From NCBI RefSeq assembly GCF_023555385.1, contig NZ_JAJSED010000001.1:124001-188000 (forward strand): DNA of 64,000 bases, read 5' to 3'. The notes under the pieces were generated by a model. That model had not been told where the DNA came from, did no database searches, and saw only the letters and a program-made list of their open reading frames with translations. Of the stretch, positions 1-64,000 are shown piece after piece (the stretch's first letter is position 1; each line of letters starts with the position of its first letter). Origin of the DNA: Guyparkeria hydrothermalis. GTDB taxonomy: Bacteria > Pseudomonadota > Gammaproteobacteria > Halothiobacillales > Halothiobacillaceae. A program made the translations under genes and the position numbers.

Positions 1-1
1 G

Positions 2-2308
2 GCGGGCACGCCGATCCTACCTCTGGTGCTCGCGTTGCTCTCCCTGGCCGCCTGGCGGGTTGGCCATTCGCGGATTGCCATCGTGATGGCCGTCGTTGCC
101 GGCCTGGCGCACAGCCTGGGCGCCGCGGCAACGCTGGTCGTGCAGACACCGGTCTTCGATCAGCGTGTCGACTGCCGGATCGAGGGGCGCGTGGTCGGGC
201 TGGTCGACGTGGCGCCCGATCGGCGACGCTTTCGACTGACGGTAACTCGAGCGGTCGCGCTGGATGGCCACGATCCGCAGGCCCGGCAGGTATGCGGGAA
301 GAGGCTTGTCGGGGGTCGGTTACGGCTGAGCGACTACCAACGTGGGACATCCCGCCGGCTGCTGGCTGCCGGTCACGAATATCGGCTGGTCGCCCGACTC
401 AAGCCGTTGCACGGTCACGTCAATCCCGGCGGGTTCGATTATCGCCGGTGGCTGTTCCGTCATCAGATCATCGCGACCGGCTACCTGCGCGAACCGCCGG
501 TAGGGCTCGGGCCCGCCCCGGGGTGGCAGGCCGGCATGGATCGATTGCGCAGCCTCGCCCGCGAGCGTCTCGCCGCCAGCGTCCGTCAGGCCGACGAGTT
601 CGGTCTCGCAAGCCAGGCACGGGCGGCCGGTGCGGCGCTGGCCCACGGACTCGCGCTCGGCGACCGGGGCGAACTCACGGAGCGGCAATGGGAGATGTTG
701 CTCGCGTCGGGAACCAACCACCTCCTGGCGATCTCCGGCCTGCATGTCGGCATGATCGCCGCGCTGGTGGCACTGCTGGTGCGCTCTCTCTGGGGGCGCC
801 TGGCCGTAAGTGGCGGCGTCCCGGCGCAGCGGGTCGCGGCCCTGGCCGCCGTTATGGCCGGCTGGGCCTATGCGTTGATCGCCGGGCTTTCCATTCCCAC
901 CCTGCGCGCGGCACTGATGCTGACTGTGCTCCTGCTGGGGGTGCTCCTGCAGCGGCGTTGGCGTCTGGGCGACCTCTGGCTTTTGGCGTTCGCGCTGGTG
1001 CTCGCGATCGATCCGCTCGCGCCGCTGGACATGGGGTTCTGGCTATCGTTTGCCGCGGTGTTGCTGATCATCGTGTTCGTGCGCGGTCGCGAGGCGCTGT
1101 GGCGTCCTCTGGAGCTGCTTCGCCTGCAGTGGCTTCTGACGCTGGGGCTCCTGCCGCTGACCTGGGCGCTGTTCGACCGGATCGCCTTCGCCTCGTTGCC
1201 GGCGAACCTGGTGGCGGTGCCACTCGTGTCCATGCTGATCACCCCGCTGGCGCTCGCCGATCTGATGGTCTCGCTGCTGGCAACGCTGCCGGGGTTGCCG
1301 GCCGCGTTGTCCCTGGGCGGAGGCATCGCCTGGTTGATCGGTTGGCTGGGGGCGGGGCTGTTCGCGATGCTCGACTGGCTGGTGGCGGTGTTTCCCGAGT
1401 CGAGCCGGGCGCCGCCGAACGGATTGGCTCTGTTCTTTCTGGCAATCGGCCTTGTCTGGTTGATGCTGCCGCGCCGTTTCCCGGGCCGGGCGTGGGCCCT
1501 GGTGCTGTTGGTCCCGGCCGTGGCAGTTGGACCGTCTAGACCTGAGGCTGGCCGGTTCGAGGCAACGGTCCTTGACGTGGGCCAGGGGCTTGCCGTGCTG
1601 GTGTGGACGGCCAACCATGCCCTTGTCTATGACGCCGGCCCCCGCTTCGGGCGCTTCGATACCGGGGAAGCGATTGTCTTGCCCGCGATGCGGTCGCTGG
1701 GGATCGGCGAGCTGGATCGCGTGGTGATTAGTCACGACGCCCGCGATCATGCCGGTGGGCTGGCCGCGGTGCGATCGACGTTTTCGGAGGCGGCGGTGGT
1801 CGGCCTGGTCGGTCCGGCACAGGGGCTTGAGGCCGGGGTTGGTTCACCCTGTCGTCACGGTGATGGCTGGACCTGGGATGGAGTGCGGTTCGAACTGGCC
1901 CGCCCTCCATTCGGTTCGGCCAACGACCGTTCCTGTGTGCTGCGGGTGGTGGGTCGAACGACGTCGTTGCTGTTGACCGGTGACACCGAGTCTGCCGGGG
2001 AGAGCTGGCTTCGCCGTCAATTCGATCTGCGCGCGGATGTGGTGCTGGCAGGGCACCATGGCTCGTCCACCTCGTCGACCGCCGCATTCATCGAGGCGAC
2101 GGGCGCCCGCCACGCACTGGTGAGCGCCGGATTTCTCAACCGCTGGGGGCATCCGTCGCCGGAGGTGGTCGCTCGCTGGCGGGCCGCCGGGGCAACCGTG
2201 TGGCGTACCGATCGCCATGGCGCCTTGCGCATCGTGAGTGGCGAGGTCGGGGCGAGTCGGGGTTCGTCGTGGCCATTCGCCTGGCGGTTGGCCGCCTCGG
2301 AGCCGTGA
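2..2308 (+). CDS. comEC: ComEC/Rec2 family DNA-uptake channel protein, 5' end cut by window edge
   Basis: Inner-membrane channel that brings single-stranded DNA into the cytoplasm during natural transformation. The frame is open to the first base, so the true start lies upstream; about 768 codons are visible, close to the usual family length. A soluble N-terminal OB-like part is followed by a long multi-membrane competence domain (about residues 210-500), containing the family signature NHLLAISGLHVG. A C-terminal metallo-beta-lactamase-like domain starts near VLDVGQG and includes SHDARDHAGG, LLTGDTE and LAGHHGSS. The order competence domain then beta-lactamase-like domain is the standard ComEC layout. 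The lactamase metal motif appears intact, so it may act as a nuclease, which is an inference from the family. The gene is complete at its 3' end. Confidence 0.93.
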   Translation, partial: AGTPILPLVLALLSLAAWRVGHSRIAIVMAVVAGLAHSLGAAATLVVQTPVFDQRVDCRIEGRVVGLVDVAPDRRRFRLTVTRAVALDGHDPQARQVCGKRLVGGRLRLSDYQRGTSRRLLAAGHEYRLVARLKPLHGHVNPGGFDYRRWLFRHQIIATGYLREPPVGLGPAPGWQAGMDRLRSLARERLAASVRQADEFGLASQARAAGAALAHGLALGDRGELTERQWEMLLASGTNHLLAISGLHVGMIAALVALLVRSLWGRLAVSGGVPAQRVAALAAVMAGWAYALIAGLSIPTLRAALMLTVLLLGVLLQRRWRLGDLWLLAFALVLAIDPLAPLDMGFWLSFAAVLLIIVFVRGREALWRPLELLRLQWLLTLGLLPLTWALFDRIAFASLPANLVAVPLVSMLITPLALADLMVSLLATLPGLPAALSLGGGIAWLIGWLGAGLFAMLDWLVAVFPESSRAPPNGLALFFLAIGLVWLMLPRRFPGRAWALVLLVPAVAVGPSRPEAGRFEATVLDVGQGLAVLVWTANHALVYDAGPRFGRFDTGEAIVLPAMRSLGIGELDRVVISHDARDHAGGLAAVRSTFSEAAVVGLVGPAQGLEAGVGSPCRHGDGWTWDGVRFELARPPFGSANDRSCVLRVVGRTTSLLLTGDTESAGESWLRRQFDLRADVVLAGHHGSSTSSTAAFIEATGARHALVSAGFLNRWGHPSPEVVARWRAAGATVWRTDRHGALRIVSGEVGASRGSSWPFAWRLAASEP

Positions 2309-2481
2309 TAGGGCTTTTACGGGATTGTCTGCTAACGTGCCGTGAGCCCCGAGGGCAGGAAAGAGGCCTCGGGAAGACGATGCACGTCGTGGCCCGGGTT
2401 CGACTATGGGCCGCGAAGAGTCACGGATGGACGGTAAATGGGCAGGGAGGCGCCAGCCGACAGACAGGACGGCCAGCCTGA
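2309..2481 (+). other. Intergenic stretch with two stable hairpins upstream of a small gene
   Basis: No convincing gene lies here. Two inverted repeats can be seen: CCCGAGG (2348-2354) with CCTCGGG (2367-2373), and CGTGGCCC (2388-2395) with GGGCCGCG (2408-2415). Neither is followed by a T run, so they are not simple terminators. They could form a structured 5' leader for the gene at 2482 or stabilise the comEC 3' end. This is inference from sequence only. Confidence 0.35.
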
Positions 2482-2928
2482 ATGAAGTCCAGTAGCCTAT
2501 ATTCCGACGAGCAGATGCGTGCCGCGGAGCAGTACCTGAAGGAAGTCGGGGCGGATGACCTGACTCTCGACAGCCGTCACGGGAGTTCCACCCGTCCGGA
2601 AAAGGTGCGTGTACTAAACCCGGAGGAACGCGGCATTCGCGTGCTCCATGACGCGCGGCTGGATTTCTTCGCCAAGGACCGTCTGGCCCTGATCGTGCCG
2701 CGTTACACCGACCAGCTGCCGCTGGGCTGGACCCATCCCGGTTATCGCCTGGTACTCATGCGGCGTTTTTCCGACGAGAGCCTCGGTATCCGCCAGATCC
2801 TCGAGGGGCTGGTGACCAAGACGGGCGAGGCGAAACGAGGCGACGATCCGCAGCAGGCGCTGGTCCTGATCATGCAGATCAATCGCCAGCGGAAGTTCGA
2901 TCCGGGCGAATACCCCGACCCTGGCTGA
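2482..2928 (+). CDS. Conserved hypothetical protein, 148 aa
   Basis: I do not recognise the family. The product is a soluble, charged 148-residue protein with no signal peptide or membrane segment. The central part (about residues 60-115) alternates hydrophobic strands (RLALIVPRYT, YRLVLMRRF) and could be a small alpha/beta or beta-sandwich fold. The C-terminus (QQALVLIMQINRQRKFDPG) looks amphipathic. The ATG at 2482 has only a weak ribosome-binding site; an internal ATG at 2515 is an alternative. Codon use and third-position GC match the neighbours, which supports a real gene. It may be cotranscribed with the DUF2853 gene 90 bp downstream. Confidence 0.6.
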   Translation: MKSSSLYSDEQMRAAEQYLKEVGADDLTLDSRHGSSTRPEKVRVLNPEERGIRVLHDARLDFFAKDRLALIVPRYTDQLPLGWTHPGYRLVLMRRFSDESLGIRQILEGLVTKTGEAKRGDDPQQALVLIMQINRQRKFDPGEYPDPG

Positions 2929-3018
2929 GCAAACGGCTTGGTCCCGGTTGATGGTCCGAGCAACGAAAAACGGCATGGGCGCAGGTAACGTCACCTGACC
3001 AGCGGAAGGGAGGGCAGC

Positions 3019-3360
3019 ATGAGCCATCGAGACGAGTTGATCGACAAGTACGCGAGCGAGTTGAGCGAGAAGTGCGGCGTGACGCCCGACCGGGATCTGC
3101 TGACCCGCGTGGTCATCGGTCTGGGGCCGGCGGTCTACAACCGCGACGCCTCGATGGTCGCCGGCGATGACCCGCGCGAGGTCGACTACATCAAGACGCA
3201 TTTTCTGATCGACAAGCTCGGTCTGAGCGATGGCCCTGACCTGGATGCCGCCATCGACAAGGCGATCGAGCAGTACGGCCGGGACAACCGACACAAGTAC
3301 CGGGCGGTGATCTACTACCTGCTGACCCGGCATTTCGGCCGGGATGCCGCCTATCCCTGA
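3019..3360 (+). CDS. DUF2853 family protein
   Basis: A 113-aa cytoplasmic protein matching the DUF2853 family. It has an N-terminal helix (RDELIDKYASEL), the segment REVDYIKTHFLIDKLG, and a C-terminal YRAVIYYLLTRHFG typical of the family. Its function is unknown; a structural-genomics member is an all-helical small protein. The start is well supported by a GGAAGGGAGG ribosome-binding site just upstream. The gene ends 30 bp before a strong intrinsic terminator shared with the convergent ectoine operon. Confidence 0.85.
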   Translation: MSHRDELIDKYASELSEKCGVTPDRDLLTRVVIGLGPAVYNRDASMVAGDDPREVDYIKTHFLIDKLGLSDGPDLDAAIDKAIEQYGRDNRHKYRAVIYYLLTRHFGRDAAYP

Positions 3361-3389
3361 CCCGGATCGGGACAGTGGTGCAAAAAGAA

Positions 3390-3423
3390 AACCCGGCGCT
3401 CCTTGCGGAGGCCGGGTTTTTTT
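3390..3423. terminator. Bidirectional intrinsic terminator between DUF2853 gene and ectC
   Basis: The stem ACCCGGC (3391-3397) pairs with GCCGGGT (3411-3417), with further inner pairing of CTCC and GGAG. It is followed by a T run on the plus strand and flanked by an A-rich run on the other side. It can therefore stop transcripts arriving from either direction. Confidence 0.9.
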
Positions 3424-3446
3424 CTGTCTGCCGAGATGGCAACTGA

Positions 3447-3857
3447 TTAGTCGTCGATGCTCAGGGCCGGGTAGACACCGTTCTCGTCGTGCACTTCGCG
3501 GCCGGTCAGCGGCGGGTTGAACACGCAGATCAGGCGCATGTCCTCGCTGCCACCACGCAGGTAGTGCTTGTCGGCATCCGGGTCGTTGAGGAGATACATC
3601 ATCCCGTCGCGGATCGGGTAGGTGACATCGTTGTTGATGTCGTGGATCTCCCCGTTGCCCGCCACGCAGTAAACCGCTTCGATGTGGTTCTGGTAGTGGA
3701 TGAAGGTCTCCGTGCCGGCACGGATGATGGTGTCGTTGAACGAGAAGCCGACCCGGTCGTCGGCCAGGATCAGACGACGGCTGACCCAGTTGCCGTTCTC
3801 GGCTTCGACTTCGCGTTCGGTGCCCTGGATGTCCCGGTCGAGATAACGTACGAGCAT
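3447..3857 (-). CDS. ectC: L-ectoine synthase
   Basis: Last enzyme of ectoine synthesis. It cyclises N-gamma-acetyl-L-2,4-diaminobutyrate to the compatible solute ectoine in the cytoplasm. The 136-aa length and single cupin barrel are standard. Family-typical stretches include [17 protein letters not shown] at the N-terminus, [20 protein letters not shown] in the metal-binding barrel, and YYL-like [16 protein letters not shown] near the C-terminus. It is the third gene of ectABC, 58 bp after ectB, with an imperfect hairpin in the gap (about 3882-3900). There is no ectD hydroxylase or ask_ect aspartokinase beside it, so hydroxyectoine formation is not indicated here. Confidence 0.97.
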
Positions 3858-3915
3858 GATTGTCTCCGTAGCTGTGAAGGACGGCCCCGCGCGGCGGGAC
3901 CGTTTCGTTCGTTGA

Positions 3916-5193
3916 TCAGCCCTTGCGAGCGGCTGCCGCGGCGTCGACGGACTCGTCGAGCAGGTCCAGGCCCTTGTTCAGCTCGTCTTCGCTGATGGTC
4001 AGCGGGGCGAGGAACTTGATCACCTGGTCGTCGGCACCGGCGGTCTCTGCCAGCAGGCCGCGCTTGAACGCTTCGGCGGAGACGTCGTTGCAGAAGTCTT
4101 CCTCGTCGGACTGCAGGCCCCAGATCATGCCCAGACCGCGCACGTCGGAAATCAGGCCCGGGTGACGCTCGGCGATTGCCTTGAAGCGTGCCTCGACCTT
4201 CTTGCCCTTCTCGACGACTTCCTTGGAGAAGTCGTCGTTGTCCCAGCGCTCCAGTGCGGTCGCGCCGGCGATGAAGGCCAGCGAGTTGCCGCGGAAGGTG
4301 CCGGTGTGCTCGCCCGGGGACCACTGGTCGATGTCCGGACGCATCAGCACGATCGCCATCGGCAAGCCGGTACCGATCGACTTGGAGATAGTGACGATGT
4401 CCGGCTTGATGCCGGCACGCTCGAAGCTGAAGAAGTTGCCGGTACGGCCGTTGCCGACCTGAATGTCGTCGACGATCAGCAGGATGTCGAGGTCCTTGCA
4501 CATCTTGTCGAGCTTCTGGAGCCACTCAATCGAGGCGACGTTGATGCCGCCTTCGCCCTGGATGGTCTCGACCACGATGCCGGCCGGGAGCTCGTAGCCC
4601 GAACTGGCGTCCTCGTAGTACTGGCGCATCATGTCGATGCTGTCCATCTGGCCTTCGCCGGTCGGGTCGAAGTAGTTGTCGTACGGCATCTTGGTGACGT
4701 TCAGCGGCACGCCGTAGAAGTCGTCGTGGTAGAACTCGTTGCCGGTGACCGCCAGTGCGCCCAGGGTGTGGCCGTGGTAGGCGTTGGTGAAGGAGACGAT
4801 CTTGGAGCGCTCCTTGACCTTGCGCGCGAGCTTCAGGGCCGTCTCGACGGCGTTGGTGCCGGTCGGGCCGACGAACTGGATCTTGTAGTCCAGGCCGCGC
4901 GGCTGAAGGATGGTCTCCTGCAGCTTCTTGATGAACAGGTACTTGGCATCGGTCGCCTTGTCGAGCGCGTTGGTGACGCCGTCACGCTCGATGAAGTCGA
5001 TGATGGCGCGCTTGATCGCCGGGTCGTTGTGGCCGTAGTTGAGGGAGCCGGCGCCACCGAAGAAGTCGATGTAGGCCTTGCCCTCGTTGTCCCACATCGT
5101 GGCGTTCTTGGATTTGACGAAGATGGTCGGGAACGAGCGGATGTAACCGCGGACGTTGGACTCGTATTTCTCGAACAGATCGATGTTCATCAC
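3916..5193 (-). CDS. ectB: Diaminobutyrate--2-oxoglutarate transaminase (ectoine pathway)
   Basis: A PLP-dependent class III aminotransferase that makes L-2,4-diaminobutyrate from aspartate semialdehyde with glutamate as donor. It is the committed step to ectoine. The 425-aa length matches EctB. Seen motifs are the N-terminal [16 protein letters not shown], the substrate region [15 protein letters not shown], the cofactor Asp in [15 protein letters not shown], and the PLP lysine region [13 protein letters not shown]. It lies 90 bp downstream of ectA, with a strong hairpin in the gap. The antisense frames over this gene are shadows. Confidence 0.97.
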
Positions 5194-5246
5194 AGGTCCT
5201 CGTTTGAAACGTGAAAGGGGAATCGGGTGCGAAACAAAAGCTGCGC

Positions 5247-5269
5247 GGCCGGCTCTTTCGGAGCCGGCC
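5247..5269 (-). other. Intercistronic hairpin between ectA and ectB
   Basis: A perfect 9-bp stem (GGCCGGCTC with GAGCCGGCC) closes a 5-nt loop. No T run follows on the minus strand. It probably stabilises or processes the ectABC mRNA rather than ending it, though partial attenuation is possible. Confidence 0.6.
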
Positions 5270-5283
5270 GGCGATGTCGGTGA

Positions 5284-5757
5284 TCAGAGATCGATGACGT
5301 AGAGATCTTCCGGCTGGTGGCCATCGCCGAGAAGCTCGCTGGAGAGGTAGGGCTCGTTCCGGATCGAGCGACCCAGCTTTTCCGCCCAGCGGGTGAACAG
5401 GGTCTGGGAGGCCGGGTTGTCCGGGGCGATGGTCAGTTCGATGCGCTTGATGTCACCGAACCAGTCGCGCTCTTGCAGCGTGTTGAGCAGGCGGGAGGCC
5501 ACGCCCTGACCGCGGGCCGAGGAGTCGACGCCAATCTGCCACACGAACAAGGTGTCCGGGTTGTCCGGCAGGCGGTAGGCGGTGACGAAACCGACGAGGT
5601 CGTCACCTTTTTCCGCGATGGCGCAGGTCGAGCGGAAGTGATCCGCCAGAAGGAAGTAGAGGTAAGCCGAGTTCAGGTCGAGCGTGCCCGCTCGCTGGAT
5701 CAGCTGGTGAATCCGACCCCCATCCTCGAGGCGCGGTTCACGAAAACGAATCGTCAT
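5284..5757 (-). CDS. ectA: L-2,4-diaminobutyrate N-acetyltransferase
   Basis: A GNAT acetyltransferase that transfers acetyl from acetyl-CoA to diaminobutyrate, the middle step of ectoine synthesis. The acetyl-CoA loop is visible as GQGVASRLLN, and DLNSAYLYFLLADHF is characteristic of EctA. I chose the ATG at 5757 (157 aa, beginning MTIRFREP). A longer in-frame start at 5820 overlaps the -10 box of the only good promoter, so it would lie outside the transcript. The alignment to other EctA proteins also begins near TIRFREP. First gene of ectABC. Confidence 0.94.
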   Translation of the reverse strand: MTIRFREPRLEDGGRIHQLIQRAGTLDLNSAYLYFLLADHFRSTCAIAEKGDDLVGFVTAYRLPDNPDTLFVWQIGVDSSARGQGVASRLLNTLQERDWFGDIKRIELTIAPDNPASQTLFTRWAEKLGRSIRNEPYLSSELLGDGHQPEDLYVIDL

Positions 5758-5818
5758 GCTTGTCTGCCTGCTCGCGTTAGCTTTCCAGCCGCGATCAGGT
5801 CCGTATAAGTGAGCCGTC

Positions 5819-5846
5819 ATTATAAGGCATGAGGCTGAAAGCTCAA
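5819..5846 (-). promoter_or_regulatory. Sigma-70-type promoter of ectABC
   Basis: On the minus strand, TTGAGC (5841-5846) and a perfect TATAAT (5819-5824) are separated by 16 bp. The predicted transcription start is near 5812, about 55 nt before the ectA ATG at 5757. No separate osmosensory operator is obvious. Confidence 0.7.
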
Positions 5847-5895
5847 CCTCGATCCGGTTGGAAACGGTGGGGGGAACGGCCCTGTAACGGCGCTG

Positions 5896-6405
5896 TCATG
5901 CGGGTTTGGGTGATCTGTTTTCCCGGCCGCTGGCGGGAGATTCCGGGCGAGGATGAAAGTCGATGGGTGACTCCGCGGTGGGGCGAAAAGCGATGTCCGC
6001 CAGGGTGTATTTGTCGAGGACGGCCCAGAACGCGTTCAACGCCTCGGCTAGGATCGGCGCGAGTCGGCAACCGTGGGCGAGGGGGCAGTCGGTGGTGGCG
6101 CCGAAGCACTCAACCACTTCCCAGTGCGCCTCGATATCCCGGGCCACGTCGCCGAGCGAAATTGCTTCCGGGGCGCGGGCGAGGGCAAGCCCGCCGCTCT
6201 TGCCCCGTCGGGAACGCACGTAACCATGCGTGGCCAGGGCGTTGGCAACCTTCATCAGGTGGTTGTAGGAGACGCCATAGAAGGCCGCGATCTCGCGGAT
6301 CTTGGGGCGGCCGAGATGGTCCCCGCTCACCCTGTTCGCCGCAGCGTGGTCAGCCAGATAGATCAGGATGCGGAAGGCGAAGTCCGTTTGTTGGTTGAGC
6401 TGCAC
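5896..6405 (-). CDS. nsrR: Rrf2-family transcriptional repressor, NsrR-like (nitric-oxide sensor)
   Basis: A 169-aa winged-helix regulator of the Rrf2 family. The N-terminus QLNQQTDFAFRILIYLA and the recognition-helix segment SYNHLMKVANALATHGYV are typical of NsrR. Three cysteines spaced C-x6-C-x5-C (in ECFGATTDCPLAHGC) match the iron-sulfur ligand spacing of neisserial NsrR, whose cluster reacts with NO. I chose the GTG at 6405 because it places the family N-terminus correctly; upstream extension gives nonsense. It is divergent from a hemerythrin gene and nnrS, with a palindromic operator between them, so it probably represses both. The C-terminal tail after the core is proline-rich and variable. 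Confidence 0.87.
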   Translation of the reverse strand: MQLNQQTDFAFRILIYLADHAAANRVSGDHLGRPKIREIAAFYGVSYNHLMKVANALATHGYVRSRRGKSGGLALARAPEAISLGDVARDIEAHWEVVECFGATTDCPLAHGCRLAPILAEALNAFWAVLDKYTLADIAFRPTAESPIDFHPRPESPASGRENRSPKPA

Positions 6406-6425
6406 GGTGTCCCTGCTCCGTTTGT

Positions 6426-6448
6426 AATATGTATGCAGTATGCATATA
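6426..6448. promoter_or_regulatory. Candidate NsrR operator in the divergent intergenic region
   Basis: ATGTAT (6429-6434) and ATGCAT (6440-6445) are separated by 5 bp. This is the half-site spacing of the known NsrR motif ATGYAT-N5-ATRCAT. The site lies in an AT-rich patch of the 99-bp gap between nsrR and the hemerythrin gene. NO control of both transcripts is inferred from this position. Confidence 0.7.
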
Positions 6449-6504
6449 TTGGCATCGCGTTGCCAGCCGATCCGGCGACACCTTCCCGCCACCGGAGAAT
6501 TGCC

Positions 6505-6903
6505 ATGAAGCGTGACGAACGCCTCCAGCCGCTGTCCCGAGAGCACCACCACACCCTCAAGCTCGCGCGACGGCTCCAGTGGGGCGAGCCGGACGAGGCG
6601 CTGCGATCGGAGTTGGTCGCTCATCGGACGGAATTGGCCGACCACTTCGCCACCGAGGAGGCGATCGCCGATCGCGCCCTGGCTGCCTGTCCTCGTGATA
6701 CGACGCTTGCCGAGCAGATCGAGCGCATGCGTCAAGAGCACCGCGAGATCGAGCAACTGCTGGCGCGGGCGCTGGAGGCGTTCGCGCGGTCCACGCTGCA
6801 CCGGTTGGGTGAGTGCCTGGTGGCGCACGTGCGCTTCGAGGAGCGTGAGTTGTTCAATCGACTGCAGGCTGGCTGCCTGGGCGGTGAGGCCGGCGAGGCA
6901 TGA
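6505..6903 (+). CDS. Hemerythrin-like domain protein, 132 aa
   Basis: A cytoplasmic four-helix-bundle protein likely to bind a non-heme diiron centre. Candidate ligands are visible in REHHHTLKLAR, VAHRTELADHFATEEAI, RQEHREIEQLL and VAHVRFEERELF. The pattern of His and Glu along four helices is that of the hemerythrin HHE family. The ATG at 6505 follows a GGAG box by 8 nt. The stop overlaps the nnrS start (ATGA), so the two are translationally coupled. Context under an NsrR-like repressor suggests a role in NO or nitrosative-stress handling; the exact chemistry is unknown. Confidence 0.85.
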   Translation: MKRDERLQPLSREHHHTLKLARRLQWGEPDEALRSELVAHRTELADHFATEEAIADRALAACPRDTTLAEQIERMRQEHREIEQLLARALEAFARSTLHRLGECLVAHVRFEERELFNRLQAGCLGGEAGEA

Positions 6904-8078
6904 GCTCGTGGCAGGGCTGGCCGGTGCTGTCCGTCGGGTTCAGGCCCTGGTTCCTGTTGATGCTGGCCTTCGCGAGTTTCGCCATGGCTGCCTGGGCTGG
7001 CGTGTGGCTCACGGCCGGTTGGGGCGGGGCGCTGCAAGGCGTTCTCGATTGGCGTTGGCACGCGCACGAGATGGTGTTCGGCGTCGGCACGGCGCTGGTG
7101 GCGGGGTTTCTGACCACGGCCGCGCAGAACTGGACCGGCCGGCGTGCCTGGTCGCCAGCCGTCCTGTTGCTGGCGCTCGGTCTGTGGCTGGCGGCGCGGG
7201 TGACTTTCGTGATCGTCGGGGCGGAATCGATCGCTCCGTACCTGCTGTCCGTCGCCACCGAACTGCTCCTGCTGGTGGTGGTCGCTCGCCTGATACTGCT
7301 CGCCCGCCAGTGGCACAACCTGCTGTTCGTGCTGGCCCTGCTACTGATGGTCCTGCTGGACGTGGCATTCGCGGCACAGCGTGATTCCGCCTCGCTGGCC
7401 GGCTGGGTCGGCTGGGCGGGTCTGTTGCCGATCGTCTCGATGCTGTTGTTCATCGCCCAGCGGGTCGTGCCGCCGTTTTCCGCGAACCGTCTCGGCATCG
7501 CGCCTCGACGGACCGGCCGAACCGTGGCGGTGATTCTCGGTGGCGGCCCGCTGGTGCTTCTCGTTCTGTTCGCCTTGCCCGTGCCCGACGGGCTTCGCGC
7601 CCTGATATCAGCTGGCATCGCCCTCGCGGCCGGCTACGCCCTGTTGCGCTGGTGGCATCCGGCCGTCTTGCGTGAGCCGATGCTGTGGCTTCTCTTCGTT
7701 GGCGTGCTGACCGTGTCGCTGGGGCTTGCCTGGCTGGCTCTGGAGTTGGTCGGTTTGCCGGTGAACGGCCGCGATGGGCCGGTGCATGCCCTGGGCCTCG
7801 GGGCATTGGCGGTCATGGCGCTGGGGATGATGACGCGTGTCAGTGCCGGGCACACCGGTCGCCCGATCGCCTTGCCCAGGGCGTTTCGCCCGGTGCTGGT
7901 GATCCTGCTGGGCGCGGTGGTGCTTCGGCTCATACTGCCTGTCTGGCCGGGGCTTCAGCCTTCGTGGCTGGCGCTCACGGCCGGAGGTCTCTCGCTGGTC
8001 TATCTCGCGATGCTGATGGTCATCGGCCCGTGGCTGATCGCCGAGCGCGCCGATGCCCATCCGGCCGTTCGACGCTAG
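6900..8078 (+). CDS. nnrS: NnrS family membrane protein (nitrosative stress)
   Basis: A 392-aa polytopic inner-membrane protein with about twelve hydrophobic segments. Family features are the N-terminal GFRPWFLLMLAFASFAM, the histidine motif DWRWHAHEMVFG, RVVPPFSANRLG, and the C-terminal MTRVSAGHTGRP with a conserved His. In other proteobacteria NnrS is a heme/copper-containing protein, controlled by NO-responsive regulators, that protects metabolism from NO. It overlaps the hemerythrin gene by 4 bp. hemN follows on the opposite strand after 7 bp. Confidence 0.92.
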   Translation: MSSWQGWPVLSVGFRPWFLLMLAFASFAMAAWAGVWLTAGWGGALQGVLDWRWHAHEMVFGVGTALVAGFLTTAAQNWTGRRAWSPAVLLLALGLWLAARVTFVIVGAESIAPYLLSVATELLLLVVVARLILLARQWHNLLFVLALLLMVLLDVAFAAQRDSASLAGWVGWAGLLPIVSMLLFIAQRVVPPFSANRLGIAPRRTGRTVAVILGGGPLVLLVLFALPVPDGLRALISAGIALAAGYALLRWWHPAVLREPMLWLLFVGVLTVSLGLAWLALELVGLPVNGRDGPVHALGLGALAVMALGMMTRVSAGHTGRPIALPRAFRPVLVILLGAVVLRLILPVWPGLQPSWLALTAGGLSLVYLAMLMVIGPWLIAERADAHPAVRR

Positions 8079-8085
8079 GCGCGAT

Positions 8086-9471
8086 TCAGATCACCTTCGA
8101 GAAGCGCTGGCCGTTATGGGTGCCGTGGTACTCGTCGAAGGCCATGCAGACGTTGCGGATCAGCAGGCGGCCGCGCGGCTGGACCACGATCTCGTTAGGG
8201 GTGATGGTGACCAGTTCGTCGCGAGCCATGTCGGAAAGCTCGGCCAGCGCGTCGGCGAAGTGCTCGGCGAAGTCGATGCCGAAGCGCGCCTCCACGTCGG
8301 GGATCGGCAGGCGGAAATGACAGATCAGTTCGGTGATCACGTGCCGGCGCAGCACGTCTTCCTCGGTGATCGCCACCCCCTTCTCGATCGGCAGATGACC
8401 GGCCACAAGTGCTTCGTGGTAGGCGGTCAGGTCCTTGACGTTCTGGCTGAACGCGCCGCCAACCTGGCTGATCGACGAGGCGCCCATCGCCACCATGTCG
8501 CACTCGGCATGGGTGGAATAGCCCTGGAAGTTGCGCTGCAGGGTGCCTTCGCGCTGGGCGATGGCTAGCGGGTCGTCCGGCTTGGCGAAGTGGTCCATGC
8601 CGATCAGCACGTAGCCGGCCTGCTGCAGGTAGCGGATGGTCGAGCCGAGGATGTCGAGCTTTTCCGCCGGGCTGGGCAGATCGTCGCCTGCGATGCGCCG
8701 CTGCGGCTTGAAGCGCTGCGGCAGGTGGGCGTAGTTGAAGATCGACAGCCGGTCGGGGTCGAGCTCGATCACTTGGTCGAGCGTCTTCATGAACCGGTCG
8801 CGCGACTGGTGCGGCAGCCCGTAGATCAGGTCGATGCTCACGCCGTGGAAGTTCTGCTCGCGGGCGGTCTCGACCACCTCGCGGGTCTCCTCGAAGCTCT
8901 GGATCCGGTTGACGGCCTTCTGCACATCGGGATCGAAGTCCTGCACCCCGAGGCTGATGCGGTTGAAGCCAATCTCGCGCAGCACGCGGATGGTGGCGGC
9001 ATCCGCCTCGCGCGGGTCGATCTCGATCGAGTATTCGCCGGAGTCGTCGGTCTTGAGCGCGAAATGCTCGCCGGTCTTCGCCATCAGCTCGCGCATCTCG
9101 TCGTGCGAGAGGAAGGTGGGCGTGCCGCCGCCCCAGTGAAGCTGGTCGACCGGACGTCCGTCGTCGAACAACGCCGACTGCAGCGCCATCTCGCGGTAGA
9201 CGTCCTCGAGATAGGGGCGGGCCTTGGCGCGATCCTTGGTGACCACCTTGTTGCAGGCGCAGTAGTAGCAGACCGTGTCGCAAAAGGGGATGTGCACGTA
9301 CAGCGACAGCGGGCCGCCGGTGGCGTTCGAGCGTGCCGCGGCCGACCGGTAGTCGTCCTCGGTGAAGCCGTCGTGGAACTGCACGGCGGTCGGGTAGGAC
9401 GTGTATCGCGGCCCGCTGGTGTCGTAACGGCGGATCAGATCGGCGTCGAACGGAATCTCGGTCTGGCTCAT
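8086..9471 (-). CDS. hemN: Oxygen-independent coproporphyrinogen III dehydrogenase
   Basis: A radical-SAM enzyme that decarboxylates two propionate side chains of coproporphyrinogen III in heme synthesis without oxygen. The iron-sulfur motif CDTVCYYCAC (C-x3-C-x2-C with a further Cys) is intact, and LHWGGGTPTFL and GFNRISLGVQDFDP are present. The start at 9471 (MSQTEIPFDADLI) gives 461 aa, typical of HemN; the longer frame to 9612 runs into the promoter region. No clear FNR palindrome was seen upstream. It converges with nnrS. Confidence 0.95.
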   Translation of the reverse strand: MSQTEIPFDADLIRRYDTSGPRYTSYPTAVQFHDGFTEDDYRSAAARSNATGGPLSLYVHIPFCDTVCYYCACNKVVTKDRAKARPYLEDVYREMALQSALFDDGRPVDQLHWGGGTPTFLSHDEMRELMAKTGEHFALKTDDSGEYSIEIDPREADAATIRVLREIGFNRISLGVQDFDPDVQKAVNRIQSFEETREVVETAREQNFHGVSIDLIYGLPHQSRDRFMKTLDQVIELDPDRLSIFNYAHLPQRFKPQRRIAGDDLPSPAEKLDILGSTIRYLQQAGYVLIGMDHFAKPDDPLAIAQREGTLQRNFQGYSTHAECDMVAMGASSISQVGGAFSQNVKDLTAYHEALVAGHLPIEKGVAITEEDVLRRHVITELICHFRLPIPDVEARFGIDFAEHFADALAELSDMARDELVTITPNEIVVQPRGRLLIRNVCMAFDEYHGTHNGQRFSKVI

Positions 9472-9664
9472 GGGCGGCAGTCGGTCGTCGGAATGGTTGG
9501 ACGGTCGCAGGAGTCTAGCGCCTCCCGCCGATCTCGTCGTCCGAGTAGAATGCTGGGGAATTCCATGGGGCGGGCGGTCTTTTCCCGGCGTGGCTGAATG
9601 GCTATCCTCCACGCTCCCTCGAGCCGGGGCCGATTCGGGGGCAGATTAGTCAGGGGAGGCGGGC

Positions 9665-10273
9665 ATGATCGGCGAGTTGCTGCAGTGGCTGGACTATTTC
9701 GGGACGGCGGTCTTCGCCGTCACGGGCGCCCTGGTGGCCGATCGCAAGCGCATGGACCTGATGGGTTTCCTCATTCTTGCCACCGTCACCGGCATCGGCG
9801 GGGGCACGTTGCGGGATCTTTTGCTCGACCGACCGGTCTTCTGGCTGACCCAGTGGGAGTACCTGGTGATCACCGCGGTGATGGCGATCGTCTTCTTCTA
9901 CGCCAGTAGGCCGTTTCACCAGCGGGCCAACTGGCTGCCATGGGCCGATGCGATCGGGCTGGCCGCCTTCTGCGTGATCGGCGCGCAGATCGCGCTGTCG
10001 CTCGACGCCAACCCGATGATCGCGGTGATGATGGGCATCATGACGGCGACCTTCGGCGGGCTGATCCGCGACGTGCTGGCCGGTGAGCCACCATTGCTGC
10101 TGCACCGCGAGATCTACGCCTCGGCCGCGCTGGTGGGCGGGATCGTCTATGTTGTATTCGCCCATTGGCTGGCCTGGCCGATTGCCGCGGTGATCTTCGG
10201 CTTCGCCGTCACGCTGGCCGTGCGCGGTTTGGGCATCCGTTATCACTGGCACCTGCCGTCGGCCAACGGCTGA
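9665..10273 (+). CDS. TRIC/UPF0126 family membrane protein
   Basis: A 202-aa inner-membrane protein of two tandem three-helix repeats, seven membrane segments in all. The repeat signature GIGGGTLRDLLLDRPVFW occurs in the first half, and the matching TATFGGLIRDVLAGEPPLLL in the second. Bacterial members form trimeric cation channels in structural studies, and E. coli YicG has been linked to glycine uptake; which applies here cannot be decided. The ribosome-binding site AGGGGAGG lies just before the ATG. The gene is 53 bp upstream of the ABC exporter pair and on the same strand. Confidence 0.88.
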   Translation: MIGELLQWLDYFGTAVFAVTGALVADRKRMDLMGFLILATVTGIGGGTLRDLLLDRPVFWLTQWEYLVITAVMAIVFFYASRPFHQRANWLPWADAIGLAAFCVIGAQIALSLDANPMIAVMMGIMTATFGGLIRDVLAGEPPLLLHREIYASAALVGGIVYVVFAHWLAWPIAAVIFGFAVTLAVRGLGIRYHWHLPSANG

Positions 10274-10326
10274 CGGCCCATTCGTTTTACTGCGCATTCG
10301 TTTTCACGGAGTCGCGAGCCCATTCA

Positions 10327-11289
10327 ATGAGCAACGCCATGAGCAACGCCGTCGAGATCTATGAGCTCGAGAAGACCTACGAGGGGGGCACCCGTGCCCT
10401 CAAGGGCATCGAGCTGTCCATCGCCGAGGGCGACTTCTTCGCCCTGCTGGGGCCCAACGGGGCGGGAAAATCGACCACCATCGGCATCCTCTGTTCGCTG
10501 GTGAACAAGAGCCACGGCACCGTGCGGGTGTTCGACCATGATCTCGATCGCGACCGCGCGTGGGTGAAGTCGCAGATCGGTGTGGTGCCGCAGGAATTCA
10601 ACTTCAACCAGTTCGAGCCGGTCGAGGAAGTCGTCATCAACCAGGGCGGCTTCTACGGCATGACCCGCCGGGCGGCGAAGAAGCGTGCCCACGAGCTGTT
10701 GAAGCAGCTGGGTCTGTTCGACAAGCGCGAGGGCATGGCCCGCGCGCTGTCGGGCGGAATGAAACGCCGCCTGATGATTGCCCGTGCCCTGGTGCACAGC
10801 CCGCGCATGCTGATCCTCGACGAGCCGACCGCCGGCGTGGACATCGAGCTGCGCCGTGGGATGTGGGATTTCCTCACCGAGATCAACCGCCAGGGCACCA
10901 CGATCATCCTGACCACGCACTACCTCGAGGAAGCCGAGGCCCTGTGCCGCAACATCGCGATCATCAACGAGGGACGGATCGTCGAGCACAGTTCGATGCG
11001 CAACCTGCTCGCCAAGCTGTCGCAGGAGACCTTCGTGCTCTACGCCCGCGAGCCGGTCGAGTCGCTGCCGGAGATGCCGGTGGTCGGTTCCCGGCTGATC
11101 GACGAGGAGACCATCGAGGTCGACCTGAGCCGTGGCCAGGAACTGACCGGCGTGTTCGACGTGCTGCGTGGGCACGGCATCGTGATCGAACGCATGAAGA
11201 ACAAGACCAACCGCCTCGAGGAACTGTTCCTGCGCTTGGTGCAGGATGACGACGCGGCGGCCAATCGACAGACCGGGGAGCGCGCATGA
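10327..11289 (+). CDS. ABC transporter ATP-binding protein (YadG-like)
   Basis: A cytoplasmic ATPase of a DrrA/YadG-type exporter, 320 aa. Walker A GPNGAGKST, Q-loop region GVVPQEFNF, signature LSGGMKRRL, Walker B LILDEPTAGVD and switch TTHYLEEAE are all intact. The C-terminal 90 residues are the family's extension. The N-terminus begins MSNAMSNA, so either of two ATGs 15 bp apart (10327 or 10342) may be used. It overlaps the permease gene by 4 bp, which fixes it as a two-component exporter. The substrate is unknown; related pairs export drugs, polysaccharides or lipids. Confidence 0.93.
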   Translation: MSNAMSNAVEIYELEKTYEGGTRALKGIELSIAEGDFFALLGPNGAGKSTTIGILCSLVNKSHGTVRVFDHDLDRDRAWVKSQIGVVPQEFNFNQFEPVEEVVINQGGFYGMTRRAAKKRAHELLKQLGLFDKREGMARALSGGMKRRLMIARALVHSPRMLILDEPTAGVDIELRRGMWDFLTEINRQGTTIILTTHYLEEAEALCRNIAIINEGRIVEHSSMRNLLAKLSQETFVLYAREPVESLPEMPVVGSRLIDEETIEVDLSRGQELTGVFDVLRGHGIVIERMKNKTNRLEELFLRLVQDDDAAANRQTGERA

Positions 11290-12122
11290 GCATCCGTTCG
11301 GAAACCGACGCATTCGACCACCAGGGTCCGGGAGAGAAGGCCACCGGCCTGACCGCGCGCGGGGCCTGGAACGCCTTTGTCATGCTGCTGACCCGCGAGA
11401 TCCTGCGCTTCGGCCGGATCTGGGTGCAGACCGTGCTGCCGCCGATGATCATGACCGCGCTGTACTTCGTGGTCTTCGGTCACCTGATCGGTCCGCGCAT
11501 CGGCGTGATCGACGGCGTGCCCTACATCCAGTACCTGGTGCCGGGGCTGATCCTGATGTCGGTGATCACGCAGAGCTACGCCAACTCGGTCTCGTCGTTC
11601 TTCGGTGCCAAATTCGCCCGTCACGTCGAGGAGTTGCTGGTCTCGCCGATGCCCAACTGGCTGATCATCATCGGCTACGTGGCCGGCGGGGTGGCGCGCG
11701 GACTGACCGTCGGCGGGGCGGTCACCATCGTCGCCCTGCTGTTCGCCGAGTTGTCGGTCTACAGCGTGCTGAACCTGTTCGGGGTGGCGCTGATGACGTC
11801 GACCCTGTTCGCCCTGCTCGGGCTGATCAACGGTGTCTACGCGACCCATTTCGACCACATCTCGATCGTACCGACCTTCGTGCTGATGCCGCTGACGTAC
11901 CTGGGCGGGGTGTTCTACTCGATCAACATGCTGTCGGAGTTCTGGCAGCAGGCCTCGCTCTACAACCCGGTGCTCTACATCATCAACGGCTTTCGCTACG
12001 CGATGCTGGGGATCACGGACGTGCCCGTGTGGAGCACCTACGCGATCCTCGCCGTCGGCATCCTGGCAGCCTACCTGTACGCGCTGCGCCTGTTCCGCAA
12101 GGGGATAGGCCTGCGCGGCTGA
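11286..12122 (+). CDS. ABC-2 type transporter permease (YadH-like)
   Basis: A 278-aa membrane partner of the preceding ATPase. A soluble N-terminus of about 45 residues is followed by six membrane helices. ABC-2 features are the first helix VQTVLPPMIMTALYFVVFGHLI and the C-terminal signature YLGGVFYSINMLSEFW. The start overlaps the ATPase stop (ATGA), so the two subunits are made together. The downstream spacer carries a pair of palindromic repeats. Confidence 0.92.
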   Translation: MSIRSETDAFDHQGPGEKATGLTARGAWNAFVMLLTREILRFGRIWVQTVLPPMIMTALYFVVFGHLIGPRIGVIDGVPYIQYLVPGLILMSVITQSYANSVSSFFGAKFARHVEELLVSPMPNWLIIIGYVAGGVARGLTVGGAVTIVALLFAELSVYSVLNLFGVALMTSTLFALLGLINGVYATHFDHISIVPTFVLMPLTYLGGVFYSINMLSEFWQQASLYNPVLYIINGFRYAMLGITDVPVWSTYAILAVGILAAYLYALRLFRKGIGLRG

Positions 12123-12154
12123 CGTGTAGGGGCGTCAGGCTTCCCAACAAAGCC

Positions 12155-12306
12155 GTCATTCCCGCGAAAGCGGGAATCCAGGGATCGGAGCCATGTCGTG
12201 CTTGGTTAGCCGACACTCGAGAGAAGCCCGAGGTGCTTGCGGGTAGGTGCGGCCTTATTGGCTTCGTTGGGGGCTTTTGTGGATTCCCGCCTGCGCGGGA
12301 ATGACG
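12155..12306. repeat. Inverted doublet of 20-bp palindromes (copies 1 and 2)
   Basis: Copy 1 (12158-12177) reads ATTCCC-N8-GGGAAT in forward orientation (preceded by GTC, followed by CCA). Copy 2 (12283-12302) is in reverse orientation. The centres are 125 bp apart. The core fits the shape of neisserial dRS3 repeats (ATTCCC-N8-GGGAAT). The pair fills the spacer between the ABC permease gene and the convergent DUF488 gene. Confidence 0.85.
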
Positions 12307-12348
12307 GTGGGGGGGCAGGGTGAGACTGTCATCCCGTCAAAGTGGGTT

Positions 12349-12708
12349 TCAGTCGGCCCGCAGACGCTTCTCGAGCGACTCGGCCAGCACGACCGCGTGG
12401 TTGTGCTCGCGGTCCTTCGCAGCATAGAGCAGGGTGACGGGACGTTCGGTGGCGATCTCGGCCAGATGGTCGAATTCCTCGTTGCCTTCGAGTTCGCGCC
12501 GGTAGCGTTCCGCGAACGCCTCGAAGCGCTCCGGGGCGTGCCCGAACCAGCGGCGCAGGGCACCCGACGGTGCGATCTTCTTCATCCACTCGTCGTGGAC
12601 CAGATCCTGTTTCCTGACGCCCCGTGGCCAGAGCCGGTCGACGAGCACGCGGTAGCCGTCCTCGTGCTCGACCGGGTCATGGACCCGCTTGGTGCGCACC
12701 ATGCGCAT
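12349..12708 (-). CDS. DUF488 family protein (YeaO-like)
   Basis: A 119-aa cytoplasmic protein with the family hallmarks RVLVDRLWPRGV near the N-terminus, LRRWFGHAPERFEAFAERYRREL in the middle, and TLLYAAKDREHNHAVVL at the C-terminus. The function of this family is not established. It is the last gene of a minus-strand group msrA, PLDc_N-like, DUF488, with only 3 bp to the gene before it. Confidence 0.9.
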   Translation of the reverse strand: MRMVRTKRVHDPVEHEDGYRVLVDRLWPRGVRKQDLVHDEWMKKIAPSGALRRWFGHAPERFEAFAERYRRELEGNEEFDHLAEIATERPVTLLYAAKDREHNHAVVLAESLEKRLRAD

Positions 12709-12711
12709 GGG

Positions 12712-12894
12712 TCATCCCTTGGGTCCGAACAGCGCCCAGATGATCAGGCCGAGTACCGGCAACAGTACGACCAGTACGATCCAGAGCACCTTCATCCCGG
12801 TGGTGGCTGTGCTTTGGGCGATCTTGACGATCGCGTAGATGTCGAGGATGAGGATGATCAGGCCCAGCAGGCCGCCAAACGGAAGTTCGAGCAT
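12712..12894 (-). CDS. Small PLDc_N-domain membrane protein, 60 aa
   Basis: A 60-residue protein with two hydrophobic helices (about residues 5-25 and 33-56) ending in LGLIIWALFGPKG. This matches the stand-alone phospholipase-D N-terminal (PLDc_N) family found widely in bacteria as a small membrane protein. There is no catalytic domain, so it is not a phospholipase. It is spaced tightly with the DUF488 gene and 41 bp from msrA. Its function is unknown. Confidence 0.85.
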   Translation of the reverse strand: MLELPFGGLLGLIILILDIYAIVKIAQSTATTGMKVLWIVLVVLLPVLGLIIWALFGPKG

Positions 12895-12935
12895 CGTGGT
12901 CTCCTTGCGTCAGCTTGGTTTCGGTATCGGTGGTG

Positions 12936-13403
12936 TCAGCGCACGCCGGCGCGGCGTTTCTCGAGATAGCGCTGATGGTAGTCCTCGGCCGGCCAGAAAG
13001 GACCGGCGTCGGTGATCTCGGTGACGATCGGCGCGGGCAGTTGCGGCTGAATCTCGGCCTTGATCCGTTCGGCCGTTTCGCGCTGGGTTTCGTCGTGGAC
13101 GAAGATGGCCGAGCGGTACTGGGTGCCGACGTCGGGCCCCTGACGGTTCGGGGTGGTCGGGTCGTGCATGGCGAAGAACGCGCGCACCAGCTCGTCGTAC
13201 CCGATCCGGGTCGGGTCGAACTGTACCTCGACGGCCTCGGCATGACCGGTGGTGCCGGTGCAGACCTGGCGATAGTCGGGATGGTCGACGTGACCGCCGG
13301 TGTAGCCGGACGTCACGTCGATGACGCCGGGAAATTGCCGGAAGCGATCCTCCACTCCCCAGAAACAGCCGGCGGCGAAGGTGGCAATGGTGGCTTGGCT
13401 CAT
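12936..13403 (-). CDS. msrA: Peptide methionine-S-sulfoxide reductase
   Basis: Repairs the S-form of oxidised methionine in proteins using thioredoxin. The catalytic motif GCFWG is near the N-terminus, and the family segments SGYTGGHVDHPDYRQV and GTQYRSAIF are intact. I chose the ATG at 13403 (MSQATIATFAAGCFWG), giving 155 aa, the usual length of a short MsrA; the longer frame to 13757 has unrelated sequence. First gene of a short minus-strand group with two small genes. Confidence 0.95.
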   Translation of the reverse strand: MSQATIATFAAGCFWGVEDRFRQFPGVIDVTSGYTGGHVDHPDYRQVCTGTTGHAEAVEVQFDPTRIGYDELVRAFFAMHDPTTPNRQGPDVGTQYRSAIFVHDETQRETAERIKAEIQPQLPAPIVTEITDAGPFWPAEDYHQRYLEKRRAGVR

Positions 13404-13506
13404 GCTTTCCTTGTCCCCGGTCGGTTGGATGGTCGAAGCGGGCCGAGCACGTCGGGCCCGTGCATGACCATAGTTCAGATGTGCCGATGTTGGGACTCCG
13501 CAAACG

Positions 13507-14259
13507 ATGACAGATTCCGCTACTGCCCCGAGACGGCCGGATGGGTCGTTCACCTCCCTGCACGATTGCCTCGAGTGGGCCGAGTCGCGCCTCCTGGCGT
13601 CGCATGCCCATCGTCTCGACGAGACCCACCCGGAGGACATGCCGTGGTGGCCGGCGGGATACGCGCGGCAGCGGGCCGAGCGGGTGTTCGAGATCGCCGT
13701 CGGCGCTGTGCTCACCCAGAACACCAACTGGAAGAACGTCGAGCGGGCACTGGCCAACCTGGACGGCGCCGATGCCCTCGGTCCCGCAGCGGTCGACGCG
13801 CTGGCGGACGAGGCGCTCGCCGAGCTGATCCGCCCGTCGGGCTTCTATCGGGTCAAGACCCGGCGGTTGCGGGCATTTACCGAGGCGTGGCTGACGGCCG
13901 GTGGATACGAGTGTCTTGAGCGTATGGAGACGCCCGCGCTACGGGGCTGGTTGCTCGGCATCCACGGCATCGGTCGGGAGACCGCCGACGACATCTTGCT
14001 GTACGGGTTCCAGCGCCCGGTCTGGGTGATCGACAGCTATACCCGTCGGCTGTTCGCCCGGCTTGGCTTTCCGGCGTTGGCCGAGTCGCCCTACGACGAA
14101 CTGGCCGCCGACCTGCTGGAGGCCACCCCGGCCCCGGATGCCGAACGACTGGCACAGTGGCACGGCCTGGTCGTAGAGCATGCCAAGGCCCATTGCCGGG
14201 TGAGACCGGCCTGTGGCGATTGTCCGCTCAGGGAGCGCTGCGCGTTCGCGCTTGGCTGA
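13507..14259 (+). CDS. HhH-GPD DNA glycosylase, endonuclease III-like (MagIII/MIG-type)
   Basis: A base-excision-repair glycosylase of the endonuclease III superfamily, 250 aa. The helix-hairpin-helix is LLGIHGIGRETADDIL, and the catalytic Asp lies in VWVIDSYTRRLFARLG. The Lys used by bifunctional endonuclease III at this hairpin is replaced by Glu (GRET), as in monofunctional relatives such as H. pylori MagIII. The C-terminal iron-sulfur cluster ligands are C-x5-C-x2-C-x5-C (CRVRPACGDCPLRERC), one residue shorter in the first gap than in E. coli Nth. A likely target is alkylated or mismatched bases, by family inference. It is divergent from msrA. Confidence 0.87.
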   Translation: MTDSATAPRRPDGSFTSLHDCLEWAESRLLASHAHRLDETHPEDMPWWPAGYARQRAERVFEIAVGAVLTQNTNWKNVERALANLDGADALGPAAVDALADEALAELIRPSGFYRVKTRRLRAFTEAWLTAGGYECLERMETPALRGWLLGIHGIGRETADDILLYGFQRPVWVIDSYTRRLFARLGFPALAESPYDELAADLLEATPAPDAERLAQWHGLVVEHAKAHCRVRPACGDCPLRERCAFALG

Positions 14260-14304
14260 CGAAAGGGCGTTACCCGAAACAAACGGGCCACCGGCGTTCG
14301 GGGG

Positions 14305-16827
14305 CTAGAGCCACCTCATCCGCCCCAACTCGTAGGGGTGCAGCAGCGTCTCGTGAGTGGGCACCAGCCGCAGCCGGTAATCGTGCTCGCCGGACAGGTC
14401 CGCGGGGAGGGTGACCCGGTGGCGCCCCAGCGACTGCTCGGTCACCTGCCCGATCCGTTCCCCGGCGATGACTCGCTGTGCCCTGCCGGTATCCAGCACC
14501 GCCTCGCAGCGCAGCGCCTCGGGCGACAGGCCCGGGCTGATTGTCTCGATCTCGATGATCGCCGGTTCGCCACTGTCGATCACCGCACCCGGCGCTGCCG
14601 TGACATGGGCGTCGACTTTGTCCCAGTGAGTCGCCAGTTCCTGCTCGAATCGGCTGCGTTCCCGCGCCGCTCGGAAATCGTCTTTTGCCATCTGCCTCCC
14701 GGCTGCCACCGCCGGGCGATAGTGCGTCTCGTGATAGTCGCTCACCATCCGTGAGGCATTGAAGCGTGGCAGCACGGTCGCGATCACGTGCCGCTGCCAC
14801 TCGATCCATTCGCCCGGCAGGCCTTGGGCATCGCGTCGCGTGAACAGCGGGACGACCTCGGTCTCGAGAACGGTGAGCAGGTCGTCCGCCTCGGCGCGGC
14901 GTCGCGCGGCCGACTCGAGGTGCGGCGGGATCGACCAGCCATTCGCCACGTGACCGTCGCGGTCGTGGCCTTCGGCCCACCAGCCATCGGCGATCGACAG
15001 ATTGAGCACGCCGTTGAGCCCCGCCTTCTGCCCGGAGGTGCCCGAGGCCTCCAAGGGGTATTCCGGCGTGTTGAGCCAGACATCGCAGCCGGCCACCAAT
15101 CGCCGCGCAAGCCCCATGTCGTAGCCCTCGACCAGCAGGACGTGGCCGATGAAGCGCGGGTCACGGCTCAACTCGTGGATCTCGCGTAGCAGAGCCTGCC
15201 CCGGCTCATCGGACGGGTGTGCCTTGCCGGCGAAGACGAACACCAGCGGGTACGGGCTGGATTCGATCAGGCGCGCGAGCCGGTCGCGATCCTCGAACAG
15301 CAGGGTGGCGCGCTTGTAGGTGGCGAAGCGCCTTGCGAAACCCACCAGCAGGAACTGCTCCGGCGGCAGATCGAGCAGCCGGCTTCGTTGTGCGAGCCGC
15401 ACGTGACCCTCGCCCCAGCGCTCGGCCTGGCGGGCGAGGCGCTCCTTCAGTTCGGCCACCAAGTGCTGCTTGGTGGAGAGGTGCATCGACCACAGGCGTT
15501 CCGGTTCGGTGGTCTCGATCAGTGCGCCGATCCCGGTTTCGTGCAGGTGATCGCGCCAGTCAAGTCGGGTGGCGTCGAAGAGCCGCGCGAGATCCCGGTT
15601 GAGGAACGTTTCCACATGCACGCCGTTGGTCACGTGCGTCACGGGGTTTTCCTCGGCGGGCACCTCTGGCCAGAAAGCCGCCGCCATGCCAGCAGCCACG
15701 CCACCGTGAATGCGCGAGACGCCATTGCACTGACGGGAGCCGCGGATCGCGAGCGCGGTCATGTTGAAGTGCTGCCCGTCATGGGTCGGGTCATGGCCGA
15801 GTTGCAGCAGAGTAGGGCGGTCGATGCCCAGCGTTGCCAGGCGATCCTCCCAGTACCCGGCTACCAGCTCCGGGGCGAACGTGTCGTGGCCGGCTGGCAC
15901 CGGCGTGTGAGTCGTGAACACGGTCGCGGCGGCCACCGCCTGCCGGGCGGCGTCGAATGGCAGACCACTGGCGGTGAGTTCGGCGATCCGTTCGAGGGTG
16001 GAGAAGGCGGCGTGGCCTTCGTTGATGTGCCACGCGGCGGGGGCGATCCCGAGGGCGCGCAGGGCACGGACCCCGCCGACGCCCAGCAGCATCTCCTGTT
16101 CCAGCCGCCGGCGGCGATCACTGTCGTAGAGGCGGTGGGTGATCTCTCGATCCGCCGCGCTGTTGGCGGCCACATCGGCATCCAGCAGGTAGACGGTTAC
16201 GCGTCCCACATGCACCGCCCAGACCTGCAGCCATACCTGCCGCCCCGGTAGGTCGACCGCGACGGTCAACGGCTGACCATCCCCGTCGACCCGATGAATC
16301 GGGAGGCGCGAGAAGTCGAGATCCTCGAAGCGGGGCACCTGATGACCGGTGGCGTCGATGCACTGTTGGAAGTAGCCCTGACGGTAGAGCAGCCCGATGC
16401 CTACCAGCGGCAGATTGAGGTCGGATGCCGCCTTGCAGTGATCGCCGGCGAGGATGCCCAGGCCGCCCGAGTAGATTGGCAGCGACTCGTGGAAGCCGAA
16501 CTCCGCGCACAGGTAGGCGATTGCCCCGTCTTCGGTCTTGGTGTCGGGCACCTGTCCGAGGTAAGCCTCGAAGTCGCGCATGACCGCGTCGAGCTTGGCG
16601 AGAAACGCCGCATCCTCCGTCTTTGCGTCCAACTGCGCCTGCGGCACGGTCTGCAGGAATCGGACCGGATTTTCCTCGCAGGCGAGCCAAACCTCGCTGT
16701 CGATTGAGTCGAACAGGTCCCGCACCGGTCGCGACCAGCTGTAGTAGAGATTGCCCGCCAGGGCGGACAGCACCTCGAGACGGGCGGGCAGTCTGGGGCG
16801 GATTTCAAGATGACGGGATGTCGGCAT
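14305..16827 (-). CDS. glgP: Alpha-glucan (glycogen/maltodextrin) phosphorylase, GT35
   Basis: Releases glucose-1-phosphate from storage glucan. The protein is 840 aa from the ATG at 16827 and starts with the DUF3417-like N-terminal domain (LEVLSALAGNLYYSW). It therefore belongs to the shorter archaeal/actinobacterial-type branch. Seen motifs are YSGGLGILAGDHCKAASDLN, HINEGHAAF, VTHVTNGVH, and the PLP-lysine region EASGTSGQKAGLNG followed by LSIADGWWAEG. A longer in-frame start at 16872 exists but lacks family sequence. It stands alone between the glycosylase gene and a long repeat-filled spacer. Confidence 0.93.
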   Translation of the reverse strand: MPTSRHLEIRPRLPARLEVLSALAGNLYYSWSRPVRDLFDSIDSEVWLACEENPVRFLQTVPQAQLDAKTEDAAFLAKLDAVMRDFEAYLGQVPDTKTEDGAIAYLCAEFGFHESLPIYSGGLGILAGDHCKAASDLNLPLVGIGLLYRQGYFQQCIDATGHQVPRFEDLDFSRLPIHRVDGDGQPLTVAVDLPGRQVWLQVWAVHVGRVTVYLLDADVAANSAADREITHRLYDSDRRRRLEQEMLLGVGGVRALRALGIAPAAWHINEGHAAFSTLERIAELTASGLPFDAARQAVAAATVFTTHTPVPAGHDTFAPELVAGYWEDRLATLGIDRPTLLQLGHDPTHDGQHFNMTALAIRGSRQCNGVSRIHGGVAAGMAAAFWPEVPAEENPVTHVTNGVHVETFLNRDLARLFDATRLDWRDHLHETGIGALIETTEPERLWSMHLSTKQHLVAELKERLARQAERWGEGHVRLAQRSRLLDLPPEQFLLVGFARRFATYKRATLLFEDRDRLARLIESSPYPLVFVFAGKAHPSDEPGQALLREIHELSRDPRFIGHVLLVEGYDMGLARRLVAGCDVWLNTPEYPLEASGTSGQKAGLNGVLNLSIADGWWAEGHDRDGHVANGWSIPPHLESAARRRAEADDLLTVLETEVVPLFTRRDAQGLPGEWIEWQRHVIATVLPRFNASRMVSDYHETHYRPAVAAGRQMAKDDFRAARERSRFEQELATHWDKVDAHVTAAPGAVIDSGEPAIIEIETISPGLSPEALRCEAVLDTGRAQRVIAGERIGQVTEQSLGRHRVTLPADLSGEHDYRLRLVPTHETLLHPYELGRMRWL

Positions 16828-18030
16828 GGTCGGCTTCCGAGAAAGAGATGTCACCGAGTGTATCGCCGGCAATCATATGCCGGGTGACAACGATATGACG
16901 GTATGCCCCCTCCCGCCAGCTGGCCGTCATTCACCTGGACCTGTCCGCGCAGAATCCAGCTACCAAAGCCCCAGCCCCCCTATCATCCCCGGCGCACGGA
17001 AAGCCCCGTCATCCCCGTGCACGCATCTGCCATTCCTGCTCACGACTGGTTCTGTCATGGCAGGGGCAAGTCCAGCCACTGCCGTCATTCCAGCGGCAAG
17101 GTCACCTACTGTCGTCATTCCAGCCGCAAGATCACCCACTGTCGTCATTCCCGCGCAGGCGGGAATCTAGACAACGAAGCCATCCACCCCCGTCATTCCC
17201 GCGTAAGCGGGAATCCAGAAAACGAAGTCGCACCACACTCGGTTGGCACCAAGGCAGAACACGTCCGAAAGTGCCCACTCGGATAATCAGCCGCAGAGGC
17301 TGCCCAGACCTTCCATGGATCCCCGCATCCGCGGGAATGACGGCCCTTTTGGACGGTGAGGACAAGTAGCGTTGGTGGTGCTCCGTCGCTCGTCATGAAA
17401 GCCCCGATCAAACACGGGCGGGAAAGAGGAAGCCAACGGATCGGAAAGATGAACCAGGAGTAACCATCTCCCGTCGTTCCCGCGCACGCGGGAACCCAAC
17501 GATCGAAGCCATCCCAGCACCGTCACCCCCGCCCGCGATAGGAGGGCGAACCCGCAACCGAAGCCACCCCAGCCTGTCGCCCCGCAAAAGCATGTCCCCA
17601 TGAAAACGGGGGACGGGAATCCAGGGATCGAAGCCATCCCCGTCCCCCGTCATTCCCGCGTAGGCGGGGATCCAGTGAACGAACCCGCCTCACGCCCGGC
17701 CGGCAATAACGCAGGAGATGTCCCGAAGTGCCCGCCTAAAGAACCAACAGGAGCGGCCTTGTGAGCCCCTCCATGGATCCCCCCGTTACCCGTCATTCCC
17801 GCGCAAGCGGGAAACCAGTGAACGAACCCGCCCCGTCCCGACGTGCCTGCCTACAGAGTCAACAGAACCGGCCTCGTCAGCCCTTCCATGGATCCCCGCG
17901 TTCGCGGGAATGACGATATCGGGGAACACGAATGTTGCCTATGCAACCCCTGACCAAGGCGTTCTGCCCACCTCAAACCCGCATCACTGTGCCACCCGGG
18001 CATAAAACAAAAAATTTTTCACCCAAAAAC
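16828..18030. repeat. 1.2-kb spacer filled with palindromic repeats (seven copies) and tandem repeats
   Basis: No gene is supported here. Seven 20-bp palindromes of the ATTCCC-N8-GGGAAT type occur at 17147-17166, 17195-17214, 17319-17338 (reverse), 17476-17495, 17652-17671, 17795-17814 and 17892-17911 (reverse). The pairs 17195/17319 and 17795/17892 are inverted doublets with centres 124 and 97 bp apart. The sequence between doublets is itself repeated: a block ending CCATGGATCCCC occurs near 17310-17324, 17770-17782 and 17885-17897 with related flanks. This points to local duplication of a larger unit. Confidence 0.85.
17051..17150. repeat. 30-bp tandem direct repeat, about three and a third units
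   Basis: Units of 30 bp at 17081-17110 and 17111-17140 are nearly identical. Each begins GYCGTCATTCCAGC and ends CACCYACT. A more diverged unit precedes them at 17051-17080. The array runs directly into the palindrome at 17147, whose left arm replaces the next unit. Confidence 0.75.
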
Positions 18031-18057
18031 TAAAGCTCCGGCAAATACCGCCGATAA
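18031..18057 (+). promoter_or_regulatory. Sigma-28 (FliA) promoter of fliC
   Basis: TAAAGCTC (18031-18038) and GCCGATAA (18050-18057) are separated by 11 bp. This is the consensus sigma-28 layout with a perfect -10 box, 64 bp before the flagellin start. Confidence 0.92.
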
Positions 18058-18121
18058 CGGAACCGTAGCCAAGAGCAAATCGCCCCATTTCCGGGGCACC
18101 GTCCGAAGAGGAGACGACATC

Positions 18122-19624
18122 ATGGTAATGGGTGTAAACACGAACATCATGGCCCTGAACGCGCAGCGTCAACTGGGCTCTACGCAAAATGAGATGCAGA
18201 CCGCCATGGAGCGTCTGTCCTCCGGTCTGCGTATCAACAGCGCTGCTGATGACGCTGCAGGTCTGGCAATCGCTGACCGCATGACGTCTCAAATCCGTGG
18301 TTTGAACCAAGCGGTGCGCAATGCCAACGATGGCATCTCGCTTTCTCAGACTGCCGAAGGGGCGATGCAGGAATCGTCCAACATTCTTCAGCGCATGCGG
18401 GAACTGGCCATTCAGTCGGCGAACGATTCCAACTCTGATACCGACCGAGCCAACTTGCAGAAAGAGGTGTCTCAGCTTCAGCAGGAGCTGAATCGAATTT
18501 CTGAGACCACCACGTTCAACGGGAAAAACATCCTGGACGGCTCCTTTACGTCATCCAAGTTCCAGGTAGGTTCGAATGCGAACGAAACTATCAATGTGTC
18601 GATTGGTAGCACCTCAGCACTTGACATGGGTGCTTACCAGCAAGGCACGCAAACCAACATTGGTGGCCTTGCGGTAGCCCAGGATATCTCGGGTGGTAAT
18701 GGTGTGGCCGGCGGTGACCTGACGATCAATGGCGCCAGTGGCACAGGCACCTATACCGTGGGTGACGGCGTATCTGCGAAAACCATCGCAGAGGGTGTTA
18801 ATGGTTTGACCGGTTCTACAGGTGTCAGTGCGACTGCATCCACTGAGGTGACTGTTGGTTCGCTCTCAGCGGCCGGCACTGTGACCTTCGACCTGTCTTC
18901 CTCCAACGGTGAGTCCGCAGTAACGATCTCAACGGGCATTGCAGACACAAGCGATCTGTCCAACCTGGCTTCGGCTATCAATGACCGTACCGCGCAAACT
19001 GGGATTACCGCGACGCTGAGCGCCGATAAAGCAAGTATCGAACTCGCCAATGACAAGGGCGAGGACATCAACATTGAAAACTTCGTCCATAGTGGTGACA
19101 ACGGTGAGACCCTAGACGTTGGTTCGGTATCTTTGACCGGGCCTTCAGGTGGCACCGTGGCGGCTTCCCCTGCAGGCGATAGCGTTGTAGTGGGTGGTCA
19201 AGTTGAATTTGAGTCAAGTGGTAGCTTCAGTGTGGCATCGGCCGTTGCTGCGGGGACAGAGAATGTACTGACCGCCACGGGTGGAGCAACCACTATCGCT
19301 GGCTCGCTGTCCTCGGTTGCTCAGGTGGATATTTCGAGCCGAAGCGGCTCTAATGATGCGATCTCTGTGATCGACAAGGCCCTGAGTTTTATTTCCGAGG
19401 AGCGCGCATCGTTGGGTGCCGTCCAGAACCGCCTCGAATCGACCATCAGCAACCTGCAGAATGTGTCGGAGAACGTCAGCGCCGCCCGTTCCCAGATCCA
19501 GGACGCGGACTTTGCGAAGGAGACCTCCAACCTGAGCCGCTCCCAGATCCTTCAGCAGGCTGGCACCGCAATGCTGTCGCAGGCCAACGCTGCTCAGCAG
19601 AACGTACTGAGCCTGCTCGGCTAA
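18122..19624 (+). CDS. fliC: Flagellin
   Basis: Filament subunit of the flagellum, exported by the flagellar type III system. The conserved N-terminal D0/D1 region ([35 protein letters not shown]) and C-terminal D1/D0 region ([33 protein letters not shown], ending LSLLG) flank a variable, Ser/Thr/Gly-rich centre (about residues 175-400). At 500 aa it is mid-sized. The ATG at 18122 has an AGGAG box at ideal distance; MGVNTN at 18128 is an alternative. It is read from a sigma-28 promoter and leads the operon of filament genes. Confidence 0.97.
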
Positions 19625-19637
19625 TCCGGGCCCACCC

Positions 19638-19664
19638 GATGACGCCCAGGGAACGGGCGTCATC
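19638..19664 (+). other. Hairpin between fliC and flaG
   Basis: A perfect 10-bp stem (GATGACGCCC with GGGCGTCATC) closes a 7-nt loop, with no T run behind it. It probably protects the abundant fliC message at its 3' end while allowing lower read-through into flaG, a common arrangement. Confidence 0.65.
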
Positions 19665-19684
19665 GCCTGAGTAAAGGAGGTGGC

Positions 19685-20083
19685 ATGATGAGCTCTGAAT
19701 CCACCATCTCAGATGCCCTTGGCAAGATGCCAAGCCTTTATCCCAGCGCTCGCGCGGCTTCGGCCGGCGAGCGCTCTTCTGTGTCCGGGCCATCCGTTTC
19801 GGCAAGCAATTTGCAGGGCATTCGGCCCCGCAACGAGTCTAATGAGGCGAATGGTCTGGACCGGGAAGCGCTGGAGGCCAAGCTGGCCGAGCTCGAAGAG
19901 CTGGTCCAGTCGCGCCAGCGCGACCTGTCCTTTTCGGTCGATGACGACACGGGTCGCACGGTCGTCAAGGTAATCAACGCGCGGACCGACGAGGTCGTGC
20001 GCCAGATTCCGTCCGAGGAGATCCTGTCGATCGCCCGGCGGATCGAGAACGGGGAGGGGGGCATGCTCGAGCTCGAGGCTTGA
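19685..20083 (+). CDS. flaG: FlaG family flagellar protein
   Basis: A small protein (132 aa) of polar flagellar systems. FlaG affects filament length in Vibrio and Pseudomonas relatives. The C-terminal domain is typical: LSFSVDDDTGRTVVKVIN followed by VVRQIPSEEIL. The N-terminal half is low-complexity and linker-like. Two adjacent ATGs (19685 and 19688) follow a strong AGGAGG at 19675-19680; the second has the better spacing. It lies between fliC and fliD as in many polar-flagellated gammaproteobacteria. Confidence 0.93.
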   Translation: MMSSESTISDALGKMPSLYPSARAASAGERSSVSGPSVSASNLQGIRPRNESNEANGLDREALEAKLAELEELVQSRQRDLSFSVDDDTGRTVVKVINARTDEVVRQIPSEEILSIARRIENGEGGMLELEA

Positions 20084-20131
20084 GCAGTATCCCCACAAGC
20101 TGGCATTACACGGTAATTGAGGTAACACGAC

Positions 20132-21553
20132 ATGGCGATCACCAGTACCGGCATTGGTTCCGGCATTGATGTAGGCGGCATCGTCAGCCAATTGGTTGCC
20201 GCGGAAGGCCAGCCTGCCCGCAATCGCCTGGATCGGCGCGAAGCGCAGACCCAGGCAACCATTTCCGCGTTGGGGGGGCTCAAAAGTGCCCTCAATGAGT
20301 TCCAGAGCGCGCTGGGCGCCCTCAAGGACTTGGACTCGTTCCAGGCCCGCAAGGCGACTAGCGGCGATTCGTCGATCTTCACCGCCACGGCGGACGAGAC
20401 CGCCAGTGCCGGCAGCTACCAGATCGAGGTGGCGCAACTCGCACAGGGTCAGAAACAGGCGAGCGGTTACTTTGCCTCGGCGGATGCGACGGTCGGCACC
20501 GGCACGCTCACGTTCGATGTCGGTGGCAATAGCTTCGATATCACCGTCGATGCGTCCAACAACACGCTGGCCGGCATCCGCGATGCGATCAACGCTTCGC
20601 CGGACAACACCGGTGTGACGGCGACGACTGTCAATGTCGATGACCCGAACAATCCGGGGAGTACGGTCAGCCGGTTGATTCTGACCGCCGATAAGCCCGG
20701 CGAAGCCAATGCCGTCACAGTTTCCGCGACCGACGACGACGGCACGAACGCCGATGCGGCGGGCCTGTCGCAACTCTCCACCGCCTCCGGCGAGCTGGAT
20801 CTGCTGGAGCAAGCCCAGGACGCGATCATCCGCATCGACGGGCAGAACGTGACCCGTTCGAGCAACAGCATCAACGATGCCATCGACGGCGTGACATTGG
20901 AGCTAAAGAAATCCGATCTCGGGTCGACAAATACCTTGGATGTGGCGCTGAACACCGGCGCGGTGAAGAGCAAGGTGGAAAGCTTCATCAAGGCCTATAA
21001 CGGCCTGGCGCAGACGACCAACCAGCTCTCCTCCTACGACCCGGAAACGGGGCGGGCCGGTGCGCTCCAAGGGGATTCAACCCTGCGGACGGTCAGCAGC
21101 CAGATCCGACGGGAGATGAGTGACACGGTCGACGGCATCAATGGTGTCTTCGACAACCTGGCCACCATCGGTGTCGAGACGCAGCGTGACGGCACGCTCA
21201 AGCTCGACGGCGCACAACTCGACGAGGCGATGGAAGCGGACTTCGATGCCATCGGCCAGATGTTCGCCTCCGATGACGGCTACGCCACGCGACTGGACGC
21301 ATTGGTCGACAACTATGTGGGGTTCAACGGGATTCTGGACAGCCGGACGCAGAGCCTGAACAACCGCATTGATGACATCAATGACCAGCGCGAGGATTTG
21401 AGTCGCCGGCTGTCGAGTCTTGAATCCCGCCTGTTGGCGGAATTCAACGCGATGGACCAGATCGTCGGGCAGCTGAACTCGACCGGAAGCTACCTCTCCC
21501 AGCAGTTGAGCAACCTGCCGTTCAATAACCTGGCAGGCGGCAACAAGAAATAA
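20132..21553 (+). CDS. fliD: Flagellar hook-associated protein 2 (filament cap)
   Basis: Forms the cap that folds flagellin at the filament tip. The 473-aa protein has the FliD N-terminal domain (GIGSGIDVGGIVSQLVAAE), a variable central domain, and the FliD C-terminal domain (VKSKVESFIKAYNGLAQTTNQL). A terminal coiled coil follows, with IDDINDQREDLSRRL near residue 415 and FNAMDQIVGQLNSTGSYL near the end. It follows flaG by 48 bp and precedes the chaperone gene fliS by 31 bp. Confidence 0.95.
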   Translation: MAITSTGIGSGIDVGGIVSQLVAAEGQPARNRLDRREAQTQATISALGGLKSALNEFQSALGALKDLDSFQARKATSGDSSIFTATADETASAGSYQIEVAQLAQGQKQASGYFASADATVGTGTLTFDVGGNSFDITVDASNNTLAGIRDAINASPDNTGVTATTVNVDDPNNPGSTVSRLILTADKPGEANAVTVSATDDDGTNADAAGLSQLSTASGELDLLEQAQDAIIRIDGQNVTRSSNSINDAIDGVTLELKKSDLGSTNTLDVALNTGAVKSKVESFIKAYNGLAQTTNQLSSYDPETGRAGALQGDSTLRTVSSQIRREMSDTVDGINGVFDNLATIGVETQRDGTLKLDGAQLDEAMEADFDAIGQMFASDDGYATRLDALVDNYVGFNGILDSRTQSLNNRIDDINDQREDLSRRLSSLESRLLAEFNAMDQIVGQLNSTGSYLSQQLSNLPFNNLAGGNKK

Positions 21554-21584
21554 CTCGGCCTGACCTGAAAAGAGGGGAAACGCC

Positions 21585-22016
21585 ATGTACGCCAATGCCG
21601 CATTCGGTGCCCAGCAATACGCCAACGTCGGGGTGCGCTCCGGCATCGAGGATGCCTCGCCGCACCGCCTGATCCAGATGCTGTTCGAAGGCGGCCTGCA
21701 GCGCCTTGCCACCGCCAAGGGTGCCATGCAGCGCGAGGACCGCGCCGCCAAGGGCGAACAGCTCGGCAAGGCTATCGGTATTATCGGTGGGCTGCGCGAG
21801 TCCCTTGACCCGGAGGCCGGCGAGCTCTCCGCGAACCTTGAAAACTTGTACGCCTACATGCAGCGTCGCCTGCTGGAAGCGAACATCGAATCCAGCATCG
21901 AGAAGGTCGAGGAAGTCTCCGGCCTGCTGCGCGACATCAAGGAAGCCTGGGACGGCATCGCCCCGGAACAGGTCAGCAACAAGGCCGAGTCCGATGACGT
22001 TCGCCAATCTGCCTGA
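21585..22016 (+). CDS. fliS: Flagellin export chaperone FliS
   Basis: A cytoplasmic chaperone that binds the flagellin C-terminus and prevents early polymerisation. The 143-aa helical protein has the family's SPHRLIQMLFEGGLQRL and the later EEVSGLLRDIKEAWDGI. The ATG follows a GAGGGG box. It overlaps fliT at its 3' end by 23 bp. Confidence 0.95.
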   Translation: MYANAAFGAQQYANVGVRSGIEDASPHRLIQMLFEGGLQRLATAKGAMQREDRAAKGEQLGKAIGIIGGLRESLDPEAGELSANLENLYAYMQRRLLEANIESSIEKVEEVSGLLRDIKEAWDGIAPEQVSNKAESDDVRQSA

Positions 22017-22317
22017 GAAGGCGCAGAACCTGTTGGCCGTCAGCCAAGGCATGCTGGCCTCGGCCAAGGCGGATGACTGGGAAGCGGTGATCGAGGCGGA
22101 GGAAATCCGCCGCCCGATGATCGACGAGGTCGTCGCCCAGGGTGCGCCCAACGATGCGCCACCGGCTGACTGGATGCGTGAACTGCTCGAGGAGCTGCAG
22201 ACCCTCAACGACCGCGTGGTCGAGCTGGGCGAGGAGCGCAAGGCACAGATTCGTAGCGAGATCAGTGAGGTGCAGACCGGCAGCAAGGCCGTGAAGGCCT
22301 ACGACCCGGAGCGGTGA
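21994..22317 (+). CDS. fliT: FliT-like flagellar chaperone
   Basis: A 107-aa all-helical cytoplasmic protein immediately after fliS, in the position where FliT (chaperone of the FliD cap) is found. Sequence: an N-terminal helix around EKAQNLLAVSQGMLASA, then DWEAVIEAEEIRRPMI, then two amphipathic helices. FliT proteins are poorly conserved, so the assignment rests on length, helicity, the DWE motif and position. The ATG at 21994 lies inside fliS in another frame, a 23-bp overlap indicating translational coupling. Confidence 0.78.
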   Translation: MTFANLPEKAQNLLAVSQGMLASAKADDWEAVIEAEEIRRPMIDEVVAQGAPNDAPPADWMRELLEELQTLNDRVVELGEERKAQIRSEISEVQTGSKAVKAYDPER

Positions 22318-22342
22318 TGCTTGCCGATTGTTCGTAATTGAG

Positions 22343-22370
22343 AAAGGGGCCATTGGGCCCCTTTGTTGTT
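22343..22370 (+). terminator. Intrinsic terminator of the fliC-fliT operon
   Basis: The stem AAAGGGGCC (22343-22351) pairs with GGCCCCTTT (22356-22364) around a 4-nt loop, followed by GTTGTT. It lies 25 bp after the fliT stop. Confidence 0.85.
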
Positions 22371-22404
22371 CCTGCGTTCCCGGGGAGGCGGTGGCTCCGT
22401 TCAC

Positions 22405-22557
22405 TGGATTCCCGCTTGTGCGGGAATGACGACCTTTTACGTTTCAACCAAACCGTCAAACCAGCGGCTCCGATCAATCTGATCAGGAACGAGGTGGCGC
22501 GCCATATTGACGTCGGCGCTACCACCTGACCGTCATTCCCGCGCAAGCGGGAATCCA
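22405..22557. repeat. Inverted doublet of 20-bp palindromes, GIY-YIG 3' side
   Basis: Copies at 22408-22427 (reverse) and 22535-22554 (forward) have centres 127 bp apart. The second copy ends 41 bp from the stop codon of the GIY-YIG gene. The interior does not look like a gene. Confidence 0.85.
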
Positions 22558-22595
22558 GCCCGGCCTTCGGTTGGCAACAAAGGCTGAAGGTCGCA

Positions 22596-22883
22596 TCAAA
22601 CGACGGAGTCATGCAAATCCCGCCAGTCGGGATTGAAGGCCTCGATCAATTCGATCTTCCATACCCGCCGCCACTTCTTGATTGCCTTCTCCCGGGCAAT
22701 GGCGCCTTCCATGGTCGGGTGGGTTTCGTACCAAACGAGGGTGTGCACGCCATAGCGGCTGGTGAAGCCTTCTACCAGATCGTTCTGGTGCTGCCAGACG
22801 CGTTGTGGGAGGTTGCTGGTCACGCCCACATAAAGCGTGCCGTTGCGTCGGCTGGCGAGGAGGTAGACGCAGGGTTGTTTCAT
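22596..22883 (-). CDS. GIY-YIG nuclease domain protein, 95 aa
   Basis: A small stand-alone GIY-YIG endonuclease-fold protein. The motif appears as CVYLLASRRNGTLYVGVT (VYL in place of GIY, YVG in place of YIG). The catalytic Arg lies in LPQRVWQHQ, and the Glu in HPTMEGAIAREKAIKKWRR. It has no DNA-binding extension, so it is not a classical homing nuclease; the substrate is unknown. The gene is bracketed by inverted doublets of the palindromic repeat on both sides (ending 41 bp and beginning 93 bp away). This raises the possibility that nuclease and repeat are functionally linked, which is inference. Confidence 0.9.
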   Translation of the reverse strand: MKQPCVYLLASRRNGTLYVGVTSNLPQRVWQHQNDLVEGFTSRYGVHTLVWYETHPTMEGAIAREKAIKKWRRVWKIELIEAFNPDWRDLHDSVV

Positions 22884-22973
22884 TCCTTTGAAACTCCTGG
22901 TCGGGTTGAATAGGGAGCGGGAGCTTTCCGTGCTCCCCTGAGATTACTGGGTTGCTCCGGTAGCTTCGTTTTC

Positions 22974-23126
22974 TGGATTCCCGCTTTCGCGGGAATGACG
23001 ATCAGGGGGCATGATCGAGCACGGCGTAAACGGCAGACCGATACGCTCTCTTTAATCGGAGCCCGCCCCTTCGAAGTGCTGTGTCCAACCTCAAGAAACC
23101 GTCATTCCCGCGGACGCGGGAATCCA
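22974..23126. repeat. Inverted doublet of 20-bp palindromes, GIY-YIG 5' side
   Basis: Copies at 22977-22996 (reverse) and 23104-23123 (forward) have centres 127 bp apart, the same spacing as the doublet on the other side of the GIY-YIG gene. Both lie in the 318-bp spacer before the KPR-like gene. Nothing else was seen in the spacer. Confidence 0.85.
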
Positions 23127-23201
23127 GGAAGCCGTCGCTGACCGATCATCGTTCGACCCTAAATAACAGTACGGCCGCATGGCAGTCTCAACCTTGGGCG
23201 C

Positions 23202-23981
23202 TCAGCGGTGTTTGTCAGCAATCGCCTTGATCGCCGGCATATCTACGCCCAGTTCTCCTGCCTGAGCCAACGCCCGCGCCATCCGCTGTGGTGCTGAACG
23301 TCCCATGCACTGGTGTTGCGGGTCGCCGTCGAAGCCGCGCACCATGCCGTCGATCAGTCGCTGGTGGTCCAATGACCGCCCGACTTTCGCTTCCTGCAGC
23401 CTGATGACGTCAGCGGCGGTATCACGCGCCAGCTGCTGGTGGTTGGACCAGAGGTGCTCCACGTCGCCGCCGGTCTCGAGCCCGGCGATGTTGGTGGTCA
23501 GGATGTAGACGTTCTTGATAGCCAGCTCTTCGAGCATCTCGTCGGCATCGTCGACGCGGTGGGCCGGGATATCGAGCGACTGCATCGCCTGAACGAGCGC
23601 CTCGGCCTTCGGGCCGTGCACCGGCGAGGAAACGAGCGGCTTGACCGGCTTGCCCGGTTTCTTTTCGAACCAGATCGAAGCGACGGTCGGGGTCTCGATG
23701 CCGTGCTTGCGCCAGTCGCCGGGCAGCAGCTCGTTCTGTATCAGGACCAGGCGGTTGAACCAGACGCTCGGGATCTGTTCGAGCACCGGGTCGAGGTCCT
23801 TCTCACCGACGGCGACCAACAGGCCGTCGAGATCGGGTTTTGCCGCCAGGGCGGTCGCGATGTCGGTCTCGCGGCCGATCGGGAAGACCGGGTGGCCAGT
23901 CTTCAACAGGCCATGGGCGAGCACGCCGCCGATCTCGCCGGCGCCGATCACGCCCCATTCGGTGGCAAACGGCTGGGTCAT
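23202..23981 (-). CDS. NAD(P)-binding protein related to ketopantoate reductase, function unknown
   Basis: A 259-aa protein starting with a Rossmann dinucleotide motif (WGVIGAGEIGGVLAHGL). The two-domain outline resembles ketopantoate reductase/ApbA proteins: an N-terminal nucleotide domain, then a helical C-terminal half. The family's catalytic Lys and Glu are not obvious, and several stretches (VASIWFEKKPGKPVKPLVSS) are unfamiliar, so I do not assign pantothenate synthesis. It begins 10 bp after roxA on the same strand with a GGAG box overlapping the gap, so the two form an operon. Confidence 0.6.
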   Translation of the reverse strand: MTQPFATEWGVIGAGEIGGVLAHGLLKTGHPVFPIGRETDIATALAAKPDLDGLLVAVGEKDLDPVLEQIPSVWFNRLVLIQNELLPGDWRKHGIETPTVASIWFEKKPGKPVKPLVSSPVHGPKAEALVQAMQSLDIPAHRVDDADEMLEELAIKNVYILTTNIAGLETGGDVEHLWSNHQQLARDTAADVIRLQEAKVGRSLDHQRLIDGMVRGFDGDPQHQCMGRSAPQRMARALAQAGELGVDMPAIKAIADKHR

Positions 23982-23991
23982 GAATCTCTCC

Positions 23992-25194
23992 TCAGTCTTG
24001 TTCGTCTTCGTCGGGGATCAGCAGCTGCCCCGCGGTCAGGATCTTCTCCAGCAGGATGCGCGCGCTGGCATTGCTGGCCCGCTCGGCCAGCGCCTCGCCC
24101 TCCACAACGATGTGCTGGCTGAGGAAGCGCGCCAGCGGCAGGCTTTCGGCATCCAGTTCGTGGCTCTGGCCGTCGATGCACAGCCGCCCCGGGTCGTCGC
24201 CGGCCGGTTCCAGCAGCAGCCAGCGCGAGGCCGGGGTACGCTGCAGTTCGGCGACCTCGTTCAGGTGGTCGAGGATGCCCGCGATCTCTTCCTCGTGATA
24301 GCGCGGGTAGAGCGCAGCATGGTCGACCGGGCGCTCGGTCAGGGTCTCGGCGATCAGACGGTCGACGAGACTGTCGTCCGTAGCCATCGCCTCGAGCACC
24401 CACTGGCGCAACCGTTCGCGGGTCGCTACGGGCAGCTCACCCGGATTCTCGGCCGGTGTCAGGTCGGGGTCACGGTAGCGGTCTTCCGTGGCCACCGTGG
24501 CGAGCCGGTCGCAGACGCCGCCGACGAGATCCGCCTGGGTGGGGGCGCGGAAGCCGACCGAATAGGTCATGCAGTCGTCCAGCGCCACACCGTGGTGCGG
24601 GATGCCCGGCGGCAGGTAGAGCATGTCGCCCGGCTCGAGCACCCACTCGTCCGTCGGGGTGAAGTCGGTGAGGATGCGCACGTCCAGCCCTTCGCGATAG
24701 GCCGTGTGCACCGGCGGGTTCTCGATCTGCCAGCGGCGCCGACCGTGGGCCTGGAGCAGGAAGACGTCGTAGTCGTCGATGTGCGCGCCGACCGAGCCGC
24801 CCGGCGGGGCGTAGGAGATCATCAGGTCGTCGATGCGCCAGTCGGGCACGAAACGGAAGCGCTCGACGATCTCCATCAGCTCGGGGATCAGCTTTTCGCA
24901 GTCGGTGACCAGCAGCGAGTAGCCGTCCTCGGGCAGGGCGCGGAAGTCGTCTTCGCTGAACGGCCCCATTTTCAGTTGCCAGTCGCGCTCCTCGCCGTGC
25001 TCGAGGATCAGGCGCGACGGGGCATCAGCCTCGCAGGCAAGCCCGGCCAGTTCCTCGGGGGCGAGCGGGCTCTCGAAGCCCGGGATGGCCCCTCGGATCA
25101 GGACCGGTTTTTTCTGCCAGTAGTCGCGGAGAAAGGTCTCGACGGAGAGTTCTCCGAGCACATGGTCGATGGTGGTGTGCGTCGAACCGGGCAT
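23992..25194 (-). CDS. roxA: JmjC-type ribosomal oxygenase, RoxA/YcfD-like
   Basis: An Fe(II)/2-oxoglutarate dioxygenase; the E. coli enzyme hydroxylates an arginine of ribosomal protein L16. At 400 aa it has the bacterial ROX length. The metal-binding His and Asp are in GGSVGAHIDDYDVFLLQ, and the second His is in LPPGIPHHGVA. The C-terminal part forms the dimerisation and winged-helix region of the family. The start at 25194 has an AGGGA box. Upstream lies another palindrome doublet. Confidence 0.92.
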   Translation of the reverse strand: MPGSTHTTIDHVLGELSVETFLRDYWQKKPVLIRGAIPGFESPLAPEELAGLACEADAPSRLILEHGEERDWQLKMGPFSEDDFRALPEDGYSLLVTDCEKLIPELMEIVERFRFVPDWRIDDLMISYAPPGGSVGAHIDDYDVFLLQAHGRRRWQIENPPVHTAYREGLDVRILTDFTPTDEWVLEPGDMLYLPPGIPHHGVALDDCMTYSVGFRAPTQADLVGGVCDRLATVATEDRYRDPDLTPAENPGELPVATRERLRQWVLEAMATDDSLVDRLIAETLTERPVDHAALYPRYHEEEIAGILDHLNEVAELQRTPASRWLLLEPAGDDPGRLCIDGQSHELDAESLPLARFLSQHIVVEGEALAERASNASARILLEKILTAGQLLIPDEDEQD

Positions 25195-25300
25195 GGCCGT
25201 TTCCCTGCGTTTGGATAGGTGAGGGGAAGTCTAACGGATAAGGCGGAGCGGGGTAGAGTGGTCGGGCGGGAGCAAACATGGTCAGGTGGCCACCCCACTC

Positions 25301-25443
25301 GTCATTCCCGCGAATGCGGGAATCCACGGGCACGTGGTCCGGGCTACCCGTCGAGCCAGGCCCTGGCGGTGACTTTGGAGGAAGGGGTCCTTCGTCCATT
25401 CTGCGGCTTCGATTTCTGGATTCCCGCGTTCGCGGGAATGACG
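25301..25443. repeat. Inverted doublet of 20-bp palindromes upstream of roxA
   Basis: Copies at 25304-25323 (forward) and 25420-25439 (reverse) have centres 116 bp apart. They occupy the spacer between the roxA start and the sqr terminator. The 25195-25502 stretch holds no other feature I can support. Confidence 0.85.
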
Positions 25444-25502
25444 CCTGTTGGGTGCGGGTGTGTCTCGCCGTAAATTGGCGCATGCTAGGTTGTGAACTGC
25501 CG

Positions 25503-25536
25503 CAAACGAAAAACGGCGCGCTGGTGGGCGCGCCGT
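25503..25536 (-). terminator. Intrinsic terminator of sqr
   Basis: ACGGCGCGC (25513-25521) pairs with GCGCGCCGT (25528-25536) around a 6-nt loop. On the minus strand it is followed by TTTTTCGTTT. It lies 27 bp past the sqr stop. Confidence 0.88.
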
Positions 25537-25563
25537 CGTGGGGTTTCGCCTCGGGCGATAGGT

Positions 25564-26937
<1,374 letters not shown>

Positions 26938-26947
26938 CTATGTCATT

Positions 26948-27010
26948 GAGAAAATCAATTTCTCGTCGAGGTAGCTTGGCAAGCTGTTGAATTTACGCAA
27001 CAGAATTCAA
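26948..27010 (-). promoter_or_regulatory. AT-rich region with three inverted repeats upstream of sqr
   Basis: Within the 205-bp sqr leader, three perfect inverted repeats are lined up. They are GAGAAA-N5-TTTCTC (26948-26964), AGCTTG-N1-CAAGCT (26973-26985) and TTGAATT-N10-AATTCAA (26987-27010). The region is clearly more AT-rich than its surroundings. They are plausible binding sites for a sulfide- or redox-responsive regulator; which protein binds cannot be said from the sequence. Confidence 0.5.
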
Positions 27011-27046
27011 GGCCAAGTATATTAGTAAACAATTAACGCGCGGCAG

Positions 27047-28009
27047 TCAGGTCGTCTTGCCACGCCAGTCGGCCAGGTGTTCGCGGGGGAAGCCGATGAT
27101 CGAGGACGGTGCCGGGGAGAGGTCCACCCACAGGCCGCGATGATTGGGCCAGCGTTCGTCGAACCAGTGGCGGCCATTGCCCATCTCGATAAAGATCCAG
27201 CCGCCCGGTTCGAGGTGGGCGGGGGCCTGATCGAGCAGGCGTTCGACCAGTGCCAGCCCTTGGTCGGGCGCGAACAGGGCGCCGGCAGGCTCGTGGCCGT
27301 ACTCCGCCGGTAGGTCCTCGGCTTCGTCGGGGTGCACGTAGGGCGGGTTGCTGACGATCAGGTCGAAAACCAGTGGGGTGTCGTTGTCGTCGCGTAGCTG
27401 GTCGAACCCGTCGGACTGCACCAGCTCGACGCGGTCCTCGAGGTGGTAGTCGGCGACGTTGTGGGACGCGACCGCCAGTGCGCCAAAGTCGATGTCGCTG
27501 CCGATGACCAATGCTTGCGGGAAATGTTCGGCCAGGGCGATCGCGATGCACCCGGACCCGGTGCCGATGTCCAGAGCGCGCTTGATGCGTCGGCCGTGAT
27601 GCAGCACGCCCTTGAAATCGTCGCGGATCAGGTCGCCGAAGGGTGAACGCGGGATGAGCACGCGCTCGTCGACGTAGTAGGGCTGGCCGAGGAACCATGC
27701 CCGGTTGAGCAGGTAGGCCGTCGGAATGTGGTCGAGGCATCGCCGGCGGAGCAGTTCGGCTAGCTGCGAACGTTCCTCGCCGGTCAGCCGGGCGTCCCAC
27801 CAGCTGCGGTCGAGATCCGGGGGCAGGCGCAATCCCTCCAGCACGAGCCAGGCGGCTTCGTCCAGATAGGTCATCGTGCCATGGCCGAGGAATACGCCGT
27901 GCTCGTCCATGCGGCTGGCGGCCCAACGGACGAAGTCGAGGATGGTCTCGAGGTGGTCGTGATTGCCGAGCGTGTCGGGTCTCGGGTCGTGTGCTTCGGT
28001 TGGGATCAT
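27047..28009 (-). CDS. prmB: 50S ribosomal protein L3 N5-glutamine methyltransferase
   Basis: A SAM-dependent methyltransferase that modifies a glutamine of ribosomal protein L3. The catalytic NPPY motif occurs in LIVSNPPYVHPDE, and the SAM-binding motif in ALDIGTGSGCIAIALAEHFP. The N-terminal helical domain (FVRWAASRMDEHGVFLGHG) distinguishes PrmB from PrmC, and the 320-aa length fits. It is divergent from psd. Confidence 0.94.
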   Translation of the reverse strand: MIPTEAHDPRPDTLGNHDHLETILDFVRWAASRMDEHGVFLGHGTMTYLDEAAWLVLEGLRLPPDLDRSWWDARLTGEERSQLAELLRRRCLDHIPTAYLLNRAWFLGQPYYVDERVLIPRSPFGDLIRDDFKGVLHHGRRIKRALDIGTGSGCIAIALAEHFPQALVIGSDIDFGALAVASHNVADYHLEDRVELVQSDGFDQLRDDNDTPLVFDLIVSNPPYVHPDEAEDLPAEYGHEPAGALFAPDQGLALVERLLDQAPAHLEPGGWIFIEMGNGRHWFDERWPNHRGLWVDLSPAPSSIIGFPREHLADWRGKTT

Positions 28010-28114
28010 GGCGTGGAGACCGTCGCGTGTGCGCGTGTGAATACCGGGGCGGCTGGATATGACTCTGGCACAATACTACCTTCCCATCCGCACTCTTTCG
28101 CCAAGCGAGGCACC

Positions 28115-29005
28115 ATGGCATCCGCAACGAACACCGTGAAATGGCAATCGCGTCTCTGGGCGCGTCTGCAGTACGTCCTGCCTCATCACCTGATTTCGGG
28201 CGTGGTGTTCCGCGTCACCCGCTGGCGGGCGCCCTGGACCACCTGGCTGATCCGTCGTTTCGTGCGCGCTTTTGGCGTCAATCTCGACGAGGCGGCACAG
28301 CCCGACCCGACCGCCTACGAGACCTTCAACGCCTTTTTCACGCGCCCACTGGCCGATGGGGCACGGCCGATCGAGGGCGAGGCTGGCGATTGGGTCAGCC
28401 CGGTCGATGGCGGGATCAGCCAGATCGGCCATATCCAGTCGGGCAATATCTTCCAGGCCAAGGGGCATGCCTATACCGCCACCGACCTGCTGGGAGGGGA
28501 TGCCGAGCTGGCCGAGCAGTTCAAGGACGGCTCGTTCGCCACGCTCTATCTCTCGCCGTCGGATTACCACCGCATCCACATGCCGGTCGACGGGACGCTG
28601 CGCGAGATGATTCACGTGCCGGGGCGGCTGTTCTCCGTCTCGACCGGCACGGTAGCCGAGGTGCCGCGCCTGTTTGCCCGCAACGAGCGCCTGGTCTGCC
28701 TGTTCGACACGGCTGATGGGCCGATGGCAATGGTGCTGGTCGGCGCGATCAACGTCTCGGCGATCGAAACAGTCTGGGCGGGGTTGGTCACCCCGAGCCC
28801 GCAGCGCCAGGTGGGGCGCTGGGCGTATCGGGATGAGGATGGCCTGTCGATTCGGTTGAAGCGGGGAGCCGAGATGGGGCGCTTCAATATGGGCTCGACC
28901 GTGATTCTGCTCACCGCGCCCGGGGTCGATTTCGATCCGCGCTGGCAGACCGAGATGCCCATCAAGTTGGGCGAGCGGCTTCAGGCCACCAGCGCGCAGG
29001 ACTGA
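28115..29005 (+). CDS. psd: Phosphatidylserine decarboxylase proenzyme
   Basis: Makes phosphatidylethanolamine from phosphatidylserine at the inner membrane. The proenzyme (296 aa) cleaves itself between Gly and Ser to create a pyruvoyl cofactor. The site here is FNMGSTVILL, with Met in place of the usual Leu of LGST. YLSPSDYHRIHMPVDG and PVDGGISQIG are conserved. The ATG at 28115 gives the usual N-terminal length; the longer frame to 27881 overlaps prmB. Confidence 0.95.
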   Translation: MASATNTVKWQSRLWARLQYVLPHHLISGVVFRVTRWRAPWTTWLIRRFVRAFGVNLDEAAQPDPTAYETFNAFFTRPLADGARPIEGEAGDWVSPVDGGISQIGHIQSGNIFQAKGHAYTATDLLGGDAELAEQFKDGSFATLYLSPSDYHRIHMPVDGTLREMIHVPGRLFSVSTGTVAEVPRLFARNERLVCLFDTADGPMAMVLVGAINVSAIETVWAGLVTPSPQRQVGRWAYRDEDGLSIRLKRGAEMGRFNMGSTVILLTAPGVDFDPRWQTEMPIKLGERLQATSAQD

Positions 29006-29027
29006 CGTCGAGCGGTGATGGGCCGGG

Positions 29028-30005
29028 TCACGCCCGGGCGTTGCTGAACGGGATCACCTGATCGATGTCATCGCTGCCGGTCAGCCACATCAGCAGCCGG
29101 TCGACGCCCAGCGCCACGCCGGTGCAGGCGGGCAGGCCGTCGTGTTCCAGGGCGTCGAGAAAGCGCCGCTGGGTGCCGGCTGCCTCTGCTATCTGTCCAT
29201 CAACGCCAAGTCGGCGCGCCTGCTCGGCAGGGTCGGTCAGCTCGTCGTAGCCGTTGGCGAGTTCCAGTGTGCCACCGTAGATCTCGAACCGGCTGGCGAT
29301 CGTCGTTTGTCGCCCCTCGAATTCCCGTGTTTCCAGTCGGGCCATGGCTGCCTGACTGGACGGGTAGCCGGTCACCACCGTCAGCCGTCCGGCCGGGAAG
29401 GTAGGTTCGATTACCGTGCTCATCAGCAGATCCAGCCAATCGTCACGTCGCATGCCTGATGAGTCGTTCAGGGTGATGCCGGCCTCACTGGCTGCCATTC
29501 GCAGGCTTTCCGTATCGGCAATGTACGGATCGAGCCCGCAGTGTTCTCGGAATAGTGGTCCGTATTCGCGTCGTTCCACTGCGCTGGCGGGTTGGCCGAG
29601 CACCTCGCCGGCGGCGTGGATCAGCGACAGGCTGGTCTCGATACCGGTCGCCAGGTCGGCACCGGTCTCGTACCACTCGAGCATGGTGAATTCGGGGTTG
29701 TGGCGCGTGCCGCGCTCGCCGGCCCGGAACACCGGCCCCAGGTAGTAGAGACCGGGCAGGTCCGGATAGGCGGAAAGGATGCGCTTCATCGACAGCTCGG
29801 GCGAGCTGTGCAGGCTGCCGGCCGGAGTGCCGTCGGCGAGCGTGACGCGGAACAGCGCGATGTTGGGCTCGAAGTCCGGGCTGTCGATCAGGCTGGGGGC
29901 GTCGATCTCCAGCCAGCCACGCTCGTCGAGGGTCTCGCGCAGGCAGCGCTTGAGGCGTGCCCGCCGGACGAGCATGTCGCGGCTCGCGCCGGGGCGCCAG
30001 TCCAC
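29028..30005 (-). CDS. epmA: EF-P--(R)-beta-lysine ligase
   Basis: A truncated class II lysyl-tRNA synthetase paralogue that attaches beta-lysine to elongation factor P instead of tRNA. It lacks the anticodon-binding domain. Motif 2 is FRAGERGTRHNPEFTMLEWYE-like (from FRAGERGTR), and motif 3 is ALGVDRLLMWLTGSDDI. I chose the GTG at 30005 because the residues after it (DWRPGASRDMLVRRARLK) align with the N-terminus of E. coli EpmA. It lies 36 bp downstream of efp. Confidence 0.94.
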   Translation of the reverse strand: MDWRPGASRDMLVRRARLKRCLRETLDERGWLEIDAPSLIDSPDFEPNIALFRVTLADGTPAGSLHSSPELSMKRILSAYPDLPGLYYLGPVFRAGERGTRHNPEFTMLEWYETGADLATGIETSLSLIHAAGEVLGQPASAVERREYGPLFREHCGLDPYIADTESLRMAASEAGITLNDSSGMRRDDWLDLLMSTVIEPTFPAGRLTVVTGYPSSQAAMARLETREFEGRQTTIASRFEIYGGTLELANGYDELTDPAEQARRLGVDGQIAEAAGTQRRFLDALEHDGLPACTGVALGVDRLLMWLTGSDDIDQVIPFSNARA

Positions 30006-30041
30006 GTCAGGGGAGGAGGGTGAACCGATGCTTCGGGCGCG

Positions 30042-30611
30042 TCAGTTCTTGACGCGCGAGAGATATTCGCCGGTGCGGGTGTCGCAGCGCAGCACCTCGC
30101 CTTCCTCGATGAACAGCGGCACCTTGACCACGGCGCCGGTTTCCAGCGTGGCCGGCTTGGTGCCGCCGGTGGCGGTGTCGCCGCGGATGCCCGGGTCGGT
30201 CTCGACGACCTTGAGCTCGACGTGGTTCGGCGGCAGCACCTGGATCGGGTTGCCGTTGAACAGCGTGATCTGGCACATGTCCTGTTCCTTGAGCCACTGC
30301 GCCGAATCGCCGACGGCTTCCTTGGTGGCCACGACTTGCTCGAAGGACTCGGGGTCCATAAAGTGCCACTCCTCGCCGTCGGAGAAGAGATACTGCATCT
30401 CCAGCTCGAGCACGTCGGCCGCCTCGATCGATTCGCCCGACTTGAACGTGCGCTCGATGGTCTTGCCCGTCTTGAGGTTCTTCAGCTTGACCCGGCTGAA
30501 TGCCTGGCCCTTGCCGGGCTTGACGAACTCGTTCTCGACGATGTTGGCCGGGTCGCCGTCGAGCATGACCTTGAGGCCGGAGCGGAATTCGTTGGTGCTG
30601 TAAGTAGCCAT
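30042..30611 (-). CDS. efp: Elongation factor P
   Basis: Relieves ribosome stalling at polyproline stretches. At 189 aa it has three domains: KOW-like N-terminal, then two OB folds. The modified lysine is K34 in [10 protein letters not shown], and the partner enzymes epmA (downstream) and epmB (divergent) are adjacent. The complete set for (R)-beta-lysylation is thus present. The C-terminus [11 protein letters not shown] is typical. Confidence 0.97.
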
Positions 30612-30644
30612 GGAAACCTGTCAGTCAATCGAAAGTCGTTGGAA

Positions 30645-31571
30645 ATGGCCGCGATCATACCCGATAACCCCTCTACATCCCAGCACCGCGCCGATCGTGC
30701 CGACGAAGCATTCGTCGAGCTGACCACTCCGCTGGTCGAGTCGCAGATCGACGCCGGCGACCCCGACGACCCCGTTGCCCGCCAGTTTCGTATCGACCCG
30801 CGCGAGTCACTCGAGGTGCCCGGGTTCGATGCGGACCCGGTCGGTGATCTTGCCGCCAATGCCGTGCCCGGCGTGCTGCACAAGTACCATGGCCGGGCGC
30901 TGCTGGTGCTGACCGGCGCCTGCGCGGTGCACTGCCGCTACTGCTTCCGCCGCCATTTCCCCTACGGCGACCAGCGTCTCGACGAGGCGGCGCTCGACCG
31001 CGCGCTGGACTACCTCGCCGACGATCCGGACATGACCGAGGTGATCCTCTCCGGCGGCGATCCGCTGGTGCTCAGTTCGCGCCGCCTGGCCGGGATTCTC
31101 GAACGACTGGCCGCGCTGCCGCATCTGCGTCGGTTGCGCATCCACAGCCGCATTCCCACGGTGTCCCCCGAGCGCGTCGACGAGCGCCTTTGCGAGGCGC
31201 TGGCGGCCTTTCCGGTGCCGGTAGTGCTGGTCGCCCACGTCAATCACCCTCGCGAGCTCGCTCAGGCCAGCGGGGAGGCATTCGATCGGCTGCAGCGCGC
31301 CGGCGTCACGCTTCTCAACCAGTCGGTGCTGCTCCATGGGGTGAACGACGACGCCGAGGTGCTGGCCTCGCTGTCCGAATCACTCTTCGACCAGGGGGTG
31401 CTGCCCTACTATCTGCATCATCTCGACCCGGTGGCCGGGGCGGCGCACTTTGCCGTGGGTGCCGATGCCGGTCGCGCACTGGTGGATACCCTGCGATCAA
31501 GGCTGCCGGGATACCTTGTGCCGACGTTCGTGGTCGAGCAGGCCGGCGAGCCGAGCAAGACGCCGCTTTGA
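30645..31571 (+). CDS. epmB: EF-P beta-lysylation protein, lysine 2,3-aminomutase family
   Basis: A radical-SAM, PLP-dependent enzyme that converts (S)-alpha-lysine to (R)-beta-lysine for EF-P. The cluster motif is CAVHCRYCFRRHFPY (C-x3-C-x2-C), and the aminomutase segments EVILSGGDPLVLS and RIHSRIPTVSPER are intact. The ATG at 30645 gives 308 aa, starting MAAIIPDNP. It is divergent from efp across a 33-bp gap, so both promoters overlap. Confidence 0.95.
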   Translation: MAAIIPDNPSTSQHRADRADEAFVELTTPLVESQIDAGDPDDPVARQFRIDPRESLEVPGFDADPVGDLAANAVPGVLHKYHGRALLVLTGACAVHCRYCFRRHFPYGDQRLDEAALDRALDYLADDPDMTEVILSGGDPLVLSSRRLAGILERLAALPHLRRLRIHSRIPTVSPERVDERLCEALAAFPVPVVLVAHVNHPRELAQASGEAFDRLQRAGVTLLNQSVLLHGVNDDAEVLASLSESLFDQGVLPYYLHHLDPVAGAAHFAVGADAGRALVDTLRSRLPGYLVPTFVVEQAGEPSKTPL

Positions 31572-31731
31572 TCGGAGCACAACCGCGCGATCATGCCCTT
31601 GGCGACGCGGGTGCGTAGATTCCAGCGTGCGCATTGAATACAGTATGATCAACGGCCCGTCCGGATGGCGGCGAGAATAACGGAATTACGGTAGGCGCGT
31701 CCCGGCAGGGACGGGAAAGGGAGCTTCGTCA

Positions 31732-33360
31732 ATGCCGGAAACACTACAGACGAATGCCGCAGATGATCTGCAGGCACTCTTGGATCGAATCGCGGTCGCC
31801 GAGCCGACCCGGGCCGCCAGTCTGCTGGCCGGGTTTCTCGGACGCGCCGATCTCGAGGAAATCAGCGACGAGGACCTGGCCGATCTGATCGCGGTACTCG
31901 AACCCCAGATCGCTCGGACAGCGACCGCATTGCGACGAGGCCTGCGGCAGAGTTCACTGCCGATCACGGATACGGCCCATGAACAGCTCTCGGCGCTGTT
32001 CACGCTCTATCGCGCCGCCCAGTCGCTGGCCAACCTGCAACTCGGTCTTGCCAAGGCCGGCGATAGCCCGGAGGCGATGCTGGCCGAGGCCAGCGCACAT
32101 CGGAATCGGGTGGAGTGGGCCGCGCGGCTGATCCTCGATTGCTATCAGCTGTATGTCGGCGTCCCGCAGCCGCTGTTTGCCGACTTGCACCAGTTCGCGC
32201 GCGCCGCCTGCCGGGATCTCGACGCCAGCCGACCGGCGGCCTGGGATGGCGTCCGGGACGTCTATGTCGCGATCCTGCTGCTAGGCATGGTCAATCCCTA
32301 TGCCCTGACCGTCGAGGAGATGGCGATTCTCTATCCCTGCCTGCGCGAAGTCGCCGCCGAGGTCGAGATCACCACCGGACGGCCGACGGGGTCCTCGCGA
32401 TTCGTCGACATGACCGGCCGGCTGGCACCTCACATCGCGGTACGGGGCGGCAAGGCGACCGTTGACGGGGCGGTCTACGTCGGCGTGGAGCGGCTCTATC
32501 GCCCGGAGACCGCCCAGCGACTGGGCCAGGAGTGCCGGGTGGCGCTGCGTGGCTTCCTGCGCCGGCTGCAGTTCTTCCTCACCTCGCGGGAAACGCGCCG
32601 GCAGGAACATCACGATTCGGCGCTCGGCGAGCGTTCGCTGATCACCATCGGCTTTCACAGCGTGCATCATCGGCTGCTGGATGAGATGCTTTACAGCGTG
32701 CGCGCTTCGCAGCATCTCACTATCTCGGGGCTTGACTGGGAAGGGCTGGAGCGGCCGGTGCACGGGCAGGTCAAGAAGGCGCCGAGCATCCACGACTTCA
32801 AGCTCGAGCTCGATGGCGGCGCCAAGGGCGACATCGACTGGGAGGCCATGCCGGATGCCGAGCGCAGGCGGGTCGGCCCGCGGTTGAACCGCCCGTCCAC
32901 CTGGGACGTGGTCAATCTGTCCGAACGAGGCCTGCGCCTTCACTGGCGGCTGGCCGATAACAGCCGGGCGGCGGTGGACGAGTTGATTCTCATCGAGCGG
33001 GACCCGGACGATGAGGCGGGCGGACTGGAGGCGGTAGTCGGGCTCGGCGTGATTCGCTGGGTGCGTCACCTCGATGAGGGGAACCGCACCATCGACATGG
33101 GCGCCGAACGGCTCGATGGCGACTGGATGGCCTATTTCGCCCGTCCGAGCGGCGCCTCGTCGCAGACATCTGCCACGTGGCCGGTACTCGCCCGTGTGGA
33201 TGGCAACCGGATCGATCAGCTGATCCTGCCGCCGGATCTCGCCGATCACGGCAGTCAGGTGACCGTGATCCGGGAGCAGGGCACAGACATACATCTCAAC
33301 CTGGAGCGAATCGTGATGGTCGGTTCGCATCTGGTGGTCATGGAGGCTAGCAACGCGTGA
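31732..33360 (+). CDS. PilZ-like domain protein preceding fimX, 542 aa
   Basis: A cytoplasmic protein with a mainly helical N-terminal region (about 1-330) and a C-terminal beta-rich region. The latter carries NLSERG (residues 395-400), which fits the PilZ c-di-GMP motif (D/N)-x-S-x-x-G. An Arg-rich stretch ERRRVGPR lies just upstream (377-384), and GVIRWVRHL downstream resembles the usual PilZ strand. This assignment is mine from motif reading. The TGA overlaps the GTG start of the FimX-like gene, so the two products are made together and may interact in type IV pilus or motility control. The N-terminal region was not recognised. Confidence 0.65.
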   Translation: MPETLQTNAADDLQALLDRIAVAEPTRAASLLAGFLGRADLEEISDEDLADLIAVLEPQIARTATALRRGLRQSSLPITDTAHEQLSALFTLYRAAQSLANLQLGLAKAGDSPEAMLAEASAHRNRVEWAARLILDCYQLYVGVPQPLFADLHQFARAACRDLDASRPAAWDGVRDVYVAILLLGMVNPYALTVEEMAILYPCLREVAAEVEITTGRPTGSSRFVDMTGRLAPHIAVRGGKATVDGAVYVGVERLYRPETAQRLGQECRVALRGFLRRLQFFLTSRETRRQEHHDSALGERSLITIGFHSVHHRLLDEMLYSVRASQHLTISGLDWEGLERPVHGQVKKAPSIHDFKLELDGGAKGDIDWEAMPDAERRRVGPRLNRPSTWDVVNLSERGLRLHWRLADNSRAAVDELILIERDPDDEAGGLEAVVGLGVIRWVRHLDEGNRTIDMGAERLDGDWMAYFARPSGASSQTSATWPVLARVDGNRIDQLILPPDLADHGSQVTVIREQGTDIHLNLERIVMVGSHLVVMEASNA

Positions 33361-35447
33361 CCCTTGTCGAATCCATCGAAAACACACCGTTTTCCATCCT
33401 GCACATCACGGGGTCGGTCAATGACTCGATCGCCCTGAGAGGCGAGTTGCGCAACGCGGGGCTGCAGGCCGGCGTGCACAACGCTCCCGATTTCGATGCC
33501 GCGCGCCAGGAAATTGCGAAGAACCCCGTCGACGTGATCTACGTCGAATTCGAGAACAGCGCCGAGCAGATGCTGACGGCACTCAATGAGCTGGCAGACC
33601 GAGAGCCGGCACTCAAAGGGGTGCCGATTGTGGTCTACGACGACACGGCTGATGCCGAGCAGGTCGAGGGCTTTCTCGAGGCCGGGGCGTTCGTCGTGAT
33701 CGAGCACGAAGCCCTGGTCGAGCCGCTGCTGATGCGCGCCGTGGCCACGGGCCTGCTGCACAAGGATCGTGAAAACAAGGTCATTCAGCTGGCCAAGTCC
33801 GAGCTGCGCTGCCAGAAGCTGATCGACGGCTCCGCCGAGGCGGTGGCGTATATCCAGGACGGCCTGCACATCTACGCCAACCGGGCCTACCTTGATCTGC
33901 TGGGGTTCGACAGCATCGACGACCTGCTCGAGGAGCCGATCCTCGATCTGGCCGCGGGCGATTCGGCACAGCGGCTCAAGGCGTTTCTCAAGACGGAGGA
34001 CGCCGAGGACACCTTTACCTTCCGCACCAACGGCGGCCACGAGATCGACGTGAGGGTGAACAGCACCGCCGCGTCGTTCGATGGCGAGCCCTGCCTGCAG
34101 ATCTTCGCCAATCAGGTGAAGGAAGACGTCGGCGACATCTCCGAGCAGCTGGAATATTTTGCCCGGCGCGACCTGCTCACGGGCCTGTACAACCGCAACT
34201 ACCTCTTCGAGCAGATCGAGGCCCGGCGTGCGGAGATCGAGGCCGAGGAAGAGGGCAGCGGCGCCCTGTTGCTGCTGGAGATCCTCAACCACGAGGAAAT
34301 CAAGCGGCACATCGGCACCACCGGCATGGACAATGTCCTGACGGAGTTCGGCAAGAAGATCGAGGAGCGCGTCGGTGGTCAGGGGCTGGTCGCTCGTCAC
34401 GGCGCCTTTTCCTTCCTGACGCTGCTGGGCCGGCTGGATCGCGACCACACGGCCGAGCTCGCCCACGCCCTCAACGAGCTGGCGCGCGAGTACGTCTTCA
34501 CCCAGGGGACCACGTCCGTCACGGTGATCACCTCGGCGGGCTATCTCGTGCTCGACGAGAATTCGCCGCCGAACGCGGCCGAGCTGGTCGATCGCGTCGA
34601 GAGGGCCTCCAACCGGGCCGCGCAGGAGGGCGAATACCAGGCACGGCTGTACGAGCCGGACATCAAGACCGCCTCCGAACGCGAACAGGACGAGGCCTGG
34701 GCGCGGAAGATCAAGGCCGCGCTGCGCGAGAGCCGCTTCTCGATGGTGTTCCAGCCGATCGTTTCCCTGACCGGCGACAGGGAGATCAGCCGCTACGAGG
34801 TCTTCGTGCGCATGGTCGACGAGGACGGCACCCTGATCTCGCCGGCGGAATTCCTCTCCCAGGCCGAGCGCGGCGACCTGATCCAGTCGATCGACCGCTG
34901 GGTGGTCCTCTCCGCGATCAAGCAGATCCACAACGGCGTGAAGGCGGGCGAAAAGCCCAAGCTCTACATCCGGATCAGCGACGCGTCGCTGCACGACCCC
35001 GAATTCTCCAAGTGGCTCGTCCAGCGCTTGCAGATGACCCGCCTGCCGGACACGCTCCTCGCGATCCAGGTCTCCGTCAACAAGGCGGGTCACGCCCTGC
35101 GTCACCTAGCCGACATGCAGGAGGCGATGCGTCCGCTGGGTGGCGAACTGATCCTCGATGGCTTCGGTTCAGGAGAAGATGGTTTCCGCATCCTCGACCA
35201 CCTGCCGGTCTCGACCATCAAGATCGCCCGCCGTCTCCTGGAGAACTTCGCGCAGGAAAGCGCCAACCAGGATCGGGTCGGCGAGGTGGTGCAGCACGCC
35301 AAGCAGGCGGACATGGCCGTGATCGTGCCCAACGTCGAGAATGCGGCCAGCCTGCAGGTGCTGTGGCCGCTGGGCGTCGATTTCGTCCAGGGCGACTTCA
35401 TCCAGGCCCCCCAGGAATCGCTCGAGTTCGATTTCGCCCAGTTCTGA
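33357..35447 (+). CDS. fimX: FimX-like degenerate REC-PAS-GGDEF-EAL protein
   Basis: A 696-aa c-di-GMP signalling protein with the FimX domain order. It has a receiver-like region without the phospho-acceptor Asp (1-130) and a PAS domain (about 152-250, with AYIQDGLHIYANRAYLDLLGF). A GGDEF domain follows with HGAFS in place of GGDEF (348-352), then an EAL domain with EVF in place of EAL (481-483). Both catalytic sites are therefore lost. The EAL domain keeps features of the c-di-GMP pocket, such as FQPIVSL and the late QGDFIQ. P. aeruginosa FimX is an inactive receptor controlling type IV pilus assembly; the same role is inferred here. The GTG start overlaps the upstream stop. Confidence 0.88.
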   Translation: MTLVESIENTPFSILHITGSVNDSIALRGELRNAGLQAGVHNAPDFDAARQEIAKNPVDVIYVEFENSAEQMLTALNELADREPALKGVPIVVYDDTADAEQVEGFLEAGAFVVIEHEALVEPLLMRAVATGLLHKDRENKVIQLAKSELRCQKLIDGSAEAVAYIQDGLHIYANRAYLDLLGFDSIDDLLEEPILDLAAGDSAQRLKAFLKTEDAEDTFTFRTNGGHEIDVRVNSTAASFDGEPCLQIFANQVKEDVGDISEQLEYFARRDLLTGLYNRNYLFEQIEARRAEIEAEEEGSGALLLLEILNHEEIKRHIGTTGMDNVLTEFGKKIEERVGGQGLVARHGAFSFLTLLGRLDRDHTAELAHALNELAREYVFTQGTTSVTVITSAGYLVLDENSPPNAAELVDRVERASNRAAQEGEYQARLYEPDIKTASEREQDEAWARKIKAALRESRFSMVFQPIVSLTGDREISRYEVFVRMVDEDGTLISPAEFLSQAERGDLIQSIDRWVVLSAIKQIHNGVKAGEKPKLYIRISDASLHDPEFSKWLVQRLQMTRLPDTLLAIQVSVNKAGHALRHLADMQEAMRPLGGELILDGFGSGEDGFRILDHLPVSTIKIARRLLENFAQESANQDRVGEVVQHAKQADMAVIVPNVENAASLQVLWPLGVDFVQGDFIQAPQESLEFDFAQF

Positions 35448-35472
35448 TGGTCGCCGTTCGGGAAAGCCAACG

Positions 35473-35498
35473 ACCCCGCGAATCCGCGGGGTTTCCAA
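35473..35498 (+). terminator. Probable terminator after fimX
   Basis: ACCCCGCG (35473-35480) pairs with CGCGGGGT (35485-35492) around a 4-nt loop. A short T/C-rich tail follows. It lies 25 bp after the fimX stop. Confidence 0.7.
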
Positions 35499-35575
35499 TT
35501 CCCGTGGACGTCTCCTAAGATGAGCGCCGCCCGGCGCCCGCCGGGCCACTTCGCCCACTCTCGAGAACCGACGCC

Positions 35576-35998
35576 GTGACCGACGCCGACCGACCCCTAG
35601 CCCCGCCCCTGAAGACCAGCCGGTCCACCGACCGCATCCTGGTCCAGGGGCTCGAATTCGAGACCATCATCGGCATCCTGCCGCATGAACGGGAGACCCC
35701 GCAGCCGCTGCGTGTCGACCTGGTGCTCGAGGTGGACTCGTTTCGCGATGCGGCGGCCAGCGAACGGATCGACCGGACGGTCGACTACGCCGCGGTATCG
35801 CGGCGCGTCACCGAGATCGCCCGCGAGGGGCGTTTTCAGCTGGTCGAGACTCTGGCCGAGACGACCTGCGAGGCCCTGTTGGCGGAGTTCCCGATTCGGC
35901 GCGTGACGTTGCGGGCGATGAAGCCGCATGCCCTTGCCGAGGCCGCCGGTGTGGGCGTGGAAATCACGCGGGAGGCGCCTGCCGGGGAGGGCGCATGA
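35576..35998 (+). CDS. folB: Dihydroneopterin aldolase
   Basis: A folate-pathway enzyme that splits dihydroneopterin to hydroxymethyl-dihydropterin and glycolaldehyde. Conserved segments are LEFETIIGILPHERETPQPL, TVDYAAVSRRV and QLVETLAETTCEALL. The GTG start at 35576 gives 140 aa with an N-terminal extension of about 20 residues beyond the usual enzyme. No internal Met gives a better start. It overlaps the midA-like gene by 4 bp. Confidence 0.92.
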   Translation: MTDADRPLAPPLKTSRSTDRILVQGLEFETIIGILPHERETPQPLRVDLVLEVDSFRDAAASERIDRTVDYAAVSRRVTEIAREGRFQLVETLAETTCEALLAEFPIRRVTLRAMKPHALAEAAGVGVEITREAPAGEGA

Positions 35999-37176
35999 GC
36001 CCCAGTTCCCGTCAGGAAGGGTTCGAGCTGCCGGCGCCGAGCTCGGCTGATCAGGCCAAGAGCCTCGAGCTGATCGAGCAACTGGTCGATCGAATGCGCG
36101 ACGGGCCTATTCCGTTCGCCGACTACATGGCCACAGCCCTCTATCACCCCACGCTGGGCTATTACGGCAGCGGCCAGGTTGCCTTCGGTCCGGGCGGTGA
36201 CTTCATCACCGCCCCCGAGCGTTCCCGCTTCTTCACGGCGGGGCTGGCCTACGAATGGCATCAGGCTCGAGCAGCGGGCCTCGAGGCCGAGATCCTCGAG
36301 GTCGGCGCCGGCTCGGGCAGGCTGGCAATCGACCTGCTCGAGCACCTTGCCGCCGACGACGCGCTCCCCGAGCGCTACACCATCCTCGAGATCTCTCCGG
36401 CGCTGGCGGCCCGCCAGGCGGACAATCTGCGCGCATCGCTGCCGCCTGAGCTGGTCGAGCGCGTGCATTGGATCGACGCCTGGTCGGCACTTGATTGGTC
36501 GGGCGGGATCGTGATCGCCAACGAGGTTCTCGACGCCATGCCGGTCGAGCGCTTTCGCTGGTGGCCGGGCAAGCCGGAGACCGCCGAGCGCATGCAGGTG
36601 GGCTTCGACGGCCAGCGCTTCGTTTGGGAAGCCCGGCCGGCGGATGACGCCTTGCGGGCGGCGGTCGAGGCGATCGCTGCCCGCATCGAGCGGCCGATCG
36701 TGCCGCCGCGCGAGACCGTGCTGGCGGAATACAATCCGGAACTAGAACCCTGGCTGGCCGAGATGGTCGCCGCGCTCGGTGCGGGCGGCGAGAGTTGGAT
36801 CTACCTGTTCGATTACGGCAGCCACACCGCCGATATCTACCGGGCGGATCGCGACGAGGGCACCCTCAAGTGCCATTACCGCCACCTCGCGCACGAAGAC
36901 CCGTTCGTCTATCCCGGGTTGCAGGACATCACCGCCTGGGTGGATTTCCAGGCAGTCGAGCAGGCAGCCGAAGCCGCTGGGTTCGCCATCGACGGCGAGC
37001 GCAGCCAGGCCCAATGGCTGCTGGGCACCGACGTTCCGCAGGCGGTCGAGCGGGCATTGCAGGCGCGCGACTCTTTGGCCGACCAGGCGCAGCTGGCTCA
37101 GGAATTCCGCGAGCTGGTCATGCCCACCGAGATGGGCGAGCGCTTTCGTGTCATGCGGCTGCGACTAGGCGGTTAG
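35995..37176 (+). CDS. SAM-dependent methyltransferase, MidA/NDUFAF7 (DUF185) family
   Basis: A 393-aa class I methyltransferase of the COG1565 family. The family signature FADYMATALYHPTLGYYG is followed by GPGGDFITAPE, the SAM motif ILEVGAGSGRLAIDLL, and ANEVLDAMPVERF. The mitochondrial member NDUFAF7 methylates an arginine of a complex I subunit during assembly; the bacterial substrate is not established. It is translationally coupled to folB (ATGA). Its 3' end overlaps the convergent SDR gene by 4 bp. Confidence 0.9.
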   Translation: MSPSSRQEGFELPAPSSADQAKSLELIEQLVDRMRDGPIPFADYMATALYHPTLGYYGSGQVAFGPGGDFITAPERSRFFTAGLAYEWHQARAAGLEAEILEVGAGSGRLAIDLLEHLAADDALPERYTILEISPALAARQADNLRASLPPELVERVHWIDAWSALDWSGGIVIANEVLDAMPVERFRWWPGKPETAERMQVGFDGQRFVWEARPADDALRAAVEAIAARIERPIVPPRETVLAEYNPELEPWLAEMVAALGAGGESWIYLFDYGSHTADIYRADRDEGTLKCHYRHLAHEDPFVYPGLQDITAWVDFQAVEQAAEAAGFAIDGERSQAQWLLGTDVPQAVERALQARDSLADQAQLAQEFRELVMPTEMGERFRVMRLRLGG

Positions 37177-37931
37177 TCAGACGCGCTCGAGTCTGCGAGG
37201 CGCTGGATGGCGCCACTCTCTCCATGCTCCAGCCAGTCGAGCAGGGCGGGCATGACCGCACAGGGCGGCTGGCGATCTTCGGCAAGTTCGCCCGGGAAAC
37301 GGGCATGGCGCAGGCGGCTGTTGACCGCGCCCGGGTCGAATCCCGTGATCCACACCTGCGGCGCCTCCGCCGCCCACTGGTGGATCATCCGTTCCAGCCC
37401 CGCGTGGGCGATATCGTGCGCACTGCCGAAGGCCTCGGTGCCCCGGTCGGTGAAGAACAGCACGCGCGGTTGCTTGGACCGCTCCAGCAGTGGCCAGCAG
37501 GCGCGCGTCAGTGCGAACGGTGCGGTCAGATTGACGTGCAGGCTTTCCTGGAACTTCATCAGCTCGGCGTGGGCCAGTGGGGCCAGCTCCCCCGCGGTGC
37601 CCATGGCGTGCACCAGCAGGTCGAGCCGGCCGAAGGCCTGTTCGATCCCCGTGATCAGTTGTTCGTAGTCCTCGGGCGCGGCGCCGGAGAAATCGACCGG
37701 CTGGATCAGCGGCGGCTCGCCGCGTGCCTCGTCGGGCACGTCGGGGAGTACGCGATCGACGATATCGTCGGCCAGCCGTTCGAGCTGGTCGAGCTTTCGC
37801 CCCAGCAGGATCAGGGTCGCACCGCGTGCCGCGAGTGTCTGCGCGGTGGCCGTGCCGAGCGCTCCGCTGGCGCCGTTGATCAGGACCACCTGGCCGGCGA
37901 ACGAGGTATCGGGGGCGGACGAGTCGGTCAT
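37173..37931 (-). CDS. SDR-family protein (YciK-like) with altered catalytic residues
   Basis: A 252-aa Rossmann-fold protein of the short-chain dehydrogenase family. The cofactor site is intact (INGASGALGTATAQTLA), and the central VNLTAPFALTRACWP fits the fold. In the active-site region the usual Tyr-x3-Lys is replaced: SAHDIAHAGLERM reads His-x3-His at that position, and the catalytic Ser region is FFTDRG. The protein may bind NAD(P) without normal dehydrogenase activity. It probably shares a transcript with the phytoene-synthase-like gene 25 bp upstream. Confidence 0.8.
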   Translation of the reverse strand: MTDSSAPDTSFAGQVVLINGASGALGTATAQTLAARGATLILLGRKLDQLERLADDIVDRVLPDVPDEARGEPPLIQPVDFSGAAPEDYEQLITGIEQAFGRLDLLVHAMGTAGELAPLAHAELMKFQESLHVNLTAPFALTRACWPLLERSKQPRVLFFTDRGTEAFGSAHDIAHAGLERMIHQWAAEAPQVWITGFDPGAVNSRLRHARFPGELAEDRQPPCAVMPALLDWLEHGESGAIQRLADSSASD

Positions 37932-37956
37932 CGGGAATCCTTGGTGTGTGACGGAG

Positions 37957-38832
37957 TTACCAGGCGGCGCGCCAGGCGAGCCACCAACAGCGCAGCGGGC
38001 TGATTTCCACCCGGCCGGCCGTCAGTTCCTCGGGGGCAGATCGCATCAGCCGCAGGTGTTCGCGGTCGATGGCCCGCAGGATGCGGAACAGGCGCGGCGG
38101 CCGGCCGCTTGCCTGCCAGTCGCCGAGACCGGTGCCGATGCGCTCGAGCTCCTCGCGGAACAGCGCTTCGCGGCTGTCCGGCCCGGCATCTCGATAAAGG
38201 TCGGCCTCGTCGAGCCCGTGGCGGTTCAGGGTTTCCTGCGGCAGGTAGACGCGACCGCTGCGCGCATGGCGGCCCAGCAGACGCGCCCGGTCCAGCCGCC
38301 CGTGCCAGCGACCCAGTCGTGCCGCCGCGTCGACCTCATCGTCCGTCGCCTCCAGCAGGCGAGCATAGAGGGCGAACAGGCTCGCATAGCGGGCATCGAG
38401 ATAGGCCTCCAGATCCGCCTCGGCGGCAAACCCCTCGTATTCGAGCTCGATACGCGCGCCGCCGAGCCGTTCCTCGAGGCGGGCTACCAAGGGCGAGTCC
38501 TCGCTGCGCGCTTCCTCGCCGAGACCGAGCGCATCCAGGCTTGTCAGCAGTGACTGGATCACCGGGTGCTCGGCGCGATCCTGCGTCATGCCCAGCAGCG
38601 CTTCGCGCCACCAGTCCAGCTTTGCCATCGCGACCTGCGGTTCGCTGACCGTCTCGGGGATTTCGGCCAGCGAGACGTCCAGCGCCCGCAGGGCAGTGAT
38701 CGCCTGCTGCCGGTCGGCCGGCAGCTTGAGGCTGGCCAGACGGAACGGGCTGCCGACCGGGCGCGCCAGTCGCTCGCATTCGGCGTGGGCCAGTTGCGGA
38801 TCGACGCTCGGGCTGGGGACTTCGCGGTTCAT
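37957..38832 (-). CDS. Squalene/phytoene synthase family protein, NDUFAF6-like
   Basis: A 291-aa all-helical protein of the trans-prenyltransferase head-to-head family. Recognisable segments are FRLASLKLPADRQQAITALRALDV, SEPQVAMAKLDWWREALLG and ATRLGRWHG-like (AARLGRWHGRLDRARLL). The first Asp-rich metal motif DxxxD of true synthases is not present at its expected place (ALDVSLAEIPE), so catalysis is doubtful. In this it resembles the mitochondrial complex I assembly factor NDUFAF6. No carotenoid or hopanoid genes are nearby. Confidence 0.75.
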   Translation of the reverse strand: MNREVPSPSVDPQLAHAECERLARPVGSPFRLASLKLPADRQQAITALRALDVSLAEIPETVSEPQVAMAKLDWWREALLGMTQDRAEHPVIQSLLTSLDALGLGEEARSEDSPLVARLEERLGGARIELEYEGFAAEADLEAYLDARYASLFALYARLLEATDDEVDAAARLGRWHGRLDRARLLGRHARSGRVYLPQETLNRHGLDEADLYRDAGPDSREALFREELERIGTGLGDWQASGRPPRLFRILRAIDREHLRLMRSAPEELTAGRVEISPLRCWWLAWRAAW

Positions 38833-38882
38833 GGTCGCGGATCATACCAGTTCGCCCGCACGTGCCCGGTGACGCCTGCCGC

Positions 38883-38909
38883 TCAAGAAACCGCCGCCGG
38901 GGTCGATAA
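38883..38909 (+). promoter_or_regulatory. Candidate sigma-28 promoter of the MCP gene
   Basis: TCAAGAAA (38883-38890) and GTCGATAA (38902-38909) are separated by 11 bp. This is the same layout as the fliC promoter, with a -10 matching 7 of 8. It lies 55 bp before the chemoreceptor start. Confidence 0.6.
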
Positions 38910-38964
38910 AGCGAATACCGAGTGTCCATTCCACGCCGTTTGATCGAGCAAGGTGCCCCGAACG

Positions 38965-40146
38965 ATGAATCAACCCAGCATTCTGCGCCGCCTGAAATGG
39001 TCGTTTGTCGGCATGGGCGTCGTCATGGGAGCCATCTTCCCCGTGTTTGCCTCGTTCTTCGTCGAGTTTCGTGACGGCATGCTGGGGTGGTTCGTTGCCG
39101 GGTGCCTGGGCGCGGGCCTGACCGTCGGTTTCGTCAACTACGGGTTGGCCCATCTGATCCTGCTGCGCCGCATGGGGGCCCTGGCGCGGATTGCCGGCGC
39201 GGTGCGCGAGGGCAATCTCACCCAGAAGTGCAGCATCAAGAGCAATGACTCGCTCGGCGACATCGTCGCGAGCATCAACGCGATGATCGACCAGTTGCAC
39301 GGCCAGATCGGCGACCTGAACCGGAGTAGTGACTCGCTTTCCGATGCCGCCGGTAGCCTCGACGACAGTGTCTCGAGCGTCATGGACGCCCAGGGGCGGG
39401 TTCAGTCGCAGCGGGAGCGCACCCTCGGGGAGGCTCGCGAGGTGGCCGACGGCGGCGACCGATTGGTCGACGCGATCGTCGAGGCCGGCCAACAGGCGAG
39501 CGAAATGCAGTCGCGCGCGGAGCAGACGCGGGACGAGGTGGGGGAAAGCGTCACGTCAATCACCCGCTCACAGGAGCGTGTCCGGGAAACGGCCACCATC
39601 ATCACCTCGCTGGTCGCCGCCCGTGACCGCATCAGCGGCATGACGGCCACTATCGATGCGGTGGCCGAACAGACCAACCTGCTGGCGCTGAACGCCGCGA
39701 TCGAGTCGGCCCGTGCCGGCGAGCACGGCCGCGGTTTCGCGGTGGTGGCCGACGAGGTGCGCAAGCTGGCGGGGCGCAGCGCCGATGCGGCACGCGAGAT
39801 CGGTCTGGTGATGGAGACGCTGGGCCGCGACGTGACCGCCGCCGACGAGAAAATGCAGGAGGCGAGTCGGTACTCGTCGGATGCCGAGCGCTCGTTGCAG
39901 ACGGCCTCGGGCGGCCTGTCCCATATGCTCGAGTCGGTGGCGCAGACCGTGGCCCTCACCGAGGGGGCGGCCGGGCACGGTCATCAGCATCACGCATCCA
40001 TCGAGCGGCTCACCGCGGATCTCAACGCGTTGCTGGAAGTCGTGGAGCGCAATGCCGAGGCGATGCAGTCGGCGAGCGCTGCGGTCGAGTCGGTCAATAG
40101 CGAGGCGGGTCGGCTGGCCGACCAGGTGTCGCGCTTCCAGCTCTGA
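38965..40146 (+). CDS. Methyl-accepting chemotaxis protein without periplasmic domain
   Basis: A 393-aa chemoreceptor. Two membrane helices (about 12-32 and 41-66) are separated by only about nine residues, so there is essentially no periplasmic sensor. A HAMP-like region follows ([15 protein letters not shown]), then the coiled-coil signalling domain. Its hairpin tip is intact ([43 protein letters not shown]). No C-terminal CheR-binding pentapeptide is seen. It probably senses membrane energy state or a cytoplasmic signal. The ATG at 38965 is preferred over the GTG at 38953. Confidence 0.92.
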
Positions 40147-40165
40147 CCCGTTTTCGAGAGGCCGC

Positions 40166-40747
40166 TCAGCCGCGGCCCGTCACCACCCGCCAGCCGATGC
40201 GCGCGCCGGCCATCAGTTTCGCCAGCCCGTGGCGACCCGCACGGTCGTCGAACCAGAGTGACGGGTCGACCTGACGTTCTCGCAGGATCTGCTCGACCCG
40301 CGCGATGGTCAGGCGATAGCGCCAGCCACCCAGCCAGGGTTGGCCCAGCGCCGCCGCCCCCTGAAGCACGCGCCGGATCTGGCCGGCGAAATGCTCGTTG
40401 AAGCGGCGGAAGGCGAAGTCGACCCGCTTGTCCTGCCAGTGCGCTTCGGTGACCTTCATCTCGGCAAGCGTGTCGGCCGGCAGGCGTATGGCGTGCTCGG
40501 CGGCCTGATCGGCGTGGGCATCCATCCAGCCGTCCAGCAGGAGCACCGCCGTGATCAGCCCGTCGACACGGGCCTGATCGGTCGTATCCAGTTGGTCGAA
40601 CCACGGGGGGCGAAAGGCCGGCAACCGGGCGCGGTAGTGCGCGATCAGGTCGCCGAGATTGGCCGGCTCGGTCACCGGCACCAGCGGAGCCTGTCGCAGC
40701 TTCACCTCCAGGGGCCAGGCGAGCAGGGCGGTGACGCGCGGGATCAT
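40166..40747 (-). CDS. Conserved hypothetical protein, 193 aa
   Basis: I do not recognise the family. It is a soluble, mostly helical protein rich in Arg and Trp (FRPPWFDQL, FAFRRFNEHFAGQIRR, LGQPWLGGWRYRL), with LLDGWMDAHADQAAEHA in the middle. No metal motif or signal peptide is visible. The ATG at 40747 starts 1 bp after the gph stop, indicating an operon with gph. Confidence 0.65.
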   Translation of the reverse strand: MIPRVTALLAWPLEVKLRQAPLVPVTEPANLGDLIAHYRARLPAFRPPWFDQLDTTDQARVDGLITAVLLLDGWMDAHADQAAEHAIRLPADTLAEMKVTEAHWQDKRVDFAFRRFNEHFAGQIRRVLQGAAALGQPWLGGWRYRLTIARVEQILRERQVDPSLWFDDRAGRHGLAKLMAGARIGWRVVTGRG

Positions 40748-40748
40748 C

Positions 40749-41429
40749 TCAGGCGCTCGCCTCGTGCGGGTTGTTCGTCTCGAGCAGGCCGGCAATTTCC
40801 TCGGGGGTGTCGATCACGACGCTGGCCCCCCAGTCCTCGATCGGACGCTCGCCGTCCAGGTATCCCCAGCGCCCGGCAATGGTCGGCATGTGGGCCGCGT
40901 TGCCGGCGATGATGTCGCGTTCGTGATCGCCGATGTACCAGATGTCCACCGGGGCCAGCCGCAGCTTGCCGGCGGCAAACAGCAGCGGATCGGGGTGGGG
41001 CTTGGCCCGTTCGAGCTCGTCGCCGCAGACCACTACCGCCGGTTCGAGCGACAGGGCTTCGAGCAGCTGGTGCGTCAGCCCGCCCGGCTTGTTGGTCACC
41101 ACCCCCCAGGGCAGATCACGCCCCTCAAGCGATTCGACTAGCGCCTCCAGTCCCGGGAACAGGCAGGTGTGCACGGCCAGGTCCTCGGCGTAGAGGGTCA
41201 GGAAGCGTTCCCGCAGGCGGGGGTAGTCCGCTGCCTCTGGCGTGATTTTGAGTCCGATGCCGAGCAGTCCGCGCGCGCCGTTCGAGACGTGCGGTCGGAT
41301 CTGGTCGAACGGCATCGGCTCGAGTCCCTGTTCGGCGCGTAGCCGGTTGAGGGCGGCGGCCATGTCGGGGGCGGTATCGAGCAGGGTGCCGTCGAGGTCG
41401 AACAGGATCGCTTTCGGGATGGGCAGCAT
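40749..41429 (-). CDS. gph: Phosphoglycolate phosphatase, HAD family
   Basis: Dephosphorylates 2-phosphoglycolate from DNA repair or Rubisco oxygenation. HAD motifs I to IV are visible: ILFDLDGTLLDTAPD (nucleophile and acid/base Asp), WGVVTNKPG, AKPHPDPLLFA, and WYIGDHERDIIAGNAA. The ATG at 41429 follows an AAGGAG box and gives 226 aa, the family length. A 265-bp repeat element separates it from ubiG, its usual operon neighbour upstream. Confidence 0.9.
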   Translation of the reverse strand: MLPIPKAILFDLDGTLLDTAPDMAAALNRLRAEQGLEPMPFDQIRPHVSNGARGLLGIGLKITPEAADYPRLRERFLTLYAEDLAVHTCLFPGLEALVESLEGRDLPWGVVTNKPGGLTHQLLEALSLEPAVVVCGDELERAKPHPDPLLFAAGKLRLAPVDIWYIGDHERDIIAGNAAHMPTIAGRWGYLDGERPIEDWGASVVIDTPEEIAGLLETNNPHEASA

Positions 41430-41442
41430 CAGGACTCCTTTA

Positions 41443-41707
41443 GGAAACTTTGCACGATTCGATGGCATCTCTGGCTCGCGGGTTTGTTCGCAATCGAGGC
41501 GCCGGACCGAAGACGGGCTCGTTGCCCGTCGAGGGACGGTAACGACGAGTGCGGGCAAACCCGCGAGCCCCGTTCGGGCGGGCCTCCAAGGGCCCATCTG
41601 TGGCGTTCCCGTCCTTGCAAAGGGCGACGGCCCTTCACAGCGGACTGCGCCTTGCATCTGGACCCTTGGAGTCCCGCAGAGACGTCATCGAATCGTGCAG
41701 AGTTTCC
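41443..41707 (+). mobile_element. MITE-like 265-bp element, copy 1 (inserted at the 3' end of ubiG)
   Basis: Terminal inverted repeats begin GGAAACTTTGCACGATTCGATG (written in two parts: GGAAACTTTGCA, then CGATTCGATG) on the left. The right end mirrors this with one mismatch. Flanking TTTA at 41439-41442 and 41708-41711 is a candidate 4-bp target duplication. An internal 14-bp perfect inverted repeat lies at 41473-41486 and 41556-41569. No transposase is encoded. A second copy in the opposite orientation lies at 57086-57351. The non-coding mobile nature is inferred from structure and copy number. Confidence 0.8.
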
Positions 41708-42426
41708 TTTACGAACGCCATCAGGTAGTTGACGTCCAGGTCGCGGTCGTTGAGCGAGAACTCGCGGGTGAGCGGGTTGTAGACAATCCCGGTCGAGGCG
41801 ATAGGCCGGAGGCCCACCGCCCGGCCCATCCGTGCCAGCTCGCCCGGACGGATGAACTGGCGATGGTCATGCGTGCCGCGCGGCACCATGTTGAGCAGGT
41901 ATTCCGCCGCGACGATGCCGAGCAGCCACGACTTGGCGTTGCGGTTGAGCGTCGACAGGAAGACGTGGCCACCGGGGCGAACCGCCTCGGCCAGCGCCTC
42001 GATGATGCGCGCCGGCTCCTCGACGTGCTCGAGCATCTCCATGCAGGTGACCACGTCATACTCGCCGGCATGCTCGGGGGCGAAACGGGTGACGTCGGCG
42101 ATGCGGTAGTCGATCTCGAGGTAATCCGGGGCGTGGTCGCGGGCCACGGCGATCACGTCCTCGGCCAGGTCGAGCGCGGTGACCGTTGCGCCGCTGCGCG
42201 CGAGCGCCTCCGCCAGGATGCCGCCGCCGCAGCCGACGTCGAGCACGCGGCTGTCGCCGGCGTCGCTATGGGTTTCGACGAACGCCATGCGCAGCGGGTT
42301 GATCGCGTGCAGCGAGGCGAACGGGCCGTCGCTGTCCCACCACTGCTTTGCCAGGCGGTTGAAATGCGCCAGTTCGTCGGGGGTGGCGCTGGACGAGGTG
42401 TCAATGGTGTCGGTGGTCGAGGTCAT
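41635..42426 (-). CDS. ubiG: Ubiquinone biosynthesis O-methyltransferase
   Basis: Performs both O-methylation steps in ubiquinone synthesis. Motifs: VLDVGCGGGILAEALAR for SAM, VTCMEMLEHVEEP, and SWLLGIVAAEYLLNMVPRGTHDH, which is specific to UbiG. The normal C-terminus of the family is reached near DVNYLMAF. The last 25 or so residues and the stop codon are supplied by the MITE-like element inserted there, so the tail is new sequence. The catalytic core is untouched and the enzyme is probably functional. Confidence 0.92.
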   Translation of the reverse strand: MTSTTDTIDTSSSATPDELAHFNRLAKQWWDSDGPFASLHAINPLRMAFVETHSDAGDSRVLDVGCGGGILAEALARSGATVTALDLAEDVIAVARDHAPDYLEIDYRIADVTRFAPEHAGEYDVVTCMEMLEHVEEPARIIEALAEAVRPGGHVFLSTLNRNAKSWLLGIVAAEYLLNMVPRGTHDHRQFIRPGELARMGRAVGLRPIASTGIVYNPLTREFSLNDRDLDVNYLMAFVKETLHDSMTSLRDSKGPDARRSPL

Positions 42427-42455
42427 GATGGAGTCCGCCGAGGGGAAACGTGGAG

Positions 42456-43805
42456 TCAGCCGGCGGGCTTGGCCTGCCGGATCGGCTCGCGCCAGGCATT
42501 GGCCCGATCGATGATCGCCCGGGAGTCGAGCTGGCGCAACCGGCCGCCCCGCAGCAGGGCGTGGCCGTCCACCCAGACGTCGCTCACCTGCCGCCGCGAG
42601 GCGCTATAGACCAGCGTCGAGACCGGGTCGAACACCGGCTGGGTCTCCGGTTCGTCGAGATTGACCGCCACCAGATCCGCCCGCTTGCCCGGCTCGATGG
42701 AGCCGATTCGGTCATCCAGGCCGTAGGCCCGTGCCCCGCCGAGGGTCGCCATGTGCAGGGCCTGATGGGCGCTCACCGCCGCGGCGTCATTCGCGATCGG
42801 CTTGGCGATCAGAGCAGCGGTGCGCATCTCGTCGAGCATGTCGAGGTCGTTGTTGCTGGCCGCGCCGTCGGTGCCCAGCCCGACGTTGACGCCGGCCTCG
42901 AGCAGTCTGGCAACCGGGCAAAAGCCCGAGGCGAGCTTGAGATTGGACTGTGGCGAGTGCAGCACGTGGGTACCGGTGACCGCAAGCCGGGCGATTTCCT
43001 CGTCGGTCAGCTGGGTCATGTGGACCGCGACGACGCGTTCGTTCAGGAGTCCCAGCCGGTCGAGTCGTGCCAGCGGTCGTTCGCCATAGGCGGCAATGGC
43101 GGTCTCGATCTCGTGTGCTGTCTCGTGGACGTGCATGTGCACCGGCAGATCGAGCTGGTCGCTCATGGTGCGCACCCGTTCGAGTGCCGCGTCGCCAACG
43201 GTGTAGGGGGCATGCGGTGCGAGCGTGAACTCGACCCGCGGATGGCGGCGCCAGTCGTTGACCAGGTCGACCCCCTTGGCCAGTGCCTCCTCGGGATCGG
43301 CGGACCACGGATTGGCCGCGTCGATCACCACGATGCCGAACACGCCGCGCAGGCCGGCGGCCTGCACCGCCTCGATCGCCGCCTCGGGGAAGAAGTACAT
43401 GTCCGAGAGCGTCGTGGTGCCGCCGCGGATCATCTCCAGTGCGGCGAGCATGGTGCCATCGTGGACGAAGTCGTGGCCGAGCATCTGCCCCTCGACTGGC
43501 CAGATGTGCTCCTCGAGCCAGGTCATCAGCGGCAGGTCGTCGGCCAGTCCGCGCATCAGGCTCATCGCCGCGTGGGTGTGGCCGTTGACCAGGCCTGGTA
43601 TCAGGGCATGCTCGGGCAAATCGATCCAGTCGACGGGATGGGCGCTTGCCTGTTGACGGCGTTCGGCCTCCTCGCGGGGAAGGATTGCCTCGATGCGCCC
43701 GTCACTTACCCATACGGCGTGGGATTCGAGCACTTCGTCGTGCGGGGCGACGGGGATCAGCCAGCGGGGAGCGAGGATCTGGGTAGCGGGGTGGTCGTTT
43801 GCCAT
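42456..43805 (-). CDS. mtaD: Amidohydrolase, methylthioadenosine/S-adenosylhomocysteine deaminase type
   Basis: A zinc-dependent TRZ/ATZ-family deaminase, 449 aa. Metal ligands lie in VNGHTHAAMSLMRG, HMHVHETAHE, LAPHAPYT and GLGTDGAASNNDLDM. In pseudomonads the homologue deaminates 5'-methylthioadenosine as part of methionine salvage; that role is inferred. I chose the ATG at 43805 because the family N-terminus starts near QILAPRWLIPV. It is 29 bp upstream of ubiG in the usual mtaD-ubiG-gph order of gammaproteobacteria. Confidence 0.9.
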   Translation of the reverse strand: MANDHPATQILAPRWLIPVAPHDEVLESHAVWVSDGRIEAILPREEAERRQQASAHPVDWIDLPEHALIPGLVNGHTHAAMSLMRGLADDLPLMTWLEEHIWPVEGQMLGHDFVHDGTMLAALEMIRGGTTTLSDMYFFPEAAIEAVQAAGLRGVFGIVVIDAANPWSADPEEALAKGVDLVNDWRRHPRVEFTLAPHAPYTVGDAALERVRTMSDQLDLPVHMHVHETAHEIETAIAAYGERPLARLDRLGLLNERVVAVHMTQLTDEEIARLAVTGTHVLHSPQSNLKLASGFCPVARLLEAGVNVGLGTDGAASNNDLDMLDEMRTAALIAKPIANDAAAVSAHQALHMATLGGARAYGLDDRIGSIEPGKRADLVAVNLDEPETQPVFDPVSTLVYSASRRQVSDVWVDGHALLRGGRLRQLDSRAIIDRANAWREPIRQAKPAG

Positions 43806-43886
43806 GTCGGAACGGTGCATGCCGGTAGCGGGGAATGGGTGGCACGATGTGCCGCCAAAGCCTAGCATGCCGGGGCGGGGCGGTCG

Positions 43887-43917
43887 TTGTCGAAATAAAT
43901 GCGAATCGTGGTATGCT
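43887..43917 (+). promoter_or_regulatory. Probable argD promoter
   Basis: TGGTATGCT (43909-43917) is an extended -10 element. A weak -35 (TTGTCG, 43887-43892) lies 19 bp before it, in an AT-rich patch of the mtaD/argD divergent spacer. Confidence 0.45.
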
Positions 43918-43995
43918 CGGGAGCTTGCCCCTCCGAACCGCGCTCACGCGCCTGCGTTCGTCCGAGTCGGGTCTTACTAAACGCAACAGATTCAA

Positions 43996-44024
43996 TGCGC
44001 TCGTCGTCTCGGGGAGCGCTTTTT
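43996..44024 (+). terminator. Intrinsic-terminator-like hairpin in the argD leader
   Basis: GCGCTC (43996-44001) pairs with GAGCGC (44013-44018) and is followed by six T, then GGTTTTG. It lies between the probable promoter and the argD start, about 50 bp before the latter. An identical GCGCTC at 43940-43945 could pair with the same GAGCGC. This could be an attenuator, or the end of a small RNA; the sequence alone does not decide. Confidence 0.55.
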
Positions 44025-44072
44025 TGGTTTTGTGCCGCCGGGAAAGGCCGGGGGTGCTGATTGAGGAATATC

Positions 44073-45251
44073 GTGAGCGACTTTCTGCTGCCCACCTACA
44101 ACCGCCAGCCCGTCCGTTTCGCCCGTGGCGAGGGGCCGTACCTCTGGGACGAGCGGGGCGTGCAGTACCTGGATGCGGTCAGCGGCATTGCCGTGACCGG
44201 TCTGGGCCACGCGCATCCGGATCTGGCCGAGGCAATGTGCGATCAGGCCAAGACGCTGATCCACACCTCCAACCTCTACGGCATTCCCTGGCAGGAGACC
44301 CTCGGCGAACGGCTGGCGGCTCTGTCGGGCATGCAGAAGGTCTTCTTCGGCAATTCCGGCTCCGAGGCGAACGAGGCGGCCATCAAGCTCGCCCGTCTGC
44401 ACGGGCGTCGGCGCGAGATCGAGGCACCGAAGATCGCGGTCATGGAGCACAGCTTTCACGGCCGCACGCTGGCCGCGCTGTCGGCCACCGGCAACACGGC
44501 GATCCAGCAGGGCTTCGAGCCGCTGGTCGAGGGTTTCGTTCGCGTGCCCTATGGCGACATCGACGCGCTCGAGCGACTGGCGGATGACCCGACGATCGCC
44601 GCGGTGTTGCTCGAGCCGGTGCAGGGCGAGGGCGGCGTTCGTCCCGCACCCGAGGGCTATCTCGCCGCGGTGCGCGAGCTGTGCGACGCACAGGACTGGC
44701 TGATGATGGTCGACGAGGTCCAGACCGGCATCGCGCGCACCGGCCGCTGGTTCGGCTTCCAGCACGAGGCGGGCGTGTTGCCGGACGTGATGAGTCTCGC
44801 CAAGGGGCTGGGCAATGGCGTGCCGATCGGCGCCTGCCTGACCGCGGGGCGGGCCACCGACCTGTTCGCCCCGGGCAGCCACGGCTCGACCTTCGGCGGG
44901 AACCCGCTGGTCTGCCGTGCCGCCGCCACGGTGCTCGACGTGGTCGAGCGGGACGGCCTGGTCACTCGTGCCGAGCAGCTCGGGGAAAAGATTATGAACC
45001 GCATCCGCGAGGGCTTGTCGGAACTGTCTTCCTGCCGCGAGGTACGAGGCCGCGGTCTGATGATCGGCATCGAGCTGGATCGTCCGGCCGGAGAGCTCGT
45101 GGGGCGTGCGCTCGAGCAGGGTCTGCTGATCAACGTCACCGCTGGCTCGGTGGTCCGCCTGTTGCCGCCGATGATCCTGAGTGCCGCGCAGGCCGACCTG
45201 ATCGCCGATCGCGTCGTCGGCGTGATCCGCGACTGGTACGCGGCCAACTGA
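44073..45251 (+). CDS. argD: Acetylornithine aminotransferase
   Basis: A PLP-dependent class III aminotransferase, fourth step of arginine synthesis; ArgD often also serves lysine synthesis. Motifs: [37 protein letters not shown], the Asp in [18 protein letters not shown], and the PLP Lys in [15 protein letters not shown] chose the GTG at 44073, which has a GAGG box 6 bp upstream (392 aa). It is followed 53 bp later by argF. Confidence 0.93.
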
Positions 45252-45304
45252 TATTCCGGGGCGGCCCGCTGGGGCGGCTCCCCAACCGAATGAATCGAAA
45301 CGCT

Positions 45305-46228
<924 letters not shown>

Positions 46229-46258
46229 TCCACAGGGCGTCAGCCCGCATCGAGACAG

Positions 46259-46293
46259 AGACCGGTTTCCCGCAGGGGACCGGTCTTTTTTTC
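46259..46293 (+). terminator. Intrinsic terminator of argD-argF
   Basis: AGACCGGT (46257-46266 region) pairs with ACCGGTCT (46279-46286), with additional pairing of CCC and GGG in the loop. Seven T follow. It lies 30 bp after the argF stop. Confidence 0.9.
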
Positions 46294-46406
46294 GGACTAT
46301 TCTCTGCCTGTACCCCTTGTTCGCGCGACCGGGCAGTGGGGGTGGGGCCCGGTTTGCGGGCAGTGGCCAGCCGCACGGCTGGCGATCACAAGGGGAGGGT
46401 AGGGTC

Positions 46407-46793
46407 ATGCATATTGCGAAAGCGGACGTCCCTGTTCGGATCGATGTCCCTGGGGCCACGGTGCGCCAGCAGACGAACTTCGGCGACGTCAGCGGCTACG
46501 GAACGATGGGGGCGGAGTATTTTTCCTTCGGTGCCGGCACCGACATCACCGAGCTGCTGCACGGTCTGGAAGGGGATCTCTGCCAGAGCCCGCACTGGGG
46601 CTACGTGGTCAATGGAGCCATCACTGCGCTCTACGGGGATGGCGAGGAAGAGACATCGCGCACCGGCGATCTGTTTTACTGGCCGCCCGGGCACAGTGTC
46701 CGCGCGGAGGAAGCGACCGACATCGTGATGTTCAGTCCGCAGAAGGAACACGGGCAGGTGATCGACCACGTCGCCAGACAGGTTGGCGCCTGA
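46407..46793 (+). CDS. Cupin-domain protein, 128 aa
   Basis: A small single-domain cupin. The barrel is suggested by CQSPHWGYVVNGAITALYG and GDLFYWPPGHSV, which match the two cupin motifs loosely (HWGYVVNG, PPGHSVRAEE). Metal binding is possible through the His residues. The start has a GGGGAGGGT box. The substrate is unknown, and it does not resemble ectoine synthase closely. It lies between argF and argA but behind the argF terminator. Confidence 0.8.
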   Translation: MHIAKADVPVRIDVPGATVRQQTNFGDVSGYGTMGAEYFSFGAGTDITELLHGLEGDLCQSPHWGYVVNGAITALYGDGEEETSRTGDLFYWPPGHSVRAEEATDIVMFSPQKEHGQVIDHVARQVGA

Positions 46794-46917
46794 GGCCATC
46801 ATCGACGGGCCCGGCCGGTGGAGAGCGGTCGCCGGGCGGGCCACTTCATGTTCGCCGCCGCGACCGGTATCCTGCTTTCATCGTCAATCCCGCGTGGAAG
46901 CGGCTTCGGAGACATTC

Positions 46918-48264
46918 GTGAGCGACAGCAAGGATACTGCCCTCAACGCGACCTGCCAGCCCAGCGGCGAAGCGCGGGTGCTCGTGCGCGGCCTCAGGGA
47001 TGCCGTGCCCTACATCCGCGAGCACGAGAACCATGTCTTCGTGGTTGCGTTCGGCGGCGAGGCGCTCGACGAACCGGCGAGCTTCGAACGCCTCATCCGC
47101 GATATCGTCCTGATCGCTGATCTCGGTGTGCGTCTGGTGCTGGTCCCCGGGGCTCGCCCGCAGATCAATCGCCGCTTCCAGGAGGCCGGTTTCGAGGAGC
47201 GCTTCCACGGTGGTTTGCGGGTCACCGAGCCGGCCATGATCGACCCGCTGACCGAGGCGGTCGGTGCGGTGCAGTTCGACGTGATCTCCTGGCTCTCAGC
47301 GCGTCTGAGTCTCGCCTCGGGGTCGGGACTGGCCCAGCGGGTGCTGACCGGCAATTTCGTTACCGCTCGCCCCATGGGCGTGATCGACGGTGTGGATCTC
47401 GGCCATACCGGGGCGGTGCGGCGCGTGGACGTCGAGGGCGTGCGCGACGCGCTGGGTGACGGCTCGATCGTGGTCCAGTCGAACATCGGCTACTCGCCCA
47501 CCGGCGAGCTGTTCAACCTGCGTGCCGAGGACGTCGCCGAGAGCATGGCGGTGGCACTCGGTGCCGACAAGCTGATCTTCCTCACTGACCCGCTCGACGA
47601 TCTGTCGACGGCGATGAGCCTGGCCGAGGTCGAGGGCCTGTTGGAGCGCGAGGGCGAACGGCTGTCGACCGAATTCCAGCTGCACCTGCACAGTGCCGTG
47701 CGCGCCTGTTCCAAGGGGGTCGACCGCATCCACCTGGTCGACCGTGAGGTCGACGGCGCGCTGCTGGTCGAGCTCTACACCCGCGATGGCTGCGGCACGC
47801 TGATCACCGCGGAGGCCTACGAGCGCATCCGTCCGGCAACCCTCGACGATATCGGCGGCATTCTCGCCCTGATCGAGCCGATGGAGCAGGCGGGCGTGCT
47901 GGTGCGCCGCTCGCGCGAGCAGCTGGAATTGGAAACCGACCGTTTCGTGGTGATCGACAGAGATGGCGACATCATTGCCTGCGCGGCGCTCTATCCCTTC
48001 CCCGAGGACGGTACCGCCGAGCTCGCCGCGCTGGTGGTCCACCCGGCCTACCAGGGTGGCGGACGTGCCGCGCGGCTGCTGGCCTTCATGGAAAGCCGTG
48101 CCCGCTCGCTCGGGTTGAAATCCGTCTTCCTGCTCTCGACCCAGACCATGGCCTTTTTCCGCGAGAAAGGCTTCGCCGACGAGAGCCTCGAGAACCTGCC
48201 TTCCCAGCGCCGCGCGCTCTACAACCTCAAGCGCAACTCGCGCATCTTCCGCAAGTGGCTGTAA
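46918..48264 (+). CDS. argA: N-acetylglutamate synthase
   Basis: First step of arginine synthesis and the usual point of feedback inhibition. The 448-aa fusion has an N-terminal amino-acid-kinase domain (LVLVPGARPQINRRF, AVGAVQFDVISWL) that binds arginine, and a C-terminal GNAT domain (ALVVHPAYQGGGRAARLLAFM). The ending LYNLKRNSRIF is typical. The GTG at 46918 has a GGAGA box. argA is near argD-argF here, so arginine genes are clustered. Confidence 0.95.
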   Translation: MSDSKDTALNATCQPSGEARVLVRGLRDAVPYIREHENHVFVVAFGGEALDEPASFERLIRDIVLIADLGVRLVLVPGARPQINRRFQEAGFEERFHGGLRVTEPAMIDPLTEAVGAVQFDVISWLSARLSLASGSGLAQRVLTGNFVTARPMGVIDGVDLGHTGAVRRVDVEGVRDALGDGSIVVQSNIGYSPTGELFNLRAEDVAESMAVALGADKLIFLTDPLDDLSTAMSLAEVEGLLEREGERLSTEFQLHLHSAVRACSKGVDRIHLVDREVDGALLVELYTRDGCGTLITAEAYERIRPATLDDIGGILALIEPMEQAGVLVRRSREQLELETDRFVVIDRDGDIIACAALYPFPEDGTAELAALVVHPAYQGGGRAARLLAFMESRARSLGLKSVFLLSTQTMAFFREKGFADESLENLPSQRRALYNLKRNSRIFRKWL

Positions 48265-48277
48265 CCCCGGCCACGCC

Positions 48278-49072
48278 GTGACACGCTTGCACGAAATGGC
48301 CGGGCGAGCCACCTCAGCGGTGATGGTGGTCGCCGCGCCGGACGACCCTGCCGGATTGGCGGCCTTTGCCGCCGATCACGGGCTGGTGTGCGTGGAATCC
48401 CGTGAGGCGGTGCCGCCCGACCAGTTCGTGCTGGCCGCCGAGACCGGCCGCGTCGGGCTGTTTCCACCGGCCGCCCGCCCCGATCTTGGCCATGTGCCGC
48501 TGGCGATCGATTTCGCCGACCGGGCCTATGCCCGCCCGCTGACCCGTAAGGATGCCCTGGCACGGGCGACCGGTTGGAAAGGTGGCTTCCGCCCGCCGGT
48601 GATCGATCTGACCGCCGGTCTGGGACGGGACGCCTGGGCGCTGGCTGCCGGTGGCTGCCGGGTAGTCGCGGTCGAGCGGCACCCCGTGGTTCATTGCCTG
48701 TTGGCGGACGCACTGGCCCGCGCGGCCGACGATCCGGCGCTGGCAGACGTCGCTGCACGTATCACCCTGGTTGCTGGCGATGTGCTTTCCGAGGAGCCAC
48801 CGGACGTCTCCGCCTCATCGGAGACGGTCTGGTACCTCGACCCGATGTTCCCCGAGCGCAAGAAGTCCGCTTTGGTGAAAAAGCCCATGCGGATCTTTCA
48901 TCATCTGGTGGGCGAGGATGCAGACTCGGTGGCTCTGTTCGCTTGGGCGCGCCGTCAGCCCGGCACCCGCTGGGTGGTCAAGCGTCCGCCCGGCGCACCC
49001 ACGATCGACGCGACCGCTCCGGACATCGATTACCGTTCCGGGCGACTACGCTTCGACGTGTACCTGGGCTGA
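48278..49072 (+). CDS. rsmJ: 16S rRNA (guanine-1516-N2) methyltransferase
   Basis: Methylates G1516 of 16S rRNA. The SAM motif is VIDLTAGLGRDAWALAAGG, and the family-specific segment is WYLDPMFPERKKSALVKKPMR. The C-terminus includes WVVKRPPGAPTI. At 264 aa from a GTG start it fits RsmJ. It follows argA by 13 bp and is probably cotranscribed. Confidence 0.94.
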   Translation: MTRLHEMAGRATSAVMVVAAPDDPAGLAAFAADHGLVCVESREAVPPDQFVLAAETGRVGLFPPAARPDLGHVPLAIDFADRAYARPLTRKDALARATGWKGGFRPPVIDLTAGLGRDAWALAAGGCRVVAVERHPVVHCLLADALARAADDPALADVAARITLVAGDVLSEEPPDVSASSETVWYLDPMFPERKKSALVKKPMRIFHHLVGEDADSVALFAWARRQPGTRWVVKRPPGAPTIDATAPDIDYRSGRLRFDVYLG

Positions 49073-49904
49073 TCCAGGGCGGTTGGCGATACCGGTGTTC
49101 AAGGGGCGCTTAACTCACCCCTGAACATCGAAAGCCACCCCGCTTTCCGCTGGGTTCGTGGCTTTCCTGCCACTCCTTCTTACCCTGCCTCTCGCCATGA
49201 ACCCGCATTTCGTCCCTACCGCTTTAGCAGCTGTCGCTAGCCGAATCGTTCCGGTGACTGGTCTTCCATCTGCCCGGAACCGATGACATCTGGCGATCTC
49301 TCCGAGAACGGCCCGGGGACCCACGGGGGCCGGGCCTCGCTGCTACGAGGCGGGATGGTCTCTGTTCGGGGCGGGAGAGAGGATGCTGTCCGATTCCGGT
49401 TATCGAAGGCGTAGTGATGTTAATAAAGTAATGCCTCATCGCTGCGGTCTGATTATCTTGTATCGCGATATCCCAGTGTATTGAACCAACCCAGTACGGA
49501 TATGGTCTACCGCACTGACTTAGGTAGCCGCACCTATTTGATGTCGTATATATATGCCTTTGGCTACGCCGGTGTTGTTCGTCTTACGGAGTGAGATGAA
49601 TTTCGTGCGTGGGAGGGCGCGGCAATCCACGGTCATGTAATGGGCGACGTGGAAGGAAAGAGGTACGCCTGACTCTAAAAGGAGTTTGCGGATGAGCAAT
49701 TCTAATTGAAGAAAAACTTCCTATCTGGGTTGAGGGGGACGGTTCTCCCGTGTGTGATGTTTCCTCGTATGAATGAGAAGGCTGAGGACAGCCATGGCGG
49801 AAGAGCAGGAAGGGTTGATAACAGACGATTGCCTTCCCATACGAAAGATCTAGTCGACCCGTCCCTGTGTTTTGCCACGTTTGATAAATTTTGGTGGGTT
49901 TTAT
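49073..49904. other. 832-bp low-GC spacer before the polysaccharide genes
   Basis: No convincing gene longer than a few codons was found. Base composition falls from the GC-rich norm to AT-rich patches, including a TATATATA run around 49547. Two inverted repeats lie near the rsmJ end: an imperfect one at 49097-49125, and GAAAGCCAC with GTGGCTTTC spanning 49130-49167. Near 49692 a five-codon frame (MSNSN) follows a strong AAAAGGAG box and could be a leader peptide or the remnant of a broken gene. Confidence 0.55.
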
Positions 49905-51014
49905 ATGTCAAGCAAAGAGCGGGCAATAGATATTGTCAGGGATCTTGCGATATACAACGAGGAGTTTTCCCTTGACGTTTCTCATGGGTTGATGAGGCTG
50001 GCCGCTGATCACAGGCCGCACGGACCTTTGATTAAGCAAAAGATTTTCGAGTATGAAGAGAAAAAACCTGAACCGTTTTATATGGACAATAGAACCCGTG
50101 TCGGCCTCTATATCGGCAAGAGCGAGATGGGCAAGCTTCATCACGAAGGGAAGAAGCTGAAGGCACGCCAGGGTTACGTGCGGAGCGAGGTGAACGCATT
50201 TTCTGTGAAGACGTCGGATCAGGCGGTCACGGTCGGCAGCTATGTCGAGGACATGACCGATTTCCTGAAAGCCTGTGCCAAGGATGAAGACAGCGTGCTG
50301 GTCAAGTTCGGAGACAAGGCGCTGGATAAAGCCGAAAAGATGCTCGGCCCGGTTTTTGTGAAGAGTCGGCCGATTGGTGGCCATGGCGTCGTTTTGAAGT
50401 TGAACAAGTTCCGCCACTGGCGCGGCCTGTCGCCGTCCGATTATTTCCTGTGGGGGGAAAAGGACTCAGGTGTTGTCTGGAGAGGTCAGCCAACCGGCAC
50501 GCATGTGAATCGAAGCCTGTCCTGGGACGATAATGTCAGGTTGAATTTCGTTAAGCGATATTCGAAAAACCATGATGTCGGTTTTTCCAAGCTCGGTCCG
50601 CAGGGCGTTCGCGTTTGCGAGCCTTACGTCAAGGGTTTTACCGCCAAGAAGGAGCAGTTGAAGAGCAAGTACATCGTGAGCCTGGAAGGGAATGACGTTG
50701 CAACCAATCTGAAATGGGTGCTGGCGTCAAACTCGGTTCCAATCATGCCGCGACCGACGTTCGAGAGCTGGCTGCTGGAGTCGCAGCTGATTCCCTATGT
50801 GCACTATGTCCCGCTTAGCGATGACCTCGACGACCTGGACGAGGTTTACGAATGGTGTCTGAACAATGATGACCATTGCCGGCAGATCGCTGAAAATGGC
50901 AAACGCTACATGCGGATGTTCTTAGACGAGGAAAATGAAAAAGAGATATTCCGGATGATTTATTCTGAGTATAAGAAAATCGTTGGACTCGAACATGACA
51001 AGTCAGTTGCGTAG
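49905..51014 (+). CDS. Glycosyltransferase family 90 (CAP10-like)
   Basis: A 369-aa cytoplasmic or peripheral sugar transferase. The C-terminal half has the GT90/CAP10 pattern: [21 protein letters not shown], then [25 protein letters not shown]. Known members add xylose or glucose in capsules and LPS; the acceptor here is unknown. The ATG at 49905 has only a weak ribosome site. Codon use is more AT-rich than the flanks, which suggests acquisition by transfer. It is paired with a UDP-glucose dehydrogenase 23 bp downstream. Confidence 0.85.
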
Positions 51015-51037
51015 CTTTTCCGGTAAATAGTTTATAT

Positions 51038-52210
51038 ATGATCAAGGTTGCAATTGCCGGAACGGGTTACGTCGGTCTGTCGAATGCCGTTTTGCTGGCT
51101 CAGCATAACGAGGTGACGGCCGTCGATCTGCTCGAGGAAAAGGTAGCGCTCATTAACGACCGGCAATCGCCGATCGAAGACGCGGAAATCAGCGACTTTC
51201 TCGCCAACAAGTCACTGAACCTCAAGGCCACGCTCGATCAGCAGTCAGCCTACCGGGATGCGGACTTCGTGATCATCGCCACCCCGACGGACTACGACCC
51301 GGAAACCAATACCTTCGATACGCGCAGCGTGGAAGCAGTCACTCAGTCGGTGATGTCGATCAATCCGGCCGCCGTGATGGTGATCAAGTCGACCGTACCG
51401 GTGGGCTATACGGAGGACGCTTGCAAGCGTTTTGGGACTAAGAACCTGATTTTCTCGCCGGAGTTTCTACGCGAAGGGCAGGCGCTAAAGGATAATCTCT
51501 ATCCGTCGCGGATTGTCATCGGAGAGCGATCGGAGCGGGCAGAGACCTTTGCCCGTCTGCTGCAGGAAGGCGCACTCAAGGCGGATATTCCCACGCTGTT
51601 TACGGACAGCACCGAGGCGGAAGCCATCAAGCTGTTTGCCAATACGTATCTCGCCATGCGTGTGGCGTACTTCAACGAGCTCGACTCCTACGCCGAAACA
51701 CACGGTCTGGACACTCGTCAGGTTATCGAGGGTGTTGGGTTGGACCCACGCATCGGCAAGCACTACAACAACCCCAGTTTCGGTTATGGCGGCTATTGCC
51801 TGCCCAAGGACACCAAGCAGCTGTTGGCCAATTATCAGGACGTTCCCAGCAACCTGATCCGGGCAATCGTCGATGCCAACCGCACGCGCAAGGACTTTAT
51901 TGCCGACTCCGTATTGAAGCGCGAGCCTAAGGTCGTTGGCATCTATCGCCTGATCATGAAGGCGGGTTCGGATAACTTCCGCGCCAGCGCCATGCAAGGC
52001 GTGATGAAGCGTATCAAGGCGAAGGGCATCGAGATCGTCGTCTACGAGCCGGTGCTGGAGGAGACCGAGTTCTTCGGTTCCGACGTGGTCAACGACCTCG
52101 AGGCGTTCAAGCAGCGCAGCGATCTGATCCTTGCGAATCGCCTGACCTCTGAAATCCAGGATGTGGCTGACAGGGTCTACACGCGGGATTTGTTCAACAG
52201 TGACGCATAG
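51038..52210 (+). CDS. ugd: UDP-glucose 6-dehydrogenase
   Basis: Oxidises UDP-glucose to UDP-glucuronate for surface polysaccharides. NAD site: [18 protein letters not shown]. Catalytic region: [12 protein letters not shown] and the Cys254 motif [13 protein letters not shown]. At 390 aa it belongs to the short bacterial form (capsule-type). It follows the GT90 gene on the same strand. The pair probably supplies and uses a sugar nucleotide for capsule or LPS decoration. The rest of such a locus is not in this window. Confidence 0.95.
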
Positions 52211-52308
52211 CGCCCGGTGCTCTCTGCTTGTGGCTCCACGGAGAACGACTCGCTAGGAGGATTGCCCGAACCCGCTCAGGTCCGGTGACGGGACGGGCCG
52301 AGCGCCAG

Positions 52309-52752
52309 TCAGTCTGCGCCGGCCTGTTCGCTCATCTCCCGCCGATACCGGGTGGCGAGTTCCTGTTTCTCCGTGTCGTCGAGCACCTTCCCGGCTTGCT
52401 GGAACACCTGGTGCTCTTCTTCCTCGAGGTGGTGAAGCACCTTTTCGCGGAGCGTCTTGGCGTGCGTCAGCCATGCCGGCGAACTGGGTGCCGTGTGCTC
52501 CAGGGTCTCGAGGATCTCGTCGATCTCGTGATGCTCGGCAATGCTGTGCCGGGCCTGTTCCTGGGTGAGATCCGCCTGCATCAGCGGGACGTAGAAGTAC
52601 TGCTCTTCGGCATTTTCGTGGTGGACCAGCGCATCTCGTGTCGCTTGCAGGAGCTTCGCGCGCCGCTCGCTGTCGCCGTGGGTTTGCGTCAGCTGGTCGA
52701 GGAGGTCGCGTTGGACGTCGTGATCTTCACGCAGCGCTTCGAATATGTTCAC
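52309..52752 (-). CDS. Hemerythrin-domain protein, 147 aa
   Basis: A cytoplasmic four-helix protein with HHE-type metal ligands: IFEALREDHDVQRDLL, ALVHHENAEEQYFY, IAEHHEIDEIL and VLHHLEEEEHQVF. These give the His/Glu pattern for a diiron site. It is unrelated in detail to the hemerythrin gene beside nnrS. The GTG at 52752 follows a GAGGAG box and starts directly with the first helix. A role in oxygen, iron or redox stress is inferred from family only. Confidence 0.86.
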   Translation of the reverse strand: MNIFEALREDHDVQRDLLDQLTQTHGDSERRAKLLQATRDALVHHENAEEQYFYVPLMQADLTQEQARHSIAEHHEIDEILETLEHTAPSSPAWLTHAKTLREKVLHHLEEEEHQVFQQAGKVLDDTEKQELATRYRREMSEQAGAD

Positions 52753-52930
52753 GGGGTGTCTCCTCTCTGTTCGCGTCGGTTGCCGAGCCGGGCCCAACAT
52801 CGGACCGCGCCTCGACCATAGTCGTCGCATGCCTGGATAACCAACCCGAACCCGAGTGCCGTTCAGTCCGGCGAGAGTCCATCAGGTGATCTACGGTTAG
52901 CCTTGCCATTCACTTTGGAAGCTACGCGGT

Positions 52931-53737
52931 ATGCGTCCGTACGAATGTCACACCGTCCCCTGGCTCTCGATTCGGTTTCTCCGCTTTGGTGATCGGGTAG
53001 TCAGGGCGTTCGCGTTTGCCCTGTTGGTTCTCCTGTTGCCCGGGTGCGACCTGCCGCGGGACATCGAGGGGACGCAAGATCAGGTGCGGGAGGGCACCTT
53101 GCGTGTCGGGGTGATCGACGATGCTGCCCCTTGGGCGAGGTGGTCCTCCGGTGAGCCACAGGGCGTCGAGGCCGTGCTGGTCCGTGACCTCGCCCGGCAA
53201 CTGAAGGCCGACGTACAGTGGGTCGAGGGCTCGGATACCGAGGTGTTTCGCGCGTTGGCCGCGTTCGAGCTTGATTTGGTGATCGGCGGCCTTGAACGCA
53301 CATCCCCGTGGCGAAAGGAGGTTGCGTTGAGCCGTCCGTACTTAGTCTCTCGGGTGATGGTGGGATGGCCACCGAACCGGAACGCAAAGCAGGATCTGGA
53401 CGGAATCCGGATTGCCGTGAAGCCCCACACTTCGGTGGTGAAAAAGCTGAAGGATCGTGGCGCCGTGCCGGCGACCTTGAACGCCGACGGGAGTTTGCCG
53501 CTTGCCGCGCCCGAATGGCAGATCCGTGCCCGAGGTTTGACCCCACACGAACCGATTCTCGAAACCCGCAAGCGCGTGTTCGCGTTGCCACCGGGCGAAA
53601 ACCGCTGGCTCCACACCGTCCAGCGCTTCCTGTTCGAAAGGCAAGACGATGTCCCGGCGATGATTCAGGCGCAGCTTTCAGGCACAGCGTCGGGAGCGCA
53701 GGCTGCGTCGTCCCGGGTTGAAGGAGGCGCGCAATGA
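52931..53737 (+). CDS. Periplasmic solute-binding lipoprotein, family 3
   Basis: A 268-aa protein with a lipoprotein signal (ALLVLLLPGCD, lipidated Cys at about residue 39). A family-3 binding fold follows: GTLRVGVIDDAAPWA, VEAVLVRDLARQLKADVQWV, and FRALAAFELDLVIGGLERTSPW. Family-3 proteins usually feed amino-acid ABC importers, but no permease or ATPase is near. Instead the gene overlaps a CDF-type transporter by 4 bp. The ligand is unknown. Confidence 0.82.
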   Translation: MRPYECHTVPWLSIRFLRFGDRVVRAFAFALLVLLLPGCDLPRDIEGTQDQVREGTLRVGVIDDAAPWARWSSGEPQGVEAVLVRDLARQLKADVQWVEGSDTEVFRALAAFELDLVIGGLERTSPWRKEVALSRPYLVSRVMVGWPPNRNAKQDLDGIRIAVKPHTSVVKKLKDRGAVPATLNADGSLPLAAPEWQIRARGLTPHEPILETRKRVFALPPGENRWLHTVQRFLFERQDDVPAMIQAQLSGTASGAQAASSRVEGGAQ

Positions 53738-54672
53738 ACACGCTCACCAGTCGTTTCGAAGTCCCCGAACGCCTCGAAAAGGATCTGCGCCGCGCCTATA
53801 TCCTTGAGGGCATTACCGTCCTTTACGGATTGAGCGTGGTGACGGTGATGTATCTGGTGATGGGGTCCAGTCAGGCGATGAAGGCAGCCTGGTTGGAAGA
53901 TCTGATCAGTCTCGTCCCCGCCATCGTGGTGCTCGTCGGCCTGCGCATGCGCACCCGTCCGCCTAACGAGACATACCCCTACGGTTTTCACCGGGCCTTG
54001 GGTATTTCGTTCCAGGTTGCTTCTCTTGCGCTGTGCGCTGTCGGTTTCTACGTGGTGTACGACTCCGCGACGAGCCTCATTGCCGCCGAACACCCCACCA
54101 TCGGCACGCTGCAACTCTTCGGTCATCCCGTCTGGTTGGGATGGTTGATGTTGCCGGCGTTGGCATACAGCGCGCTACCTGCCAGCGTCCTCGGCTACCT
54201 GAAGCTGGGGCCGGCCAAGGCGTTGCACAACAAGGCGATGGTTGCCGATGCGACGATGCAGAAGGCGGACTGGATGACCTCGGCCGCTGCCGCCGTGGGG
54301 ATTATGGGCATCGCGTTCGGCTACTGGTGGGCGGACAGCGTGGCGGCCCTGGTGATCGGCCTGGATGTGCTGAAGGATGGCATGACCCACCTGAAAACCA
54401 GCGTGTTCGACTTGATGGATCGCCGACCGGAAACCGTCGAAGGCGAACCGCACGAGCTGCCGGAAAAGGTCGAGAAACGCATCGCCGAACTGCCCTGGGT
54501 GAGCCGGGTGGACGTCCGGATGCGCGAGGCCGGGCAGGTCTTTTTCGGTGAGGCGTATGTCGAGCCGGTCGATGACCGGTTGCCGACCGAGCGGACGGCA
54601 GAAGCAATCGAATGTGCCAGAGCGGTCGACTGGCGCATGCACGATCTGACGGTGGAACTCGTGCGCCCGTGA
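53734..54672 (+). CDS. Cation diffusion facilitator family transporter, atypical metal site
   Basis: A 312-aa inner-membrane protein with about six helices and a C-terminal cytoplasmic ferredoxin-like domain (KRIAELPWVSRVDVRMREAGQVFFGEAYVEP). YPYGFHRALG is the CDF helix-3 signature. The metal site of canonical members is Asp-x3-Asp in helix 2 and His-x3-Asp in helix 5. Here the alignment gives Asp56 with Leu60 and Met175 with Asp179, so half the ligands are missing or changed. It may carry another metal or a different cation. It is coupled to the solute-binding lipoprotein gene. Confidence 0.82.
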   Translation: MNTLTSRFEVPERLEKDLRRAYILEGITVLYGLSVVTVMYLVMGSSQAMKAAWLEDLISLVPAIVVLVGLRMRTRPPNETYPYGFHRALGISFQVASLALCAVGFYVVYDSATSLIAAEHPTIGTLQLFGHPVWLGWLMLPALAYSALPASVLGYLKLGPAKALHNKAMVADATMQKADWMTSAAAAVGIMGIAFGYWWADSVAALVIGLDVLKDGMTHLKTSVFDLMDRRPETVEGEPHELPEKVEKRIAELPWVSRVDVRMREAGQVFFGEAYVEPVDDRLPTERTAEAIECARAVDWRMHDLTVELVRP

Positions 54673-54759
54673 TCTTTTCCCAGTGATCGAGGGCAACGTC
54701 CTGTCCTGTCCGGTCAGCCGGGACGAAACGGCATGACCATGTCACGACGGAGGTAGACC

Positions 54760-55011
54760 ATGACCAAGAACCACGGCAACAGCATCAAGGACGACGAACA
54801 GTACGAAGCCCTTCGTGACGAAGGCATGAGCAAGGAAAAGGCCGCTCGGATCGCTAACAGCGATCGATCGGAGGCCGGCGAGCGCGGCGGCGAAAGCCCT
54901 CCCTACGAGGACTGGACCAAGGACGAGCTGTATGACAAGGCCGACCAGGTCGGTATCGAAGGCCGGTCAAAGATGGACAAGGACGAGCTGATTCGCGCCC
55001 TGAGGAGATGA
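54760..55011 (+). CDS. Small protein with Rho N-terminal/SAP-like domain
   Basis: An 83-aa hydrophilic protein. The N-terminal half has the pattern KDDEQYEALRDEGMSKEKAARIAN, common in small bacterial stress proteins. The C-terminal WTKDELYDKADQVGIEGRSKM matches the Rho termination factor N-terminal (SAP-like) helix-extended-loop-helix. It may bind nucleic acid. The start follows an ACGGAGG box. It is convergent with the 679-aa gene. Confidence 0.85.
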   Translation: MTKNHGNSIKDDEQYEALRDEGMSKEKAARIANSDRSEAGERGGESPPYEDWTKDELYDKADQVGIEGRSKMDKDELIRALRR

Positions 55012-55042
55012 CGGGCCGAAGGCCGGCCTGCGGGCGCCGGGA

Positions 55043-57082
55043 TCAGGCCTCGGTGCCCGTCGCCGGGTTGTCCACGTTCAGGGCGAGCTGCTCGGCGGGA
55101 ATGCGGTCGCTACCCCAGGTGCGATGGACCATGTCGATCACGCGATCGAGCGATTCCTGCGGCACGTCGGCCAGCTCGCCGTATTCCAGCGGGTCGTAGT
55201 GGAAGATGTACAGGCGTGAGGCGAACTCCTCGAAGGGCAGGGAGGATTCGCCGAAGCGTTCCCCGCTACCCGCCGTGCTCACCTCGACGCCATCCCCCCA
55301 GTTCTGCCCGCTGTCGTTGTTGGGGTTGTAGAAGTACGCCCGCATCACTTCCTGCGGGTCGAGCGCGACGCGCAGCAGCGTGATCGCGTGCCAGCCGATG
55401 AACCGTGCCGCGCTGTCGGTCGCCGCGATGCCGATCGGTTGCGGGTGGATCAGCGGCTGGTTGCCGTTGTAGTAGGGGTGATAGCTCGCATAGAAGTGGC
55501 GCAGGAAATCCTCCAGCGCATCGAGCTTGCCGGTGGCGACATCGACGTTGATGCGGAAGCCGCGCCCGGCCCACCAGCCGTGGAATTCCGGATTGATCCA
55601 GCGGTGCGGGTCGCCCTCGCGGCCGATGCAGCGTCGGCCCATCTCGGCGTAGATGCGGTCCAGATGCGGCACCACCAGCAGCGAGACGGCATCCAGGTCG
55701 ATCGGCAGGCTCTGCGCGACACCACTCAACGAGGCCATCGACGAGATCGGCTGGCCCTCGAAGTGCATGATGATCTCGTCGTCGCGTGCCGCCCAGGCCA
55801 CCATCTGCAGCAGGTAGTCCGGATCGTTGTAGGCCCACATCGACAGGGCGCGCGCCGACTGGCAGGTCGGGTTGTTGCCCTGGCCGACACCCAGCGGTTG
55901 GCCGAGCATGCAGAGCACGCCTTCCAGCAGGCGCGTGCGCGGCGGAATTGTTTCGCCGAAGGCCAGTGCCAGCCGCTCGCGCGACCACGCCGACAGCGGC
56001 AGACTCAGCTGACGCCAAAGCGCCGGGGCGACGGGTGACTGATACAGGATGCCGCGCTCGAGCATCAACGCGAGACCGTAGATCGCCTGCGCGGTCTCAG
56101 GCAGCACCGCCTGGTCGATCAGCGCATGGACCAGGTCGCGGTAGCAGAGCAGGCAGTCCCGTCCCGTCGCCGATAACCCCATTGCTTCGGCAACGAGATG
56201 GTCGCCTTGAGCGACGAGGTGCCGTATCAGGGTCGCGTGGTAGGGGGAGACCAGCCCGGTGTCGTGCATGGCGCGGGCAAAGCCGGTTGCCTCGTTCTGC
56301 AGCGCGCCGGCATCCATGCTCTCCAGACGCTCCTGGTAGATTGCCACGCCCGGGTCTTCGCGACAGGCCTGGGTCGGGCCGAACAGGCTGCTGACCAGCC
56401 GGTCGGCCCCCTGGCCGCTGGCGCCGAGATCGATGGCCGGATCGGTCTGGCAGATGGCGATCTGGGTGATCATCTGCTTGACCGGCTCCGTCTGGATCGG
56501 GCGTTGCTGCAGGATGCGCCAGATCTCGTCGATCAGCTCGTCGACGATGTGCTCGTAGCCGATCCGCTCGGCCAGGTGAGACAGCAGACCGCGCGCGAGA
56601 TCGGCCAGCCGCCCCTGGGTTTCACGCTCGGCCTCGGTGGGAGGCATGAACAGGCGCTGCAGGTTGATGGCCAGCACCTGCGTGAGGTGATGGTGCGCGT
56701 TTTCCGCCGAGAGGCTGGGGTGTGGGTAGGCGCCCCGGGCCACGGCGAGGATGCGCAGGTCGCTTAGCGCCTCGATGACCACCGTGTCTGCATCACTGCT
56801 GCCCAGCGAATGGGCGGACAGCGACGGGATCAGGATCTCCGGGTAATTCCAGTCCGAGCCGTTGAAGGTGCCGGCCGCCTCGATCGCCTCGGCTCGTTCC
56901 TCGATCGCCGCCGGGCCGCCCGGCTGCTGCAGGACGCGCTTGGCACCGTCCAGTACCCGGCGCAACCGCGTCGGCTTGGAGAATTCCGGGGCGGCATCAA
57001 GGGCCGAGAGCGCATCGTCGAATCGTTGCAGGAGGCCGGGCAGGAGATCCCCGCCCGATTGGTCGCCGGCTTCGTTGGTCAC
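55043..57082 (-). CDS. Uncharacterised 679-aa protein paired with an ATP-grasp ligase
   Basis: I do not recognise the family. It has no signal peptide or membrane helix. The N-terminal 350 residues are helical. The C-terminal half has a motif-rich region: GVGQGNNPTCQSARALS (Cys407), MHFEGQPISSMAS, DPHRWINPEFHGWWAGRG, then LIHPQPIGIAATDSAARF (His547) and FYNPNNDSGQNWGDG. The Cys followed later by His and Asn/Asp in well-ordered Gly-rich loops resembles cysteine hydrolase or transglutaminase-type active sites, but this is conjecture. The GTG start at 57082 lies 3 bp from the MITE-like copy 2, whose end supplies AGAGG at ribosome-binding distance. It is on the same strand as the ATP-grasp gene. 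Confidence 0.75.
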   Translation of the reverse strand: MTNEAGDQSGGDLLPGLLQRFDDALSALDAAPEFSKPTRLRRVLDGAKRVLQQPGGPAAIEERAEAIEAAGTFNGSDWNYPEILIPSLSAHSLGSSDADTVVIEALSDLRILAVARGAYPHPSLSAENAHHHLTQVLAINLQRLFMPPTEAERETQGRLADLARGLLSHLAERIGYEHIVDELIDEIWRILQQRPIQTEPVKQMITQIAICQTDPAIDLGASGQGADRLVSSLFGPTQACREDPGVAIYQERLESMDAGALQNEATGFARAMHDTGLVSPYHATLIRHLVAQGDHLVAEAMGLSATGRDCLLCYRDLVHALIDQAVLPETAQAIYGLALMLERGILYQSPVAPALWRQLSLPLSAWSRERLALAFGETIPPRTRLLEGVLCMLGQPLGVGQGNNPTCQSARALSMWAYNDPDYLLQMVAWAARDDEIIMHFEGQPISSMASLSGVAQSLPIDLDAVSLLVVPHLDRIYAEMGRRCIGREGDPHRWINPEFHGWWAGRGFRINVDVATGKLDALEDFLRHFYASYHPYYNGNQPLIHPQPIGIAATDSAARFIGWHAITLLRVALDPQEVMRAYFYNPNNDSGQNWGDGVEVSTAGSGERFGESSLPFEEFASRLYIFHYDPLEYGELADVPQESLDRVIDMVHRTWGSDRIPAEQLALNVDNPATGTEA

Positions 57083-57085
57083 TTG

Positions 57086-57351
57086 GGAACCTCTACACGA
57101 ATCGATAGTGTCTCTGCGGGACTGCCAAGGGTCCAGATGCAAGGCGCGGTGTACCGTGAATGGCCGTCGCCACTCGCAAGCGCCGCAACGCCGCAGATGG
57201 TCCCTTGGCGGCCCGCCCGGGAGGGGCTCGCGGGTTTGCCCGCACTCCGCGTTACCGTCTCTCGACGGGCAATGAGCCCGTCTTCGAGCCGGCGCCTTGA
57301 TTGCGAACAAACCCGCGAGCCAGAGGCACCATCGTTTCGCGCAGAGGTTCC
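57086..57351 (-). mobile_element. MITE-like element, copy 2 (between the ATP-grasp gene and the 679-aa gene)
   Basis: Ends read GGAACCTCTACACGAATCGA on the left and the related GGAACCTCTGCGCGAAACGA (complement strand) on the right. The 14-bp internal inverted repeat GGCTCGCGGGTTTG / CAAACCCGCGAGCC is shared exactly with copy 1. The flanks CTTG and CTCG are an imperfect candidate target duplication. By eye most bases match copy 1 when reversed. Without it the two genes would be about 37 bp apart. Confidence 0.78.
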
Positions 57352-57385
57352 CTCGGGCTCCTCTCGCCCGGGGGATTGCGCCAAA

Positions 57386-58609
57386 TTATACATAGAAGTC
57401 CAGGTCCTCCTGGTGCTTGAGCAGATCGCGCATCGTGTGCGGATCGTCGCCGAAGAAGTACACCAGCCCCCAGTGCGTGCCGAAGGCGGTGCGCTTGGTG
57501 ACCGTCTCCTCCAGCGGCGCGGTCAGTTCATGCGACTCGAAGTAGGGGTGGTTTTCGGTCTCTTCCGGCATTTCCAGGTGGCTGACCACGCGGCGGCGCG
57601 GGTAGACGCCGAAGCAACCGGCCACGCCCTTCGCATCGACCACCTCCTTGGGGAAGAACTCGGTGATCTCCTCCTCGGTGGTCTTGGGGTCGAAGGAGAG
57701 GATCAGGCCCTGGTAGGCATTGAAGCCGTAGGCGCGCTCGAGCAGCTCGAACACCTTGAAGCCCGGCGGGCGATAGGCGACCTCGCCGAAGTACATCTCG
57801 CCATCGTTGGTGACGAAGTACTCGGGGTGGACGAAGCCGAACTCGATGTCGAAGGTCTTGATCAGCTTCTCGATCTGCGCGGTGATCTGCGCCCGGTATT
57901 TCTCCAGCTCCGGTGTGGCCGGCACGAAGACCGAGTAGCCCAGCGTTACGTACTCGGAGATGTTGAGAAAGCGGATCTTGCCGTTGTGGACCCAGGCCTC
58001 GACCGCGAACTCCCAGCCATCGAGGTGCGATTCCATCAGGACCGGAAATTCCTCTTCGGGGATGGTGTCGACCTCGTCCGGCGTGCGGATCACCCGGTGG
58101 CCCAGGCAGCCGGCCTTGTCGAACGCCTTGAGGTGGATCGGGTCGTTCGGGTCGCCGTCGAGCTTGAGTAGCGTCTGGTTGACGCGCTTGAGAAAGCGGA
58201 CCACGTCCTCCTTGTCGTGGGCCTCCTCGAAGATGCCCACGCGGATGCCACCCAGCTGCGCGCGGCGCTTCATCAGTGCCTTGTCGCGCAGCAGCATCGC
58301 CTGGCCGAACAGCTTGGGCTTGTTCAGCAGCACCGAGTTGATCGCCCCGGCCCATTCCACCGTCTCCTCGAACAGCGGGATGGCCACATCCACGCCTTTT
58401 TCCTTGAGGGTCTCCGCGATCTCCAGCGAACGGTCGTTGAGCCGCTCGAAATTCCACGGGATGTAGGGAATGTCGTGCTGCTGGCAGTATTCCTCGGCCC
58501 AGTCGGGCGCGACCACGACATAGCGGCGATCAAACGTCTCGGCGGCCTCGACGGCGTTAAGCGACCAGCCGAGCAGGGCAACGTATCCTTTGTCCGGATT
58601 TATTTTCAT
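57386..58609 (-). CDS. ATP-grasp carboxylate-amine ligase-like protein
   Basis: A 407-aa cytoplasmic enzyme of the ATP-grasp superfamily. It has an N-terminal Rossmann-like pre-ATP-grasp domain (YVALLGWSLNAVEAAETF), a central ATP-binding region (KALMKRRAQLGGIRVG, PVLMESHLDGWEFAVEAWVHNG), and metal-binding residues in FGFVHPEYFVTNDGEMYFGEVAYRPPG. Such enzymes join a carboxylate to an amine or thiol via acyl phosphate. Substrates are unknown. It is followed by the 679-aa gene on the same strand, with only the MITE-like copy between them. The ATG at 58609 was chosen because the family fold begins right after it. Confidence 0.85.
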   Translation of the reverse strand: MKINPDKGYVALLGWSLNAVEAAETFDRRYVVVAPDWAEEYCQQHDIPYIPWNFERLNDRSLEIAETLKEKGVDVAIPLFEETVEWAGAINSVLLNKPKLFGQAMLLRDKALMKRRAQLGGIRVGIFEEAHDKEDVVRFLKRVNQTLLKLDGDPNDPIHLKAFDKAGCLGHRVIRTPDEVDTIPEEEFPVLMESHLDGWEFAVEAWVHNGKIRFLNISEYVTLGYSVFVPATPELEKYRAQITAQIEKLIKTFDIEFGFVHPEYFVTNDGEMYFGEVAYRPPGFKVFELLERAYGFNAYQGLILSFDPKTTEEEITEFFPKEVVDAKGVAGCFGVYPRRRVVSHLEMPEETENHPYFESHELTAPLEETVTKRTAFGTHWGLVYFFGDDPHTMRDLLKHQEDLDFYV

Positions 58610-58789
58610 GGGAAGCCTTTGGGGGATTTCGAGTGAATGGGCTCGGGCCGTCACGCGATATATGGCGGCACGTACTTACCCAACCCTAGTAAATGAATCG
58701 GCTTTTCACGTTTGCATCGGCAGCGGAACCGGTCGATATCGATCATCCGGTCTAGTCTTGAAGGGAGTCGTACCGTTCTCGAGGCGCCC

Positions 58790-59296
58790 ATGTCAGCTCA
58801 CGGTCCGTTGCTTGTTGTTCTTGCCCTGTTGTCGGGAAGCGGCCCCGCTGCTGCGGGCCCTGCGGAAGGTCAGGGCTATTGGGAGGCGCTCGCGTGGCAG
58901 CACCGTCCACTGCTGATGGTGGTCGGCACCGGCAGACGGGCATCGGAACAGGGGAGCCGCTGGGAGACGCGTTTGCTGGCGAATCGCTGCGCGCTCGTCG
59001 AGCGACGCATCCACTGGCTGGAGGTGCGCGAGGGCGGCGTCTGGCGCCGTTTTGCCGGCGACGAGACGGCACAGTTCGAGAGAACTCGGTTGGACGGAGC
59101 GGCCGAAACGAGCGTCCGCCAGCGGATTCTGCGCAAGCCGGACGGATCGGCCCGCCTGCTGCTGTTCGGGCTGGACGGAGAGCGCAAGTTTGTCGGTCAT
59201 CCCCGATCGCTCGACACGATCTGGTCGTTGATCGACCGCATGCCGATGCGGCAGGCCGAGCTCGAGCGCGATCCGGATCGCTGCCAGCCGGGCTGA
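58790..59296 (+). CDS. DUF4174 family secreted protein
   Basis: A 168-aa protein with a signal peptide (PLLVVLALLSGSGPAAAG, cleavage after AAA) and the DUF4174 core: LAWQHRPLLMVVGTG at the start, ERRIHWLEV in the middle, and SLIDRMPMRQAEL at the C-terminus. The family has a thioredoxin-like outline without a redox CxxC. It acts in the periplasm or outside the cell; function unknown. It is divergent from the ATP-grasp gene and ends at its own terminator. Confidence 0.85.
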   Translation: MSAHGPLLVVLALLSGSGPAAAGPAEGQGYWEALAWQHRPLLMVVGTGRRASEQGSRWETRLLANRCALVERRIHWLEVREGGVWRRFAGDETAQFERTRLDGAAETSVRQRILRKPDGSARLLLFGLDGERKFVGHPRSLDTIWSLIDRMPMRQAELERDPDRCQPG

Positions 59297-59367
59297 CGAA
59301 CGCGGCGAAAAGCGATCGTGAGACGCTGGCGCCGGTGTAGGATTGATTCCGGCGGCAATCGCAGGCC

Positions 59368-59391
59368 AACCCGCCAGGCAGGCGGGTTTTT
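59368..59391 (+). terminator. Intrinsic terminator of the DUF4174 gene
   Basis: AACCCGCC (59368-59375) pairs with GGCGGGTT (59381-59388) around a 5-nt loop, followed by TTTCG. It lies 72 bp after the stop codon. Confidence 0.85.
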
Positions 59392-59416
59392 CGATGATCC
59401 GTGACAGGGAGAGACG

Positions 59417-60367
59417 ATGAGCGGCAACAGCGGTAATCAACCCACCATCGGTCTGGCGCTGGGCAGCGGCGCGGCCCGCGGCTGGGCGCACATCGGCGTG
59501 ATCCACGCACTGAAGGAAGCGGGTATCGAGCCGGGCATGGTCGCCGGTTGCTCGATGGGTGCCCTGGTCGGGTCGGGCTATGCCGGTGGCTCGTTGGACA
59601 GGCTTGAGGAATGGGTGCGAGGCATCCGTTCGCTCGATGTGATGCGGCTGCTCGACATCCGCTTCGGCGGCGGGCTGATCGAGGGCGATACCCTGATGAA
59701 ATCGCTGCAAAAGCAGGTCGAGCCGGTGGATATCGAGTCGCTCGACATCCCGTTCGCCGCCGTGGCGACCGATCTTGAGGCCGGTCGGGAAGTCTGGTTG
59801 CGCGAGGGTAGCCTGATGCAGGCGGTACGCGCCTCGATTGCGGTGCCGGGCCTGATGTCACCGGTGCGCAGCGAGGGCCGCTGGCTGGTCGATGGCGGGT
59901 TGACCGACCCGGTGCCGGTCTCGTTGTGCCGGGCACTGGGCGCGGATATCGTCATCGCGGTCAATCTCAACAGTGATCTGGTCGGTCGTCACGTTCGTGA
60001 CGTCCGCGGCGCGGCGCGGCACGACACCCACAACGAGAGCGGCATGCGCAAGTGGCTCGACAGCGTCGACGAGCGCTTCCTCGACGGGCGGGTCGGCAAG
60101 TGGCTCGAGGAGCGCGATCATGGCGAGGACCCGCCGGGCATGCTCGATGTCATGGCCGGCTCGATCAACATCATGCAGGATCGGATCACCCGCAGCCGCA
60201 TGGCCGGCGACCCGCCGGAACTGTTGATCTCGCCGAAACTGGCGCGAGTTGGCCTGCTGGAATTCGAGCGTGCCGACGAGGCCATCAAGGCCGGTTATGA
60301 AGCAGCCTGTCGGGCGCTGGAAGGCACGGACCTGGTACCGGAGGACTGGCACCCCCAGAGCCCGTGA
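59417..60367 (+). CDS. rssA: Patatin-like phospholipase, RssA family
   Basis: A 316-aa serine acyl hydrolase. The oxyanion loop is GLALGSGAARGWAHIGV, the nucleophile Ser46 is in GCSMG, and the catalytic Asp159 is in VDGG. The Ser-Asp dyad is complete. Bacterial RssA-type proteins are cytoplasmic or inner-membrane-associated lipases of poorly known substrate. The start has a GGGAGAG box. It converges with the DUF748 gene. Confidence 0.9.
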   Translation: MSGNSGNQPTIGLALGSGAARGWAHIGVIHALKEAGIEPGMVAGCSMGALVGSGYAGGSLDRLEEWVRGIRSLDVMRLLDIRFGGGLIEGDTLMKSLQKQVEPVDIESLDIPFAAVATDLEAGREVWLREGSLMQAVRASIAVPGLMSPVRSEGRWLVDGGLTDPVPVSLCRALGADIVIAVNLNSDLVGRHVRDVRGAARHDTHNESGMRKWLDSVDERFLDGRVGKWLEERDHGEDPPGMLDVMAGSINIMQDRITRSRMAGDPPELLISPKLARVGLLEFERADEAIKAGYEAACRALEGTDLVPEDWHPQSP

Positions 60368-60395
60368 TCGGGGCCGGCCCGTCGAGGGCGGCGCG

Positions 60396-61457
60396 TCACT
60401 CTTTCTCGAGTAGTTCCTCGAAGCGGATGTTGCCGTCCGTATCCCGCGTGAATGCCTGCCCGAAGGCGTTCTCGAAGATGCTCAGGAAGGCTGCCCATCC
60501 GTCTTGATCCGGATCGTTCAGGTTGCCCTCGATCGGGATGCGGAAGGCGAACTGGTCCTCGGGCTGGTTTTCGAACACCTCCATGAACACCGAGACCAGC
60601 GACTCCCACAGGGCGTTGAACGGGTTCTTGTCGTTGCCGCGCAGATCGACCACCGACACCCCCGTGGCGACCGTCTTCACGTAACCGGTCACCCGGCCGT
60701 CGGCCGCGGCAAGCTCCGAGAAGATGCCGACGTTGCCGCTCTCGAAATCCACGGCTGCCAGCGAGTTGACGTAATCGTTGAAGGCGGTCAGGGAGGCGTC
60801 CGTCAGCTTGATCGCGACATCGAAGTCCGGCATGTCCTGGATCACGTTCATCTTCCCTTCGACGCTCAACTGGCCGCCGCCGATCGACCGGCCGCTCACC
60901 CGCAGGTCGGAGGGCAGGGCGGGGTCGCGCTCGTCGACGTTGCGCAGGTTGGTGACATGGGCGTCGATGTCGTCGATGAACAGGTGGATGTTCGGGTCGG
61001 TGCTGTAATCGATGTATGAAACCCGACCGCCGTGGAGATCCGCGCGGTTGATGTCGAACGGCGACCAGGCGTCCACCAGACGTTCCCAGTTCGCGCCCTT
61101 GCCGCTCTGGGTCCGGGAGAACGTCAGGTCGGCGTTGTAGATGTCGAACTCGGCGACCACCGCACCGTCGAGCAGGGCACTCCATTCCACCGACAGGTCG
61201 ACCGTCTCGGCGGCGACGAAGGGCTTCTTCAACCCGCCCTTGATCTTGTGGATCTCCAGACCGTGAACCGCATAGGCGCCGCGCCACAGATGGATGTCGA
61301 CGTCCTGGATCGAGCCGCCATAGCCTTCCAGCGAGTTGATCTCGTTATTCAGGTAATCCTTCACCCAGTAGGGCAGATAAAGGCGGGCGACGACCAGCGC
61401 GGCCACGATGACCGCGATCACGGCCAGTGTTGTGGTGCCTATCCTGATGCCCTTCAT
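60396..61457 (-). CDS. DUF748/AsmA-like envelope protein
   Basis: A 353-aa protein with one N-terminal membrane helix (TTTLAVIAVIVAALVVARLYLPYWV) and a periplasmic beta-rich body. The AsmA-superfamily pattern LEIHKIKGGLKKPFVAAETVDLSVEWSALL-like (at VEWSALLDGAVVAEFDI) and the later INRADLHGGRVSYIDYS match DUF748. Members are thought to help lipid transport or outer-membrane assembly. It stands alone on the minus strand. Confidence 0.85.
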   Translation of the reverse strand: MKGIRIGTTTLAVIAVIVAALVVARLYLPYWVKDYLNNEINSLEGYGGSIQDVDIHLWRGAYAVHGLEIHKIKGGLKKPFVAAETVDLSVEWSALLDGAVVAEFDIYNADLTFSRTQSGKGANWERLVDAWSPFDINRADLHGGRVSYIDYSTDPNIHLFIDDIDAHVTNLRNVDERDPALPSDLRVSGRSIGGGQLSVEGKMNVIQDMPDFDVAIKLTDASLTAFNDYVNSLAAVDFESGNVGIFSELAAADGRVTGYVKTVATGVSVVDLRGNDKNPFNALWESLVSVFMEVFENQPEDQFAFRIPIEGNLNDPDQDGWAAFLSIFENAFGQAFTRDTDGNIRFEELLEKE

Positions 61458-61631
61458 GACTGTCCTCCCGAGAGCGCTGATCCAGACGGCGGTCGTCGGC
61501 TGCGCACCGTCCGCCCCCGTCGACCGACTGGTTTGGACAGGCGGGACGGGGCGAAGGTTCGGATCGCTACCGGGAGAGTAGTCTGCCCGGCGCGTGCTGG
61601 CAGGAAGCGGTGTCCCGAACGGGGCAGTGGA

Positions 61632-62213
61632 TTACCAGACCAGGTCGTCCGGCACCGCGAACTCGGCGTAGGCCTCGTCGCGGATCTCGCCGCCGGAGGG
61701 CAGGGCGACCAGGAAGGCGGGATCGCGCTGGCCGATCTTCTCGGCCGTCTGCGCGGAGACGATGTGATAGCGCTTTTCCCACACCGCCAGGCGCAGCTTG
61801 CGGGTGGCGAGTCCCCGGCGCAGGCGCGGGTTGACCGGCAGGCTCCGCACGCGGCCGTCGTCGGCGAAGTGGAACGGCTCGCCGTGGCTCGGCAGCTTCT
61901 CGGCGTGGTCGAGGATCAACTGGCGGATCTCGGCGCGCTGGGCGCGGCGCTGCTCGTCCTCGCGCTTGCGAGCGCCGGCCTCGCGGGCCTGCTGGCGCTC
62001 GCGCTCGAGCTTCTCGGCAGCCGCCTTCTTGGCCGCCTCGATCTCTTTCGGCGGCTTGGTGTTCGCGTCCTGATCGTGCCGGCTCACCCGGCCCCAGGCG
62101 GACTTCTGCTTGCCTTTCTTTCCGCCTTTCTTTCCGCCTTTCTTGCCGCCCTTGTTGCCCTTCTGGCCCAGGCCGGCCTGGAGAAGCTGATCCTGAAGAG
62201 ATCCCTTGCTCAT
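61632..62213 (-). CDS. DUF2058 family protein (YaiL-like)
   Basis: A 193-aa cytoplasmic protein typical of DUF2058. It has an N-terminal SLQDQLLQAGL, then a Lys-rich linker and charged coiled coil (EIEAAKKAAAEKLERERQQ). The C-terminal core contains PFHFADDGRVRSLPVN and YHIVSAQTAEKI. The linker includes GGKK repeats encoded by a 12-bp tandem DNA repeat (about 62114-62150). E. coli YaiL is a nucleoprotein/polynucleotide-associated protein, so RNA or DNA binding is inferred. It is divergent from rhlE. Confidence 0.9.
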   Translation of the reverse strand: MSKGSLQDQLLQAGLGQKGNKGGKKGGKKGGKKGKQKSAWGRVSRHDQDANTKPPKEIEAAKKAAAEKLERERQQAREAGARKREDEQRRAQRAEIRQLILDHAEKLPSHGEPFHFADDGRVRSLPVNPRLRRGLATRKLRLAVWEKRYHIVSAQTAEKIGQRDPAFLVALPSGGEIRDEAYAEFAVPDDLVW

Positions 62214-62516
62214 CGTGCGCCATGTTCGTGTGGATGGGGAATCGGCGAGTCTACCAGCTTGGCCGGCCGGCCCGACCGGGAGATTTTCCGATGGCAATTG
62301 CGCAAAGGTGCTATCCTGCGCGCCTCGGATAGACCAGTCCTGCCGAGCCAAGTCCTGACGGCGTGTCGACGACATGCCCTCAAACCCCGCGTTTTCCTTG
62401 CCGACTGGCGTGCGTTCCCTCCCCGGGACCGTGTGACGGGAAACGCCATGCCATTCGAGACGCCATGATTGCCATGGCCTCCATGCGCCGAGCGTCTCCC
62501 AAGGAAAATCATCTCT
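62214..62516 (+). other. 303-bp divergent spacer and rhlE leader
   Basis: No gene is supported. The stretch holds both promoters and probably a long rhlE 5' leader. Short in-frame ATGs occur before the true start. Long leaders on DEAD-box genes are often cold- or autoregulated, but no specific element was recognised. Confidence 0.4.
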
Positions 62517-63872
62517 ATGTTGTTCTCTGAACTGGGCCTTCGCCCGGACATCCAGCGCGCCATCGAAGAGCGCGGCTACACCAAGCCCACCCCGATCCAG
62601 GCCAAGGCCATCCCGGCAGTCCTCTCCGGCGGCGACCTGCTCGCTGCCGCGCAGACCGGTACCGGCAAGACCGCCGGCTTTACCCTGCCGCTGCTCGAGC
62701 GCCTGATGGCGACGCACCCGGAAGGCGGCCATAAGGGTGGCAAGCGCCCGGTACGCGCGCTGATCCTCACCCCGACCCGCGAGCTGGCCGCCCAGGTCGA
62801 GCAGAGCGTGCTCGACTACGGCCACCACCTGCCGCTGAAATCGATGGTCATGTTCGGCGGAGTGGGCATCAACCCGCAGATCGACAAGCTCAAGCGTGGC
62901 GTCGACATCCTCGTCGCCACGCCGGGCCGCCTGCTCGACCACCACGGCCAGGGCACCGTCGACCTGTCGCAGGTCGAGATCCTGGTACTGGACGAAGCCG
63001 ACCGCATGCTCGACATGGGCTTCATCCACGACATCAAGAAGGTGCTAAAGATCGTCCCGGAGAAGCGCCAGAACCTGCTGTTCTCGGCCACCTTCTCCGA
63101 CGACATCCGCAAGCTTGCGCAAGGCCTGCTGGACAACCCGGAGGAGATCTCGGTCACGCCGCGCAACACCACCGTCGAGGCGGTCAGCCAGTCGGTCTAC
63201 GAGGTCGACCGCGACAAGAAGCGCGAGCTGCTGGCGGAGCTCCTGATCACCGAGGACTGGCACCAGGTACTGGTGTTCACCCGCACCAAGCACGGCGCCA
63301 ACCGTCTGGCCGAGTACCTATCCAAGCGCGACATCCCGGCGATGGCGATCCACGGCAACAAGAGCCAGTCGGCCCGCACCAAGGCGCTGGAATCGTTCAA
63401 GAACGGTTCCATCCGCGTGCTGGCGGCCACCGACATCGCCGCGCGCGGCATCGACATCGCCCAGCTGCCCTACGTGGTCAACTTCGAGCTGCCCAATGTC
63501 GCCGAGGACTACGTCCACCGCATCGGCCGTACCGGCCGCGCGGGCGAGTCCGGCGAGGCGGTATCCCTGGTCTGCGTCGACGAGCACAAGCTGCTGGCCG
63601 ACATCGAGCGCCTGACCAAGCAGAAGCTCACCCGCCACGTCATGCCCGGCTTCGAGCCGGACCCGAACGCCAAGCCCGAGCCGATCCCGAACGGCCGCAA
63701 TGGCGGTGGCCGTCGCGGCGGCGGTGGCCGTCCTGGCGGTGGCGGACGAGGTGGTCCCCGCGGTGGACGCGGTGGCGGTCAGGGTCGCGGCCCCGGCGGC
63801 GGTGGTCGCCCGGGTGGCGGTCGTGGCAACGGTGGTCGTCGTGGTGGCGGTGGGCGTAGCGGTAACCGCTAA
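62517..63872 (+). CDS. rhlE: DEAD-box RNA helicase, RhlE type
   Basis: An ATP-dependent RNA helicase, 451 aa. Q motif and motif I (AAQTGTGKT), motif [11 protein letters not shown], motif III SATF, motif [10 protein letters not shown] and motif [12 protein letters not shown] are all present. The RhlE N-terminus is [21 protein letters not shown]. The last 60 residues are an RGG/GGR-rich tail of the kind that binds RNA and supports condensate formation. The ATG at 62517 has an AAGGA box at 11 bp. A strong terminator follows. Confidence 0.95.
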
Positions 63873-63914
63873 AGCCTAGTTCGTCGGCTTCGGCTGATCG
63901 CACCCAGAAACACG

Positions 63915-63944
63915 AACGCCCGGCCATGTGCCGGGCGTTTTTCG
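63915..63944 (+). terminator. Intrinsic terminator of rhlE
   Basis: AACGCCCGGC (63915-63924) pairs with GCCGGGCGTT (63930-63939) around a 5-nt loop, followed by TTTCGTTT. The last 56 bases of the window after it show nothing. Confidence 0.92.
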
Positions 63945-64000
63945 TTTCAGCCGATGGTCGTTCATAGACAGCGTCTCTGTGCAGCCCCAGGGATTCGGAC

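Follow-up and report, generated by a model that had tools for sequence, protein, structure and literature searches.

Our sequence comparisons lead us to favor, with somewhat better than even confidence, the reading that the CGTC superfamily of REPs has a 95-aa GIY-YIG nuclease as its dedicated partner and that the nuclease gene, together with one REP on each side, makes up a mobile unit. Genes of this nuclease subfamily are bracketed by tagged palindromes of prevailing polarity and matching stem type, and from genome to genome they track the presence and number of such repeats. One unit is present at a site where related records lack it, and near-identical copies of another are found within a single genome. 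The starting point was a window, by which we mean the whole analyzed stretch of 64,000 nucleotides from Guyparkeria hydrothermalis (contig NZ_JAJSED010000001.1, positions 124,001 to 188,000 of the forward strand).

The nuclease gene occupies positions 22596..22883 on the negative strand and is supported by its open reading frame, a match to PF01541 (Pfam; E = 6.3e-16), and intact catalytic residues. Palindromes of the form ATTCCCGC-N4-GCGGGAAT start around it at 22408, 22535, 22977, and 23104, and in all four copies the full repeat, with its asymmetric flanks, reads CGTC-ATTCCCGC-N4-GCGGGAAT-CCAG. The REP adjoining the 3' end of the gene (22531..22558, positive strand) and the REP adjoining its 5' end (22973..23000, negative strand) both have the tag outward and CCAG toward the gene. 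Each is accompanied by an outer REP whose tag points back (22404..22431, negative strand, and 23100..23127, positive strand, respectively), making each pair a tags-inward doublet. The centers are 127 bp apart in both doublets, and the palindromes lie 41 bp from the gene at its stop side and 93 bp at its start side; a first-pass annotation had described this layout, and it proved exact to the base. Both doublets have spacers of 99 bp, and a comparison of these found no common repeat. Folding as DNA gave each of the four REPs an 8-bp stem and a 4-nt loop at -8 to -9.1 kcal/mol.

The protein is predicted to have the GIY-YIG fold with the catalytic Tyr, Tyr, Glu, Asn, and Arg that define the superfamily. 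Its structure model reached a pLDDT of 96.6, and the closest solved structures were UPF0213 proteins, the branched-DNA nuclease Slx1, and the N-terminal domain of UvrC; 1zg2 was the only structure to which Foldseek assigned E < 0.001. Across 38 aligned sequences including that of the window (L053, L021, L030, and L056 were left out), Y7, Y18, G20, H32, E65, and N84 were invariant and R28 nearly so. A search of 50,697 phage records gave no match to the nuclease, and we reject a phage origin on this basis; 42 matching stretches were found in 2.9 million viral contigs.

The window contains 10 exact palindromes, compared to 0.00 in 100 shuffles. The whole-genome count that the first-pass annotation had suggested yielded 11 exact palindromes in 2.39 Mb (one contig), 10 of them clustered near the gene, at 136158-149439. 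This 13.3-kb stretch amounts to 0.56% of the genome, and the probability of finding 10 out of 11 sites there under uniform placement is ~3e-22, for a stretch that was picked after the sites had been seen. Besides the gene-side copies, the window holds a tags-outward doublet at 12158..12177 (positive strand) and 12283..12302 (negative strand), 125 bp apart; a cluster of two palindromes at 17147..17166 and 17195..17214, both on the positive strand; five more copies with one or two mismatches, beginning at 17319, 17476, 17652, 17795, and 17892 (17319..17911, no strand assigned); and another tags-outward doublet at 25304..25323 (positive strand) and 25420..25439 (negative strand). Doublet spacing across the window is 116-127 bp. 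The doublet at 25304..25439 is bordered by genes that we take by eye to be cupin-like and sulfide-quinone-reductase-like (sqr). It was found in some relatives and is missing in G002 and G003, and the cupin-sqr spacer is too diverged between species to give exact doublet edges. The RAYT profile NF047646 and the Y1 transposase profile Y1_Tnp (PF01797) had no match in the window genome, and we reject a RAYT as the mover there.

The CGTC REP superfamily was defined in five phyla by Di Nocera, De Gregorio, and Rocco in 2013 (PMC3733652). Its family CGTC-1, which includes Neisseria dRS3, is characterized there by a CGTC tag, an 8-bp stem starting with AT, a 4-nt loop, a CCA tail, and organization into dimers. 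By sequence, we assign the window repeats to CGTC-1: an unpaired CGTC tag is found at one end of the four gene-side copies, the window repeats have the 8-bp stem starting with AT, the 4-nt loop, and the CCA tail, and the doublets are dimers. The family is also distinguished by a high copy number, and in this respect the window genome, with its 11 exact copies, differs; other genomes that carry the gene reach as many as 224 sites. According to the available part of the 2013 survey, CGTC REPs "apparently lack a dedicated transposase," and no tyrosine transposase gene was found between the repeats (PMC3733652).

We searched for relatives of the nuclease in one genome per species and kept the best 80 of 144. 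By record title, these 80 belong to several classes of Proteobacteria, to Chloroflexi, Nitrospirae, and Phycisphaerae, to Sulfuricurvum, and to others, and identity to the window protein reaches 75% in another phylum (Chloroflexota by record title). Perfect GTC-tagged REPs were found on both sides of 47 of the 80 genes and on any side of 62, whereas among 10,903 intervals placed at random in these loci only 19 and 441, respectively, were so flanked. With one stem mismatch admitted and a CC or CT tail demanded, the corresponding counts were 56 and 68 of 80 relatives, and 16 and 295 of 5,449 random intervals. Twelve relatives had no tagged stem, at up to one mismatch, on either side; most of these 12 loci contain longer GTC-tagged stem-loops by eye, for example GTCATTGCGAGCGAAGCGAAGCAATCC. 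A looser tagged-stem motif was present on any side of 72 of the 80 relatives, in 388 of 3,297 random intervals, and at 0 of 40 control GIY-YIG genes. Loci drawn later had tagged REPs on both sides in 15 of 28 and 9 of 29 cases and on any side in 22 of 28 and 17 of 29, two of the 29 having the gene core in common with the first 80.

A palindrome search that was blind to sequence revealed that 20-bp stem-loops flank many of the relatives, with stems unlike those of the window: ATTCCGGC, ATTCCTGC, ATTCCAGC, ATCCCCGC, ATCCCGGC, ATCCCTGC, ACCCCGGC, and GTTCCCGC. Perfect stems of at least 8 bp within 300 bp were present on both sides of 62 of 145 family genes (90 upstream and 74 downstream), the 145 being 151 family loci minus six with short flanks. 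The same survey of 40 control GIY-YIG genes found none with such stems on both sides, three with stems upstream, and none with stems downstream. Seven near-duplicates (L002-L005, L010, L055, and L056) were dropped from these counts as well as from the side-matching and bit-score counts below. At L065, L073, L077, L079, and L088, the nuclease family is flanked by a GTCATTGCGAGCGAAGCGAAGCAATCCAG repeat. Because of this neighborhood, and because its tag and tail are built on the same logic, the repeat may belong to the CGTC REPs. The nuclease gene is present in two copies within one locus at L016, L018, and L126.

The tie to repeats is confined to the closer nuclease subfamily. Palindromes shared by both sides were found at 62 of 114 genes scoring at least 110 bits and at 2 of 32 scoring less; the 110-bit limit was chosen after this split was known, and the split undercounts loci at which the open reading frame extends beyond the downstream REP, for which later counts use the aligned end. 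The tagged motif was found on both sides of 2 of 26 relatives below 110 bits. The first-pass annotation had named homologous loci without nearby repeats as a finding against the link. Among the 80 best relatives just two, L080 and L089, fail both tagged searches, and each still holds palindromes; relatives below 110 bits mostly lack repeats.

Twelve of 33 matching annotated records were examined as named examples. In Neisseria gonorrhoeae, the gene lies between dRS3-type palindromes, several per side, which bears out a likeness to dRS3 that had been remarked on from the window repeats. The gene of Azospirillum lipoferum 4B has ATCCCCGC REPs and is situated between sufB and sufC, and that of Aeromonas caviae is flanked by REPs on both sides. 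Longer stems with CTTG loops are found on both sides of the gene in two Shinella records, Rhizobium sp. CIAT894, Sphingobium, and Novosphingobium, and ATTCCTGTG-type stems accompany the gene of Sinorhizobium meliloti. In Rhizobium tumorigenes and Photobacterium, perfect palindromes occur only downstream of the gene, ~200 bp off. Homology between Sinorhizobium and Rhizobium copies extends little past the gene; the Rhizobium copy used in this comparison has no close REP on its upstream side, and a search of close plasmids for a Rhizobium empty site returned flank-only matches. Imperfect GTCATTCTGAG...GAATCT repeats flank the Planktothrix gene (L236) on both sides by eye. This locus, on a Planktothrix agardhii plasmid, has GTCATTCTGAGTGAAACGAAGAATCT repeats around a 48%-identical relative and is a possible cyanobacterial member of the system.

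The two sides of a gene tend to carry the same kind of repeat in a prevailing orientation. The stem variant was the same on both sides at 51 of 58 loci, whereas 2,000 side shuffles averaged 17.7 and never exceeded 27, and 20 of the 34 loci at which the nearest palindromes were not both of the commonest type still matched. The nearest upstream tag pointed outward in 60 cases and inward in 17 of 82, with 5 untagged, and the nearest downstream tag pointed outward in 44 and inward in 16 of 65, again with 5 untagged. A phylum sample gave 10 outward versus 1 inward upstream and 8 versus 7 downstream. The CCA tail was present in 280 of 336 repeats, all selected by tag and stem only. When stem variants were placed on the protein tree (101 labeled of 195; 195 of 199 proteins were kept, those of <70 residues being removed), 30 changes were required, whereas 200 shuffles averaged 48 and never fell below 44. 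A scan for covariation between nuclease residues and stems produced no lead, each test having between one and three independent pairs among the matches listed. Around 167 REPs, half REPs consisting of GTC and most of the first stem arm numbered 33 next to the tag and 8 next to the tail. In the flanks of L021, L050, L110, and L151, half REPs stand in rows beside the tags of complete REPs.

Gene and repeats were then compared across 232 genomes of the class, 33 of which carried a close gene (at least 110 bits). The searched CGTC REP type was present in 28 of these 33 genomes and in 38 of the 199 without the gene (p = 2.9e-13, kinship ignored); at this one-repeat threshold, part of the association is supplied by the gene's own flanks. 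At least 10 repeats were found in 16 of 33 and 9 of 199 genomes, respectively (p = 5.9e-10, kinship ignored), and lowering the gene limit to 57 bits gave 36 of 51 versus 30 of 181 genomes with any repeat. Five of the 33 genomes with a close gene had no searched repeat. For the alphaproteobacterial repeat type, examined in 199 genomes of the phylum with the gene defined by at least 74 bits with the family profile, the gene was found in 9 of 10 genomes having the type versus 46 of 189 without it (kinship ignored). The correlation between gene and repeats that the first-pass annotation had asked for was obtained for both repeat types, and its proposal that a GIY-YIG enzyme instead of a RAYT runs the REP system is supported. 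Genome G071 contains eight tags-outward REP doublets on several contigs, with 52 bp between starts, resembling a gene-less two-REP MITE.

The same genomes bear on whether the REPs are moved by a RAYT or some other transposase, with the nuclease gene as a passenger. RAYT-like matches are widespread, occurring in 166 of 232 genomes (113 above the family cut-off), and any repeat is associated with them (57 of 166 genomes with a RAYT and 9 of 66 without; p = 0.0013, kinship ignored); outer inverted repeats in G099, described below, could also be those of another element. We nevertheless consider a passenger gene very improbable. Genomes with at least 10 repeats are not significantly linked with RAYT (21 of 166 versus 4 of 66; p = 0.17, kinship ignored), the window genome lacks a RAYT or Y1_Tnp match, and G070 holds 224 repeats and one close gene without a RAYT; the available part of the CGTC survey likewise reports no tyrosine transposase gene between the repeats (PMC3733652). 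Among RAYT-less genomes, repeats were present in 5 of 5 with the nuclease gene and in 4 of 61 without it.

The genus of the window comprised 11 genomes, three of them incomplete (G005, G006, and G010). Five have the nuclease gene and the repeat cluster in common at a flagellar locus, whose neighboring genes we take, by eye, to be fliD and fliS. In four related genomes, the gene is accompanied by tags-inward doublets spaced 117-134 bp, except for one of 89 bp, and G009 is one-sided; 19 of 23 tagged sites in G004 fall inside one 18-kb stretch around the gene. At L226 in G009, the REP loop encloses a second palindrome, CCCCGCTTTCGCGGGG, like a hairpin inserted into a hairpin. The fliD-fliS region (window 19685-22317) exists in two versions within the genus, with fliD ~43% identical between them, and the nuclease and REP cluster accompany one. 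G001, G002, and G003 have no nuclease gene, and their compared stretches contain two, none, and none of the exact palindromes, respectively. No empty site was obtained from the genus, because these three genomes have a different flagellar region and three more are incomplete. In G001, G002, and G003, fliS is separated from the conserved gene that follows by 8.9-11.8 kb instead of 1.2 kb. Such a difference would fit with gene and repeats having merely come together in common hot spots of mobile or recombining intergenic DNA, the exchanged flagellar region being one example, but a coincidence of this kind is hardly credible in view of the controls (0 of 40 GIY-YIG genes and 19 of 10,903 random intervals), the two-sided stem match, and the tag polarity.

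Two cases bear on mobility. Genome G099 contains three nearly identical gene copies, each on a different contig. On the right side, identity is continuous through the REP up to the GTC tag in all three; on the left side, two copies are alike to the left REP, and the third differs between the left REP and the gene. An outer inverted repeat of ~30 bp, GTTGAATAAATAACCATG..., is found beyond the REPs on both sides in three of three copies (L110, L123, and L124), so the unit there may exceed REP-gene-REP. The REP-gene-REP arrangement between sufB and sufC in Azospirillum lipoferum is missing in four other Azospirillum records, and the gene-less spacers, as compared, contain no tagged REP and have diverged edges. 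Beyond the REPs, the sequences are diverged over ~22 and ~45 bp and for this reason yield no exact unit edges; neither a target-site duplication nor an exact empty site was obtained from these Azospirillum spacers, with their diverged edges, or from the G099 copies.

Both cases speak against a nonmobile function, in which the nuclease would serve the host, or the control of its own expression, by trimming or resolving hairpins or cruciforms of REPs, with the flanking REPs as binding sites. Such a role would agree with the presence of Slx1, a branched-DNA nuclease, among the nearest folds, with the conserved active site, and with host roles proposed earlier for REPs in the available part of the CGTC survey (PMC3733652). 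It fits poorly with the near-identical copies at several sites of G099, with presence or absence in the suf operon, and with a patchy spread in which identity is as high as 75% in a different phylum, and we judge it improbable.

GIY-YIG enzymes hydrolyze DNA and are not known to form a covalent intermediate. The nuclease alone would consequently not join strands, and insertion or copying would fall to host repair or replication after a nick. A mobile REP-gene-REP unit would be laid out as CGTC-hairpin-CCAG ... gene ... CTGG-hairpin-GACG. We infer that the nuclease would bind its own tagged hairpin, probably in single-stranded or extruded form, and would cut at or beside the GTC tag, while solitary and doublet REPs would represent non-autonomous derivatives moved in trans. 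This course of events, from recognition of the own hairpin through cutting at the GTC tag to copying completed by host repair or replication, appears to us probable, if not strongly so. Repeated cuts at the tag, with copying there, may have left the half copies behind.

The main rival to a partner enzyme is a homing gene targeted to REPs: a selfish free-standing endonuclease would cut REPs made otherwise, and host repair would copy its gene between two of them. GIY-YIG genes are classical homing nucleases, as stated in the available part of the superfamily survey (PMC1564403), and the flanking-repeat data are compatible with such targeting. Repeat-rich genomes (at least 10 repeats) without a close gene also exist (9 of 25), although among these G194 has a 94-bit relative and G232 a fragment. 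Homing alone, however, leaves unexplained why the stem type follows the protein and why repeats are more numerous where the gene is present, and it names no maker of the REPs in genomes without a RAYT. We regard it as unlikely.

To a broader and more tentative reading we give slightly less than even weight: the unit would be a new prokaryotic transposable element of ~0.4 kb, with the 95-aa GIY-YIG nuclease as its sole protein and tagged hairpins as its ends, and through its non-autonomous derivatives it would be the source of the CGTC REP superfamily, an analogue of RAYT/REP of independent origin and with another nuclease fold. The element so conceived would include ATTCC, ATCCC, and GTCATTGCGAG... 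stems, 9-bp stems with CTTG loops, and dRS3, in several phyla. How CGTC REPs spread has been an open question since 2013, and with the nuclease as a named candidate enzyme, the question is open to a direct test that needs one small protein and short oligonucleotides. REP biology would, if the candidate is the right one, gain another class of enzyme, unrelated to the first, and an autonomous DNA element of very small size. Our literature search, which covered sources other than subscription papers and preprints, returned no paper joining GIY-YIG with REPs, RAYT, palindromes, flanking repeats, or dRS3 among the matches listed, and those listed for CGTC REPs included none on the link either; papers naming both GIY-YIG and CGTC dealt, by title, with other subjects. 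RAYT, transposase, and GIY are unmentioned in the available part of RepRanger 2025 (PMC12306157), as are palindromes in that of the GIY-YIG superfamily survey (PMC1564403).

Among known systems, UPF0213 proteins (1zg2 and 1ywl) are the solved structures closest to the nuclease in sequence and fold; control GIY-YIG genes, which are low-scoring relatives or of other types, differ in having no two-sided palindromes (0 of 40). Free-standing homing endonucleases of the I-TevI kind combine a GIY-YIG catalytic core with selfish spread. The window protein has the same catalytic core, but at 95 aa it shows no visible separate DNA-binding domain, and its gene lies between complete inverted REPs and tracks their number genome-wide. 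The CGTC REPs as described in the available part of the 2013 survey (PMC3733652) share the tag, the 8-bp stem starting with AT, the 4-nt loop, the CCA tail, and the dimers with the repeats studied here; the difference is that repeats of this kind, of several stem types, are seen here to enclose a nuclease gene. The closest parallel in organization is the REPtron, in which a RAYT (TnpA-REP) is associated with GTAG REPs and REPINs. As in a REPtron, the nuclease gene has inverted REPs of its own type on both sides, singlets and doublets occur elsewhere, and the hairpins bear an unpaired tag. In contrast, the window genome has no RAYT match, the tag is CGTC and not GTAG, and the place of the HUH/Y1 tyrosine transposase is taken by a 95-aa GIY-YIG hydrolase.
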